64,000 bases of DNA, taken from Cornus controversa. Its lineage: Eukaryota > Streptophyta > Magnoliopsida > Cornales > Cornaceae. Under the pieces are notes generated by a model. The model saw only the letters and a list, made by a program, of their open reading frames with translations. It searched no databases and was not told where the DNA came from. How positions within the stretch are numbered: the first letter of the stretch is position 1; every line of letters begins with the position of its first letter. The DNA is taken from the NCBI GenBank assembly GCA_026545225.1, contig CM048845.1, positions 107,954,533-108,018,532 on the forward strand, read 5' to 3'. The translations under genes were made by a program, and so were the position numbers. Shown in pieces: positions 1 through 64,000 of the stretch.

Positions 1-524
1 CTAAATATGTTGGATCATTCCTCGGTATTTAACAGTATTGTCAATGGTCAACAGCCTCCGGTTAATTATGTGATGAATGGGCATCACTATAGCATGAGGT
101 ATTACCTATCTGATGGTATATACCCTAAATGGGCAACTTTGATGCAGACTATCCTAAATTCAATAACTACAAAACATAAAATGTTTGCTGAAAGACAAGA
201 GACATGCAGAAAAGATGTGGAGCAAGCATTTAGGGTCTTGCAAATCAAATGGACAATAACGCAAGGACCAATGCGTTATTGGGATAAGATGGCTTGTTTC
301 TCATAATGAGAACGTGTATCATTCTTTATAACATGGTCATTGAAGATGAGTGTCACACCAATACTGGAATTTTGCAGCCACCGGAATAAAGGATCCCGAA
401 TCCCACTGAATGATTAGACCCCAATGTTGTTGCGGTATGCACCTATACTCGCCAACTCTAGTACCGCAACAGAGAAACAAATATGCAATTGAGAAAATAT
501 TTGATAGAACATTTGTGGAACTGA
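1..524 (+). pseudogene. PIF/Harbinger transposase, C-terminal relic
   Basis: Open from the window edge to about base 302, then broken. The translation resembles the C-terminal part of plant HARBI1/ALP1-like DDE nucleases: a VNGHHYSMRYYLSDGIYPKW stretch, then FAERQE and RKDVEQAFRVLQ. In this family the glutamate of the R-K-D-V-E motif is the third catalytic acid. After a stop at 304-306 the homology continues in another frame (CIILYNMVIEDE near 318-352) and again near 481-524 (QLRKYLIEHLWN then stop), a typical tail of these proteins. At least two frameshifts make it non-functional. The N-terminal part lies outside the window. Confidence 0.8.
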
Positions 525-3422
525 ATTAGTGATGAAGATAAAGGCGATTAAGTTGTTGAAAAATATATACGTATATGATACTATTTAATATATAAAACAA
601 TTATAAAATACATAAATACTAAAGAACCTGTAGATCGAGACTAAAGTTAAACTCTATGTCCTTAAGATAATTGTTGCTCCACAATGGTGTTGAACGGACT
701 GGTGACTGTCTCCCAGGATACAACGATCTTCCTTTTAATTGGTAGCAACACTTCAAACCAATTGAGCTTTTGCGAACCACCTATGTGTTAATCTCTCTTG
801 GACTTGACTCTTCTAACCCGTTGGTAAAGACCAGACTACTAAGACTCAGGACTACGACTTGGTTAGGCTATATGGGTTTTGTAAAGAGACTTCAGACATA
901 AAAAGAAGAAGAAGTCTGAAAATTATATGTTTACAAATGAAGATAAATGGCCTACTTATAGGCATACTGGTACCATTTCAAAAGTGCCCGAATAGCCATG
1001 AGACATGTACTTTGGTGCAAAAGATTGCGAATCATATTATTTCAACTTTAAACAACACTAATAGTGTTTATTCGATACTAACAGACATTTTTGATATCTG
1101 TTTAATGTGAATTAGTGACATAAAGCCTTGAACTATTCAGCCGTTTGTGTAAAACCAGACAATAATATACACACAACACCTTTCCGCACAAAGTTGGTTC
1201 TTTCGGTTGTGTTCATTTCGGCCTTGAACAAATCCTAGTATTTATGAGTGCTCTAGAGAACTTAGCCTTATCATTCTCATATAAGCGGCCCACTTCACAT
1301 TTATATAGGTGATTCTCTATTAAGAGTATCCTGCCACACCCCACTTGAATTTTCAAGATATAGGAATCACTAAAAGTAGTTGGTTAACCTGATATGCACG
1401 ACATACAACACTGAATCATTATAGGAATAAGTAGAAGATAAAATCTTCCAGTGCTACTAGTGAGTCACTCGAAACTTCAGCTATCCCCTTAAATCTCGTT
1501 CTTGGGATCTCTAGCTAGCTAGATAGGGTTTCCATTAAGGTGACTTGTTAGTTTTTGACTTTAAGTTCATTCCCCTCAATGACATCGTCACTTGCTCTCT
1601 CATTCAACTTTTCATATATGTGGCCATCAGGTTGTTATTTGATATATACACTCTATAGAGATTTTTTATTTGAGAGCAGTGGCACAGGTGTTAGTCAATT
1701 TGGAATATTCTTTAAGAATTTTTACAACTTATTAATCATTTTTGTTTTATTTAAAGCAGTTGGCTTATATTCCATGATGACATCTTTAATATTAAATACA
1801 TGTCCATTCATGGATCTAAAGTCTTTTATATCCCTTAATTCGAATGTCAATCTTTGATAAATGTAGTCATTAATTTTAAGATAGATCTCAACCATCTCAA
1901 TACACTTGGTATTCTTTTGGATTGCTTGTATATCAAGTTATGTGCAACTTGTCATTTAGATTACAACAACATAGTTAAAAAACATATCCATTTAGAGTAT
2001 CTTTAGCATGCATCATACTCATTGATATGTAACCACCTAACCTATGTCATTGATTTAGTGTTTGTTTCAATCTACACATATATTTTTCAAGTTTGCACAC
2101 ACTCTTTTCATGATCTAAAACTATGAACCCTCCTTGGTTATTTCAAATCAATTTTTCATTAATAGAACCTCATTCTATATTTCTTGAATTATGCACAAGA
2201 TATGTTCCATTAATATCTTAATAATTTTATGATTTAAATATTATCACATTATATAGACACTCCCATATTTCTAAGTATTTATAGAAAGATATAAGCTCTT
2301 TCTATATATCAATCAGTTAGTGTCTTAATAATCTTCTTAATGAGGTATAAGACTAAATTTGATGATAGCTGAGCTTCCCCTATAACTTCTGGGTAATCCA
2401 GAATTTATCTAAAAATCATTTGTATTTTATGGTTCTTGCATTTTAGCAACACGATTTTATTTAAATTGCTAAATTTACTCTCAAACTCATTCTCAAATTT
2501 TGCTTCACAGTATCTTGTGTAATTCCTATTAAAGTATTAAATATTTTTTTTATTTTTAATGTGCACATATATTAAGTCACATATATCATTGTGATTTAAT
2601 GCTAGAGGTACAACACTCTTTTGTACGAGTGAAATAAACTCTAGTTAATTTTCTTTCACATGTGCCAAATTTGAGTTAGGACATCCACACAAGTAGGAAA
2701 GTTAACTTGATTCCAGGTTTATGATATATCTCTTACATATCCTTGGATTTAATACACGTTAACTCATTGAAGAACGAGTTCTCTTCCTAAGGTTATCTCT
2801 CATACAACTTTAGTTTGCTAGTAAATGATTTTCTTAAGAAGATTTAACCTTCATATTTCATCAATAATACAATCCTCTTATAAAAGCGGATATGATGAGG
2901 AATATCGACTCATCACCCTCTGATCTGACTACTCGGTTTATTTTAGAAATCATGATAAACACCATTTATCATGTGTACCCTCGATGGTCTTATATAAAGT
3001 ATATCTCTTTCTAACACTCAATTATTTCTCTAGCACAACATGTGCATTGGAGAATGTTTTAAAATTTATTCTTATTTTTGACAAGAATAATTATCTTTAT
3101 TATACTTGTCATTCGCCACATTACAAAAATATTGATAAATACAACACTAATTTAAATGTAACATTAGATCAATATTTTATAAATTTTGAATATCATGTAT
3201 CATACTTAAACTTATCACCAAGATATAAGTATATTACATGCAAATCATAAAACTATTAAATAAAGACATTTCACTCAAATCATATGATTTACATATGGAT
3301 TTATTTATAAAATAATAAAAGATATATTTAATATCGCACCAATATTAAATTAAGGCATACCACAAACTTAAATAATATTATATCACAAATATTGAATTTA
3401 ACAAAATAAATAATACTCTATG
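525..3422. other. AT-rich intergenic DNA
   Basis: I see no intact gene here. Open frames are short and low-complexity. One stretch at 2041-2101 read on the minus strand gives a Copia RT-like K-L-x-K-x(4)-L-K-Q pattern (listed separately). The rest is probably decayed transposon sequence belonging with the Harbinger relics on either side. Confidence 0.5.
2041..2101 (-). pseudogene. possible Ty1/Copia reverse transcriptase scrap
   Basis: The minus strand translates as VCKLEKYMCRLKQTLNQ, which resembles the conserved Copia RT segment V-C-x-L-K-K-S-L-Y-G-L-K-Q. It is only about 20 residues long and no neighbouring RT motif is clear, so chance similarity is possible. Confidence 0.3.
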
Positions 3423-3672
3423 TGTAGTAACCCTTGTGGACGGGTGTGAGTGGGTGGGTGCAACGACAGACACTGGGCTGAGCTACTACACTGACAGGGT
3501 ACATGGTGCTCAATCCCACATCGTTTGGGTGTGAAAAAGGGGATGTGCTTATATGTAGTATGTTCTCTTCAAATGGTATGAGGCATTTTGGGGTAAAATC
3601 TAAAAGCAAAATCGTGCGGACTGAGGCCCAAAGCGGATAATATCATACCATGTGTTGGAGCGAGGTATTACA
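3423..3672 (+). mobile_element. solo LTR of a TRIM retrotransposon
   Basis: A 250-bp block starting TGTAGTAACCC and ending GGTATTACA. It is a diverged copy, in the opposite orientation, of the two LTRs of the complete TRIM at 47556-48125. No internal region or second LTR adjoins it, so it is a solo LTR left by LTR-LTR recombination. The flanking 5-mers (CTATG and CCATT) match at only three positions, so the target duplication is decayed or lost. It lies between the two Harbinger relics. Confidence 0.85.
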
Positions 3673-3699
3673 CCATTCGTTGGTTTAATGGTTTAGATT

Positions 3700-4400
3700 T
3701 AGCAATACTAGGTGAATTTTCTAACATGTCAAATTGTGCCGATCATTCGCAATGACTAGATTTGTGCCCTACATTACTTGATGGAATTGATGGGTTTGAG
3801 GAAGCAATAGGCTCGTTGATATAGATTTCAGTGGCGTGTAATTTTATATTTGTTTTTCCCTTATTTAAGAGAATATGCATGCCATTTTGAACAAATTTTC
3901 AAAGTGTTCCAACATTCATAAAGTTTAAAGTCCTCATCCATCGATAAAGATGTTGAGCTGATGTAATCTAATTTAAATTATTGCACAATAATTAGAACTA
4001 AATTATTTAATATAATAACTTATTAAAAAATGATATACTAAAGAATTTAATTAAAATAATTAACTTATCATATCATGATTGTTGAAGCCATTAATCTGAT
4101 TCATTTCGACTGTATTCAAGCATCCAAACCATTTGTTAATTTTTCATTGGATGGTGGGCTAACGATTACTCAAATCGCAGTCGTTTCGAGCAGTTGGAGC
4201 TCAAAGTTATTCTTGAAATTTGGCGAGAAATTTTTCCCATAATGTTCACTTCGGTTGGTCTGTACTAATCATCGAATCATTGCTAACTTCCATCCATGCG
4301 TTGCACATAGTCACATATTCGGTTGTTGATCAATTGGGTATTCGAGAAACCGGTTGCTTTCGAGAAGGTCTGTCATTACTGGATTGTGGCAATTCGGGTG
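3700..4400 (-). pseudogene. Harbinger ORF1 (SANT/Myb-like) relic
   Basis: Read on the minus strand in shifting frames, the region gives EYVTMCNAWMEVSND followed by LWEKFLAKFQE, then RNDCDLSNRW and FGCLNTVE, and near 3950-3880 DEDFKLYECWNTLK with SKWHAY. These follow the order of the plant Harbinger accessory DNA-binding protein: a trihelix/SANT-like domain and then a NAM-associated-like F-x-x-x-x-C-W-x-x-L-K...K-W-H segment. Stops and frameshifts are frequent, and an AT-rich gap (about 3960-4070) interrupts it. With the transposase at 1-524 it suggests one decayed two-gene Harbinger element. Confidence 0.6.
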
Positions 4401-5199
4401 AATAAAATTGTGTTAGTTGAGTAAATGAAAATTGAAAATCGCCACCACAATATTCATAAGACTGATCTAATGACAAAAAATATCATTTAATAAAGGGTTG
4501 AAATGTGGCAGTGTATAATCCATCAAATTGAATTTTGTAACAAAAAAAATAACTCAGATTGAAAAAATAATGAATTCTAGGGTTCATGGAGGAGAAAATA
4601 TGAATAATTGGTTATGAGATGAATGAATGTAGGGGTTGTTGTATTTATAGAGATGAAAAAAGAAAAAAAAACAAAAAAATAAAAAAATAGTTTTCAAACA
4701 TTTTTTTCTTAATAGAGCCATTTGGAACCGTGCCAAACGGCTCTAATGCTAGCACCTGAATTTTTTTTTTTTTTAAAAAGCCATCAAAAATCACAAAAAC
4801 TTGAAAAAAATTCATTTTAAAAGGCCAAACAACACCTTACCAAAAATTGCAACAATCACATGGCCGTTGATTTTTGAAATTGATTACACTAGCCCATCAT
4901 TTTGTTTCGACCGATGAAACGTCAAATTCTGCTAATGCTATGCTCATTGTGGGACTTATTTTTTCATTGGAGTATATTTTTCTGCCTTGTATTGTGCTTT
5001 GACTAAGTCGTGACAGATGCTCTAATTTATCCTATATTCAATACTTTTTGTCATGATTCATGAATTAATGTTGTCTAAAAAATAAGCTATTACTCATGCG
5101 TAACCAAAAAATTTTTATTAAAAGATAGATCGATTCAGAAGCACTTTTTATATTTTTTTATTATTTATTTACAGTATTATAAGAAGCAACTGAAAATGC
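4401..5199. other. intergenic DNA upstream of L47
   Basis: AT-rich, with A and T runs at 4650-4790. No coding signal was seen. The proximal promoter of the L47 gene presumably lies near 5050-5200, but I cannot point to a confident TATA box. Confidence 0.4.
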
Positions 5200-5313
5200 G
5201 GCTGATTGCGACAAGCGAACTAAAGCTTCATTTCCCCGGACTCGAGTGAAAGCACAGATCGACAGACGATACCGAAGAAGATTTCAAGCTTTCTCTCTCC
5301 AAGTCACTTCTAT
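5200..5313 (+). other. MRPL47: putative 5' UTR exon of the L47 gene
   Basis: A less AT-rich island ending in a pyrimidine-rich stretch (TTTCTCTCTCC) and a plausible donor, GTATGT, at 5314. The first coding exon of L47 is preceded by an acceptor (TATTATGCAG, ending 11070) only 16 bp before its ATG, so an upstream non-coding exon is required, and this is the best candidate. That would give a 5.76-kb leader intron. This is inference only; a transcript would settle it. Confidence 0.35.
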
Positions 5314-7989
5314 GTATGTCACTCTCACTGTCACTGCTACTGCTGCGTATTATTTACATTTAATTGTTTTGTTGATTTAATTGATTGATGGTTGGGTTCA
5401 ACCTATCTTAATCTTTTATTCACTTTGTAAGGCTAATCAACGTATTCTTTTTACCTTTTCAATGTTGGGTTCTCATGTACTCTAAACTATTTATTTATGT
5501 ATATATATATTTCTTGTCCTCAAGAAATCGTCAAAACTCGGGCTATATTCAGCTGGGTTTGCTATGTCTACTGTCAAATATGCAAGACCCCATTTCTGCT
5601 TGTATCTTTGCAATTTTTTTTTTCTTTTCAAAACCATGGAGTCGGCGTTTTTTGCGGTGCCCGGTTTTTCTGTATGCTACCTGTTTGATGAAATGTGTCA
5701 CCGATGACATTTATTAAGAAAACTGTACTGTACTGTTTGGTTGTCATTTTGGAAGTATACATGTTGCTGGAGAGGACCAATAGCAAAACTACTATCTTGC
5801 TCAAAACCAAAATACGTGCTTTTGAATTTTATGCAGGCGTGCCTTTTTTTCAAGTTGTTGGACTTTTGTTGTTAGACAATATCATATAGAAATAGTAGCA
5901 AACAAAATGCTTCATTTTTGTTGAATAATATGTTGTGCACTTCCATGTCTGATTATACTCAATTACAATAATACTATTTTTTTATTATTCTAAAAGGAGC
6001 TGGCTATCTGTTATGCTACCGTCAACTCTATGGTCTGTTTGACGGTCAATGTATGCACTTCCTTTTGATAAGTGATAAGGACGAAGACTCATGTATAAAT
6101 TACATAGACCTACTTCTTATCTGTTTTTGTTTGAATTTGTAAACTGCAACTTTGAGAAGATGTAATCGTGCGACATTAATATCTCTCTGCAATAGGAGAG
6201 AGAGAAAGAGAGAGAGAGAGGGTCAACTTGAGGCTTGCTTACTGGTTGTCTGCTGGTGGTTGAGTTTTATGCAAAACTGGAATAGTATGTAGAGCAGTGC
6301 CTCAACCCATCATTCCTTAAGCTCATGCAAAACATACTTAGCAAAATACATCTCATTGTACCTTGCTAGTACTATGTTGGCCGACGCAAAAGGGAGTTTG
6401 GCACTGTGAAGGTTGAAAGTGTTCTTTCTTCTTTTTTCCCCATCCATGGCTCCAACATTGCGTTCCCATGGAGACTTGATACTAAATTGATGTAGGCACT
6501 AGAAAATTCAAATGTAATGTTGCCAATGATTAAGTTTATGGTGGGTTAGGTTGTGGAAAGTTTTTAGATCTTGGTTAGAAGGGTAAAAGAAAAGTTGTGG
6601 AGTTCATAGAAGGAAAAAGGGATGGGAATGGCTAGGTCATGAGGACGATAGACTGCTGGCTTTTAGAAAAAGTGTGCTGGAATTTCTGGACAACTATTTT
6701 GAGTTTTGGGTGTTAAAAATAAAGGCCAAAGTGTGGGGGAAAGGGATAGGGCCATGGAATTAGGGTTTTGGGATAAGAAACTAAAAGAAAAGGGCTATTT
6801 GAGGTTAGAATAGCAAAATGTGGCTGTTAGAAATTGACTGACCACTGCTGATACTTTCTTTTAGACAAAAGAGGCTTCTCCATTGTCGGGCTTCCAAAAC
6901 CTATTTCAGCCAGTCACTCGATGAGATATCTCTAATTACGTCTCTATAATTTGAGCAATGGTTGTGGAGCTGTTATCATTTGAATTAGGAGTGACCTACC
7001 ATTTCTACTGTTCTACATGGCTAAGGAAAATTTCTGTTTGCTCTATAGAGTATACTACAACTTTAACTTATTTAATACAAGGAGAACTGAAAATAATAAC
7101 TCAGTTGAACTCAAGATTTGGAACCACTGAATTATCCTTGAGTTCCATGTCTCATGCACTCATTGAACAAGTCCTTTGTTTGGTTACTTTGTCATTCACC
7201 AGTGGCATTTCTGTTGAATGAGAACATGTTCAACTCTTCAACTGTGACAGGATAACAAAAACATTGTTGCAAATCTCTATCATTAGCTTGTCATATACGT
7301 TCTAGAATAAGATTTATAATATATTGTCTTGAAATTCAGTGTGTAAATTAGGCAACCTAACAACCAAAGCAGCAAAAATCAAGTTATGATAGGACCTGTA
7401 ACTGTAAGTAATGATTTAATAAATAATGTTGACTTCTGAAGTTTCTTTATTATAATGAATTCATTATTCTGTTTTATTTTGGGTTTGAAATTATTTATTA
7501 ACATATCAGAATCATTCTGTCAATGAATCGTTGATGAGCTACTCAGAGGTCAGTTTGGTTCTTGTCTAAGTGGATGCATAATATATATTTTACTGGACAA
7601 AAGAGGAAGAGAGTGTGGAAACTATACATGGAGATCACAAAAATGTTAGGACCAAATAAAGCTTTTGACGATCAGTAAAATCGCTAAAAGAAAATTACAC
7701 ATCTGAAAAGATTCTGAAATCAAACCCAGAGTTTTTCAAATATCTTGGTATTCAGTTTTATTCTCAATGGTATCATGACCATTTTCTTTTGTAGTTTTCA
7801 ATAGGACGAATACCCTTTCAAATCCTTTCCCTGTTCTTTTACCAGTTTTTAAGTATGTCCAAATTTTTCTCTTTTAAATATTCTACAACTTAGTTCTTGG
7901 ATTCCTGATCTTCACTCTCCTCCCCCTATTCTTGGTGTTTTCAAAATGAATATCTAATACTACTAACCTTATCTTTTCGGTCTTTCTCC

Positions 7990-8992
7990 AAATATTTACA
8001 ATCTTACATGCTTGTCATTCTAATATCATGGTTAGATGAAAAGAGATTTTGTATTCACTGATCAGAGTCGTATAGAGCGTACATAAGATGAAACGATTGA
8101 CATATAGTTTCATAGACTTGGAAAATATATATGATAAGGTACCGAGAGATATAATTTGGTGAACTTTACAAAGAAAACCATCCCTGTCGTACTTATAAAG
8201 ATTATGATTTGTATAGGAATGCTGAGATTATTGTTCGTTTTATATATGACGAGACCGTTGATTTTTCAATAAATGTAGGATCAGTACTAAACCCCTATCT
8301 ATTCAATAATTTTAGATAAAATAACAAAAGGCTTACAAGGAGACATAACATAGTGCATGTTATTTGCAGAACATATTGTTAATAGATTCTTTTAAGGACA
8401 ACTTGGTAATAAGTTAAAAATGTGGAGAAATGCGTTAGAATCAAAAGGCTTAAAAATTCTAGGATTAAAACAAAATTTTTGGAATGTAAATTCAATGGAG
8501 TGTCAAAAATTGACAATATAATGATAAGACTTCAAAAACCAACGGATTGTACAAAATAACCATTTTTGATATTTAGGATCAATAGTACAAAAGGATGAAA
8601 AGATAAATGATGATGTAGTTAAATTAGATCGAGTTGGACAACATGTTATTAGAAAAAACATCTATACGGAGTATAACAGAGTGTTGGAGTTTGAAAAAGA
8701 AACAAGAACAATGCATTCATGTAGTTGAAAAGAAAATTTTAAGATGAATGATAGGAGTGATTAGAAAAGATAAGTTTGTGAGGGAGACATTAGGATTGAA
8801 GCTTATTAGCGATAAAATAAGGAGAAACTAGACTCAGATAGTATGGACATATATGAGGAAGACCTATATAGATGCACTGGCAGGAAGATGAAGATTAGTT
8901 TGTCATGAAGTTATTACAAATGATTTAAAAAAGTTAAATATAATAGGAAAAATGACTCACAATGTGGAATTAAGATAAGGATGATGATGATA
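7990..8992 (+). mobile_element. RTE-like LINE fragment (RT and 3' end)
   Basis: Translations in shifting frames give FIDLENIYDKVPRDIIW (RT core, compare the FIDLEKAYDRVPRE pattern of plant RTE-type LINEs), then a CMLFA-type segment and LKMWRNALESKGLK. The 3' end carries the family's C-terminal region and finishes in a short GATGATGATGAT tail near 8980. Multiple stops; 5' truncated, as usual for LINEs. Confidence 0.7.
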
Positions 8993-9725
8993 ATGGTGAA
9001 GAAGAGGCATATACGTTAATTAACTCTATATAACCAAAGAGTTCTAATGAAATAACAGTTCAGCAAGTGGTGGTGGTGGGGGTTCATTTTTAAGTTGTCT
9101 AATGAAGGTTGGCCCAAGGATTTTACACTTGGGAACACATAACTTGCTGTCATTACTTTTTGTGCAAAATTTGTAAAGTGGAAAAAGTTTGAAAAGCATG
9201 AGGAATGGTTCCATGAAAGGTTTTGGACCAGAACATGCCAATGGAATTGTGTTATTGGTTATGAGAAATCAATTTTATTTGCTTGATCAAGTTATTGAGC
9301 GAAATTATAAGAACTTGAAAAAGTGAGATACAAAGAGGTCTTCTTCTTTGCTCGCACAAGAACAAAGATATGCCAATTGTCTTGGTCAACGTTATGATTG
9401 TTGAGAATAAGTAATTATGGGAAAAATTGCTTTTCGAAACAAACACCAATTAGAAATATTAAAGAGAAATCATATATCATGATGCAACCAATGTTTTGCC
9501 ATAGGCCTTTTTATTTTTTCACTTTGCCACTTAATTTAGTGTGAAATGAAAATGAATACTAGGGAGTGATGCCATTGACTGAATTCGGAGGACAATTGTT
9601 GACTTGAGCGGCCATTGATTGAGACCTAGAATTAGATTAGGTTGCATTAACCATTTTTTAAGTTGGAATTAAATGTCTGAAATTCAAAGGCAAGTGCGTA
9701 CACTGAGCACCGCTTCATGTGATGA

Positions 9726-9930
9726 TTGTAGTGACCCTTACTTGGACACTTGGAGGGGCCATTACTTGGTACAATGGTAAAAGCTCAAGCTGACAAGTGC
9801 TAGGACACATATTCGAGTATGAGAGCTGCCTCTTTGTGTAAATAATGCTAAAGATTAACCTGTCTCCAGTCTTCCCCTCAGATCATCCCTTGAAGATGGG
9901 ACTGGCGTTACATATCGGCCTTTTTTTATT
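9726..9930 (+). mobile_element. Au-like SINE, degenerate
   Basis: Has the layout of a tRNA-derived Au SINE: an A-box-like segment (TTGGTACAATGG), a B-box-like segment (ATTCGAGTA) about 45 bp later, then the AGCTGCCTCTTTG motif that follows the B box in this family, and a T-rich end near 9920. Quite diverged. The better-preserved copy is at 61416-61577 on the opposite strand. Confidence 0.55.
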
Positions 9931-10559
9931 AAAATTTCTCTTAAATTTTAGTTTTCAAGTGTTTAGGATCTTAAGTCTTCCAACAAGAGTACTATGATTG
10001 TAAAATGTAACATTTATGACTTATGAAGGGTCTCCAACCTTCTAAGCACAGGGAAGGCATGCAGTTGGCAAAGGTCTTTACATACCTGCATATTTGGAAG
10101 CATATTTGTGAGGGGTGGGTTGCATGGGTGTGCCATGCAAGTTGCCTAAAATGGCTAGGCGGTCCTCTACTAGACAGCCATGATGTAAGTAGCTGTGCAT
10201 GTTTATGGATGTTAGCCCCTGCCTTGTTTTTTGCCTAGGCAACTGGGCGAAGTGTGGGTGTACTGTGGAGACAGGTCCAGTGCTGAACCACACAACTTGA
10301 TGCTTTAGTTGCTGTTTGTCGATGTTATTTTTTCACGATATCCTGATAATCACTTTACAAAATCTTTTGACATCCACAGCTCACGGGATCAATATACTAG
10401 TAAGTTGAGAAACTTGATTCTTGTAACACTAGTAATAACACAAAGCCTTTCTGCCAAAACTGATCTGTAAGCCTAGTCCCTTGCATCTTTTTCTCACAAA
10501 CCTCAATTTAGTAATTGATTGAGGTTCTAGAAGCTAGCGAGTTTCACGTGTAATGAAAC

Positions 10560-10937
10560 CTTTGATTTATGATAATATTAAAATGTTAAGATGGTTGGTC
10601 GGATTGACTAGAAGAGATAGGGTTACTAATTGAAGTGTGAGAGAAATATTAGGAATGACAACCCATTAGTGAGAAAATAAAAGAGAGTAGACTTAGATGG
10701 TATCGACACATTCAACAAAGACCTATAGATGCGTCGGTAAGAAGAGGAAGATTAGTTTTCATAAAAGATAGAAGATAGAGAGGGCGACCTAAATTAACGT
10801 AGGATGAAGTTATTAAAAATGGTTTTAAAATGTTACATATAGTAGGTGAAATGACGTGTAATAGAAAAGAATGAAAAAGGAGAATTCTTGGTGCTGACCC
10901 CATTTATATGGGATTAAGGCAAGGATGATGATGATTT
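10560..10937 (+). mobile_element. RTE-like LINE 3' end
   Basis: Collinear with the last part of the LINE at 7990-8992: a region matching the R-W-x-G-H-x-x-R-R-P-x-D-A tail, then a segment ending ATATGGGATTAAGGCAAGG and the GATGATGATGAT tail. Non-functional 5'-truncated copy. Confidence 0.7.
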
Positions 10938-11086
10938 GATATTTTATTTAGGTATGCTTTGTAAAGTGTTGTAATGTTGAAAAACAAATTTATCATTGTT
11001 TTCTATAAAAAAAAATTATTAACTTGTTCTATCGTGTCATATATATATATAAACTTGCTCTATTATGCAGCAATCTGTCCACTATC

Positions 11087-14000
11087 ATGTTTTTGACAAG
11101 AGTTCTCGGGAGGACGCTCTTTGCTGCAGCCAAATCAGAATCTTCTGCTACGGCAACTGCTGCTTCTACAGTTAGGACTGGATACAATCCTCTAGAGGAG
11201 TTTTTTGAGGCAGACAGAAGTCCAGATGAGGACAAACCTGTGGTTTACGGTACAAACCTTTTCCTTCCATTGAGTTTTGCTGCTTGATATTCTAATAACC
11301 ATAAATAAAAATACATGGCTGCTCTTTTCAAACTGTGGATAGAAGTATATAAGTTATGCCATGGTTTGAAATTCCAGAAAATTATAACAAAATTTAATGT
11401 TATCAATCATAAGACATTTATTGGGGAAATGGAAAAAAATGAACACTGCTTTAGGTTTATAATTTTCGCACAAATATTGGGTTGGACATTTTCCTCCAAT
11501 ATATTGTGTAATCAACAGGTTTGGAAATTATAAAGAAAATGTTCAACATGGCAACAATTTGAAACTTGATGGGAGTGATCTGAAAGACTGAAACCTTGTC
11601 GCAATATTGAAAACTGCAAAAATGTAGAATACTCCAGAATAGAGGAAAGGTCAAAATAGAAAAAGTTTTCATGCTAAATTTTGGTTGCCATTAAATAAAT
11701 ATTCATCTCTGGTGCGGTAAGCATTCAGAGAAACAGATATAGCTTCCGAGAGGAATCAATAATACAATCTTGAAGGACTCAAAAATTTAATCTGATTCAT
11801 TTGTTGGTGGAGAATAGCTTTGTATTTATCTTTCTATTAGACGATTGAATAGTAGAATTATTAAAAGATAATGCCATCCCAAACAAATATTGTTAATACC
11901 ATCAATGGAAAAAAATGGTCATGAGGGGTGGTATGGATATCCTAACCCTTGGCATTATGCACAAAGTGGCTCTTGTGTATCACATTGAGAGATTTCGAAA
12001 ATTAGACCTAATTTCTCTTCTTCTTCTTCTTCTTCTTTTATATATATCTATGTATTTTCCAATATAGGGTTAAGTTCGAGTTGAACTGGTCAAACGGGTT
12101 GGCTTGGCTTGTTAAGATTATGCTCAGTTTTGACTCAAGTTAGACTCAGTGTGGACTCAGATTACTAATAATTCAATAAGAATATTATGCTAATACTAAT
12201 ATAGGTTGGATTCGGATTCACCTCGGGTTGTTGACACCTCTGTCCAAGCCAACCCGAATTGAGGTCAGTTTGAAACAATTCAATCCAAGCCCAACCGGAG
12301 CAACAAAGGAGCTTCCCAAGACCTTCCAGAGCCAGGTTGGGCTCGGGTTGGGTTCGAGTTGTCCTGCAGGTCCTGCTCAAGTTGCACTAGGAATCTAGGC
12401 CTTTCTTTCTGGTGGGACCATCACGTTTTAATTTGTTTATGAAATAAGTGAGAACAAAAATTTTGTGTTTTCTTCTCTTTTGCGATTTTTGCTCACACTT
12501 ATCAGAAAAGGAAAATAGAAGCGCACCACCAAATATGTTTTTTGTTAAGTTTTCTAAATTTTTGAAATCGTAAATAAAAAATGAGACCAAAACAATTAGT
12601 AAACAGGTCCTTGATAATTATATCTGCAACACCAATGACTAGTATGTAGTAGGCCTCTGATGTAAGTCAATCTCTTTTAGACGTAATGAGGTTCCCTTAA
12701 TCAAATAATGGTAGGAAAGAAAAAGGAAAGAGCGGAAGAGTTGGTAGTCAAGCTGAAGAGAATAGTGAGAAGAAAAAAGCACAAAGAAAGATGATGTGAC
12801 ACAGAATACTCTGTTATACTTCGAAAACCTTTGTATAACAAATTTCTTTTCCGTCGTCTTTTTTTTGTTTCAACTTTTGAAGCTTGGTTCTAAAGAATCC
12901 TTTTTATTATGCTCTATTTCTTTCAGGTCGAAGTTGGAAAGCTTCTGAGTTGCGTCTTAAGTCCTGGGATGATCTTCACAAGCTATGGTATGTCCTTATG
13001 AAGGAAAAGAACTTGTTGATGACTCAACGCCAGATGCTTCATGCACAGAACCTGCGGTTTCCTAACCCAGAGCGTATACCCAAGGTATGACTGAGCTTCT
13101 TCGATTCTCTTTTTCTTTTTAACAATATTTTATACTTGTTACTTCACCAACTTCTTAGATGTTTGTTTTGTACACTGTTTTGTATGAGTTGAATGAGGTA
13201 ACATTTTCCTTCAAACCTGTGCATTGCTAATCATGCTTCACTGGTCTGGAATTACATTAATAATTTTGTATTACTCTCACACTAGGAATAACAAGTACCT
13301 TACTTCATGTTAACCAAATGGGATGCTTACAATCCTGTATGAATGTTCCAAGTTATTTTCATTGCAGTATGAGCAAACAAATGAAACAACCAAGTTCAAT
13401 TGGAATATTTCTTTGAACTCTTGCTTTTTGTTCAAAAAGATGAACCACCATATATTCTAACCATCCCCTTGTTTCCACAAATATAAAATATAGCATTTCT
13501 GTTTTAGTATAGATATCCAGTACTTATTTTTCATTATCGATCATCTGCCATCCAAGCTTCACCAAAAGGGCTTGATGAATATCAAAAGTCTTCCTGAACC
13601 CTAGACCTCCTACTTCTTTTTGGTTTACAAATAGGTTCTAGACTTCGGTGCTAACAATTGCTTTCCAATTCTACTTTCCCACCATAACCTTCAAATTTTG
13701 GCTTAACAAAGATTTTAGGTAAATCAGAGGAGGCATGGTCTGTACTAAAAGTGAGCTGTTGATTTAATAAGGATGCTCCAACCAGCATAAGAGAGCGTCT
13801 TAGCTTTCCAATCTTTCAGCTTCCTATTTATTTCTCCATATTGTATTGGAAACGTTCTTTTTTGGATTTTCAGTTTATTGGGGGATGCCTAGGTCCCTTT
13901 CTCCCTTGCTTTAGATATAGCACTTCTTTAAGAGCTCTGATACTGCTTCAGATGCAATGCCACTCTTTGCTATCTTTCCTGTTCACTAGCTGGCCAAACC

Positions 14001-17000
14001 ATTCTTCACACTTAGGAGATATAAATATTAATAGCCACTGTCATCTGCATTAGCTCAATCAAACATCAATACATCATGTGAAAACACAAAACAAGAAATA
14101 GGATTACATTGCTGAGCAATTTGATACATGGATTAAACCTTCCTGCTCATCCTTGGTGAAGATCTTTCAAAGCACTTGCAATGGAAAGCAAGGGGGACGT
14201 AGGATACCCTTGGCGTAGTCCTTTTTGAGGATTAAAAAGTCCAGTGGGACATCCGTTCCTAAGAATTGAGAATGATGCTGTAGACACAGAACCAAAATTG
14301 ATCAGGGTACCATAAAACAGAAAACTTGAAGATAAATTGCCACTCTAATCTATCATAAGCTTTAAAACATGTATATCTTAATTGCCATCAATGCTCCTTT
14401 GCCCCTTTTCCTTTTCAAAGTATGAAACTGAGAGAACTTAAACGTAGAAAAGATCACTCAAGCATGGGATCTCACAAAGATCAAATATCTCAAATTAAGT
14501 TAAATATATTTCTCTGAACATGAATAATTTACACAGGAGAAATATCCATTAAACAAGTGTGAAAAAGAAAAAACAAACCATATTGTTTTATCTTCAATAG
14601 AAGGCCAACATCTCATATTTTCCTTGCGACGTGATTGTCTAGTTTGGGAATTTTTTTTCTTGCTTTTGAGTTATTGTTTCTCTTCTTCCGAGCTGTAGAG
14701 AATAAGGGAAGAAAAATGAGATTGCGGAATAGGGCTAACCATGTTAGTAGGAGTGACTAGAGCCATTAGATTCGTCCAATCTAATGACCTAGGATTGATA
14801 AACATGGAAGGGTATACAATTTACCAAAATAATACCATGTGGTAGTAACACAATAATTCTTATAACATTTTTAAAATGGCCAGGTCTGACTTGGGAGTTG
14901 ACTGAGATGCATTAGGGAACAAATGTCTTGCATACCCCCTTTTTGTTCACAAGTCCTAGCAAGCTGAGTTTGAGCTTGTCAAGCCCTGGCTCACTAATGA
15001 AACAAGCCTGGAAATTGGCCTTGAATTCTCAGCTTATTTAGCAATGTGAATGAGCTTTTTGTTGAGCCAAACCTGAGTTTTTTCATGAACTTGGTCTGTT
15101 TGAGGCCCCAATGATTTTGTGTTTTGATTAATAAATCTCTCCTTTTAATCATCTTATTGATGCATAAGGTGGAATTTTCTTTTGAGAAGTGCCATAATTT
15201 GAAAAACCTCATTCTATCCAATTTTTGACGGAAAAGCCTTCCTCTCTTTCTTTCTTTTTTTCCTTTCATTTCCCCCCCTCAAATTTAAGCCTCATCCCTT
15301 TTCGAACATGTAACATTTCTCTTTGCTATTTCCATTAGGTGGAAGTGGATATGCTTTCTGTTTTTTTCTCTTAGCCAGATACTTGGATTTCTAATGCCAA
15401 CTTGCGTATACAGGCTAGTAACTAGAGCTATCACTATCAATCAAACTGTGAATGGTTTATTTCTATTTGGATATTCACTTTCACTGGCCCATTACTTTGC
15501 CCATGCCTATGTTTTCCTTTTGTTTTTATTGTGGGGAACACATGATGGTTTCCTTTGAATTTACAACAATGCTCAAGAAAAAAGATTGAAGATGTTCATC
15601 TATGCTAACAAAGGTAGAAAAAAGAGCAATAAACTAGTTGCAAAAGGTGTCAATTTTGTTAAAAATTCAGAAAAAATAAAAAATTGATTTCTCCTAGCCT
15701 GTGTGACACCTGAAAATTAAATATATTTGAAACTCAACTATATGTAATCATAAACAACTCAGATGGTGTGATTAGGTCCACTTTTATTTGTAATACTTGT
15801 TTTTTTAATCACAAAATTTAAAAATCAATCATCTAATCAAACAATTAAACCACCACAAAAAATACTGCACACAATTTTTATGTGAAAGCCTCAAAGGAGA
15901 AATCACAGACCCAGTCCAAGCTTTGAGGATGGCAATTTGTGTTAATGGGTCGTATCCACATTGTGAATAAAGCTATTTTTTGTTATATGGGTCGACCCGA
16001 ACACAACCCGTTTACTAAAGAGATAACACGACATGACTCGTTTAACCTATTTAATAAATGGGTTGTATAACTGGTAACACGACATGATTTGTTTAACAAT
16101 CTATTTATTATTTTATCTTAAATATAAAATGCAATTATTAACAAAAATAAAATATTGAATTAAAAATTATGGAATGACTAAAATTTTCATTTTATCTCAA
16201 TAAATCACACAATTAAACAAGGGTTCACTCTAGTGCCATACAAATTTAAATATATTACTTGTTATGTAGGTTGAAATAGGTCACGAGTCGATTTAGGTTG
16301 ACTTGACACAATTATGACACGATTAATTAAACGCAGCAACGGAGCCGGGAATTTTGTTGAGTGGGGGCACCATTGAAGAATAATAAGATAAAAATATATA
16401 TATATATATTTTTAAAACAAAATAGTAAATATAAAATGGTATAATTTGATTGATAATATTTTCAATTGTGACATTTACAATTGTTCTTGATGAACTTTAA
16501 ATTAAGCAAGATTTTCATACAAAATTGAAGAGAAAAGCTATGTATATTTAAGAAACACATTTATACAAAATAAAGCAAATTCAAATGTCAGCTTGTATTC
16601 TAGTGTATCTAATTAGCTCTTACGGTGTATACTATTAAGAATTTTCTAATAAGTCAAATTAGTTAAGACTCAACAAACCTAGAAAGTCCTTGCTTACAAT
16701 AATTTAAAAATTAATGAATGAGACTTGTTTTTGTATTGGAAACTTGAACTATTTTCAGTTAGGTAATCCAAATCAAAAATTAATTTATAATTAGATTAAA
16801 GTTATCGGAGTACAAAGATGACAGATACGGAGGGTCACACACAGGTTCCCAACTCGACTCCACAACCCAGCTATTGGTTAAACTCCTCCATACAAAACAT
16901 TCTTCATTGGTTGTCCACATGACTTCACGAGCCCAGGCATTCTTCAGGTACTCTCATAATCTTTTTGGGTTTCACAATGTTTGTTTGTAGAAATCCAAAA

Positions 17001-17969
17001 TTACGGATCACATGTTTAGATGGGCAATACTCAATCAAGGGTAAAGTGGTGCAGCTGATGTTGATCTAATGATTTAATGATCTGCTCCATCAAAATCTCA
17101 TACACAAGGCCACTATGGATAATCAAACATCGTGTCAACTATAGAGGAATTTCTGTGACTGCATTCTCTGAATTCTGTTGGAGTAGAAGCCTTTTTTCGT
17201 GGTAGAATGGGGAGTTCATTAAAACTTTGATTTCTCAAATGTAAGCAAGTGCATCCTCTGTGTCACATTAATAACTTATGGCTATTCTGTCAGACAAATT
17301 TTAGATTGCTGTCGAACGTCAGCTTGCTCATATTATCATACATCTCTTTCTCTCTTTTCCCTCTTCTTGGATGTGTAGGCTCTGTCACTGTAATCTGGCC
17401 TTTTATTTTTGATCTTGTACTAAGATACACTAAATACCAGCCAAATCTCGATGAAGAAAAGAAATTATTGCAGCTACGAAAACTACAACAACCTCTGTGA
17501 ATGGACACTTTCAGTTTTGCATTCACTACAGACTTTAGAGGGAGTCAGTTAGTTATTTTGACGCTAGAGATTAATTTGTTGCTAAATAGATCGATCCTTT
17601 AATTCTTTGTGCTACAAACTTACTCCTGTATTTGTTGTGATGCCATTTTTATGCCACATTCGCTATTACAACTAGAAATTCCTTAGTTATTGCGTACCTG
17701 TTCCGGCTTATGCCATTCTGTTGCCAATAATTTGGAAAAGAAGTAACAGATATATTGCTATTTCTGGTTAAATTGTTTCATTTAGAGTTCAAATTGTTCT
17801 TTTATTTACTTGACAACGTAATTCTTATTTGGGTTTTTGGTTGATGATAAATGAAATTCAGGTGAGGAAGTCAATGTGCCGAATCAAGCATGTTCTTACT
17901 GAGAGAGCAATTGAAGAACCAGATCCAAGGAGGTCCGCTGAGATGAAGAGGATGATAAATGATTTATGA
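11087..17969 (+). CDS. MRPL47: mitochondrial ribosomal protein L47 (uL29m), complete, 3 coding exons
   Basis: Exons 11087-11249, 12927-13084 and 17862-17969 join in frame to 142 aa. Junction 1 splits a glycine codon (G|GT) and junction 2 is in phase 0; all introns are GT/AG (1677 and 4777 bp). The product is a nuclear-encoded protein of the mitochondrial large ribosomal subunit, homologous to bacterial L29, which sits near the peptide exit. The N-terminus ([20 protein letters not shown]) is basic and serine/alanine-rich, fitting a mitochondrial targeting sequence. The plant-conserved stretches follow: [41 protein letters not shown], then [24 protein letters not shown] and finally [24 protein letters not shown]. 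Length agrees with plant homologues (about 140-145 aa). The stop is TGA at 17967-17969. No frameshift was seen, so it looks functional despite repeat-rich introns. Confidence 0.93.
12012..12395. repeat. TTC microsatellite and GGTT/GGGT-rich repeat in L47 intron
   Basis: A (TTC)n run at about 12015-12037 is followed by a stretch rich in CGGGTT, TTGGGCTCGGGTTGGG and their complements. This composition resembles the GC-rich hAT MITEs found elsewhere in the window, but I could not find clear terminal repeats or a target duplication, so the class is open. Confidence 0.4.
15925..16335. mobile_element. degenerate hAT-MITE-like repeat in L47 intron
   Basis: Contains GGATGGCAATTTGTG near the left end, and the internal words GGGTCGACCCGAACACAACC, AACACGACATGA and TTGACACAATTATGACACG, which recur in the better-preserved MITE at 25256-25958. 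The ends and TSD are not resolvable. Confidence 0.4.
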
Positions 17970-18889
17970 TGACTACCAGCTCAATCGTCTGTTCCAATTA
18001 GCACTGATCAGGTTTTTTGGGTTGATATTGATTATGCTTTTATGTTTCTTTTTGCCTGGGTTTGGCATCTAAGGCTGCATGTACCAGTAATTCTGCTAAT
18101 ACCTATATAAATGGACAAGTTGCAGTCTGTTAATTTACAATGATGACTCTATTTATCAGGGAGATCTGTAATTTAAGAAAAAATGATTAATTAATCAAAT
18201 CATAACATAGGTGGCATATATGCATGGTGACACCTGGAAACATCGATACATCTTTGAATGCTTTTGATGCTCATGTACCTTTGATCTAAATAATCTTCTT
18301 GCATAAAGTGGCATGGAAACTATAGAACCTTATGATGTAGGATGAACAATGCTCTTATAACAAGGTAATACATGACAAGAAAGAAAGAAGGGGATGAGAT
18401 TAAGATGAGATGTGGTTAGAAGAAATAGGGGAAGAAATTGACAAGGGTATGAGAAAATAGGTTTAAAAGATGAGGCTAGAAAGATTTAAGGGTTGAGAGG
18501 AGCAAGAACAGTGTAGGGAAAAAAGACAAGAGAATTGTAATCACAAATATTATTCAACAGTCAAAAGCTAAATAAGTATTAACATAAGAGCCTTTATATA
18601 GGCAAAACAATAAGCAAACCCTAATAAAGCCTAAAATAAGAAAAAACTAAAATTATCCTAAAAATTAAACATTACTGAAATAATAAAAATAAATATTTAA
18701 TCCCAGATCTACTAAATACTACCAAATCCCTAAATTTATCTATATTTGTTCCTTCTCCAAAAATAGAGGTAAATCTTTTGCAATTCAAGCTTGCGGGCCG
18801 TGTCTTGATATCCATCACCTTCTATGGGCTAAAATTTGTTAATGCCTTCAAATGTATTTAACCATACATTTTTTTGGTCAAATAATTTT
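17970..18889. other. L47 3' region and intergenic DNA
   Basis: The L47 3' UTR presumably covers the first 150-250 bp. From about 18360 the DNA resembles decayed retrotransposon sequence, but I could not define an element. No coding potential seen. Confidence 0.4.
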
Positions 18890-20400
18890 AATCATACATT
18901 AAAATTATTTCTTAAGACGGATACACCTTATATATATGCTCAACTCAATCAAAAATAGCTTTATTTAAGCTATCTGGAGTTGGTTACCTTAATCCTTTTT
19001 CATAATTCCAATACATCTAAGACTGTTATTTAGTTAAACCATAGTAAGTCATTATATCCTTCTTTAAATTTGGATTCATTTTCATTTTGGTCATCTCTCT
19101 TTCTTGGCATTACAGTCAATATACCCCATGCCACTCTTCCGTAGTAGTGTAGTTTTCGGTCTTCGTTGCACATATTAAACCACCTATTTTATCTTATTTT
19201 GTTTTCTACGAGTGTTACTTCAACTGTAATGCGAATGTATTCATTTGTAGTTTCATCATTTCTTGTTTCACAGTTCACCATTAGCATGTTTTTGGGCTTT
19301 CAAACATTTTGTTCCATAAAATGTGGCTAGTATAGTAACTGCTTTATCTGATTTGCCTACCAATTGTAGTTGTATATGTTGATCACACTACCATATATTC
19401 AGTTTTACTGTTATTTATCATCTTTCTACTACTTCTAATTCAGTGTTCATCCTTACTCGATTTTGGTTGATTAAAAAAACATAATCACTAAATGGCATAT
19501 ACTACGAAACCTCATGTTTGTAATCTATAATTAAGACCAAAAAGAATTGATCCTTGGCGTAAGTATTTAATAATTAAGAGATTTTTTTACTCACTTTTGT
19601 CTTTATGATGGTCACAGTTTTATATTACATTTTTAATTGTGTTCGTAAATTTATTTGTACCTATTTTATCTTTAAAAATCCACCATCTTATATCTTTGGA
19701 ACATCATTATAGGCCTTCTCCAAAACCTACAAAAATCATATGAAGATCTTTCTTCACTACATATTTTTCCATTTCCTTGATGAGTAATAGAATATCTCTT
19801 TGATCGCCCAAGCAGAAGTCCAAATTGATTCTTTTTGAGACTGTAATTTCAATTTTCAATTGATGCTCATTCACACTCTTCCAAAGTTTTATGTATGATT
19901 TGTGAATTTAATTTTGCAATAATTTGTACAACTTTGTCTATCACACATTTATATATATATATTTACTCAAATACTTTTGCCCCTAGTTACTATGATCTTA
20001 TTTAATGATTTTGTTAGTCAAGACAAGTGTTTATTCCCTGTAAACACTATAAGGAATGTCATTTGGTACTAAAGCCTTTCATATTTCAATCTTATTTAGT
20101 GCATTTTTTACTTTCACTTTCACCACGATTCTATGAATAAGTATCTTCTATAATCTTCCCAAGGTTATTATATTTTGTTCAAACTCAAGTTTCCTATATA
20201 ATTTCCATTGAACGACTTCTTAAAAGTAACATTTTGAGCTTTCTCTAAAATTCAGCATTTTTTACTAAATCCTCACTCTTAATGCTCTTCATATGATTAA
20301 AATATAACTTTTTCCAATCACTTGAATCATGGATATGAATTGAATTGCAACATATTTCTGTTTTTCTACTCTAAGGTGTTATATAATCAGATCTTATGTT
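18890..20400 (-). mobile_element. RTE-like LINE relic
   Basis: On the minus strand, 19810-19650 reads RDILLLIKEMEKYVVKKDLHMIFVGF and then DVPKDIRWWIF, matching the fingers/palm region of plant RTE-type RT ([34 protein letters not shown]). Nearer the 3' end (19370-19250) the LYGTECW-type segment is recognisable. The 3' terminus is near 18935. Many stops. Confidence 0.6.
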
Positions 20401-20767
20401 ATATTTAGTTGGGTGCTCATCAATGCAAGGACACTGAAGTTCATGGAGTGTTGTTTCTTTTCAGCTACTCAACATAGCAGGCACATGGCATTCAATTGAT
20501 GAGTTAGTTGAGAACTATATATTATGCATAGATTTATATAGGGGCATGGCTGCTGACCGTTTAAGATGATTTAAGTCTGCATTTCAATGGGAAAGTTTAT
20601 GCACAACGAAACTGTTTATTTATAAAAAAAAGGCTAGACTAGTGCACAAGACTATCATTATTGCAAAATCAAGAAAGGGCATTTGTAGAGGCTTTTTTAT
20701 TTTTATTTTTTATATTTGAATCTATGACTTAAAGGTTACAGAATGGAACAATTTTAACATTGTGCCA

Positions 20768-20814
<47 letters not shown>

Positions 20815-23082
20815 TTTAAATATTCATATATTTCCATACTTATATCTGTGTTTATATAATGGTTGATGAGTTTGTATTGATAAAGTAAATCAGAAGATCT
20901 TCTTTTTCCTTAATAAAAAGTGAAAGCATGTTGCTTTTAGAAAAATTCGAAGTTTTCCTTTTCCTTTTTCTTTTTCTTTTTCTTTTTTTTTTTCGTAAAA
21001 TTTATTAAACTTGAAAATATTTTAACCATAAACATGGTACCAGAGTAATGTGAAAACTAGTTTGCTATAGAGATTCTTACATTGAAAAGAAACTATCGAA
21101 CAAGGGGGCGAAAAAGCAATTTTACTTATTTGAAACGTCTGCGACTTGGATGATAAATTTATGCAATTGACAATATATTATCCACGAGTTACGTGGACTT
21201 TTATTTTTTGTGCAGTCTTTACGGTCTCTGACATCAATCTAGTATAGAGTGTATAACAGAGATAACCCTCGCAGGACGAGTCACGAGTTCTTTTTGTTGA
21301 CCGTTGCATTAAAATACTTATTTGAATTTTCATATAACTTAAAAACCATTTATTATTATTTTTTTTTCATTGCAATCAAGAACACAAGATTACAAGAACA
21401 AGATCATAAAGATCTGAGACATCACCGAAATCACAAATAATAAAAATTAAACAACAAGATCTCGGCAAAAGAGGCAAAAAACCTCATGACAGAAAAAGGA
21501 ACGAGAGTCATGATCGAGATCGCCCGCACCTAAACCGCCAACAGGTGGACATGCCACCAAACCCGCACATGAGTAAATCAAGCCGGGAGAGAAGAACCCG
21601 CACATGAGTAAATTCAATGGTTGATAAAGACATAGCTCGTAACTCTCTTTACCAGAAGACTCTTTTAATAGTCTTATACTCTTATTTATTGGACATTTGT
21701 TTTTGTGCATAGACGAACATAAGGTAATTTAAAATAGCACAAGAGTAGATTTGGGTATTTATACATGTATACAGACAATTGTAAATATGTGTATGATTTA
21801 TATATGTAGATCTCGTTATGGTGACCTACTCATTTGACGAATGAGATTCGGCAATTGTTACATTCACCACAATCACAACGATCTTGTAATATAAAGTGTT
21901 AGTATTTTGTTATTTTACTTTTTTTTCTTTTTCGTTTTGGTTTTTTAGTTAAGATTACAATTTGGGCCGGTTAAATTTTAGGGTTTTGTGACAATACTTT
22001 AAAAGAAGAGAGACGGTATCTTATTGATTATTGTGTAAGAGTTCTTGTTAGACACTATTTATTAAAGTCATCAAAAAATCGATTTAACATCTTAGCATTA
22101 CTCATGCAAAAAAAAATATTAGAACCTATAAATATGACTGAACTGGACAGAATCAAACTTGATTATATTGTTTGGTTCAATTTTGTAATAGAATGACTCA
22201 ATTTTGGTTTTAAAAATTAAAGAATTATTGATTATGATTCGATTATGATTTAGGATCGAAAAAAATTGAACTGAACCGTTAATGATAATTATTTACATAC
22301 AGACACATTATATAATACACATTTTCATTTATTTTTGTAGATAACAATCATAACATACCATACATGATACACCACGATACATAAGATTATAATATATATA
22401 TATACACACTTTTGATTTTATTTTTTATTTGATTAATATGAATATATATGTGCATATATATATATAATAAAGTTCAACTTGTGAAATGGTACTGAACCAA
22501 AGTGATCATCAATCGTTCAGTTCATTTTGATTTTACTGATTCTAATAGTAAATTCTAATGTTTCTAGAACAATGCTGGTTCGATTCCAATTCATTCTAGA
22601 ATTAGATTGATTTGTGTACACCCTTAATTAGGTTAGTTAAGGGCAACTCGTACCCAAAGGAGGCGTAAAATGGTCAATTCAAGACAAATCCAACTTAAAA
22701 AAAAGTTCAATCTAAACATTTTTTTTATTACTTGAGATACAGTGTTAGGTTTTTTTTTTTTTTTTTTTTCCATTAGACATGAATATTATTAATATTTCAA
22801 GAATGATACTACCCATGTAGTGATGGCACCTACGTGACAAAACACTTTATATAAATAGTTTTGGACAGATACGAGAGTAAAAATTGAAAACCCGTGCAGT
22901 TGTGGGATAGAGATGAAAAAAGGTCACCCTTGTCTACCCGATTATATTAAAAAATTATAATTTTGTCTATATAATATATTTTATATTAAAAGCCACTCAA
23001 CCCACCTCTCTCTCATAACACACATCTCTCTTTTCATAATGTATGAGAACCTTTATGAATTATTACGATGTTTCTATAGTAA
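20401..23082. other. AT-rich intergenic DNA
   Basis: No gene recognised. Holds a (TA)n tract (20771-20809), pyrimidine runs at 20955-20995, two copies of CCCGCACATGAGTAAAT near 21568 and 21596, a (TA)n at 22393-22404 and a T run at 22750-22769. A CACGAGTTC/GTCACGAG stretch near 21275 is unexplained. Confidence 0.4.
20771..20809. repeat. (TA)n microsatellite
   Basis: About 19 uninterrupted TA units, seen directly. Confidence 0.95.
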
Positions 23083-23560
23083 TGTTAGAAATATATAAAG
23101 AGAATTTGTATTTGATTGAATTTTATATTTAAAAACAATACAATTATCTTTACATATTTCTAACATGGTATCAGAGTCTACCAATTTCTCTGACGGTGAC
23201 AACGAAATATGAAGACTATCAAGAATTGGTAAACTTTGATACCATGTTTGAAATAAATAAAGAAAATTGTATTGATTTAATTGATAATATTATGAACAAA
23301 ATATAAGGGCTTATTTATAGACACATAATTTTGGAGGTTAAGTAAACTTAAGAGATAAGAAATCTAGTATTAAATGATTTAGGAGAAAGTGTAAGAAACC
23401 TATTAGAAAAATATATATAATCTATAATAAAAAATATATAATTTAACAAATAATATTAAATCTCAAAATTCAATTGAAAATTTGAATCCTATTTATATTT
23501 ACATTAAATAAAATAAATTATTATCATTGAAAAATTATTTTATTATTTATATTTATAATA
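23083..23560. mobile_element. two inverted retrotransposon LTR ends with facing primer-binding sites
   Basis: A + strand LTR end (ATATTTCTAACA, ending 23165) is followed at once by a tRNA-iMet-type PBS, TGGTATCAGAGTC. Forty bases on, the mirror image appears: 23224-23244 is the inverted PBS (ACTTTGATACCA), abutting a minus-strand LTR end starting TGTTTGAAATAAATAAAG at 23245. The minus LTR has a TATA-like CTATAAATAAGC near 23320. So the two LTRs point at each other with only about 79 bp between them. The outer limits are not defined. Confidence 0.5.
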
Positions 23561-23939
23561 CAATTATAAAAATACTTTCTTAAATCCGTGTCCATCTCAT
23601 TTAATAAACAATATGAAGATGGAGAAGTCAATAAATGAAAACGGATATGGAGGTGGAATTCCGACCTAAACCCGCCCGTTGGCATCCCTCGTGTTCATTA
23701 AATTTCCCAAACACAAATACGAAACGACCGTGCGACTTTATCAATTAAAAAGTCAAAATAAAACGGTTCAGTCAAAACAGTCACATCCTTGTATCTCACA
23801 GTATCTAACTTCACCGCGGGTAAGCTGATTATTTCCCTACCCAGACTGCCCGGTCTGCCCTTACCTGCCCGGTCTGCTCTACCCAAGTACCAAGTACACC
23901 TTTCCTTTTGCCTTCTGGCGAGCCCTCACGACATCATTT

Positions 23940-24440
23940 CCCTACCTCTTCTCTCTCTATATCTCTCTCTATATATATATGATCTTTTTCTCTCTCTCCA
24001 TCTCTCTCTCTCTCTCTCTCTCGATATCATTTTCTCTTTTCCTGTATTTCGCAGTTTTTCTTTCTGTATTGTGGAATTTCCTATCCTTCGAAAGGCGGCT
24101 CTTCCTCCGTTTCTCTATCTCATCTCTGTCATTCTTTATTCGATCTGGAATTTTGTGGTTCTTAGCTTCAACGAGATCGATACAGATCGTTCAATCGATA
24201 CGTTTGCGGAGAATTGAAGCCCTAGTGTAGAAATTCAATTCCTTTGCGTCGGGGCGTATTGACGAAAATTAGGGTTCCTGTGATTTTGGTGATTCTGAGA
24301 TGGTGGGAGAAGGGCGTGAAGGTGATCTAGGGCTTCGTGCGACGCCAATTGAAGAGTTCTAGGGTTTCTTGGTGAATTAGATTGGGATTGATGGTTCTCG
24401 TTGGGGACGAAGCTGAAACTGGGGAAGATGCAAGGCTATT
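23940..24440 (+). promoter_or_regulatory. SUO 5' leader with CT repeats and uORFs
   Basis: Pyrimidine-rich leader with a (TC)n tract (about 23998-24022) and TATATATATG near 23972-23980 that could serve as a TATA element. Three upstream ATGs precede the conserved start: 24300-24362 (20-aa uORF), 24391-24528 (45-aa uORF overlapping the main CDS) and 24428-24460 (10-aa uORF also crossing the main ATG). Two overlapping uORFs should force leaky scanning or reduce translation. The transcription start site is not known; if it lies downstream of 24300, fewer uORFs apply. Confidence 0.5.
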
Positions 24441-27400
24441 ATGCATGGGCGGGAAGGTGAAAATTGGAAACGAGGTCGGCACATGTGGTCGGTCCCCACG
24501 CGTGGCACGGGGACAACGAGGACTGTAGCGGGTGATTCTACAACATCAACTGCTGATTCCTTCTGCAAGGTACTGCCTTGGTGGGTCTTTCAATTGTTTC
24601 CATATAGTATTTCCGTCGCGGTTGTAAGTTTAATGGCGGCTTGGTTATGTTATTGGAACAATAGAACCTGATCCTGATTCTTTTGACAATCATGTTGGAT
24701 TAATTGTTATATATTTCGAAACTATTCTGTTTTGGTTTGGCTGGTTTATATCATAGGAAAGTTTCGGGCGTTTTTGATACGCGTGACTTTTCCTAATATT
24801 TTTTAGACTATTTTTTTAAACTAAGTGCAAAACTTTTGTAAAATATTGTTCCTTTGTCTTGGTTAATTTGTAGACATAATTTTTCTTGTGTTGTGGTTGG
24901 TTTTTCTGGTATGAATAAGCACTAGAACCATTAGAGCTCGGAACTTTATTGGAATGGTGTTTCGAGCCAATTATTCTGGGATAGGCTATGGAAGTTGGAT
25001 TATTGGTTTAATGTATGGTATGGCTTGTTTGTCAAGAACTGCCTCACACTGTGGATATTTCCGTTTTGCACTCTCTTGGAGCTCACTGTTTTAAAACGCC
25101 TTTACGTTGGTAGGATACATCTCCCTTATAAATGCCAGTAACTTACTTTTCTCCTCCAGGAGACTGAGACGTCACAATCACCAAACCCAACATCCCCGTT
25201 GGCGTGTTGGGGATTGGTTCTGATACTATCTGTGAAGACATGCCTCACATTGTGTTAGGGGTGGTAAAATTGGACATGACACGAAAACACCAATACGACT
25301 CAAACACGACACGAATTAAGTGGGTTTGGGTTTAAGGTAATCCGACACGTTTAATAAATGGTTCGACATGAACACGACACGCAAAAATTAGGTTGCATTT
25401 GGGTTTAAGCTGTCTAACCCGTGACACGATTACGACACTATTACAACACGATTACGACATGAGTTATTCATATATTATGGTTTTATACAAACTTATATAT
25501 ACATAGTTATATATATTACAATTGTTTGTAATCTATTTGTTTGTTTACATGACTGACGTAGTCAAGGATGAGATTGTTATGGTGTCTTCCCAGTTGTTGA
25601 ATCACCTTAGAATATTTTTGAGTTTATATATAGATACAAAATTTATAATATAGTTTGATTTTTTAGGATTTATGTATTGATATGTACTTTATTTTTATAT
25701 GATCTTTAGAGAGATTTTTAGGGGTGGAGAAACTCATATGATATAAGTTAAACGGATTAAAACGATTATTAAACAAGGCGTGCCATTATAGGACATATTT
25801 ATTAAACGGGTTATACGGGTCGACACGGATAAGACGTTTAATAAGCGGGTTGGATTAGTGTTAAGGGTCTCTGACATGATTATTAAATGGGTCGGGTTAG
25901 GGTTGAGCTGTTTAGTAGAATACTTATAGATCGACACGAACACGAATTGCCGCCCCGACATTGTGCAGATATTGATAACTCTTCGGGACGGAGTGGAAGA
26001 AGGGATGTGATTCTCGAACGAGGAAAAGGATCCAATGACTTCGAAATAATTGAACGAGGAGCCGTATGAGGTGAAAATCTCATGTACGATTCTGTAGAGT
26101 GGCAGTAAGGGTGACTTATCTGTCAACTTTTCCTCTGCACAAAAACCGGTTTTAAAATATGTCTGCATAGGTAGGAAGCATCCCCTTACAAGTCGTATCA
26201 ATCCCTCCCCCACCCCACCCCCCCCCCACAAAACAAAAGTGTATTTGACCCCCTACATTTTAAAAATTGGGCAAATGGAAATCCTTAAATGAGGTCGTGC
26301 AACCCTCTCTCTTTGATTCCACTCTACCTTTCTTCATTTTCCATCTCTCTCCGGCAGATGTAAACAATGTTCTTGCCCTTTCACCCTCTCGTCATGATCC
26401 TCTTTGACATATATATATACATATATGATTTTTTTATAGTTTCCCATGAACTTAGATTTCAACGACTCTCATATATATACATATATGATTTTTTCTGGTT
26501 TCCCATGAATTCAGATTTTAGCAACTCTCATGTGTGTGTGTGTGTGTATGACTTTTTCCTCTTGATTTTCCATTTGGTTGTCGAGAAAATGTAGGAAAAG
26601 AAAGCAAATTTAGAGACTTTCCATCCTCTTTGCGCGATCTAGCAACCAAGATATCGAGCATGAAGCTGTACACATGGTTCTACGCCGAATTGAATTACAG
26701 TTGTTTGAATTTTTGTGAACTGAAATCGAAATCCTAGAAAGAATGGAGAGAGGATGATGGGTCGAGGAACGAATTGGAGATGGAATGCAATTGCACTGTT
26801 AAAGATAAGCGACATCCATGGTCAGTTTTGTTTTTAGAGAGGCAAATCGAGCAGCTCATGCTCTTGCAGTTTTGTTTTTGGAGACCACTCCTCCAGGAAA
26901 AAAGAAAAGGATTTTCTTCATCTTCTTCAACAATAATTAGGTATTTGACTTACCAAAAAAAACATGTATTTGATGCTTGAAACCTAAAAATATTTATTTT
27001 GAACAGCTTGATTCCTCACCCAATCCAATTTTTGATGAAACCCATTTGTGTATATATATATATATGTTTGAATGCATATATACATATATGTGTGTGTTAT
27101 TGTGTTTATGGGTGAGGGATAAAACTGACAGAGGAGAGAAAATGTAGGAGGAAGCTTACTGTGAACGTGAAAGCTAGAGAGAGATAGAGAATCTAGAGAG
27201 AGAGAGTCAGTTGTGTAAGAGAGATAATCAAGAAAGAGAGAAACTCAGTGAGAGAAGGGTATTTTCGGGTTTTAATAAAAAAATTGGTCAAACATGACGG
27301 TCAACGAACGATCATTGGACGGAAGGGGCTATTAGCCCAGATTTTTCAAATGTTTTTAGGTTATATGAGCATACTTAACTAGAGGGGTGTTTTGTGCACA

Positions 27401-30400
27401 TTCTATATATAGTAGGGTTTTTTTTTTCACTTTACCCTAAATAAATCCGTGAATTTACGGGAGTACATTAAATACTAGATGTTTTAAAGAAAATGGTTTC
27501 TCAGTTTAGGACATTTATTTATAGTGCGTCTTGGAGAAGTAGGAGGGAAAGGAAAGGAGAAGATAATATTAGTTATGAGAAAGAAAATGAGTGGATAGCA
27601 TTACCTCCTCTCGTTTTCAGATAACTAAGGAGGGAAAAGAAAGAAAGGATAGTGCTGATCCTTTATCGTGTTTGGAAAAGGTAGTTGTGAGAAAGGAAAG
27701 GAAATGATTGTTTTATTTTCTTAGTGTATGGAATGATAATAAAACAGGAACTCACTTTTTTCTAAAAAATAGGGCAAAATGAGTAATCACTAACTCTCTT
27801 ATCATTTTCTTCAAAATCCTCCCACTCTAGAGATTATGGGCAAATCACTATTTAAGGGGTTAGGCTATACCTTTGTCCCTTTTAATCGTCTTCTTTTATT
27901 TTTCCAAAACAAACACAAGATAAGCTCTCTCTCCTTGTTGTTCATTTTTTTCCTTCATGTTTAATTCTCTCAATAGAATCACAATATTACATTTAATATA
28001 TATATATCTATTCATAGGAAAAGTAAGAGGTTTCCCTTATGGAATAGAGACACAGTAAATTAATCTCCTTTCAGCTCAATTTTTCATGCCACTAAAACCT
28101 GAGATAGTTTACAAAAAAATCTCCACCATAGAAGTTAATAATGAAAAAAGTTGATTGAGATGCAGAGTCATGGCATTGTTATTCATATTTTTTTCCCTCC
28201 TTTCGGGTGCCAGTTCATGCCAGCTACATCTTTGTATTTTGTTTAAGAAAAACCATTAATATAATCTTGCAACTCATGCTAGTTAAATTTAACTAGGTAA
28301 AATCATGGATAGAAAGTTAATGTTTTTTTATGCAAAGAGGCCTTATATTGGTTGCAATCAACCCTATAAGTGGAATAGAAGCACGTGATGTAATTCATTG
28401 CTTTCCTTCAGATCATCATCTAACGTCACTGAGATGCATAATTACATGTTAAAATGCGTTTTAGTAGACAAATTGTGGGTACATGCTAAATGTTCAAGTT
28501 TTTCTGTCATGCATTAGTTGTACGAACTCATTGAAGCCGTACATCGATGCATAAGTAAGGCACACAAGTGTGAAGGCATAGCTGAGGCAATTTCCTCAGC
28601 TACCAAACAGCCTAAATTTTTACCTTCTATCTGCATAATTTAAAATGTTTAAACAAATTGTTGATACATGCTATGAACTTGATGTGTGATATAAAATCTG
28701 TCTTAATTGCTTAATTGTTATGCATTATTCATTCATTCTCACAGTAGCTTGGAACATGCTGAAGAATTGTTTTAGGATTACGTAATTGTGTCAGTTGATT
28801 GCCAGTGTCAACCAAGAATCAATGCTTAATTATAAAAAAACCATGTTACTGATATTAAAGAACTGCGTTGGTATGATTTTTACCTAGTGATAAGGAAAAA
28901 ACATATTTACTGGTAACATATCCTGGAGTTGACTTTTAATTTTTATTTATTAGTCTTTTGGATTATTATTTGGTTTACAAATTTCATGGTAAGCTGAAGT
29001 TTTCTTGTTTTGTAGGCTGGGCGCAAGATTAGTGTTGGTGATTGTGCTCTTTTTAAACCGCCCCAGGATTCCCCACCTTTCATTGGAATAATTCGTTGGT
29101 TAACTTTGAATAAAGAAAAAAATCTACAGTTGGGCGTGAATTGGCTTTATCGACCAGCTGAAGTGAGGCTTGGCAAAGGCATCCTGCTGGACGCCGCGCC
29201 AAACGAAGTCTTCTATTCCTTTCATAAGGATGAGATACCTGCTGCATCGTTACTCCATCCGTGTAAAGTTGCATTCCTTCCTAAAGGTGCTGAACTTCCT
29301 CCAGGGATATCCTCATTTGTGTGTCGGCGAGTTTATGACATTGCAAACAAGTGTTTATGGTGGCTAACTGATCAAGATTATATTAATGTAAGTTTTAGTT
29401 CTTTGTATAATCTTGCATACATTTAATGAGGGAAAAAGGGAGGGGGGAGAGAATGGCAGGTTCTTTTCAGACTTTGCCTCACTGTTTAATTTTTCTAATG
29501 TGTAGTTCATAATTTATCTTTCTGTAGGAGCGACAAGAAGAAGTAGATCAGTTGTTATATAAAACACAAATAGAAATGCATGCAACAGTGCAGCCTGGTG
29601 GTCGTTCTCCAAAAGCAATAAATGGTTCAACGTCAACATCACAGTTGAAACCTGGTTCAGATAATGTACAGAGTGCCACTTCTTTTGCTTCTCAAGTCAG
29701 GGGAAAGAAAAGGGGGGCAGAGCATAACACTGAGCCTGTGAAACGAGAGCGTTCTTCAAAAGATGATGGTTATTCTGGTCTGTATAAAGCAGAAAGCATT
29801 TTGAAATCTGAGATTGCTAAAATAACAGAAAAAGGAGGCCTTGTAGATTCTGGAGGGGTTGAGAAACTGGTTCAACTCATGCAGCCGGATAGGGCTGAGA
29901 GAAAAATTGAATTGATTAATAGATCAATGCTTGCAGGTGTGATAGCAGCCACAGATAAGGTTGATTGCCTTGGTCGGTTTGTGCAGCTCAGGGGTTTGCC
30001 TGTATTGGATGAATGGCTCCAAGACGTCCACAAAGGGAGGATTAGTGATGGTAGTAGCCCTAGGGATGGTGATAAATCAGTAGAAGAATTTCTTTTGGTT
30101 TTACTTCGTGCGCTGGATAAGTTGCCCGTGAATATTAATGCTTTACAAATGTGTAACATTGGCAAGTCTGTTAATCATTTACGCTCACATAAAAACTCGG
30201 AAATTCAGAAAAAGGCAAGGAGTTTAGTTGACACATGGAAGAAGCGTGTTGAGGCTGAAATGAATAATATTGATGCAAAGTCTGGTTCAAATCAGGCTGT
30301 TTCATGGTCTTCCAGGTCACGTCTTCCTGAAGTTTCTCACGGTGGGAACAGACATCCTGGTGGGTCCTCTGAGGTTGCGATAAAGAGCTCAGTTACACAG

Positions 30401-33400
30401 CCATCTAAAACTACTTCAGTTAAAGCTATCCAGGGCGAAACCCCTGCCAAGTCTGCATCGTCATCCCCGGGGCCGATGAAATCAGCACTATCTCCTGCTT
30501 CAGGTAAGGATGGTCTACCCAGATATGCAGCTAGCAGCGCCTTTGATATTCCTTCAACAACAGCAAGGGATGAGAAGAGCAGCAGTTCTAGTCAGTCTCA
30601 CAACAATAGTCAATCTTATTCAAGTGACCATGCCAAAACTACAGTTTTCTCGGGGAAGGAGGATGCAAGGAGCTCGACAGCAGGATCAATGAGCGTGAAT
30701 AAGTTCTCGGGTGGTGGTTCTCGACATCGGAAATCAAATAATGGTCCTGGGTCTGGAGTTCAAAGGGAAACTGGATTAAGCAGAAGTTCATTGCTTCGAA
30801 ATTCAGCTTCGGAAAAAATTTCACAGTCTGGAACTTGCGAAAAGGCACTTGATGTGCCCATTATGGAGGGTAATAATCAAAAGCTGATAGTTAAGATACC
30901 AAACAGAAGTCGCAGTCCCGCGCAAAGTGCCAGTGGAGGATCCTTTGATGATCCATCCATTATGAACAGCAGAGCTTCTTCTCCTGTACTTTCGGAGAAG
31001 CATGATCAATCTGATCGCAATTCAAAGGAAAAGGGTTATGCTTATCGAGCTAATATTACTTCTGACATGAATACAGAGTCATGGCAAATCAATGATGTGC
31101 TGACTGGGTCAGATGAAGGTGATGGGTCACCTGCTGCTATTCCTGATGATGATCGGTGTGGGACAGGTGATGGCAGTAGAAAATTAGAAGTCTCAAAAGC
31201 TACTTCCTCATCATCGGGAAATGAACTGAAGTCGGAGAAAATGCATGAGGCTTCTTTCAGCTCCATAAATGCTTTAATTGAAAGCTTCGTCAAATACTCT
31301 GGATCAAATGCACCCATGTCAGCTGTGGATGATATTGGTATGAACCTGCTTGCTAGTGTGGCTGCTGGCGAAATGTCCAAGTCCGATTTGATTTCACCAA
31401 GTAATTCTCCGCAGAGAATCACCTCTATAGCCGAGGGCTCTTCCATTGGCAATGAAGTCAAGACAAAGTCATCACGTGTAGATAACCTCTCTCAAGATCA
31501 AAGCCAGTCTATTGATGTTGTTGTTGAGAAGCAGGGTGTTATTGCTGATACTTCGTGCTTTAAAGACGGAATACATCATGAATCTAAACATGCATTAGCA
31601 GACTGCTCTGGAGACAGAAAAACCATGTCTTCCTTGTCGGAAGAGAAGGCAGCAGGTGAGTGTAACAAGCATTCTAGTTTTTCCAATGTTGATTTGCAAC
31701 CAACTTCCTACTCACGTTTAGAGACCAATGAAAGATCAGATGAAAAGAAAGGCATTGCTTCTGTTGCTGCATCCCCTGTATGCACAACCGAGAAGGTAAC
31801 TGATGGTGAAGGAAACAAACAACTTCATGAAAAAAAGGCAGTTGCGACTGGTGTGAGTGTTGATGGCTCTCCAGAGACTAAAGGAAGCATGTCTTTGGTA
31901 ACTGGTGATAAGGTCGATGAGGTTCTTTCATGTGTAGAAGATGGATCACGAGCTGTTGAAGGTTCATCATCATTCCCGTTGTTAGATATTGATGGTGAGA
32001 ACAAAAGTAATGTGAATGAAGGGTTGATCAGTGGTGTGCATACAGAGCAGAAGCCACCTTCGGTGATGATGGATTCTGAGTGTGTAGCTGATGAGAAAGT
32101 GGTGCATCCTTCTGGTTCTCATAGAGATCCTGCTCCAGTAAGTCTGGATCAACTCAAGGTTGGAAAAGCTGATGAGATGATCACCACGAGTCATGTTAAT
32201 CAGACTGAAGAAGAAAAAATTGATCGTAAAACCAACAGTACTCCAACTATTGAGAATAAAGTTGTTGCTGGGTTCGGTTCAGCTGTTACAGATCCGAAGA
32301 ATGAGTGCATGGAGGCAAATATGGACAATAAAGAGGTTCTTGAGCATGGTGGTGGAGCTGTTCGTCACAAGGATTCATCTGTAATTTCTAACCAAGAAAC
32401 GGAGCAGTATGTGATGTCTGGGGGATCTAAGTTGACTGGTGCTGATGCAGATGCAGATGAAACAGAGGAATGTGCATCCACCGCAGCAGATACTTCTACA
32501 GGGGTATCAGATATGGATGCAAAGCCAAAATTTGATTTAAATGAAGGCTTCAATGCAGACGATGGAAAATATGGGGAGCCAGTCAACTTGGCTGTCCCTG
32601 AATGTTCAGCTCCTGTTCATTTAGCTAACTCGTTGCCTTTTCCTGTTTCTTCAGTGTCCAGTGTGCTTCCTGCTTCCATTACGGTGACTGCAGCTGCAAA
32701 AGGTCCTTTTATGCCTCTAGAAGATCTCTTGAGAAGTAAAGGGGAACTTGGATGGAAGGGATCAGCTGCAACAAGTGCTTTTCGCCCAGCTGAGCCGAGG
32801 AAGGTTCTGGAGATGCCACTGGGTACAACTAACATCCCTCCTCTTGATGCTACAACCAGCAAACATGGTCGCCCTTTATTGGATATTGATCTGAATGTGC
32901 CAGATGAAAGAGTTCTTGAGGACATGGCATGTCGAAACTCAGCTCAGGAGACAGTTTCTACATCTTACCGTATATATAATCATGATTTGGCACGAACTGA
33001 TCTGATGGGTTCTGCACCTATTCGTGGCTCTGGAGGACTTGATCTTGATTTGAATCAAATTGATGAAACTAATGATATGGGTCAGTATTCGAGTACAAGT
33101 AATCGCAGACTGGAGGCGCTGCATCTGCCTGTTAAGTCACCATCATCTGGTGGATTTCCTAATTGTGAGGTCAGGAGGGACTTTGATCTAAATAATGGGC
33201 CTATGCTTGATGAAGGAAGTACTGAATTATCGTCACTTAACCACCAAGGGCGGAGCAGCGTGCAATCACAGCTACCTTTTGCTGCCCTTCGAGTGAACAA
33301 TGCAGAAATTGATAACCTCTCATCATGGTTTCCTTCTGGGAACACGTATCCAGCTGTCCCATTTCAGTCAATCTTGCCTGATAGAGGGGATCAGCCCTTT

Positions 33401-33991
33401 CCAATTGTTGCAGCTAGTGGGCCACAAAGAATATTGGGTCCCCCTACTGGTGGAACTCCATTTATTACTGATATTTACCGGGGTTCTATATTGTCTTCTA
33501 CTCCTGCTGTGCCTTTTCAGTCTTCGTCCTTGCAGTATCCTGTCTTCCCTTTTGAAACCAGTTTTCCTCTGTCTGCAGCCACTTTCTCAGGTGGATCAAC
33601 CACATATATGGATTCCTCACCTGGTGGACGCCTTTGTTTCCCTGCCACTAATTCACAATTGCTAGGACCTGCTGGTGCAGTCTCATCACAGTACCCAAGG
33701 CCTTATGTTGTTAGCCTTCCAGATGGTAGCAGTAATGTTGGTGTTGAGAACAACAGAAAATGGGGTAGGCAGGGTCTGGACCTCAATGCAGGCCCTGGAG
33801 TTTCGGAAATAGAAGGGAGAGATGAGACGATGCCTCTAATGTCGGGGCAACTTTCTGTTGCCAGTTCACAGGTACTAGCAGAGGAGCAAGCAAGGATGTA
33901 TCAGGTGGCAGGTGGTGTTTTGAAGAGGAAAGAGCCCGAGGGAGGGTGGAATAACGACAGCTTTAGGTACAAGCAAACCTCATGGCAGTAA
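24441..33991 (+). CDS. SUO: SUO-like protein: BAH and TFIIS N-terminal domains, complete, 3 exons
   Basis: Exons 24441-24569, 29016-29387 and 29528-33991 join in phase 0 to about 1654 aa; the introns (4446 and 140 bp) are GT/AG. The start MHGREGENWKRGRHMWSVPT is the conserved N-terminus of this plant family. Residues about 50-163 form a BAH domain (from VGDCALFKPPQDSPPF to KCLWWLTD). Residues about 275-411 form a TFIIS-N/LW helical domain (GGVEKLVQLMQ to VDTWKKRVEAEM). The rest is long, Ser/Gly-rich and probably disordered. It carries five DLN motifs (near residues 1169, 1286, 1339, 1386 and 1584) and GW/WG pairs at 1242, 1579 and 1640. Arabidopsis SUO is reported to act in miR156-linked phase change and miRNA translational repression, with GW motifs. 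The same role here is inference. Exon 3 is a single open frame of 1487 codons with no damage. Confidence 0.93.
25256..25958. mobile_element. hAT-type MITE in SUO intron 1
   Basis: Ends are TAGGGGTGG on the left and CCGCCCCGA on the right, an imperfect terminal inverted repeat (TIR). Flanks CATTGTGT and CATTGTGC form an 8-bp TSD with one mismatch, as expected for hAT elements. The interior is rich in CACGACACG and GGGTTTGGGTTTAAG motifs and has no transposase ORF. Confidence 0.75.
25967..26145 (+). other. organelle-derived fragment with group II intron domain V
   Basis: Positions 26059-26092 form a 34-nt hairpin with the group II intron domain V pattern: GAGCCGTA on the left, GTGAAAATCTCA-type apical stem and loop, and TACGATTC on the right (canonical TACGGTTC, one change). 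The flanking sequence (for example GTAAGGGTGACTTATCTGTC) looks like plastid DNA to me. So this is most likely a nuclear insertion of plastid (or mitochondrial) DNA, directly beside the hAT MITE. The exact donor gene is not assigned. Confidence 0.6.
26400..26555. repeat. short tandem repeat, about 65-bp unit, with (GT)n
   Basis: Two clear and one degenerate copy of a unit ACATATATGATTTTTT...TTTCCCATGAA...CAACTCTCAT; the third copy has GTGTGTGTGTGTG in place of the AT stretch. Lies in SUO intron 1. Confidence 0.7.
26560..29015 (+). other. distal part of SUO intron 1
   Basis: No gene or defined element recognised. Includes GA-rich runs (27170-27255), an AT dinucleotide tract (27050-27080) and T runs (27417-27428). 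It ends at the acceptor TTGTTTTGTAG (29015). Confidence 0.5.
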
Positions 33992-36900
33992 GAATGTGTT
34001 ACACCACAACCTGGCAACCGTTAAAGCTTGGTAAGTTTTCTTGATTGTGCAACTCTATGCAGAAGGGTCAACTTGCCTCTGATTGTAGGACCATCTTCCT
34101 CTCTGTAGTTATTTGCAATTTAGCAGTTCCCAGTTACAACAGTCACGTCGCCATAACTATGCTTGGGGTATTGTCGAGTCATTTTCCCTAACTTGCTTGA
34201 TTTAGTCAAACAAAAAGCATTGTGGCATGTTCAGATTGGTGGTGCTAGAAACAGATGATGAAGTGTGATTTCAGAATATTTATTTTCCTGTCGGTAGATC
34301 TGCTTCTTACTTTATTATTTTGCATTTTCCCTTCATTATGTTTGAGAGTGGAAGAGATCATCATAAAAAGGGGGCAGTCCTCTAAATGAGTAATTTTTTT
34401 TTTGAAAATGGTACTATATACTCACTTGGGAGCCTCCTTTTGTTTCTCTCCTGATTTTTCCGCCTTTCAAACAAGGGAATCTGTAAAATCTCTACTAATT
34501 ATCTTTCCCTTCTGCACAACAACTTGAGACAAGTAGGCTTCTTTATCCAGGAAAAAAAGAAAAAAAGGTACGCTAACAAGAAATGAATTACCCTTGAAGC
34601 AATTAGGGTCTTACTTTAGCTGTTCTTAGGTGCTCCATATGTGATCTCTTCCATGAAATTTGTACTTCTGCGTTTCTGTTTTTCCAAGTACACATGTTTT
34701 TGGGCTCATATAGTTGGTTAACGTTTCACTTTCTTCTCCACATTATTTGATATTTTTCTCATTTTCCTTTTTATTTTTCTTTTCATTGTTCCAGTTCTTT
34801 GAGGATGGACAATGGCAAACTCTTGGAAGTTGTCATCCAACTGATGTGCTCTCAGAGGATGGGTGGTAAGTGAGTAGATGTGTTCATAGTCTCCGACCCC
34901 CACATCCACTGTATCATTTGTATTGCGAAGAATTCTATATATGGGATCTGGGAGCATCATAATCCTTGGACTGCTTTCTGGGTGGCTGCAGATCAGTTTC
35001 TCCTTTGTAGATCTTTAAACGTTGGAAGTGTGCAGTCTGCGTCATAATCAGAATTGGCATTCAATTTTAGTGCATCAATTATATATTAAACACCATCCCT
35101 TGTCCAATCCTTGTGGCCATGGAGGTTGTATTTCTGAACTGCTTCAAGCGGAGGCCCTTTTTTATGTGCTTTGCTGTTAATTTATTTCTCTCTTTTTATT
35201 GTTTCATTTTTCCAAATCTATATACAAAAATGAGCAGGGTAGCCATCGAATTTTGTTACTTGAGCTTTTCTTGGTCTGGCATGTTTAGTTGGTATGGCTG
35301 TTGTGCTTTACTTTGATTTCATCACTTTTGAATCATAGTAGTAGTCTCGTTTCGCTACTGTCTGATTCTTTGTCCAAGTTCTTAATGTTACTGACATCCT
35401 AATGTCAGTACATATCTGTATTATTCTGTTGTTAAATTGTTCCTTGGATGTATGGATGTAACAATGTGAACCACTAAAATCATGTGACATCATTTAATGT
35501 AGAAACCAAGTTTTGAAACAGTTGAGTGTACCAATTTGTTTGCTTTTATGGCTCCATCATTCATTCTCAAGGTGCAACCGGATGGTTAAAAGATATAATA
35601 TAAAAATGGCTTTGGACTAATATTTTGCTTTAGGTATATATGACACTTCATTTTTGTTTTATTGTTTCCATTATCCATTTGCAAGGTGCAATGCGGTGGT
35701 TAAAAGATGAGGGAGGTGGCAATTCATCATAAGAAGGAATCAGGTAACTTATGCATTGGTTCAGGTAATTTGAAAGGTTTGCAGAATCGTGCTAAAATGG
35801 TCTACCAGGGAGGCAAACTGTACGTCATTTATCCTCTCATGACTCATGACATGATATGATGGATGTTTCTGTTGATGAGTGATGGATGTTTCTGTTGATG
35901 AGCTCTGCTCGCTACTTGTTCATGAGTCATTTCATTGGTGCTTATGGCCTTGTCAACTTGGATGTTATACCAACTCTTCTGGATTCAATCAAGATTAACC
36001 TCATCGGTCCTACCAATAACACCCAAAGTTTAGATTAGCAAGCACTTGTGCCTGCTAAAAGTTGGAAAGCATCGTTATCATCACTAGCAGAAGATAAGCC
36101 TGTGTTGTGTCCTATCTATGTGATAAATAATAGGATGTCATTCATTGAACTCATGCAATAATGTATTGTATTGTATTGTCCTGTCTTGTCTTGTATTGTC
36201 GGAGGAATGATGAATGAGATGAGTAGCTAGCAACACAGCCACGTCAAGGGCAGCAGCACTTTGTGTTCACTGTTCACAAAGATTAGCTAGCTATTGAAGG
36301 TGTTTCTTCAGGGTCAGAGCCTAGACTCAAAATTCTCAAGGTATTCTGGCATATTGATGTGAAAAGTATAGACTAATGGTAAAATATAACTCTGTTCTGG
36401 AACAAAAAATTGAAACTATGAACAATGCTCTACTTCCACAAATAATAGAATTATAAATCTGATCACTAAAATGATAGAATGTAATTTGAAACGCCCTACT
36501 CTTTAGACATGCATTTTTTGTTGCAGGACTTGTTTATTATCAGAGTAGAGTGATAGACACCAAGCTTTGTGATAGTAATGATAGAGTATTCAAATCGGAT
36601 TAAGTTGAAAATAATTTTAATAATTTTATGTGAGTGTAGCGATGGATCCCATTAGATGATAACACTATGACATCATGTGGTAATGTTCACCACTTTACTC
36701 ATATAAAAATAAAATTGGATTAGTCCGGCTTTCAAATCATTATTCTTCACACATTACTCGCCCATTTTGAAAAGTGAACATAAGTAATAATGAATAATTC
36801 TCTTGATAATAAATAATTGGTGGTATGCCAATGTTATTTTGATTTGAAGTTTTTAGCTGTCAAAATTTCAATCATATTTATTCTCAAGAGTGGTGAAAAT

Positions 36901-37296
36901 ATTTGTAACTGCAAAAGTTAATTAAAGAAAGAGCCTAAATAAGAAATGATTCAACCTTATTCTGAGAAGGTTCCACAACTTTTTTGGTTACAAATCTGAA
37001 TATAAATTCTCTCGCAATTATTCTATTTTTTTTAAAAAGCGATTTGGATAATGAGAGTCTTATTAATAATGGTGAAACCTAAAAATGAGAAATAGAAATT
37101 CTTTCACAAGAAGAAATCCATCATATGTTAGTCATCGTTGACGCTTTGATACGACGTCGTGTAACAGCTCTTCCTGCTAAACATACCACTGTAACCATTT
37201 TCATTTCTTCCCAAGTCATCCCCCTCCTCTTTCTCTCTCTAGAAAGTTTGAGATCACAGTATCTCACACGAAAAACACACACCAGAACAACCTCAG
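33992..37296. other. SUO 3' region and SUO-DEG9 intergenic DNA
   Basis: Begins with the SUO 3' UTR. A GTAAGT donor at 34031 and the acceptor-like CATTGTTCCAG before TTCTTTGAGGATGGACAATG (about 34796) could mark a 3' UTR intron, but I cannot prove it. A 23-bp tandem duplication (GATGGATGTTTCTGTTGATGAG) lies at about 35858-35901. The last 150 bp before 37297 should hold the DEG9 promoter and leader, with a CT-rich tract at 37210-37242. No other gene seen. Confidence 0.45.
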
Positions 37297-39466
37297 ATGG
37301 GAGACAGCAAGCGGAAAAGAGGACGAAAGCCCAAAAAACTAAAAGTTGAAACCCTAGATTTCCAAACCGCCGCCACCACCTCCTCCGCCGCCATTGACGA
37401 CGTCGTCTTCTCCGTCGGCAAGGTGGAGCTCATCGACGAACCGTCGTCCAACCACCACCTCCGCCGCCGCCCTGGCCGTCCCCCCAAAACCTCCCAACAC
37501 GCCGAGAAGCCTGACAAAACCCTCGTGGCCTCTCCCACGAGACGAATTGAGAACGGAAATGCCGTGGCGCATAATCTGGTTGCGGTGGCGGAGGGGCCTG
37601 TCGCTGCAGCGAGGTGGGAGAGTGTGGCGATGACGAAGATGGTGCCGTCGATGGATGCTGTGGTGAAGGTGTTTTGCGTGCACTCGGAGCCGAATTTCTC
37701 GCTGCCGTGGCAGAGGAAGAGGCAGTACAGTTCGAGCAGTAGTGGGTTTGTCATTGGTGGCAGGAGGGTGTTGACGAATGCGCATTCAGTCGAGCACTAT
37801 ACACAAGTCAAGTTGAAGAAACGTGGGTCTGATACCAAGTACTTGGCAAGGGTTCTTGCTATTGGGACTGAATGCGATATTGGTGAGAGCTTCAGTATCT
37901 GAAAATTAATCTTTGTATTCATTCATCACTCAATTTGAAAGTATCATTGTGCCAAATTCGTGTTATGTGAAGCATTTGTAGCTATATGCAAATTTTTATA
38001 TGATTATGTGTGATTATATCTTTATCTTAAACCTATATTATGCGAGGATACTGTTTATAATTGTAATTATGTGGATTATGAACATGGAGCTCTTGTTTTT
38101 AAGGTATATTTTGACTTTGCAGTGGTGCAGCTGTGCTTACACTAAATGATTATGAAGTTGGGTATATTGATTACTTGGTCTTAGTGTGGTGTTTGAATGA
38201 GATAACTTGTTGACAGACCTTAACTATTGTCATCGCAGTCATGCTTGAGTATTTTTGTTGAATCTGTGTTACAGCCATAAGTGTTGATTATCAAAAATAT
38301 ATATGTGTGTGTAATTATGTGGATTGAAGTTATTTCTCATTTAATGTATATTTTGATGTATTTATTGTTGCAGCTATGCTTACTGTGGATGATGATGAGT
38401 TCTGGGAAGGGATATCACCTGTGAAATTTGGGGATTTGCCTGCACTTCAAGATGCAGTGACAGTGGTTGGATACCCAATTGGGGGAGACACGATCTCTGT
38501 CACAAGTGGCGTTGTTTCACGCATAGAAATTCTATCATATGTTCATGGGTCCACTGAGCTTCTAGGGTTGCAGGTTGGCAGTTTTTCTACCATTTTATTC
38601 ATCTGTAATTGTCACGATCGACCATTATCCTGATGTCTGTTTTTAACATGGTTTGTTCTGCAGATAGATGCTGCTATAAACTCGGGAAATTCTGGTGGAC
38701 CTGCTTTTAATGACAAGGGCAATTGTGTTGGTATTGCATTCCAGTCCCTTAAACATGAAGACGTGGAGAATATAGGTTATGTCATACCAACAACAGTCAT
38801 CATGCACTTCATTCAAGATTATGAGAAAAATGGAGCATATACTGGTAGGTCTAATTTTAAATTGCTTAACATTACAATTTTTAGTTTAAAAGTTACAACT
38901 TCTAATTTTTTGGAATTTGGTTTATTTTTCACTTAATTTTGTGATATATTTTTGTTACTATGTTGGCTCATCAGGAGAAATTGTGAATTCTGGTCTGTAG
39001 GGTTTAAAGTAGAATAAACCAATAATAGAGGAGCAAAAGAAAGAAGAAGATAATGGAGGAATGGAACAGATGATTGTCAATCCTTATAGTGGATTATATA
39101 AATTTTACTTAATTACTCTTGAATGAATAATGAAAAAACTCGTAAGACTTAAATATCCCGCATTAATTTTTCTCAAACTGGTGAAAAGTTATTCGTCTTT
39201 CCTGTGATCTTATCTTAGCCAACTTAGTTTTGGGTGTTCCTTTTTGAGGATGTCTTTTAAGTGTTAACAAATGCTAACTTAAATATTTAATTTGATCTGT
39301 TGGAATTTTTCCTATGATGAAATGACAGTTGCCTTCTCGATTTTTACATGATCATGTGTAAACAGGAATAAGGGATTGATAATTGTTGCTTTATTCTTGC
39401 AATATATGTTAACTAGACCTTTTGCTCGAGAAACTAGCTCTAAGAGCAGCAGCTTGCTCCATCAAG

Positions 39467-39497
<31 letters not shown>

Positions 39498-42400
39498 CTT
39501 GCATGGTCCAGCTAAACTTTTTTTCCCCCCAACACTTTGGCGTGGTTCGAATTGCTTGCTTCATGCTCCAAGTGACATGATCACCCCTAACCATAAAATT
39601 GATAGCCCAGCATACCTGATTGACAATTTAAGTGATGGTAGCAACCGTCGTAAATTCATAATGGTAACGTTAGTGATGTAATGAACATGTGTGATGTTAA
39701 GGGCTGTCCAAGCTTTGAATTTTTCAACCTTGCCCAACTCCAAAGTTGTTGATATTGTCATGCCCCCAAATTAAAATACAGGGAACTCTAGTCTAGTACT
39801 TGAATTTGGTGCGCGACTTGAAATACAACATCCATCTTATCAAACATTCATCCAATATTTTCATACTACAATCAAAATATGATCATCTAGATCACCCATT
39901 TCAAAAACTTTATATGGAGACCTCGTCCTACATCTTGAAATCATCTATGCACAACAAAAAAAATTACATGCCAAAATGATTAATTTGAAACGAAACACAA
40001 CCACCTTCTGCCACCAAGCCTATGCACAACAGCCCACAAAACACACCTTCATCACCATCTTGTCCCAACCAAACAAGACCATCTCCCAAACAAGACCCAA
40101 CAACTCCATCTTTCACACCACCACTTGAACTACAATAGTCATCAGAAATTAATTACACATGCACATGCATAGCCACACTAAATACACCCATAAGTATATA
40201 TGTATATATAAAAGTAAAGAATATTTCTATCATATGACTATAGGTATATCCACTATAGCCGAAAAAGAGAGAAAATATATATCTCTATATATATACCCAT
40301 GCACACCATTTTTTAGCCAAAGCTACAATCCCATTCAACTACTGCCTTGTACATACAAATCAACCCACAACATCAAGTATATCAATATATATATGCATAC
40401 AATAACTATGCCACTGTAATCTATATCATATAATTTCTAGACAATACATTACTCCAAAATTCATATGCATGCATTCAAATTCATATGTGCCCAACAAAAT
40501 TCTTAAAGAAACCAATTAACTTCAAGAACCAACTAACATGATATATATATCTATATAGGTATAAGGGCAAGAATCAACTTGACTGTTAATGGCTGAGTCT
40601 TCTTCTACTCCTCTTCTCTTTCTTCTCTAGCTGTACCTTCCTCTCTCTCTCTCTCCTCTATTCTACAGAGACCATATTCTCTTCTTCTTTTATTTTATTA
40701 CAAGTATACATATACTATATACATTTCACTTAGTGGGCTCATAGTTGTTAAAGGCTCGAGGCGCACTAAGGTGCTAAGGCTTCTTAGCGCCTGAGGCGCG
40801 AGGTGCGGGCCTGACTGAAGTGAGGCGTAAGTTGATTTTTTATATTTAAAAATATAACATTTGTAGTGAGTGAGTGAAACAATGTAGAACAACTACAATT
40901 GAGAGCAAATAAAAAGCATATTCATGGCAATTAACAACAAATGAAATAGAAAAACAGATTCTGGAGTGAGTGAAAAGTGAGAACTGAGGAGATGCTTGTA
41001 ATTCAATTATCTGGACATAGCAAACTATTTACATGACAACCTCCCCATTATGAAAGTAGAATACTAAGCGCCAAAAAAAACTATTAATTAGTGAAGTTAG
41101 ATCACAACATTACTTCAAAGATTAAAAAAAAAAACAGAAAAAGAAGAAGAAAAGGTTCTGTAGGAAAACAGATTAAAAAAATTAAAAAAATTGGGCATGC
41201 ATAGGTTCTACAGGCTGCGCCTCGCTCCCCAGTGCTGAGGCGCGCGCCTCTTTCAAAGCGCATCGCTTAGGCATACCCTAGGCGCTTCGCTGCGCCTCAC
41301 GCCTCAGGTGCGACTCACGCGCCTTTGACAACTATGAGTCTGGTCAACACATGAATAAGAGAGTCTCCCCATGCTAGCCATTTGTCACCCATGCATACAC
41401 TTGTCTGTCACTTCCATTCTAATTCCAATTTTTTTTTTCATACATCCAAAATTACATTCCTAACCCTATAAAACTTTAATTTACCTTTGGATCCTAAAAG
41501 AATAAGGACAAAAAAAAATCCTATTTAATTTTAAGGATATTACAAACTGCCCTCCTAGAAAGAAATTTCGTTCTCGAAATTTGCGTACCTTATTCGAAAA
41601 GTTGTAGATATTTTTCCATCATCTTTGATTTCAATTCCCATGTACCTTCTCTTTTGTTATGATGACTCCACTGCACCTTCACAAGTGGTATCTCTGTCCG
41701 TCTTAATTGCTTCACTATACGATCCACAATGCGGACAGGGGTCTCAATATATGTAGTATCAGGGCATAACTCCACCTCGCTATTGTCAATGGCTTGAGTC
41801 TCAACTCTCAAACATTTCCTTAACATGGAGACATGGAAAACATCATGAACTACTACTAAACTGGAAGGTAAAGCTAACCTATATGCCACTTCCTTCCCTA
41901 ATTCTTTTGGGTTGGGTTTTAATTGGGTCAAGTGAATTCAAAATGGATTAGTTGTTTGAGTTGGCTATTGTGTTGGGCTACTATGAGTTGTATTTGGATA
42001 TGGTCTTGGTTAGTAGTGGGCTTGTACAATGAAGTTGAGCCCGTTTGAGGTTGGTTTTAAATTGGGTTTGAAATTATTGGGTTATGTCGTAGGCCTAGAC
42101 AATTGGTTGGGTTTAAAGATGGACTTGGTGGAATGGATTAGGTCGGAATTTAAAATAAGCCCAGTATCATTTAAAAGAGATAAATGGTTGCTTGACATTG
42201 GACTGAGCCGAAATTAAGAATAGGCCTAATAACATTTAAAAGAATATGAGTTAAGTTAACAATTCTGTTTAGGCCTATAGTGTTATGGACCTGGACTGAG
42301 ATTAAATTTTATGTGTTTCAGTATAATAGAACTTTTTATGTAGGAATAGTGAGTTCTAAGGATTAAAATCCGAATAACGATTTTTTAGCATGTTGAACAC

Positions 42401-43587
42401 ACAACTCGGTCATTTAATTTATTAAATGTTAAAAACATTTAATAAATTATAAAAGATGAAATGTTGGATTAAAGAACGTTTTGTTTTCCTTTTGTTTAAA
42501 ATTAGAAAAATTTGGGAGAAATATCTTTTAATGCTCTAAAAATTTAAAAAATCTTAGAGTGGTATATTCCTGCATCTAAACTTAGTTATATTAAAATAAT
42601 TAAGTTTAGAAAAGATTTAAGTGGTGAACTCCGAATTTGATTAATTAATGTGATTTGTGATCACATTAAAGAACGATTTGATTTATTAAATGTTAAATGC
42701 ATTTGGTAAATCTAAAAGGCTTGAAAATATTAAAAATGAGATAAAATTCCTAATGTAATATTCTTAAAATTAAATAGAATTTTTTTTTTATCTTTATTCT
42801 TTTAGGATCCAAAGGTAAATTAGAGTTTTGTGGGGTTACGAATGTAATTTTGGATGTATGAAAAAAAAATAAAATTTGAAATTAGAATAGAAGTGGCAGA
42901 CAAATGTATGCATGGTTGACAAATGGTTGGCACGAGGAGACTCTTATGCATGAGTTGACCAGCCCACTAAGTGAAGTGTATATAGTATATGTATACTTGT
43001 AATAAAGAGAAGAGGAGGAGAAGAAGACTCAACCATTAACAGTCAAGTTGATTCTTGCCCTTATATATATATATCATGTTAGTTGGTTCTTGAAGTTAAT
43101 TGGTTTCTTTAAGAATTTTATTGGGTATATATGAATTTGAATGCATGCATGTGGATTTTGGATTAATGTATTATTTGAAAATTATATAATATAGATTGCA
43201 GTGGCATGGTTATTGTATGCATATATATATTGATATACTTGATGATGTGGGTTGATTTGTATGTATAAGGCAGTAGTTGAATGGGATTGTAGCTTTGGCC
43301 GAAAAATGGTGGGCATGGGTATATATATAGAGTTATATATTCCCTTTTTCGGTTGTAGTGGGTATACCTATAGTCATATGATAGAAATCTTCTTTACCTT
43401 TATATATATATATATATACTCTTATTGGTGTAGTTAGTGGGGCTTTGCATGTGTATGTGTAATTAATTTCTGATGACTATTGTAGTTCAAGTGGTGGTGT
43501 TTGGGACGAGATGGTGATGAAGGTGTGTTTTTTGGGCTGTTGTGCATAGGGATGACAATTTTGTCCGCCCCGCCGGGTTTCCGCCCC

Positions 43588-43622
<35 letters not shown>

Positions 43623-46318
43623 TTTAGGGCTGGTATGGGAGCCATTTTTTTCCGTGGGGGCGGGTTTGGGAAAAAAAATCAAAACCCGCCGCGGGTACGG
43701 GACTCTATAATAACCCGCCCCGCCTATATATTTTATTATTATAAATATATTTATATATATATATATATATATATACAAATTATAATTTTACTTTTGGTTG
43801 TATTAAGACTTATGTTTTCATTTTATCTTTTTGTTGTATTAACACTTCTTTAATTGTTGGATCAAACTTGTTACTAAGTTATTTAGTTATGAAATATTTT
43901 CTGTAATAGGCTATTTAATTGTGGAATCTTGTCATTTTACTTCTTAAACAGGGGTTATACTATTTTAAATTTAATAGTATCAAACTTGGTACTACCCACT
44001 AGGCTCGTATTTTTTGAAAAAATTAATTTTTATTAATGTTTGATGTGGTTACAATTTTGTGGGGAGGGGTCCTGTCTCATCCCGTCCCTTTTGAAATTTT
44101 AAACGGGGCGGGGCGGGGACGGGGTGGGGTTTCTCCCAACGGGGCGGGGATGGGTTTTGAAATTCCGTCCCGTTTCAAACCCGCGGTGGGTTTGGTAATA
44201 GTGTTGAAGGCAACGGGGCGGGGACGGGTTTAGGCAAACCCGTGCCGTACCCGCCTCGTTGCCATCCCTAGTTGTGCATAGGCTTGGTGGCAGAAGGTGG
44301 TTGTGTCTGGTTTCAAATTAATTCTTTTGGGTTGCATTTTTATTTGGGTCAAGTAAATTCAAAATGGATTAGTTGTTTGGGTTGACCATGGTGTTGGGCT
44401 ACTGTGAATTGTATTTGGTGATGATCTTGGTTAGTAGTGGGCTTGCACAATTAAGTTGAGCCTATATAGAGAATTGGGCTGGAATGGGTTTGAGGTTAGT
44501 TTTAAATTGGGTTTGAAATTGTTGGGCTATGTCTTAGGCCTAGACAAGTGGTTGGGTTTAATGATGGACTGGGCCAAAATTAAGAATAGGCCCAATAACA
44601 TTTAAAAGAGATAAATGATGGCTTGATATTGGATTGGGCCGAAATTAAGAATAGACCCAATATCATTTAAAAGAATATGAGTCAAGTTAACAATTCTGTT
44701 TGGGCCTATAGTGTTATGGACCTGTACTGTGGGATTAAATTTTATGTGTTTCAGCATAATAGAACTTTTTATGTAGGAATAGTTGGTTCTAAGGATTAAA
44801 ACCCGAATAACTACTTTTGAGCATGTTGAATACACAACTCGGTCATTTAATTTATTAAATGTTAAAAACATTTAATAAATTATAAAAGATGAAATATTGG
44901 ATTAAAGAATGTTTTGTTTTCCTTTTGTTTAAAATTAGTTTGAGAAACATATCTTTTAATGCTCTAAAAATTTAGGAAATCTTAGGGTGGTACATTTTGG
45001 CATAATAAAATTAATTATGCTAAAATAATTAAGTTTATAATAAATTTAAGTGGTGAAATCTTAAATTGAAAAATTAATGTGATTAGTGATCACATTAAAG
45101 ACTGATTTGATTTATTAAATGTTAAAAGCATTTGGTAAATCTTAAAAGCTTGAAATTATTGAAATGAGATAAAATTCTTAACCATTTGAGAGTCTCCCCA
45201 TGCCAACCATTTGTCAACCATGCATACCCTTGTCTGCTACTTCCATTCTAATTCCAATTTTTTTTTCATACATCCAAAATTACATTTCTAACTCCACAAA
45301 ACTCTAATTTACCTTTAGATCCTAAAAGAATAAAGACAAAAAAAAAAAATCCTATTTAATTTTAAGGATATTACATTAGGAATTTTATCTCATTTTCAAT
45401 ATTTTCAAGCCTTTTAGATTTACCAAATGCGTTTAACATTTAATAAATCAAATCGTTCTTTAATGTGATCACTTATCACATTAATTAATCAAATTCGGAG
45501 TTCACCACTTAAATATTTTCTAAACTTAATTATTTTGGCATAACTAAGTTTAGATGCAGGAATATATCACTCTAAGATTTCCTAAATTTTTAGAGCATTA
45601 AAAAATATTTTTTTCAAATTTTAAACAAAAGGAAAATAAAACGTTCTTTAATCCAACATTTCATCTTTTACAATTTGCTAAATACTTTTAACATTTAATA
45701 AATTAAATGACCGAGTTGTGTGTTCAACATGTTCAAAAGTCGTTATTCGGTGTTAACATAACCCATATCCTTTTAAATGTTATTGGGCATATTCTTAATT
45801 TCCGCCCAGTCCAATGTCAAGCCACCATTTATCTCTTTTAAATGATACTGGGCTTATTTTAAATTCCGGCTCCATCCATTCCACCAAGTCCATCATTAAA
45901 CCTAACCAGGCCTAAGACATAGCCCAACAATTTCAAACCCAATTTAAAACCAACCTCAAAAGTCAAACCTATTCCAACCCAATTCGCTATATAGGCTCAA
46001 CTTAATTGTAGAAACCCACTACTAACCAAGACCATCTCCAAATATAACTCAGAATAGCCCAACACTAAGGCCAACTCAAACAACTAATCCATTTTGAATT
46101 CACTTGACCCAATTAAAACCCAATCCAAAAGAATTAATTTGAAACCAAACACAACAACCCACAAAACACACCTTCATCACCATCTCGTCCCAACCAAACA
46201 CAACCATCTCCCAAACAAGACCCAGCAACTCTATCATTCACACCACCACTTGAACTATAATAGTTATTAGAAATTAATTATACATGCACATGCATAGCCA
46301 CACTAACTACACCCATAA

Positions 46319-46368
<50 letters not shown>

Positions 46369-49300
46369 GTAAAGAAGATTTCTATCATATGACTATAGGT
46401 ATACCCACTATAGCCGAAAAAGAGAGAAAATATGTAACTCTATATATGCCCATGCATACCATTTTTCGGCCAAAGCTACAATCCCATTCAACTACTACCT
46501 TGTACATACAAATCAACTCACACCATCAAGTATATCAATATATATATGCATACAATAACCATGCCACTGTAATCTATATCATATAATTTCTAGACAATAC
46601 ATTACTCCAAAATCTACATGCATGCATTCAAATTCATATATGCCCAACAAAATTCTTAAAGAAATCAATTAAATTCAAGAACCAACTAACATGATATATA
46701 TATATATATATATATATAAGGGCAAGAATCAGCTTGCTTGTTAATGGTTGAATTTTCTTCTCCTCCTCTTCTCTTTCTTCTTCTTCTTCTTCTTCTTTTC
46801 TCTCTCTCTCTAGCCGTACCTTCTTCTCTCTCTATTTTCTCTATTCTGTAGAGACCATATTCTCTTCTTTTATTTTATTACAAGTATACATTTACTATAT
46901 ATATTTCACTTAGTGGGTTGGTCAACACATGCATAAGAGAGTTTCCCCATGCTAACCATTTGTCGCCCATGCATACACTTGTCTACCACTTTCATTCTAT
47001 TTCCAATTTTTTTTTTTGTGTGTGGCTATGCATGTGTAATTAATTTTTGATGACTATTATAGTTCAAGTGGTGGTGTGAATGATGGAGTTGCTGGGTCTT
47101 GTTTGGGAGATGGTTGTGTTTGGTTGGGACAAGATGGTGATGAGGGTGTGTTTTGTGGGCTGTTGTGCATAGGCTTGGTGGCAGAAGGTGGTTGTGTTTG
47201 GTTTCAAATTAATCCTTTTGGCATGTAATATTTTTTTGGGTACATAGATGATTTTCAAGATGTAGGACGAAGTCTCTATATAAAGTTTTTGTAATGGATG
47301 ATCTAGATGATCATATTTTAATTGTATTATATAAATATTGAATGAATGTATGGTAAGATGTATGTTGTATTTCAAGTCGCGCACCAAATTCAAGTATTAG
47401 ACTAGAGTTCCCTATATTTTAATTTGGGGGCGTGACAGATATGTTATTGAATCCCATAAATTTGGGTTTCTCATGAATCATAATGAATTGTTTTGAATTT
47501 TTGAAGATGATTTAATATGGATAACAATTAGTGTATTTATTTTGAAGTCGCTAACTGTAATACCCCGCTCCAACACATGGTATGATATTGTCCGCTTTGG
47601 GCCATAACCCGCACGGTTTTGCTCTTGGGTTTTACCCCAAAAGGCCTCATACCATTTGAAGAGAACATACTACATATAAGCACATCCCCTTCTCCACACC
47701 CAGGCAATGTGGGATTGAGCACCCTGTACCCTGTCAGTGTGGTAGCTCAGCCCAGTGTCTGTCTTCGCACCCGCCCACTCACACCCGTCCACAAGGGTTA
47801 CTACAATCCACCCCCCTACGAGGCCCGACGCCCTCGTCGGCACACTTCCGGCTGGGTTCAGGCTCTGATACCAACTGTAATACCCCGCTCCAACACATGG
47901 TATGATATTGTCCGCTTTGGGCTTGAGTCCGCACGGTTTTGCTCTTGAGTTTTACTCCAAATGACCTCATACCATTTGAAGAGAACATACTACATATAAG
48001 CACATCCCCTTCTCCACACCCAGGCGATGTGGGATTGAGCACCCTGTATCCTGTCAGTGTGGTAGCTCAGCCCAGTGTCTGTCTTCGCACCCGCCCACTC
48101 ACACCCGTCCACAAGGGTTACTACACTAACAGAAATAAAAACTTACTATTTTTTTTTACCTTTTATTATTTTTTTGACGACAAATGCACTTGAATAGGAA
48201 ACATATAAAAGTTATTAAACAAAACATGTTATATAGAATATGTCTCTATGTTTCGGAATATAATTATAGGATTTACTTCTAACTTTTAACTATAGTTGTA
48301 TGGAGAAAAGGAGAGAATATTTTATGTTAGACCTGGCGACGATCTCTCTAGATTAAATTATAACTATAACTTCATGTCAGATTTAATCAATAATATCAAG
48401 TGAAAATAAGAAAATTACCACTGGGCCATTGGACAAGTGGTATGAGCTCTCCTCTCCAAAGGAGAGGTGAGCAGTTTGAGCCCCAAAAAGACGAACTCAT
48501 AAAACTTTAAAACTTGCCGATTTATGGAAGATTTTGATTCAAGAACTAAGCTTCAATCTTGTGTATTTAGAACTCTTGGAGGATAGATTATAAACTTTGA
48601 GGAGGGCCTTAGATAGAAGCCTGAAATTTAGGATGAAAAAGGAATACAAGTTTTAGGTATATAATTCATTGCTGAAACAGGCCATTATGGCATCGTCATA
48701 AAGGTTATGGTCCATTATGGACCATCATGCACGATAACCGTCATGATAATATTCTTCCCATTGAGAGCATAGAGGGAACATTATCCACTGTTACTGTTAT
48801 ATAATGTTTCTTACACCCATAAAGGGGGTTATTTAAAACAATGCAGATTAGAGAATCCCCTAATTAGGACTAGAATTCATACCGGTTCCTTGTGTGCTAC
48901 TTGAAGAGATTTTGTCTTTGGTGAATGGATACGTTGTTCAGTAGCATTAAATGTATAGGAATAGGAATACTTGTTAAGGAAAGATAAAGTAACAGTTTTA
49001 CAAATCTCAACATCCGATTTAATTGTGCCCAGTTTATGAATTTGTTGTTTCTTGGTCATCCTACTTTTTGTCCCACAATGCATGACTGGTTTAATAAATT
49101 TTATAGAATTCACCTTGCAATTTTAGAGGTAAAAGCACTCTTCCATTTAACCTATACTACTTTAATTGATTAACATCATCTCTAGCTTCTGTCTTTGTGA
49201 ATAATTGAGTCGAGGTAATTAAAATGCTTGCTTTTTGTATTATCTATCTTCCTTGACCTTCACTACTTCCTCACTTTTTTTTCTCCTTCTAGTTCTGCTA

Positions 49301-52300
49301 AACATACATGTCATATATTCAGTTTTTTCAAACCCTCTCTATTTTAGAGCTTCTATCCATACCTCTTAGTTATTATTGTCCTTGCTCTATTTTCATTTAT
49401 CACAATATAGAAGGGAAAAAAAAAAAGAAAAAGAAAATAAATCCATGCTCTAGTTTCATTAACTAAAATAATATCTCAGCAAATTGCATACACCTTAGAG
49501 TATCATTCTAAATGTGTTTTGTCAGTTCATTAGTAATTGACGCAAAAAGATATGGGCTTAATGTTGATATTTTATGTTGATCTTGAGTAATTGGTAATTC
49601 ACTTGTTCTCCCACTGTTGTAACTATGATTACTGTGCCATCGTACATGTCATTGTCATATCAATATATTCATTTGTTACTCTGTCTTTTCTAAAACAAAC
49701 TATATTATATCTCTAAGGATTCTCTCCTAGGTTTTCTCATAAAATTTGTATCAAGATTTTTTTTCTCTCTCTCTCTGTTCCATTAGTCTTCTCAATATTA
49801 AATAGTTTCCACTCTTGACCCTCCCGGCAAAATTCCAAGTTGATTTTCAAGACTGCAGTTTCATGTGTTAGTCATTGTTCAATTTCTTTTTCCAAAGTTT
49901 CACTCATTAATTTTATACACGATAGTATGTACAATTTTGAATTTCCAGCTTAATTTAATGTATAGGCTAATACTTTTGCATCACTCAGTTGGCATTTTCT
50001 TAGTTATTATTATGTTATTGAACAACGTTGTTAGGCTAAAACACTATCATCCCCCAAGTACTTCCAAGTCTCAATAGGAATGCAATCTAGTCTTAAATCT
50101 ATTCTCCTTTTTATATAATTTAAATTGTATAATTAGATTAAGTTATTTTTTGGTTCATATATTTTAAGGAAGGGGGGGGGGGGGGAGAGGGAAAGAGAGG
50201 TCTGATCCGCTCTTTCTGTTGGGCTGTCTGCCATTGGTATTGTCAGCTGCTTCACTGTCACTCTGGGATAAAATTCAAGGCACTCTTCGTACCCACAAGA
50301 AGCCAATCACAGTTTGTTTGTGGAATGTTAGAGCACTACCCTCCTTCAGCGAATTGTGTGGCTAGGAATGTTGAACCTGTTTAATATTCATTGTCAAAAT
50401 GAACGTGTGAGGGGAACATTAGGTATAGTGCCTATAAATGATAAAATAGGTAAAATAGACTTAGGTGGTATGGTCATATTTAATGTAGACCCGATGATGC
50501 ACCTATTAAAAGAGGAAGAGTTGTTTGTTTAGAAGGTAAGAGGTGTATGGTCATATTCAATGTAGACCTGATGATGCACCTATTAAAAGAGGAAGAGTTG
50601 TTTGTTTAGAAGGTAAGGCCAAAGCTTACGTGGGATGATGTAATTAAAAACGACGTAAAAAACTTAAATTTAAGAGAAGACATGGTGTATAATTGGAAAG
50701 AATGGAAAAAGAGAATTCATGTTGCCGCCCCCATCCATATGGGGATAAAGTCAAGGATGATGATGATGTATAAGCTTGTTCAAGGGGTGTATCTCTAGGA
50801 TTTATTCTTAATTTCTTGCACCTTTGAGAAGCATGAGATATGTCCTTCTAGACATTGTGTGCAGATGATCTCCTTAAATCAAGCATTTTCTATACCCAAC
50901 AGATCAAAGTGGCAGTTCAATCAGAAAGTAAAGTCCAGTTCAGATACTAGCAGTGATGAGTAATGTCATTAGTACCATACACGTAATCAGCTGCTGAAAA
51001 TTTGAAGCCTGGTCTACGTGATAACCATGATTTTCTCATGCCAAAGCCATTATATTAAATTTGTGGACCCATTTTTTTTCTATAATCTTTTAAAAAATGA
51101 AACAGCTCCTTTAAAATTAACTTTGAAGAGGTAAAAAAATCTTGTAATGGTGTTTTTGGGGATCAACTGATAATTCCAGAGTTAGAGAATAATGTGAAAA
51201 GAAAATATCAAATTTACGCTGTCAGAACTTCTTAAAAATAATAATCACGTTCAAGAAATAATTCTGAACCAGGATATACCCATCTCATATAAGGGCTAAT
51301 GTTGTCATCTGTAATGTCAGTGTCCTTGGTGATTCTTGTATTGGTGGGAATTAATGGTAACTGGTTAGTCCCAATGACTAGTGATGATCACCTCATGATC
51401 TTAGTGTTCTGGAACCAATTTGAAGTCCTGCTGTTTGGTTCATGAAGGAATATAAATCAATGTAAAGAAGTAAAGGATAAGTGTAACACCCTCACCCTTA
51501 ACCCAACACAATCTTGTCTGCCTTTGGGTCCCCTCGACCAGAGACTTCCTTGGGGGTCACCCATCCTAGTACTTCTCCCAGTTAAACACGCTTAACTGCG
51601 GAGTTCTGGTGGGTTCACGACTATTACGGCTTTAAAACGCGCTGTGTTATAGAAGGGTGATGAACATACATATAACACTTCACCAGACCCAGGCGATGTG
51701 GGATCGTGACACCCGTAGCCTGCTAGTGTTCGCCCACACTGCACCCGCCCACAGAGGTTGTCACAATAAGGGACCAAGGATTTTAAATCATATATAGGTG
51801 AAGTACTTTAGTACATAAATACCCGTAATTGAAGTGCATAATAACTGATAGGGTCAAACTATCATTCCCTAAATGTTTCACATATGCTGCTGATTACTTT
51901 AGGGTGTTGAGAAGCATGGTTTTTTCTTTTGACAGAATCACATTTCTAGAATAGTAACAGCATCAGCTATTCAGATATCGTTCTTTGTTTAAAGCCTGAA
52001 ATTGTAGTTCCATTTTTTTTGATTGAAAATGGCTAACTTCTTATTATTTTATCTTATCTTCTAGGATTCCCAATACTCGGGGTTGAGTGGCAGAAGATGG
52101 AGAATCCTGATTTGCGTCTGGCAATGGGGATGAAACCTGATCAGAAGGGTGTTCGTATCAGAAGAATTGATCCTACTGCTCCAGAATCTAAGGTTTTGAT
52201 GCCGAATGATATCATCCTCAGTTTTGATGGGGTTGATATTGCTAATGATGGAACGGGTAAGTGTCCTGTTCTTCCCTAGCCAGCTAGCCCAAATATTTTC

Positions 52301-55300
52301 TTGATTTTATCTTACACTTTTTTGGGTATCATGTACCAGAGTTTAGACTCACACTTGTATTCATGTATGTTCTTGCTTCTAAGTAAATCTGGTTTGTCCA
52401 GTTAAACTTGTTTTTCCTGCAGCATAGTAGTTTATTCATGATATTCTTATTATTTCAGTCACTTCCTTAATTTTATGATTTTTTTTCATTGTCTAGTAAC
52501 AGCAAATATTTTTTTCTTTTGAGATCTCTAATCTTCTTTAAGGTCGTCAAATCGTATTACTATATCAGTTGCTGTTGTCTTTTGATAGAGTTAACTTCAC
52601 GCTTTGTTCTAAAGTGTGATAATCTTTATAAGTTTCAAGGGATATGTTTTCTGTTGAAGGATTTATATATTTAAGTTACACCCTCTCTAACAGTTTAAGC
52701 TTTTAAAGTTGATGGTTGTGAACATGGTATCAGAACCAAAGGTTTTGAGTTCAAACCTCACCGTCACCCTGATAATTAAAATTGAAACACGTGTTGGACC
52801 AAAAGAAGGTCACACGTGAGGGGACGTGTTGAAGGACTTATATATTTAAGTTACACCCTCTCTAACAGCTTAAGCTTTTAAAGTAGATAGTTGTTAACAT
52901 TTTCTTTGTAAGGGCCCACCAAAATTTACCCCTTGGTACTTTATCACGTGCATTCTTTAATCTATGAAAACTATGTGCAAGTCTTTTTGTTTACTTCTAA
53001 ATCTTCTATTAATTGTCTAATTAAATCAATGGCCTCTATAGTGGACATTGTATATTCATTTCTTAGTCTTTGCTCTATAACCCTTTCCTATAATTTTGAC
53101 TCATTAATTCAATTCCTCAATGATTACGAGAAATTTGAATATCCCCTTTATTTTTATAAATTGCTTGTATATTAGTTTTTCTCCACTCATTAAGCATCAT
53201 TCCTTCTTTTAGAATTTTATTTAATAAATTTGTTAGTAATTTAATTTATACTTTCCCTAAAGTTCTCCATGTTTGGATTGGTATATGAAGCAAACAGAAA
53301 AACAAGAAGTCCTCTTGCAGTGGTAAGATGGACTAGGGTTACTCCAATCAACGTCAGAGCCAAGATTTCTAAAGGGAAATTTGGGAAAAGCCTATGGAAT
53401 ACTTTATAAACTGATATCTCAAAATTATATTGATTTAATACTTGGTTACAGAAGATAAGATAGTTGACCCTTATATAAGGGCTCTATTAATGACACCTGA
53501 CCTTTTCTAGGCTGACTTTCAAACTCCCCAAAAAGCATTAATAACAGTTCCTATTCCTTTTCCCTTACATATTCAGATTCCCCACAAAGTAATTACTACT
53601 TAATAGACTTTGATTACACTTTCCAAGACACTACCATTAATGATTTGCATCAGACCCTCCTCCTTGGAGAAAACTCGCTCTTAAGTTCGAAACAATTTAC
53701 CACAATCAAGGAAGAACCTGAGTAAAGCTTTCCATCCTTTCTTTCTTCTTTTCCTTACTCGAAGAAAACACAATAATCTTCTTTCACCAACAAAGAAGAC
53801 ATTTTCAACCTCTTGCCAGCTACTATAATAATCGTCTGCACATAAAACGTGCTTGTACTTTTGCAAGGCTTGTCTCATTTGACTGATCTCATTCTTGAGT
53901 GGATCACTTTCATACAAGTGGCAACTGCACATGGTAAGAACATCCAGAGCAGCATCCACTTCCCATCTGTGCAAGTATATGAGGGCATGTCTAGCTGCCA
54001 GCTGTTTATCCTTCAGGTGTAGACAATACTGCCAACTATTGCTCCAAATGCCATGACCAGCATAACCTTGAGATTGCCCATAAACAAGTATATTTTCATC
54101 GACGCATTCAATTAGTAGCTGAAATAGCCGGTCTGAAGCTCCATTGCATAAACAATGATCCGAAAGAACAAGAGCATCGATTAATTTTCATTCATCAATC
54201 AACTGCTCCATTGCTGTTTCATAGGACCCTTCATTCTCCCAATCAAAAGAAACGAAAACTGTCTTACCAAATTCAGCAAGTTCAGATTTTGGAGAATCAA
54301 GCGAAGGATCAGGAGATAGTTGAGGTCTGGCAAAGCAGTTGATATGGTAGATCTAGCAGCGATTTCATCAACTTCTGACTCGGTATTGCTATCATGTTAA
54401 CGGAATTGCTTGATTGCAGTTCTTACTTCGTGTCTAACAACACCATCTTCTGTTGTACGTTCAGGGGTTATAGCAAACTCGGAAACTCAATGAAGTTTAG
54501 TTTGCATTTGTATGCAATGGTTCAAAGTTGGAAGCCTTTCAGATTGAACAAGAGCAAACTCATAGAACAACCTGTCAGCATCAGGTGTCTGTAGCAAAAG
54601 CAATCCATCATTTGAGGAACCACATGTGGTTGAATTGTTACCATGGTACAATAAACTACTCCCAAACACACATGCCAACACAGCCCTTACTAGAGATAGT
54701 TTAACAAAATGCTTCACTATGTCTAGCTGAAGAGGGTGCAGAGGGATACCCGGTGCAGCTGAGGAACAGCCATAAGAATTTGGCTTAGTTTCTCTAGAAG
54801 AGAGGGAAAGATACTTACTTTCCAGGCAACTGTTAGAATAACTGAAAATCACTGGAATGCATTCCCAACCATGACCAGACCATGGAGGATAGACAAGAGG
54901 TACTGTTGTGAAAAACAACCGCGAACCAAGCATAATCACAAAACACGACACAAAACGAAACAAGCATAACACACAGAACACAAGAATTTAAGTGATTCGG
55001 CGATGTGTCTACGTCTACGATGAAGATCCGGCGAAAGTTTTCACTATGCGAAAATTAGGAGATTACAAGTTTCAACCCCAAACCCTAACTCTCGCTCTCT
55101 CTCTCTTTCTGTGTTTTCAGTGTTTTTTCTTGTTTTTCACTCCAAACCCTTAGATGCCCTTATATATTGGGCTATAAGAGAGTCCTAATCCGGGTCCAAA
55201 ACCCGCAAGCGAAAAACGGGTTGTAAAATTTTTCGGGTCGCGTTGGACTAAGACAAAATTTGGGCCACAACATAACAGGTACACGTACTGAAATTACTCC

Positions 55301-58300
55301 GTAGAGAAAATCATCACACACAATTTCTGCTACCTTTTCAACAGCATCAGTGCTGCTTGGATAAAAAACCAGACGGGTTAAAAAGATCTTTAGGGAACTT
55401 ATACATGAGTGAGAAATAGTTAAAATCATGAGTTGTACCAGTCCCTTCAACTATGTTAACTATTGCAGCAAGACGGCGCATAAATTGTGATAGATAAATT
55501 GTGGGCTTGGTACTCAAAGGGCCAAATAATCTCTTTCTAGCATCTTTGATGTCATAAACCAGCAGGCTGCACATTACTTTTACCGGTTGATAAACTGATT
55601 GATGCCTGTTTGATAGCTCTTAACCCAAGTCCTAAAACTCTATCCTTTTCATTGTCTAGAAGAACTTTCCTATCAGGATATGAACCATCCCCTTTCGTAT
55701 CATATCCTTCTGTTTCTTCATCAGCGACAGCCCTTGCAAGGTTGTGAAGCTTACCACTTAGAAACTGCCGCTTCCCCATGTGAGCAGCTTCAATTATTTG
55801 ATGCAACAGAGCGAGGGCATGTTCCCTATTTCCTTACCCGTGAGACTCTTTTGATGAAGAAATGGTAATCTCCCCAGATAAGATGGCCTGAAGAGCTGGA
55901 GGTTTATTCTCAAATCTGCCATATGCAGATTTAATAATGTCAGCTGCCTCAGCTTTTGACACTTTGTTTGCTGCTTCTTCTGACTTCTCCTCTTCCACAT
56001 TTTTTTCTTCATATTCCGGTTGATTGTTGTCAATTTCTGGAAACAATGAAGTTGAATGTATCCCCATGATCTCATCTTCTTCATCTATAATTCCAAAAGA
56101 TTCATCAAATGTTGAGTTGATATCAACATAATTCCCAAGATCTTCCTCAACCAAGAGTTGTTTTCTGTCAATATTGTGGCTGTTTTCATTTCTAGGGAAC
56201 TTGGCAGACTTGAATCTTGAATCCTCACATGTGTAGGACCAAAATTCAGGTTCTTTAGTACGTTTCACCGTTGATGTGCATGTGCTTTGTGATCTGGCAG
56301 TTCCTTGTTTTGGACTTCTAGACTGAATATGGCAATGAAATTGATGTTGTTTTAAAAGTGTAAAATAAATCGTAAGTGTACGAATCTATTGAAGTATAGA
56401 TCGGCAAGAACGAGGTCGAACCCAAGGGAATGCTTTGAGAAGGAAAACTAATACAAATTCAAATTAATTTAAAACTAATTTAGTTTAAACAAAAGTTGGT
56501 TGATTTGAGAGAAATTAAACTAACATGCAAATAAAATAACACTATTGAAATCAAATAGAGAAAATAACTAAGGTGTCGGATTTCACCACCATTAAATCCA
56601 TGAAGCTTCTAATATTCATTTATTAATCCCCAAATTTAGAGTAGCAATCAAGAAATCAATCTATTGCTTACTCAAGATTTAACAATAAAGCACTATGAAA
56701 CATATATTAAGAAGGTAGATTTTCCTTCGCTTCACTAGTGTAAAATTCTAAGCATCTTATGAATCTAATTTATTGAAAAACATAAGATCAAAGATTATCA
56801 CTTTTAAGAAATACAAACCTAAGCTTAGATTAATTATAATACTTTATAACTACCACATATACATGATATAGATGGTGAAAGAACTATAAAATAATTAATC
56901 ACAAGAAGCGAAAATCATAAGCATTTAAATCATACACATGGGAATCAATTAATGAATAAAAGAACTTCACTTCATTAATGGAGGTTTCCTCCTCAACCCT
57001 AGTTGAGGAGTTTAGTTACACATGGTAGAAGAAGATAACAAATAAATAAAAGACATAATAAAATAAATAAAACCTAGATTGTCTCTGTCTTCTCTGCCTT
57101 GGCCTCCACTTGTTTTCTCCTCCTCAACCCTACTCATCTCTCTCTCTTATATAGAGGTCCTCTAGGGTGTTCTCAAAGTAAAAGAAAATAGGAAAGTGTT
57201 TAAGAGAAAATCTGCCAGAATATTTTTTCTGAATTGAAATCCAATTTTGACCTTGAATTAGTGTGATTCACGAAATTTTCATGAAATACAAATATCTCCA
57301 GAATCGAATTTCCTTCAACCAACGCGGAAATCAAGTCGAATTGAGGCTCAGAAATAAGACTTTCGGGCCGTTTTCCAAAACGGGATTAAAACTGGATTAT
57401 GCGCAGAATTGGGTTTCAGGCCTGGAATCTCCTTAAGCAATTGTAATTCTCTTGGACCATTTCCTTCGGCTATTTTGAATTAAAATATAGAGTTGAATGG
57501 ATTCATTTGATGTAGGCTTCATCTAACCCTCTTAAATGTCTTCTTTAAAAGTCCAAAAATCATGGTTTTAACTGAAATAATCATTAAGACCCTGAAAAGA
57601 CAAAAAATATAAAAATAGAGTAAAATCACAAATAAACTATCACAAAGAGAATAAAATATGCAAATTAAGAGACTAGAATGCATAACATTCAACGCCAATC
57701 AGAATTCTCTATCGAGCAGGCTGCATTACCCAATTTTCACCTTGATATGCCTTTGTTTGCTGCCCTCTTTGTCTCCCAATGTCCAGTTTATGTGAAATGA
57801 TTCCATATTGTTCTAATAAAGTACTCAATCGAGAAATTTGGTGTTGCAGATTTTGAAAGTTTTCTTTTGTGGCTATCTTGCTTCCTTGCCTAGCCATTGA
57901 TCCGCAGTAATCACAGATCTGCAGGAAAGGAAAGGCTCTAATACCACTTGAAGCAAACAAAAAAACAGCAAGTCCTCTTGCAGTAGTAAGATGGACTAGG
58001 GTTACTCCAATCAATGTCAAAACCAAGATTTCTAAAGGAAAATTTGGGAAAAGCCTGTGGAATACTTTATAAACTGCTATATCAAAATTATATTGATTGA
58101 ATACTTGGTTACAGAAGATAAGATAGTTGACCCTTATAAGGGCTCTTTTAATGACACCTGAACTTTTCTAGACTGACTTTCAAACTCCACAAAAAGTATT
58201 AATAACAGTTCCTATTACTTTTCCCATCATACATATTTAGATTTTTCACACAATAATTACTACTTAATAGACTTTGACTACACTTTCCAAGACACTACCA

Positions 58301-61300
58301 TTAATGATTTGCATCAGTATATTATCAGGTCCTACCGCTTCATTTTTACCCATTTTTTTAAGTGCATCCTCTGTCTCTCCATCTTTGTCTCTCTATTATT
58401 TATCCTATTTACCAATCCTATTTTAGGTTCTTCCTTGTGATTACTTCTTTAGAATATTCTTCATTTAATAGTTGTTAAAAGTATTTTTTTCATATACTTG
58501 ATATGCAATTTCTTTAACTAATATCTTTTGATTTACGTCCTTAATGCATCTAATTTTATTCATATCTCTAGTCAACCTATCTCTATTCTTTTCAGCTTGT
58601 AAATCTCTTTTTCACCTTCGCTTGAATCTAAATTTTCATATAAATCATTTAATGAATTTTCTTTAGCTTTATTTACCAACTTTTTAGGTTTATTTTTGAT
58701 TTTTTTTAGTAGTTTTCTAAGTCCTGCTTTTTGGTTTTCTGCCCCCATCCTTAAAACTCTCTTTATTTTGTATTACTTGTTGTTCTTCATCACCATATTC
58801 CTTCTTGCTTTAGTTTTTCCAAGTCTCCTTCACTACATTCCTGATATAATTTTTCATTTTAATCATATATTGTTTACATTGTCATCCCAATTCCATTACT
58901 TTTCTTGTAATAGTTTTTCTCTAATGCTACCCTGTGAATTCTTTCCATCTTATTTGTTGATGCCCTCTCTTGCTTTTTGATTCTTGAATCCTTTAATTGA
59001 CAGGTCTAAATTGTCTAATAACAATAACTAATGTTGATTTGTTAAACTCTCACTAGGAATTACCTTACAACCTTTACACATGGTCTATTCCCTTATTTTA
59101 TTTAAAAAAAAAGTAATTTGTGTTTTATTTAAACCACTCTTAAATGTCATTACATGCTCTTTTTTTTTATTTTTTATACATGTATTTGCTATAACTAATT
59201 CATTTGATTTTCCAAATTCTAAGAGCGTTATCTTCATTTTTTTCACCAAAACCATATCCTCCATGAATTTGTGTGTATCTTGTTCTCTAAACTTCGACAT
59301 GATCACTGAATTCACCTCCTATATGTACTTTCATGACTTGGCATAATTTGTATTATTTCATTTGGCAATTCCCAAAATATCCTTTATGTGTTCTATCTAA
59401 TGCTCTGCATTTATTTAACACCATAGTATCTAATAATATTTTATAGTTAATTAATCTATCTCATTCTTTCTAACTCTTAGAACTTTATTTCTCATGTAAT
59501 TGTCTACTACCTATGAAGCAGGAATTCCTCTCCCAAGGCCCCGTGGCCGTATTGGACACGTGTCCAGTATGGATATGCCAAGACATGTGTTCGATACTCC
59601 TTGGAAGTATCCGTTTTTTTTAAATAATTTTTTAATTTCGGATATGGCTGGGATACGCAAGGATACTCGGGGATATGCCGAGGATACTTTTGGGATACAC
59701 TGAGAATACTTCTGGGATATGCAATGCAAATTTGAATTTTTTTTTTTTTTTTTAAAATGGGGGTCAGATTGTGATATTAAAAAGTTAGATAGGTTAAAAA
59801 GTAGGGCTCAAATTGTAAGGTGGAAGGAAAAGTCTGTAAGAACTTGAAGGTGTGAAACTAAATCATGTGTTATATTATTATTTATATATATATATATATA
59901 TATATATTTTGCCTTATCCTGCTGTACCTGTATCCTTTTTTTTTTAGATTTTTCATATCACCGTATTCGTATCATATCGTATCCGTATTCCGTATCCGTG
60001 TCCGTGCTTCATAGTCTACTACTATACTTGTCCCATTTCTATGATTATCTTTATCACCTGAATAAAAAAGTTTGTATCTTCTTCAATTTCTCTAGCCTTT
60101 TCTCCTTTCCATTTATTTGCTTGTAGACAAACTATGTTGATGTTACTTCTTTTCAATGTGTCCATAAGTTCATTACACTTGCAAGTTATTTTCCTCATAT
60201 TCTATTAAAATATACTACGAAACTTGAAATACGATCAGCTATCTAATATCAGTGTTACCCTCTACTAACCTAATCATGGGAGTTGCAGTGTGCTGTTGGG
60301 ACAAGAGTGTGCAGAGGACAACAAAAGCTAAACAAATAAATAAGTTCATTAAACTAGAAATAAATAAAAGATCACAATGGAGTAAGTCAGCTGGTGGAAT
60401 ATTCAGCTTCACATTTGATATGATGAAAAAGTTTATTGGATGCACTATCATGGTGTAAACCATTGCCTGTTTTGGATGCATATATATAGATCTTCCTTAT
60501 TCTATCAATTTTTCACCATTAAATCAGTTGTTCACCGAGAATACAGCACCATCTCAGGATTTTTGGTGGAAGCAGTTATTATTTCTCCCTAACAAATCAT
60601 AGTGTTGATTTGTGTTTTTTCTAGTCAATAAATTATGGAAAAATTACACCGACTTCTCCTAAAATTAGGCATAAATAATTATAGAGACCTCCCTTATAGT
60701 TTTAAAAATAACACTGACCTCCCCTCTCAGTTAACTTGTTAGACATTGGTAACGGAATACATAAAATGGCTTTTTTACCCATAACTTATTTAATACTTCT
60801 TTCTTAAAAAATAAGGTTAATTGCAAAAAAAACCCTGTCCTATATAAGTTCTTGCAAGTTGCCCATACATTGCAACTTGCCCCCTCAACTATTGAAAATG
60901 TTACAATTTGCCCTCTCTAAAGGGAGGTATCCTGCAACATTTTCAATAGATAATGGGGCAGATTGCAATGTAGGGAGCAACTTGCAAAAACTTGTATAGT
61001 ATAGGTGGGTTTCTTGCAAATAACCCTCAAATATATCAGAAGTCAATATAACTTTGAAGGACTATTTTGTCCTCCATTTCATTCTTTGTTTTCCTTTTGT
61101 TCCACTGCGTTCCTCTCTCTATTCATCCCCCCCCCCCCCCCCCCCCCCCCCCCTCTTAAAATAGAAGAGAGAAAACTTGCACACACTCTCTCTTAAATAC
61201 ATCACTGTAGCTGAGGACTTCGATTGTGTTTCGTCGGACGCCGTCGCAACTTTCAGCTACAGTGAATTGCTAATAATTCACCTTTGGAACATTTTTAGCT

Positions 61301-63968
61301 TGTAATTGTCAATTCTCATAGGTTTTAATCTCTGTTTTCTCCAATTTTGAATTGGATTCAAATCTCGAAAATGTTATTGATGTTTTGATTTCCAGTGAGA
61401 TTTTTGTTTGTTAATCCTAAAAGGGCTAGCTCAGTGCACGAGGCTCTTGGTGCAGGGTCTGGAGAGAATTTGATGTGCACAGCCTTATCTCCTCACGGAG
61501 AGGTTGTTTCCTGTTTCGAACCTGTGACCATCAGGTTACAATGGAGCAACTTTACAGTTGTTCCAAGGGCTGCCCTCTTTTGTTTGTTAATTCACAGATA
61601 TAATAATAATAAGCTGTGAATTTTATTCTAATGACTTATCAGCTGGAGGAACACTCAACAACACTCACTGGCGGCGACAAGGCCTCATATCTCGACGGCC
61701 TCCTCTTGAAATTCCTTTGTGTCCTCTGATGATATGTAAAATCAAGATGTCCCCCAGCAATCTCAATGAACACATAGAGGATAGCATATCACAATATGAT
61801 TTAACAGTTGAAAATAGCTTTCTACTCTGTTTTCTTGTTTTATGGTTTCTAAATTCAACGAGGGTCCAACTAAAGGAGGAGGAAGTTTGTTCTAAATGAG
61901 GAACTTTTTGTCAAGTTCTTTCTGTTAAAAGAAGATATTTAAGTAATTTTGCATTATTGACCATGGATAATAGTGTCTTTTATGCATTATAAGGGCAAAA
62001 TTGGGTTTTTGAAATTTTAGTTTGTTGACATCAGCTGAAAATGACGTTGACTGATGTTGACCGTGATGTTAGGGGGAATTTGTTACACAAGTAGAAACTG
62101 GAAGGGAGGTCACTGATATTTTTTAAACTAGAGGGGCACCGTGTGTAATTATGTCTAATCTCTGGAGAGGTCAGCATGATTTTCCCATGAATATTGTATA
62201 TTTTTTTTTTGCCATGTTGCTTCTATTATATCACACAGTATTGGCTGTTATATGTTGCAATTGAAGTATGTGTTGTGATACGATAAAGCATTGTTCAATA
62301 ATTAAAACAGTTAATTCCAGACACTATTTTCTTTAATGTGCTTTGGATATAAAACTAGGTTGGAAGCTGCCTATACCTTAGATGTTTGGTTTGCATGTAT
62401 CGCTGGCAGATACTGTAGTATATGGGGATGATCTCTTGGACTTGGGTGGCTGGAAGTCCACAAAGTTTGATCTCCTTTGTCCACTTTGTAGTTGATGTGT
62501 TCTGCTTAATGTTTTGGTATAGATTGATGTCCATATTTGAAGTAATATATCAACCTTCTGGCATGTCTTGTATCTTACAAAATCCTTATGTTGGACCTTA
62601 ACACATACCAATATTATGTTATAGTATCGTAACACATGGCTTCTAAATTAACAATCAAAAGCTAAAATTTGGAATACTGCCTATTTAGTGGTGGCCCTCT
62701 TGAATTTTTTTTTTTTTTTGGATAGCACAAGTATTTGTCCTCTTGTAACATATTTAAGGATGTAAATACTTTCTCAATTCAAGTAATAGGCTACTGGAGC
62801 TTGGCTTCTTCATGAACGAGCTCTACAAAGGAGTGATCTTGCCTCATTTCTTCTTATTATGTTTAAGCTGTCACAGCCCAAGTTTGAGATGATCATGAAA
62901 AATTAACGTGCTCCAAACAAGGATTGAGCTTGCCTCAGATATATATATTTACATACTTCTTGTTGCTATGTGATACACATCTATGATCTTGTTATATTTA
63001 TAAATTTCTCCTAATTATTCAATTACAAAATTTGGAGACATGACTTGTAATAGAATAGAATAGAAAAATAGAATTCATATGATCAACCCCATTCGTTTGG
63101 GATAAAGGTAAGGATGATGATGATGAATTAATTTACAAATTTTGAAAAATCAATAACTTACTAATAATAACATATGAAGAGCAATATAAATTCAACAATT
63201 GTAGTAAAACATATATACTGGTCTTTTAAGTTCAATAGAGTTTTTTATACATTATGTTTTTGGAGTTTGTTAGTACAAAACTGAAATTCGTGGCTGTGCT
63301 TTATGAGTAAGCTTATTCTCTGTCTGGTTTTATGGTAATATTATACCAATCTATAATTTTGCTTTTCCCTCTAATGTATTAATATGAAGCTGTGTTTATC
63401 TTTTTTGACTTCTGTTGCCGTTGCCAGATTTGTTGAAATTATATTGACCAACTGGAAATTTGGTCTTTAATATTTTATTTTTTGTATTAGTTTCTTTTTA
63501 CGGCTACTTTGTTTATGCCACGTGTATGAGGTTCTGTTGTCATTGCTTTTGATAATTTTTATTAATATTTGCGATGAAAAGTAGGTTCATGGTTACAGCT
63601 GTAGCTTGACTTGAAGTTTTGAATCTGACAGACATAGATGGAGATCTCATTTTTAAGTTGTCTTTGTTACTTTATTATGCATTTTGGTTCTGTTATGCCT
63701 CTAGTGACTGGATTAATGCTCTGGTGTTCTTTCAGTTCCTTTTAGGCATGGAGAACGCATTGGTTTTAGTTACCTCATTTCCCAAAAATACACTGGAGAC
63801 AATGCTGTGATTAAAGTTCTTCGCAATTCTGAAACACTCAAATTTGACATTAAACTTGCAACTCACAGAAGGCTCATTCCGGCACACAACAAGGGCAGAC
63901 CTCCCTCATATTACATTATTGCAGGACTTGTTTTTGCAGCTGTATCTGTTCCATATCTCCGTTCTGAG
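37297..63968 (+). CDS. DEG9: DEG9-type nuclear serine protease, 5 exons in window, 3' end missing
   Basis: Exons 37297-37882, 38374-38573, 38664-38844, 52065-52256 and 63736-63968 join in frame to 464 aa; every intron is GT/AG. The product is a DegP/HtrA-family trypsin-like protease with a PDZ region. The catalytic triad is visible: H163 in TNAHSV, D194 in ECDI, S272 in GNSGGPAF. The first PDZ starts about residue 325 ([16 protein letters not shown], then [14 protein letters not shown]). Plant DEG9 is about 590 aa, so roughly 125 C-terminal residues lie beyond the edge. The Lys/Arg-rich N-terminus has no organelle-targeting look and includes two AT-hook-like segments, agreeing with the nuclear/nucleolar location reported for Arabidopsis DEG9. 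Introns 3 (13,220 bp) and 4 (11,479 bp) are packed with transposons; introns 1 and 2 are 491 and 90 bp. Confidence 0.93.
39458..39498. repeat. (TA)n microsatellite in DEG9 intron 3
   Basis: About 14 TA units at 39470-39497 between unique sequence, seen directly. Confidence 0.9.
39756..41544 (-). mobile_element. Gypsy LTR, minus orientation, left edge of mosaic
   Basis: On the minus strand it runs TGTAATATCC...GGGCATGACA, i.e. TG to CA. It is preceded on that strand by a purine-rich AGGAGGGCAGTT (PPT-like) and the pol stop, as expected for a 3' LTR. About 1.19 kb after removing the 0.6-kb MITE at 40738-41338. Confidence 0.75.
40738..41338. mobile_element. 0.6-kb MITE with CTCATAGTTG ends inside the LTR
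   Basis: Ends CTCATAGTTGTTAAAGGC and its inverse with one mismatch (GCCTTTGACAACTATGAG). The subterminal DNA is full of GAGGCGC/GCGCCTCA repeats. Two sister LTR copies lack it: the empty site reads CACTTAGTGGGYTGGTCAAC (46905-46925, and inverted near 42955-42975). The filled site is AGTGGGCT...TCTGGTC, so the target duplication is at most 2-3 bp, and the superfamily is unresolved. Confidence 0.75.
41590..41897 (-). pseudogene. Ty3/Gypsy polyprotein C-terminal fragment (Tekay/Del-like)
   Basis: The minus strand reads [28 protein letters not shown], then [19 protein letters not shown] and [18 protein letters not shown] before the stop. That is the end of the integrase and the chromodomain-like tail of chromovirus-type Gypsy elements. 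The fragment is about 100 aa. It is cut abruptly at 41897, where repeat Q joins in the opposite orientation. The remaining gag-pol is absent. Confidence 0.85.
42754..43546 (+). mobile_element. Gypsy LTR copy, + orientation, inside mosaic
   Basis: Starts TGTAATATTC, the same LTR start seen inverted at 41544 and 45375, and follows the left LTR in reverse complement. It is interrupted at 43546 by a hAT MITE and resumes at 44279 for about 50 bp before joining repeat Q. Confidence 0.75.
43547..44270. mobile_element. hAT MITE, TAGGGATG family, with 32-bp C run
   Basis: Terminal repeats TAGGGATGACAA and TTGCCATCCCTA, with a perfect 8-bp TSD GTTGTGCA at 43539-43546 and 44271-44278. The interior is GC-rich (GGGGCGGGGACGGG) and includes an uninterrupted C run at 43590-43621 and a (TA)n at about 43754-43774. 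No transposase. Confidence 0.9.
46321..46366. repeat. (TA)n microsatellite
   Basis: About 22 TA units within a minus-orientation LTR copy. The corresponding site in sister copies is much shorter (40196-40208, 43400-43419). Confidence 0.9.
47010..47437 (+). mobile_element. Gypsy LTR end, + orientation, right edge of mosaic
   Basis: Inverse complement of 39756-40180. It joins the preceding minus-orientation LTR within a T run at 47010, forming an inverted LTR-LTR junction. Ends GGGGGCGTGACA at the GATAT duplication. Confidence 0.75.
47556..48125 (-). mobile_element. complete TRIM retrotransposon, 570 bp
   Basis: Two 250-bp LTRs (47556-47805 and 47876-48125) enclose only 70 bp. Perfect TSD CTAAC on both sides (47551-47555 and 48126-48130). 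On the minus strand each LTR runs TGTAGTAACCC to GGTATTACA. Two bases after the 5' LTR is TGGTATCAGAGCC, a tRNA-iMet primer-binding site, and just before the 3' LTR is a GGGGGGTGG polypurine tract. It has no coding capacity and must have been moved by another element's proteins. A solo LTR of the same family is at 3423-3672. The near-identical LTRs suggest a fairly recent insertion. Confidence 0.95.
48418..48490 (+). mobile_element. tRNA-derived SINE-like fragment
   Basis: A 68-bp tRNA-like head: an A-box-like TGGACAAGTGG and a B-box-like AGTTTGAGCCCC, with an anticodon-arm-like hairpin CCTCTCC/GGAGAGG between them. No intact acceptor stem, so not a functional tRNA gene. Confidence 0.45.
49200..50130 (-). 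mobile_element. decayed LINE fragment
   Basis: Minus-strand translation near 49400-49290 gives RSSKIERV and IYDMYV in the spacing of the LEKKGV...IKDMY segment of plant RTE-like RT. The T-rich sequence looks like the other minus LINE relics in this window. Heavily mutated. Confidence 0.4.
50330..50775 (+). mobile_element. RTE-like LINE 3' end with 77-bp internal duplication
   Basis: Matches the 3' ends at 8700-8992 and 10560-10937: [19 protein letters not shown] segment, then AAGGAATGGAAAAAGAGAAT, CCATATGGGGATAAAG and a GATGATGATGATG tail. A 77-bp block (starting TATGGTCATATT at 50469) is repeated in tandem from 50546. Confidence 0.7.
51482..51765 (-). mobile_element. Cassandra TRIM solo LTR carrying a 5S rRNA-like module
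   Basis: 284 bp, flanked by a perfect TSD ATAAG (51477-51481 and 51766-51770). On the minus strand it runs TGTGACAACC to GGGTGTTACA. Positions 51545-51620 on that strand contain 5S rRNA promoter-like words in order: CAGAACTCCGCAGTTAAGCG (A box region), then AGTACTAGGATGGGTGACC (C box region). This is the hallmark of the Cassandra family. With one LTR only, the internal part was lost by recombination. Confidence 0.95.
52652..52899 (+). mobile_element. complete 248-bp miniature LTR retrotransposon
   Basis: Two 73-bp direct repeats (52652-52724 and 52827-52899) begin TGTTGAAGG and end AACA, with only a few differences. The left one is followed immediately by TGGTATCAGAACC (primer-binding site) and the right one is preceded by the purine-rich GTGAGGGGA. 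Perfect TSD TTTTC at 52647-52651 and 52900-52904. The 102-bp interior has no coding capacity. Smaller than typical TRIMs and comparable to the SMART class. Confidence 0.92.
53653..56330 (-). pseudogene. captured host-gene cDNA: FYVE/ZFYVE26-like protein fragment
   Basis: Minus-strand reading from 56330 down gives one continuous protein-like match spread over frames: [148 protein letters not shown], and [19 protein letters not shown] at the left end. I recognise this as the plant homologue of ZFYVE26/spastizin (At2g25730-like), a large, poorly characterised protein; that name is from memory. No introns interrupt the match, so the source was spliced mRNA. Frameshifts and stops are numerous, so it is a pseudogene. 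It lies in the element's own sense orientation. Confidence 0.75.
54904..55277 (-). mobile_element. nested solo LTR, 374 bp
   Basis: TGTTGTGAAAAAC...CACAACATAACA with a perfect TSD GGTAC at 54899-54903 and 55278-55282. It interrupts the captured gene: removing it and one GGTAC joins VISVRVP to PLVYPPWSG. The minus strand has a TATA-like CCAATATATAAGGGC, suggesting minus orientation. It also carries CGGGT-rich stretches. Confidence 0.85.
56345..57687. mobile_element. nested non-coding repeat, possible solo LTR
   Basis: Runs from TGTTGTTTTAAAAGTG to GAATGCATAACA (TG...CA on both strands). It includes GCAAGAACGAGGTCGAACCC, a word I associate with abundant non-coding plant LTRs. No matching 5-bp duplication was found (ATTGA against TTCAA), so the limits are uncertain. 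No coding potential. Confidence 0.45.
57712..57898 (-). CDS. short ORF at the 5' end of the LTR element, gag-leader-like
   Basis: A 62-aa ORF starting [20 protein letters not shown], about 50 bp inside the 5' LTR. It has a coiled-coil-like Leu/Ile pattern ([14 protein letters not shown]) and then a basic GRQRGQQ segment. Its position and composition fit the start of a retrotransposon gag, but I see no capsid or zinc-knuckle motif. A random ORF is possible. Confidence 0.35.
59511..60014. mobile_element. hAT MITE, 504 bp, with GGATAC repeats
   Basis: Ten-base perfect TIR (CTATGAAGCA...TGCTTCATAG) and perfect 8-bp TSD TCTACTAC (59503-59510, 60015-60022). The interior has many GGATAY units in one half (59640-59720) and the complement GTATCCGTATTCCGTATCC in the other (59960-60004), so the arms can pair. 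Also a (TA)n at 59884-59907. Inserted in the LINE. Confidence 0.9.
60814..61027. repeat. hairpin (foldback) MITE
   Basis: Near-complete inverted repeat: GGTTAATTGC...TTGCAAGTTGCCC on the left pairs with GGAGCAACTTGCAAAAACTT...TTGCAAATAACC on the right, around a short centre. The whole 214 bp folds on itself. Confidence 0.8.
61127..61153. repeat. C27 homopolymer
   Basis: Uninterrupted run of 27 C. Length in the assembly may be unreliable. Confidence 0.9.
61416..61577 (-). mobile_element. Au SINE
   Basis: On the minus strand: an A-box-like GTTGCTCCATTGTAACC region, B-box GGTTCGAAAC, then AACAACCTCT, AAGGCTGTGCACA, CCAGACCCTGCACC and GAGCCTCGTGCACTG, the conserved order of Au SINEs. Flanked by a perfect 14-bp TSD, TTTTGTTTGTTAAT (61402-61415 and 61578-61591), typical of LINE-mediated insertion. 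It sits inside the Mutator-like element. Confidence 0.92.
62190..63735 (+). other. end of DEG9 intron 4
   Basis: No gene recognised. T runs near 62200 and 62707, then a short LINE 3' tail at 63040-63126. The sequence from about 63240 to the acceptor (TTCTTTCAG, 63735) is less repetitive and may be original intron. Confidence 0.5.
63040..63126 (+). mobile_element. RTE-like LINE 3' tail
   Basis: The last 85 bp only: TGTAATAGAATAG...GAATTCATATGATCAACCCC, ATTCGTTTGGGATAAAGG and a GATGATGATGATG tail, matching the ends at 10860-10937 and 50690-50770. Confidence 0.65.
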
Positions 63969-64000
63969 GTGTGTGTTTCTCTTTGAAATACTTTTGCGTG

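Follow-up and report, generated by a model that had tools for sequence, protein, structure and literature searches.

How does the spliced coding sequence of a host gene come to lie between the long terminal repeats (LTRs) of a retrotransposon, and by what steps was it joined to the element? This question is raised by the window, a 64,000-nucleotide stretch of Cornus controversa DNA (assembly GCA_026545225.1, contig CM048845.1) that carries an LTR retrotransposon on its minus strand at 53286-58316. The original prediction, made from the letters of the window alone, described an element with a perfect GTATA duplication, a primer-binding site (PBS) and LTRs of matching length, and all three were borne out. 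The target site duplication (TSD) is exact on both flanks (53281-53285 and 58317-58321), and the 367- and 368-bp LTRs form a direct pair, both TG...CA, with 91.6% identity over 370 columns. The PBS after the 5′ LTR and the polypurine tract before the 3′ LTR are both present as judged by eye, and the former, TGGTATTAGAGCC, is presumably tRNA-iMet-like. The features are as follows; a slash within a sequence marks a seam or splice border.

53281-53285, TSD GTATA, left (exact repeat)
53286-53652, minus, LTR of 367 bp, the 3′ LTR in element sense (LTR pair comparison)
53653-53665, minus, polypurine tract AAGGAGGAGGGTC, adjoining the left-hand LTR (by eye)
53666-53804, minus, 3′ internal region of the element family, common to uncaptured loci (short-match ends)
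53805-53807, minus, 3′ seam: TGA common to parent exon H (GTTGA/GGCAG) and element (TGA/AAAGG) (seam comparison)
53805-53809, minus, first 5 nt (GTTGA) of ZFYVE26 exon H (this exon and A-G by parent exon comparison)
53810-53887, minus, exon G
53888-53978, minus, exon F
53979-54203, minus, exon E
54204-54535, minus, exon D
54536-55385, minus, exon C, split by a nested solo LTR
54904-55277, nested solo LTR of 374 bp inside exon C, TG...CA, TSD GGTAC exact at 54899-54903 and 55278-55282 (comparison with capture copies)
55386-55754, minus, exon B
55755-55908, minus, exon A
55908-55909, minus, 5′ seam: element ..TTTGAG joined to exon A, (G/A)ATAAACC, at a cryptic splice donor (comparison of sibling, parent and copies)
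55909-56341, minus, element-family interior, its last part a BAG6-like IQ motif (common to other family loci)
56342-57701, nested solo LTR of 1360 bp, TG...CA, TSD GAAAT/GAATT with one mismatch (comparison with capture copies)
57702-57897, minus, start of the element's own open reading frame (ORF), MARQGSK... (ORF list)
57934-57946, minus, PBS-like TGGTATTAGAGCC, two bases inside the right-hand LTR (by eye)
57949-58316, minus, LTR of 368 bp, the 5′ LTR in element sense (LTR pair comparison)
58317-58321, TSD GTATA, right (exact repeat)

The interior had been predicted to lack pol motifs, and six ORF pieces compared with Pfam indeed gave no family above the cut-off; the element has no detectable gag-pol functions (RT, RH, IN, PR) of the kind that an autonomous LTR retrotransposon carries. 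The host copy had also been proposed to take the place of gag-pol. This did not hold, as four uncaptured family members of ~1.8–2.2 kb likewise show nothing pol-like among their ORFs (lists inspected by eye, and Pfam on the ORFs of two), so the host copy is not a stand-in. Copia-like pol pieces near one uncaptured sibling, L042, lie outside its LTRs. Among 616 candidates from a protein collection, none was related at E 0.001 to a 281-aa ORF in another sibling, L013, and this ORF likewise reached the cut-off of no Pfam family. Because pol is absent, the family was presumably mobilised in trans. TRIM elements are mobilised in trans, and the window family resembles them and other small non-autonomous LTR families in being short, in having no pol and in this probable dependence, but differs from TRIMs in its longer interior, its own ORF start and its host-derived pieces.

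The host sequence is ZFYVE26-like (AT2G25730-type) and lies at 55908-53805 in element-sense orientation. The best plant protein match to it has an E-value of 5e-227, and in the PDB the last ORF piece matches human ZFYVE26 (chain 8yad_C, E 2.5e-5), while four other ORF pieces had no ZFYVE26 match there. The parent, a ZFYVE26-like gene located on the contig of the window (G000:C1 72.80-72.88 Mb), has an open frame through exons A-H (0 stops), seven introns across the captured region and AG/GT intron borders for exons A-G. The capture consists of seven whole exons (A-G) plus 5 nt of the eighth (H), with all seven introns precisely gone. An intron-less parent, an exception that the original prediction had allowed for, is thus not what the genome contains. 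The identity, orientation and intron loss of the predicted ~2.3 kb of coding sequence stood; its length did not, being ~1.73 kb once the nested insertion is subtracted. A ZFYVE26 origin for the entire interior to 56330 was rejected, as homology begins at exon A and the piece upstream is common to uncaptured loci. Only 40–60 residues of that upstream piece are BAG6-like, and by inference this IQ segment is probably host-derived as well. The 1.36-kb stretch, also considered as a component of the capture, is a solo LTR missing from the three relatives compared. These three capture copies (C8, C9 and C3:15.17 Mb), aligned to the window, are without both nested solo LTRs, which inserted later than the capture and enlarged the window interior.

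A search of the genome for other copies, which the original prediction had suggested, found the capture at no fewer than nine loci, the window element among them, along with uncaptured family members. One copy, on C8, is flanked by an exact TSD, AGGAA. The 3′ seam is shared by 9/9 of these loci and the 5′ seam by all eight that retain that end. Seams common to all readable copies indicate a single capture followed by amplification, and the capture happened in the ancestor of at least nine loci, not in the window copy. In a tree, the other eight copies form a group that excludes both the parent and the copy at C1:44.97 Mb (support 100/99).

Both seams directly adjoin element sequence, with neither poly-A nor a TSD of its own around the gene segment; the footprint that would mark a separate insertion, the other exception that had been allowed for, is absent. 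This bears on two other conceivable origins, a ZFYVE26 processed pseudogene that landed in an otherwise normal LTR element and the capture of genomic DNA. The copy is intron-free and sits inside an LTR element, as a processed pseudogene might, but its seams lack poly-A and TSD, and the segment begins at exon A and stops 5 nt into exon H. The loss of seven introns excludes capture of genomic DNA, and identical seams at different loci indicate that the gene segment moved as part of the element. We regard this pair of origins as barely credible, and the capture of spliced host mRNA by an LTR element as near certain. With spliced host cDNA between PBS and polypurine tract, seven introns absent and the same host segment in nine element loci, the family is of the gene-transducing, Bs1-like kind.

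The 3′ seam lies inside an exon, at a short homology 5 nt from the exon border, and is identical in all nine copies save for point changes. When the 3′ region was searched, 18 of 29 short matches stopped at query positions 136-139, that is 53805-53808; five match rows in this search are parent exons. Splicing was considered here and rejected: the product expected from an element acceptor, AAG/TTCATGAAAA, mismatches, whereas 5 nt of exon H with the TGA overlap matches. The 3′ seam is compatible with template switching, which had been predicted as the mechanism of capture.

The 5′ seam probably has another explanation. Uncaptured sibling L042 reads GGATTTGAG/GTGAGAAAG at this position, and the parent reads ttttccag/GATAAACC at the exon A acceptor. 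The captured copies read GAG/AATAAACC in seven of eight cases and GAG/GATAAACC in one, the latter being the exact splice product and belonging to the first-branching copy, C1:44.97 Mb. The seven copies without the exact product oblige a splicing account to assume a G-to-A change. The cryptic donor, GAG/GTGAGA, lies in the BAG6-like IQ segment and is the sole AG/GTRAG within 1,035 nt of the L042 interior; at the donor position, GTRAG is absent from 3/8 uncaptured loci read.

Could reverse transcriptase instead have switched templates at both seams, between element RNA and a normal ZFYVE26 mRNA that happened to be packaged with it, as in the LTR-mediated retroposition model? The excerpted text of PMC5408686 describes switches at short stretches of similarity, and such stretches exist at both ends: the TGA overlap at the 3′ seam, and at the 5′ seam an AGG common to mRNA (GGAACAGGATAAACC) and element (TTTGAGGTGAG). 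Against two switches, the 5′ seam coincides to the base with the start of an exon and with the only AG/GTRAG of the sibling interior. Among the conceivable element-mRNA seams, the share that would do both is 2.0e-5 when no microhomology is required and 6.3e-4 when four bases are, as computed with L042, not the true donor element. We consider two switches unlikely; as far as the sequences tell, RNA splicing better explains the 5′ seam than template switching does.

From these comparisons, we propose that a spliced chimeric RNA, made in cis or in trans, together with one template switch probably produced the capture. A sense-oriented element would have sat in the ZFYVE26 gene, upstream of its exon A. 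A transcript started in its LTR would have been spliced from the cryptic donor to the exon A acceptor, with the downstream introns removed normally, and the resulting RNA, carrying the PBS and 5′ element sequence, would have been packaged alongside an ordinary element RNA. Reverse transcription would have begun on the 3′ end of the ordinary RNA and, at the TGA microhomology, would have moved to the chimeric RNA at a point 5 nt inside exon H. This single capture would then have amplified, with help in trans, as a passenger-carrying subfamily. The intron-free exon chain, both seams, their sharing, the amplification and the lack of detectable coding constraint are read from sequence; we infer the steps of the route as events. 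Counting against the route, the 3′ seam that it treats as a switch also comes within 5 nt of an exon border.

No donor insertion turned up in the part of the ~79-kb parent gene that was read (38.4 kb), where the only family member is L055, in sense orientation in an intron. L055 and the window element agree at 75–76% across LTR and 5′ interior and at 85% in a 174-bp piece of the 3′ region; L042, located elsewhere, reaches 87% over the same interior. With its low interior identity and no splice-donor segment, L055 was rejected as the direct donor. The donor insertion was thus lost, never fixed, lies in the unread part of the gene, or was not needed because splicing occurred in trans, joining a separate element transcript to ZFYVE26 pre-mRNA. 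Trans-splicing would account for the lack of a suitable insertion in the region read and fits the exact splice product equally well, but L055 itself shows that intron insertions happen, and nothing independent points to trans-splicing at the ZFYVE26 gene. We think it improbable, slightly more so than two switches; the small share that we allow it is part of, not additional to, the probability of the spliced-RNA route.

Amplification to at least nine loci and the sense orientation of the captured exons could suggest a later fate in which selection maintained them as a coding or regulatory gene. However, the synonymous share of private substitutions in captured copies, 69/241 (0.286), equals the neutral expectation (0.284), 11 of the changes are stops, and neither the window copy nor the three other copies translated keep an unbroken reading frame. 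Maintenance by selection is therefore very unlikely; the ZFYVE26 passenger appears to decay neutrally, with no detectable coding constraint.

In retroviral oncogene capture models, a packaged readthrough RNA is spliced and then undergoes 3′ recombination or switching, yielding transduction; titles that fit these steps appear in the reference list of PMC515179. The window family matches these models at both ends: its 5′ seam coincides with a splice donor and acceptor, and its 3′ seam falls at a short homology within an exon. For ALV c-erbB and M-MuLV c-myb, the available text of PMC3186009 reports LTR-started transcripts spliced into downstream host exons. Such models also have an element inserted upstream in the gene; over the 38.4 kb read of the ~79-kb parent, the family member present is L055, rejected above as donor. 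Unlike retroviruses, the window family is plant, intracellular and without pol, and its cryptic donor sits in a probably host-derived segment.

Maize Bs1, named in the original prediction as having transduced host cDNA, is an apt comparison. According to the excerpts of a review (PMC13317346), it holds segments of three genes and became a transcribed and translated chimeric gene. Both are LTR elements with host coding sequence inside and more than one host-derived piece, here the ZFYVE26 exons and, by inference, the BAG6-like IQ segment. In contrast to the expressed gene reported for Bs1, the passenger here decays neutrally. The 5′ seam here lies at a splice donor and acceptor; the comparison with Bs1 covers its reported content.

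Plant LTR elements are already known to capture genes. Excerpted surveys give 672, 1,343 and 424 LTR-captured genes in rice, sorghum and maize (PMC3726574) and name spliced mRNA and intron loss as features of the retroduplicated NLRs of pepper (PMC5664825). These too are host genes inside plant LTR elements, but in the survey text available, splice-site seams such as that of the window family are not described. Our literature search of listings and excerpts returned no description of splice-site seams in plant LTR captures, where absence does not mean absence in print, and in the passages of PMC13317346 and PMC5408686 available, capture is put down to template switching. What is new here is the record of the seams. 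A single assembly contains the parent, uncaptured members of the family and the capture at nine loci, which gives single-base resolution at both seams. The nine loci may form a fossil record of a route like that of the retroviral models, read-through and splicing into host exons followed by a single 3′ switch, taken by a plant LTR element without pol, in which a donor from an earlier-captured BAG6 fragment enabled the next capture, a reading that we hold tentatively, just short of an even chance. The case points to splicing as an entry route for host genes into LTR elements. If so, LTR-captured genes are predicted to begin often at exon starts, which can be tested on existing genomes.

The element under study is a minus-strand LTR retrotransposon with LTRs of 367 and 368 bp (91.6% identity across 370 columns) and the following features:

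53286-58316, minus strand: whole element, with a perfect 5-bp TSD, GTATA
57934-57946, minus strand: PBS-like TGGTATTAGAGCC
56342-57701: nested solo LTR of 1,360 bp, inserted later, TSD GAAAT/GAATT
54904-55277: nested solo LTR of 374 bp, inserted later, TSD GGTAC
53653-53665, minus strand: purine tract

Both solo LTRs are missing from all three copies of the host-gene capture that we aligned to the window (on contigs C8 and C9 and at C3:15.17 Mb). The solo-LTR family of 54904-55277 also occurs at 4421-4815 (sense) of L042, a sibling element lacking the capture, as a separate insertion. At 58317-60201 (minus strand), a degenerate LINE, presumably L1-type, seems to host the element, its protein pieces judged by eye. 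Elsewhere in the window lie a crowded nest of direct and inverted repeats at 39756-47437 (about 75-300 bp, 76-95% alike) and, at 50468-50617, two 73-bp copies, 97% alike with starts 77 bp apart, with a third match at 10700 (64%).

Interior pieces of the element matched 308 plant ZFYVE26-like proteins at E 0.001 or better (7,978 candidates scored); of four such proteins compared piecewise, the one from Cornus florida was the most similar for the majority of pieces (57-88% identical per piece). The host assembly (771.7 Mb, 61 contigs) holds these loci:

C1:72.80-72.88 Mb, minus strand: parent ZFYVE26-like gene
C1:72,840,009-72,841,825, sense: L055, a family element in a ZFYVE26 intron
C9:55.94 Mb: BAG6-like gene

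The window copy comprises seven whole parent exons, A-G, in the same order (154, 368, 464, 342, 225, 91 and 78 bp), each preceded by AG and followed by GT in the parent, and it ends with 5 nt from exon H. Parent exons A-H keep an open frame with 0 stops. The seven introns between parent exons A and H are absent from the window copy, confirming the original observation of an intron-free ZFYVE26-like sequence.

Searching the assembly for further copies, as had been proposed, revealed the capture at at least nine loci. The DNA query 53670-54895, with 40 of 67 candidates scored, gave at least 44 matches: ten to the capture loci, one of which is split by an insertion, five to parent exons, and 29 short matches to the 3' part of the element. 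Eighteen of the short matches stop at the 3' seam, where exon H meets the element (query 136-139), and the other 11 fall short of it by as much as 27 bases or overrun it by as much as 17. The element within the parent gene accounts for one of the 29. An upstream 430-bp query gave at least 42 matches (40 of 50 candidates scored), eight of them from capture copies and one from the parent gene; the remainder were taken as uncaptured family loci. K2P distances were 0.029-0.097 between capture copies and 0.095-0.140 from copies to parent. In a tree midpoint-rooted for drawing (C6 row 38% filled), the C1:44.97 Mb copy, L035, and the parent grouped apart from the remaining eight copies (support 100/99). 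The U3 of this first-branching copy (C1:44,963,000-44,971,000) differs; its LTRs match the window LTR partially (~73%) and the intronic element L055 at 76-79%, which makes an exchange of LTR parts inside the captured lineage probable.

We detected no coding constraint on the captured exons. Private changes, counted without sites having fewer than five copies or other patterns, fell 92, 68 and 81 times on codon positions 1, 2 and 3. These 241 changes were 69 synonymous, 161 non-synonymous and 11 stop, with neutral expectations of 0.284, 0.682 and 0.034.

The 5' seam, between element and exon A, was readable in eight of nine capture copies, the C6 copy showing no such end. Copies read ...GGATTTGAG, with small changes, and then G or A followed by ATAAACCTCC; parent exon A starts ...ttttccag^GATAAACCTCC, and L042 reads ...GGATTTGAG^GTGAGAAAGTGGGAACC at the same point. 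From these three sequences, the seam is the expected product if a donor at GAG^GTGAGA were spliced to the acceptor of exon A. The exact product, GAGGATAAACC, occurs in one of the eight copies, the first-branching one; the other seven have A as first exon base. GTRAG stands at the donor point in five of eight uncaptured loci read there (L042, L039, L054, L059 and L061) and is absent from three (L038, L052 and L053). The 1,035-nt L042 interior holds four GTRAG and a single AG^GTRAG, the seam site. Alternatively, this seam too could have been made by template switching at short similarities, a process described in PMC5408686; AGG is common to mRNA and element there. When a 2,152-nt mRNA stretch was set against L042 element sequence, joints on both exon start and GTRAG made up 2.0e-5 of all possible element-mRNA seams if no microhomology was asked for and 6.3e-4 if four bases were, figures that serve as a guide and no formal test because a sibling, L042, was used in place of the true donor.

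Before the 5' seam, the family interior terminates in an IQ motif resembling BAG family regulator 6 (best of five matches among 114 candidates, a Camellia protein, E 7e-7; L042 62% over 45 residues; Pfam IQ E 0.0019, under the family's cut-off). This segment may itself have been captured from BAG6. The donor site lies within it, so the splice site may have come from a host fragment acquired earlier. A shorter uncaptured subfamily (L010, L013 and L014) parts from the captured one ~90 nt before the seam and has a different coding stretch there.

At the 3' seam, readable in all nine copies, the parent has CAAGAG^GTTGAGGCAG, the element TTCATGAAAAGG and the captured form CAAGAGGTTGAAAATG. Parent sequence continues through the first 5 nt of exon H; the element picks up at a TGA common to both. 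Splicing does not fit this product; a template switch fits, though an exon border is close by.

A weak point of the splice route is that no donor insertion was found in the 38.4 kb of parent gene read. L055 (read in C1:72,839,000-72,843,000), a diverged family element, sits upstream of exon A by three or four exons. Its identity to the window element is 75-76% in the LTR and 5' interior and 85% along 174 bp of the 3' region, and the donor segment is missing from it. Retroviral transduction has a two-step model. Reference titles in PMC515179 match that model, and PMC3186009 describes retroviral read-through and splicing for c-erbB and c-myb. For the Cornus element, the most likely route is that an element upstream of exon A would have started an RNA from its LTR, that this RNA would have been spliced into the ZFYVE26-like exons and packaged, and that the 3' side of the chimera would have been joined to ordinary element RNA through one template switch.
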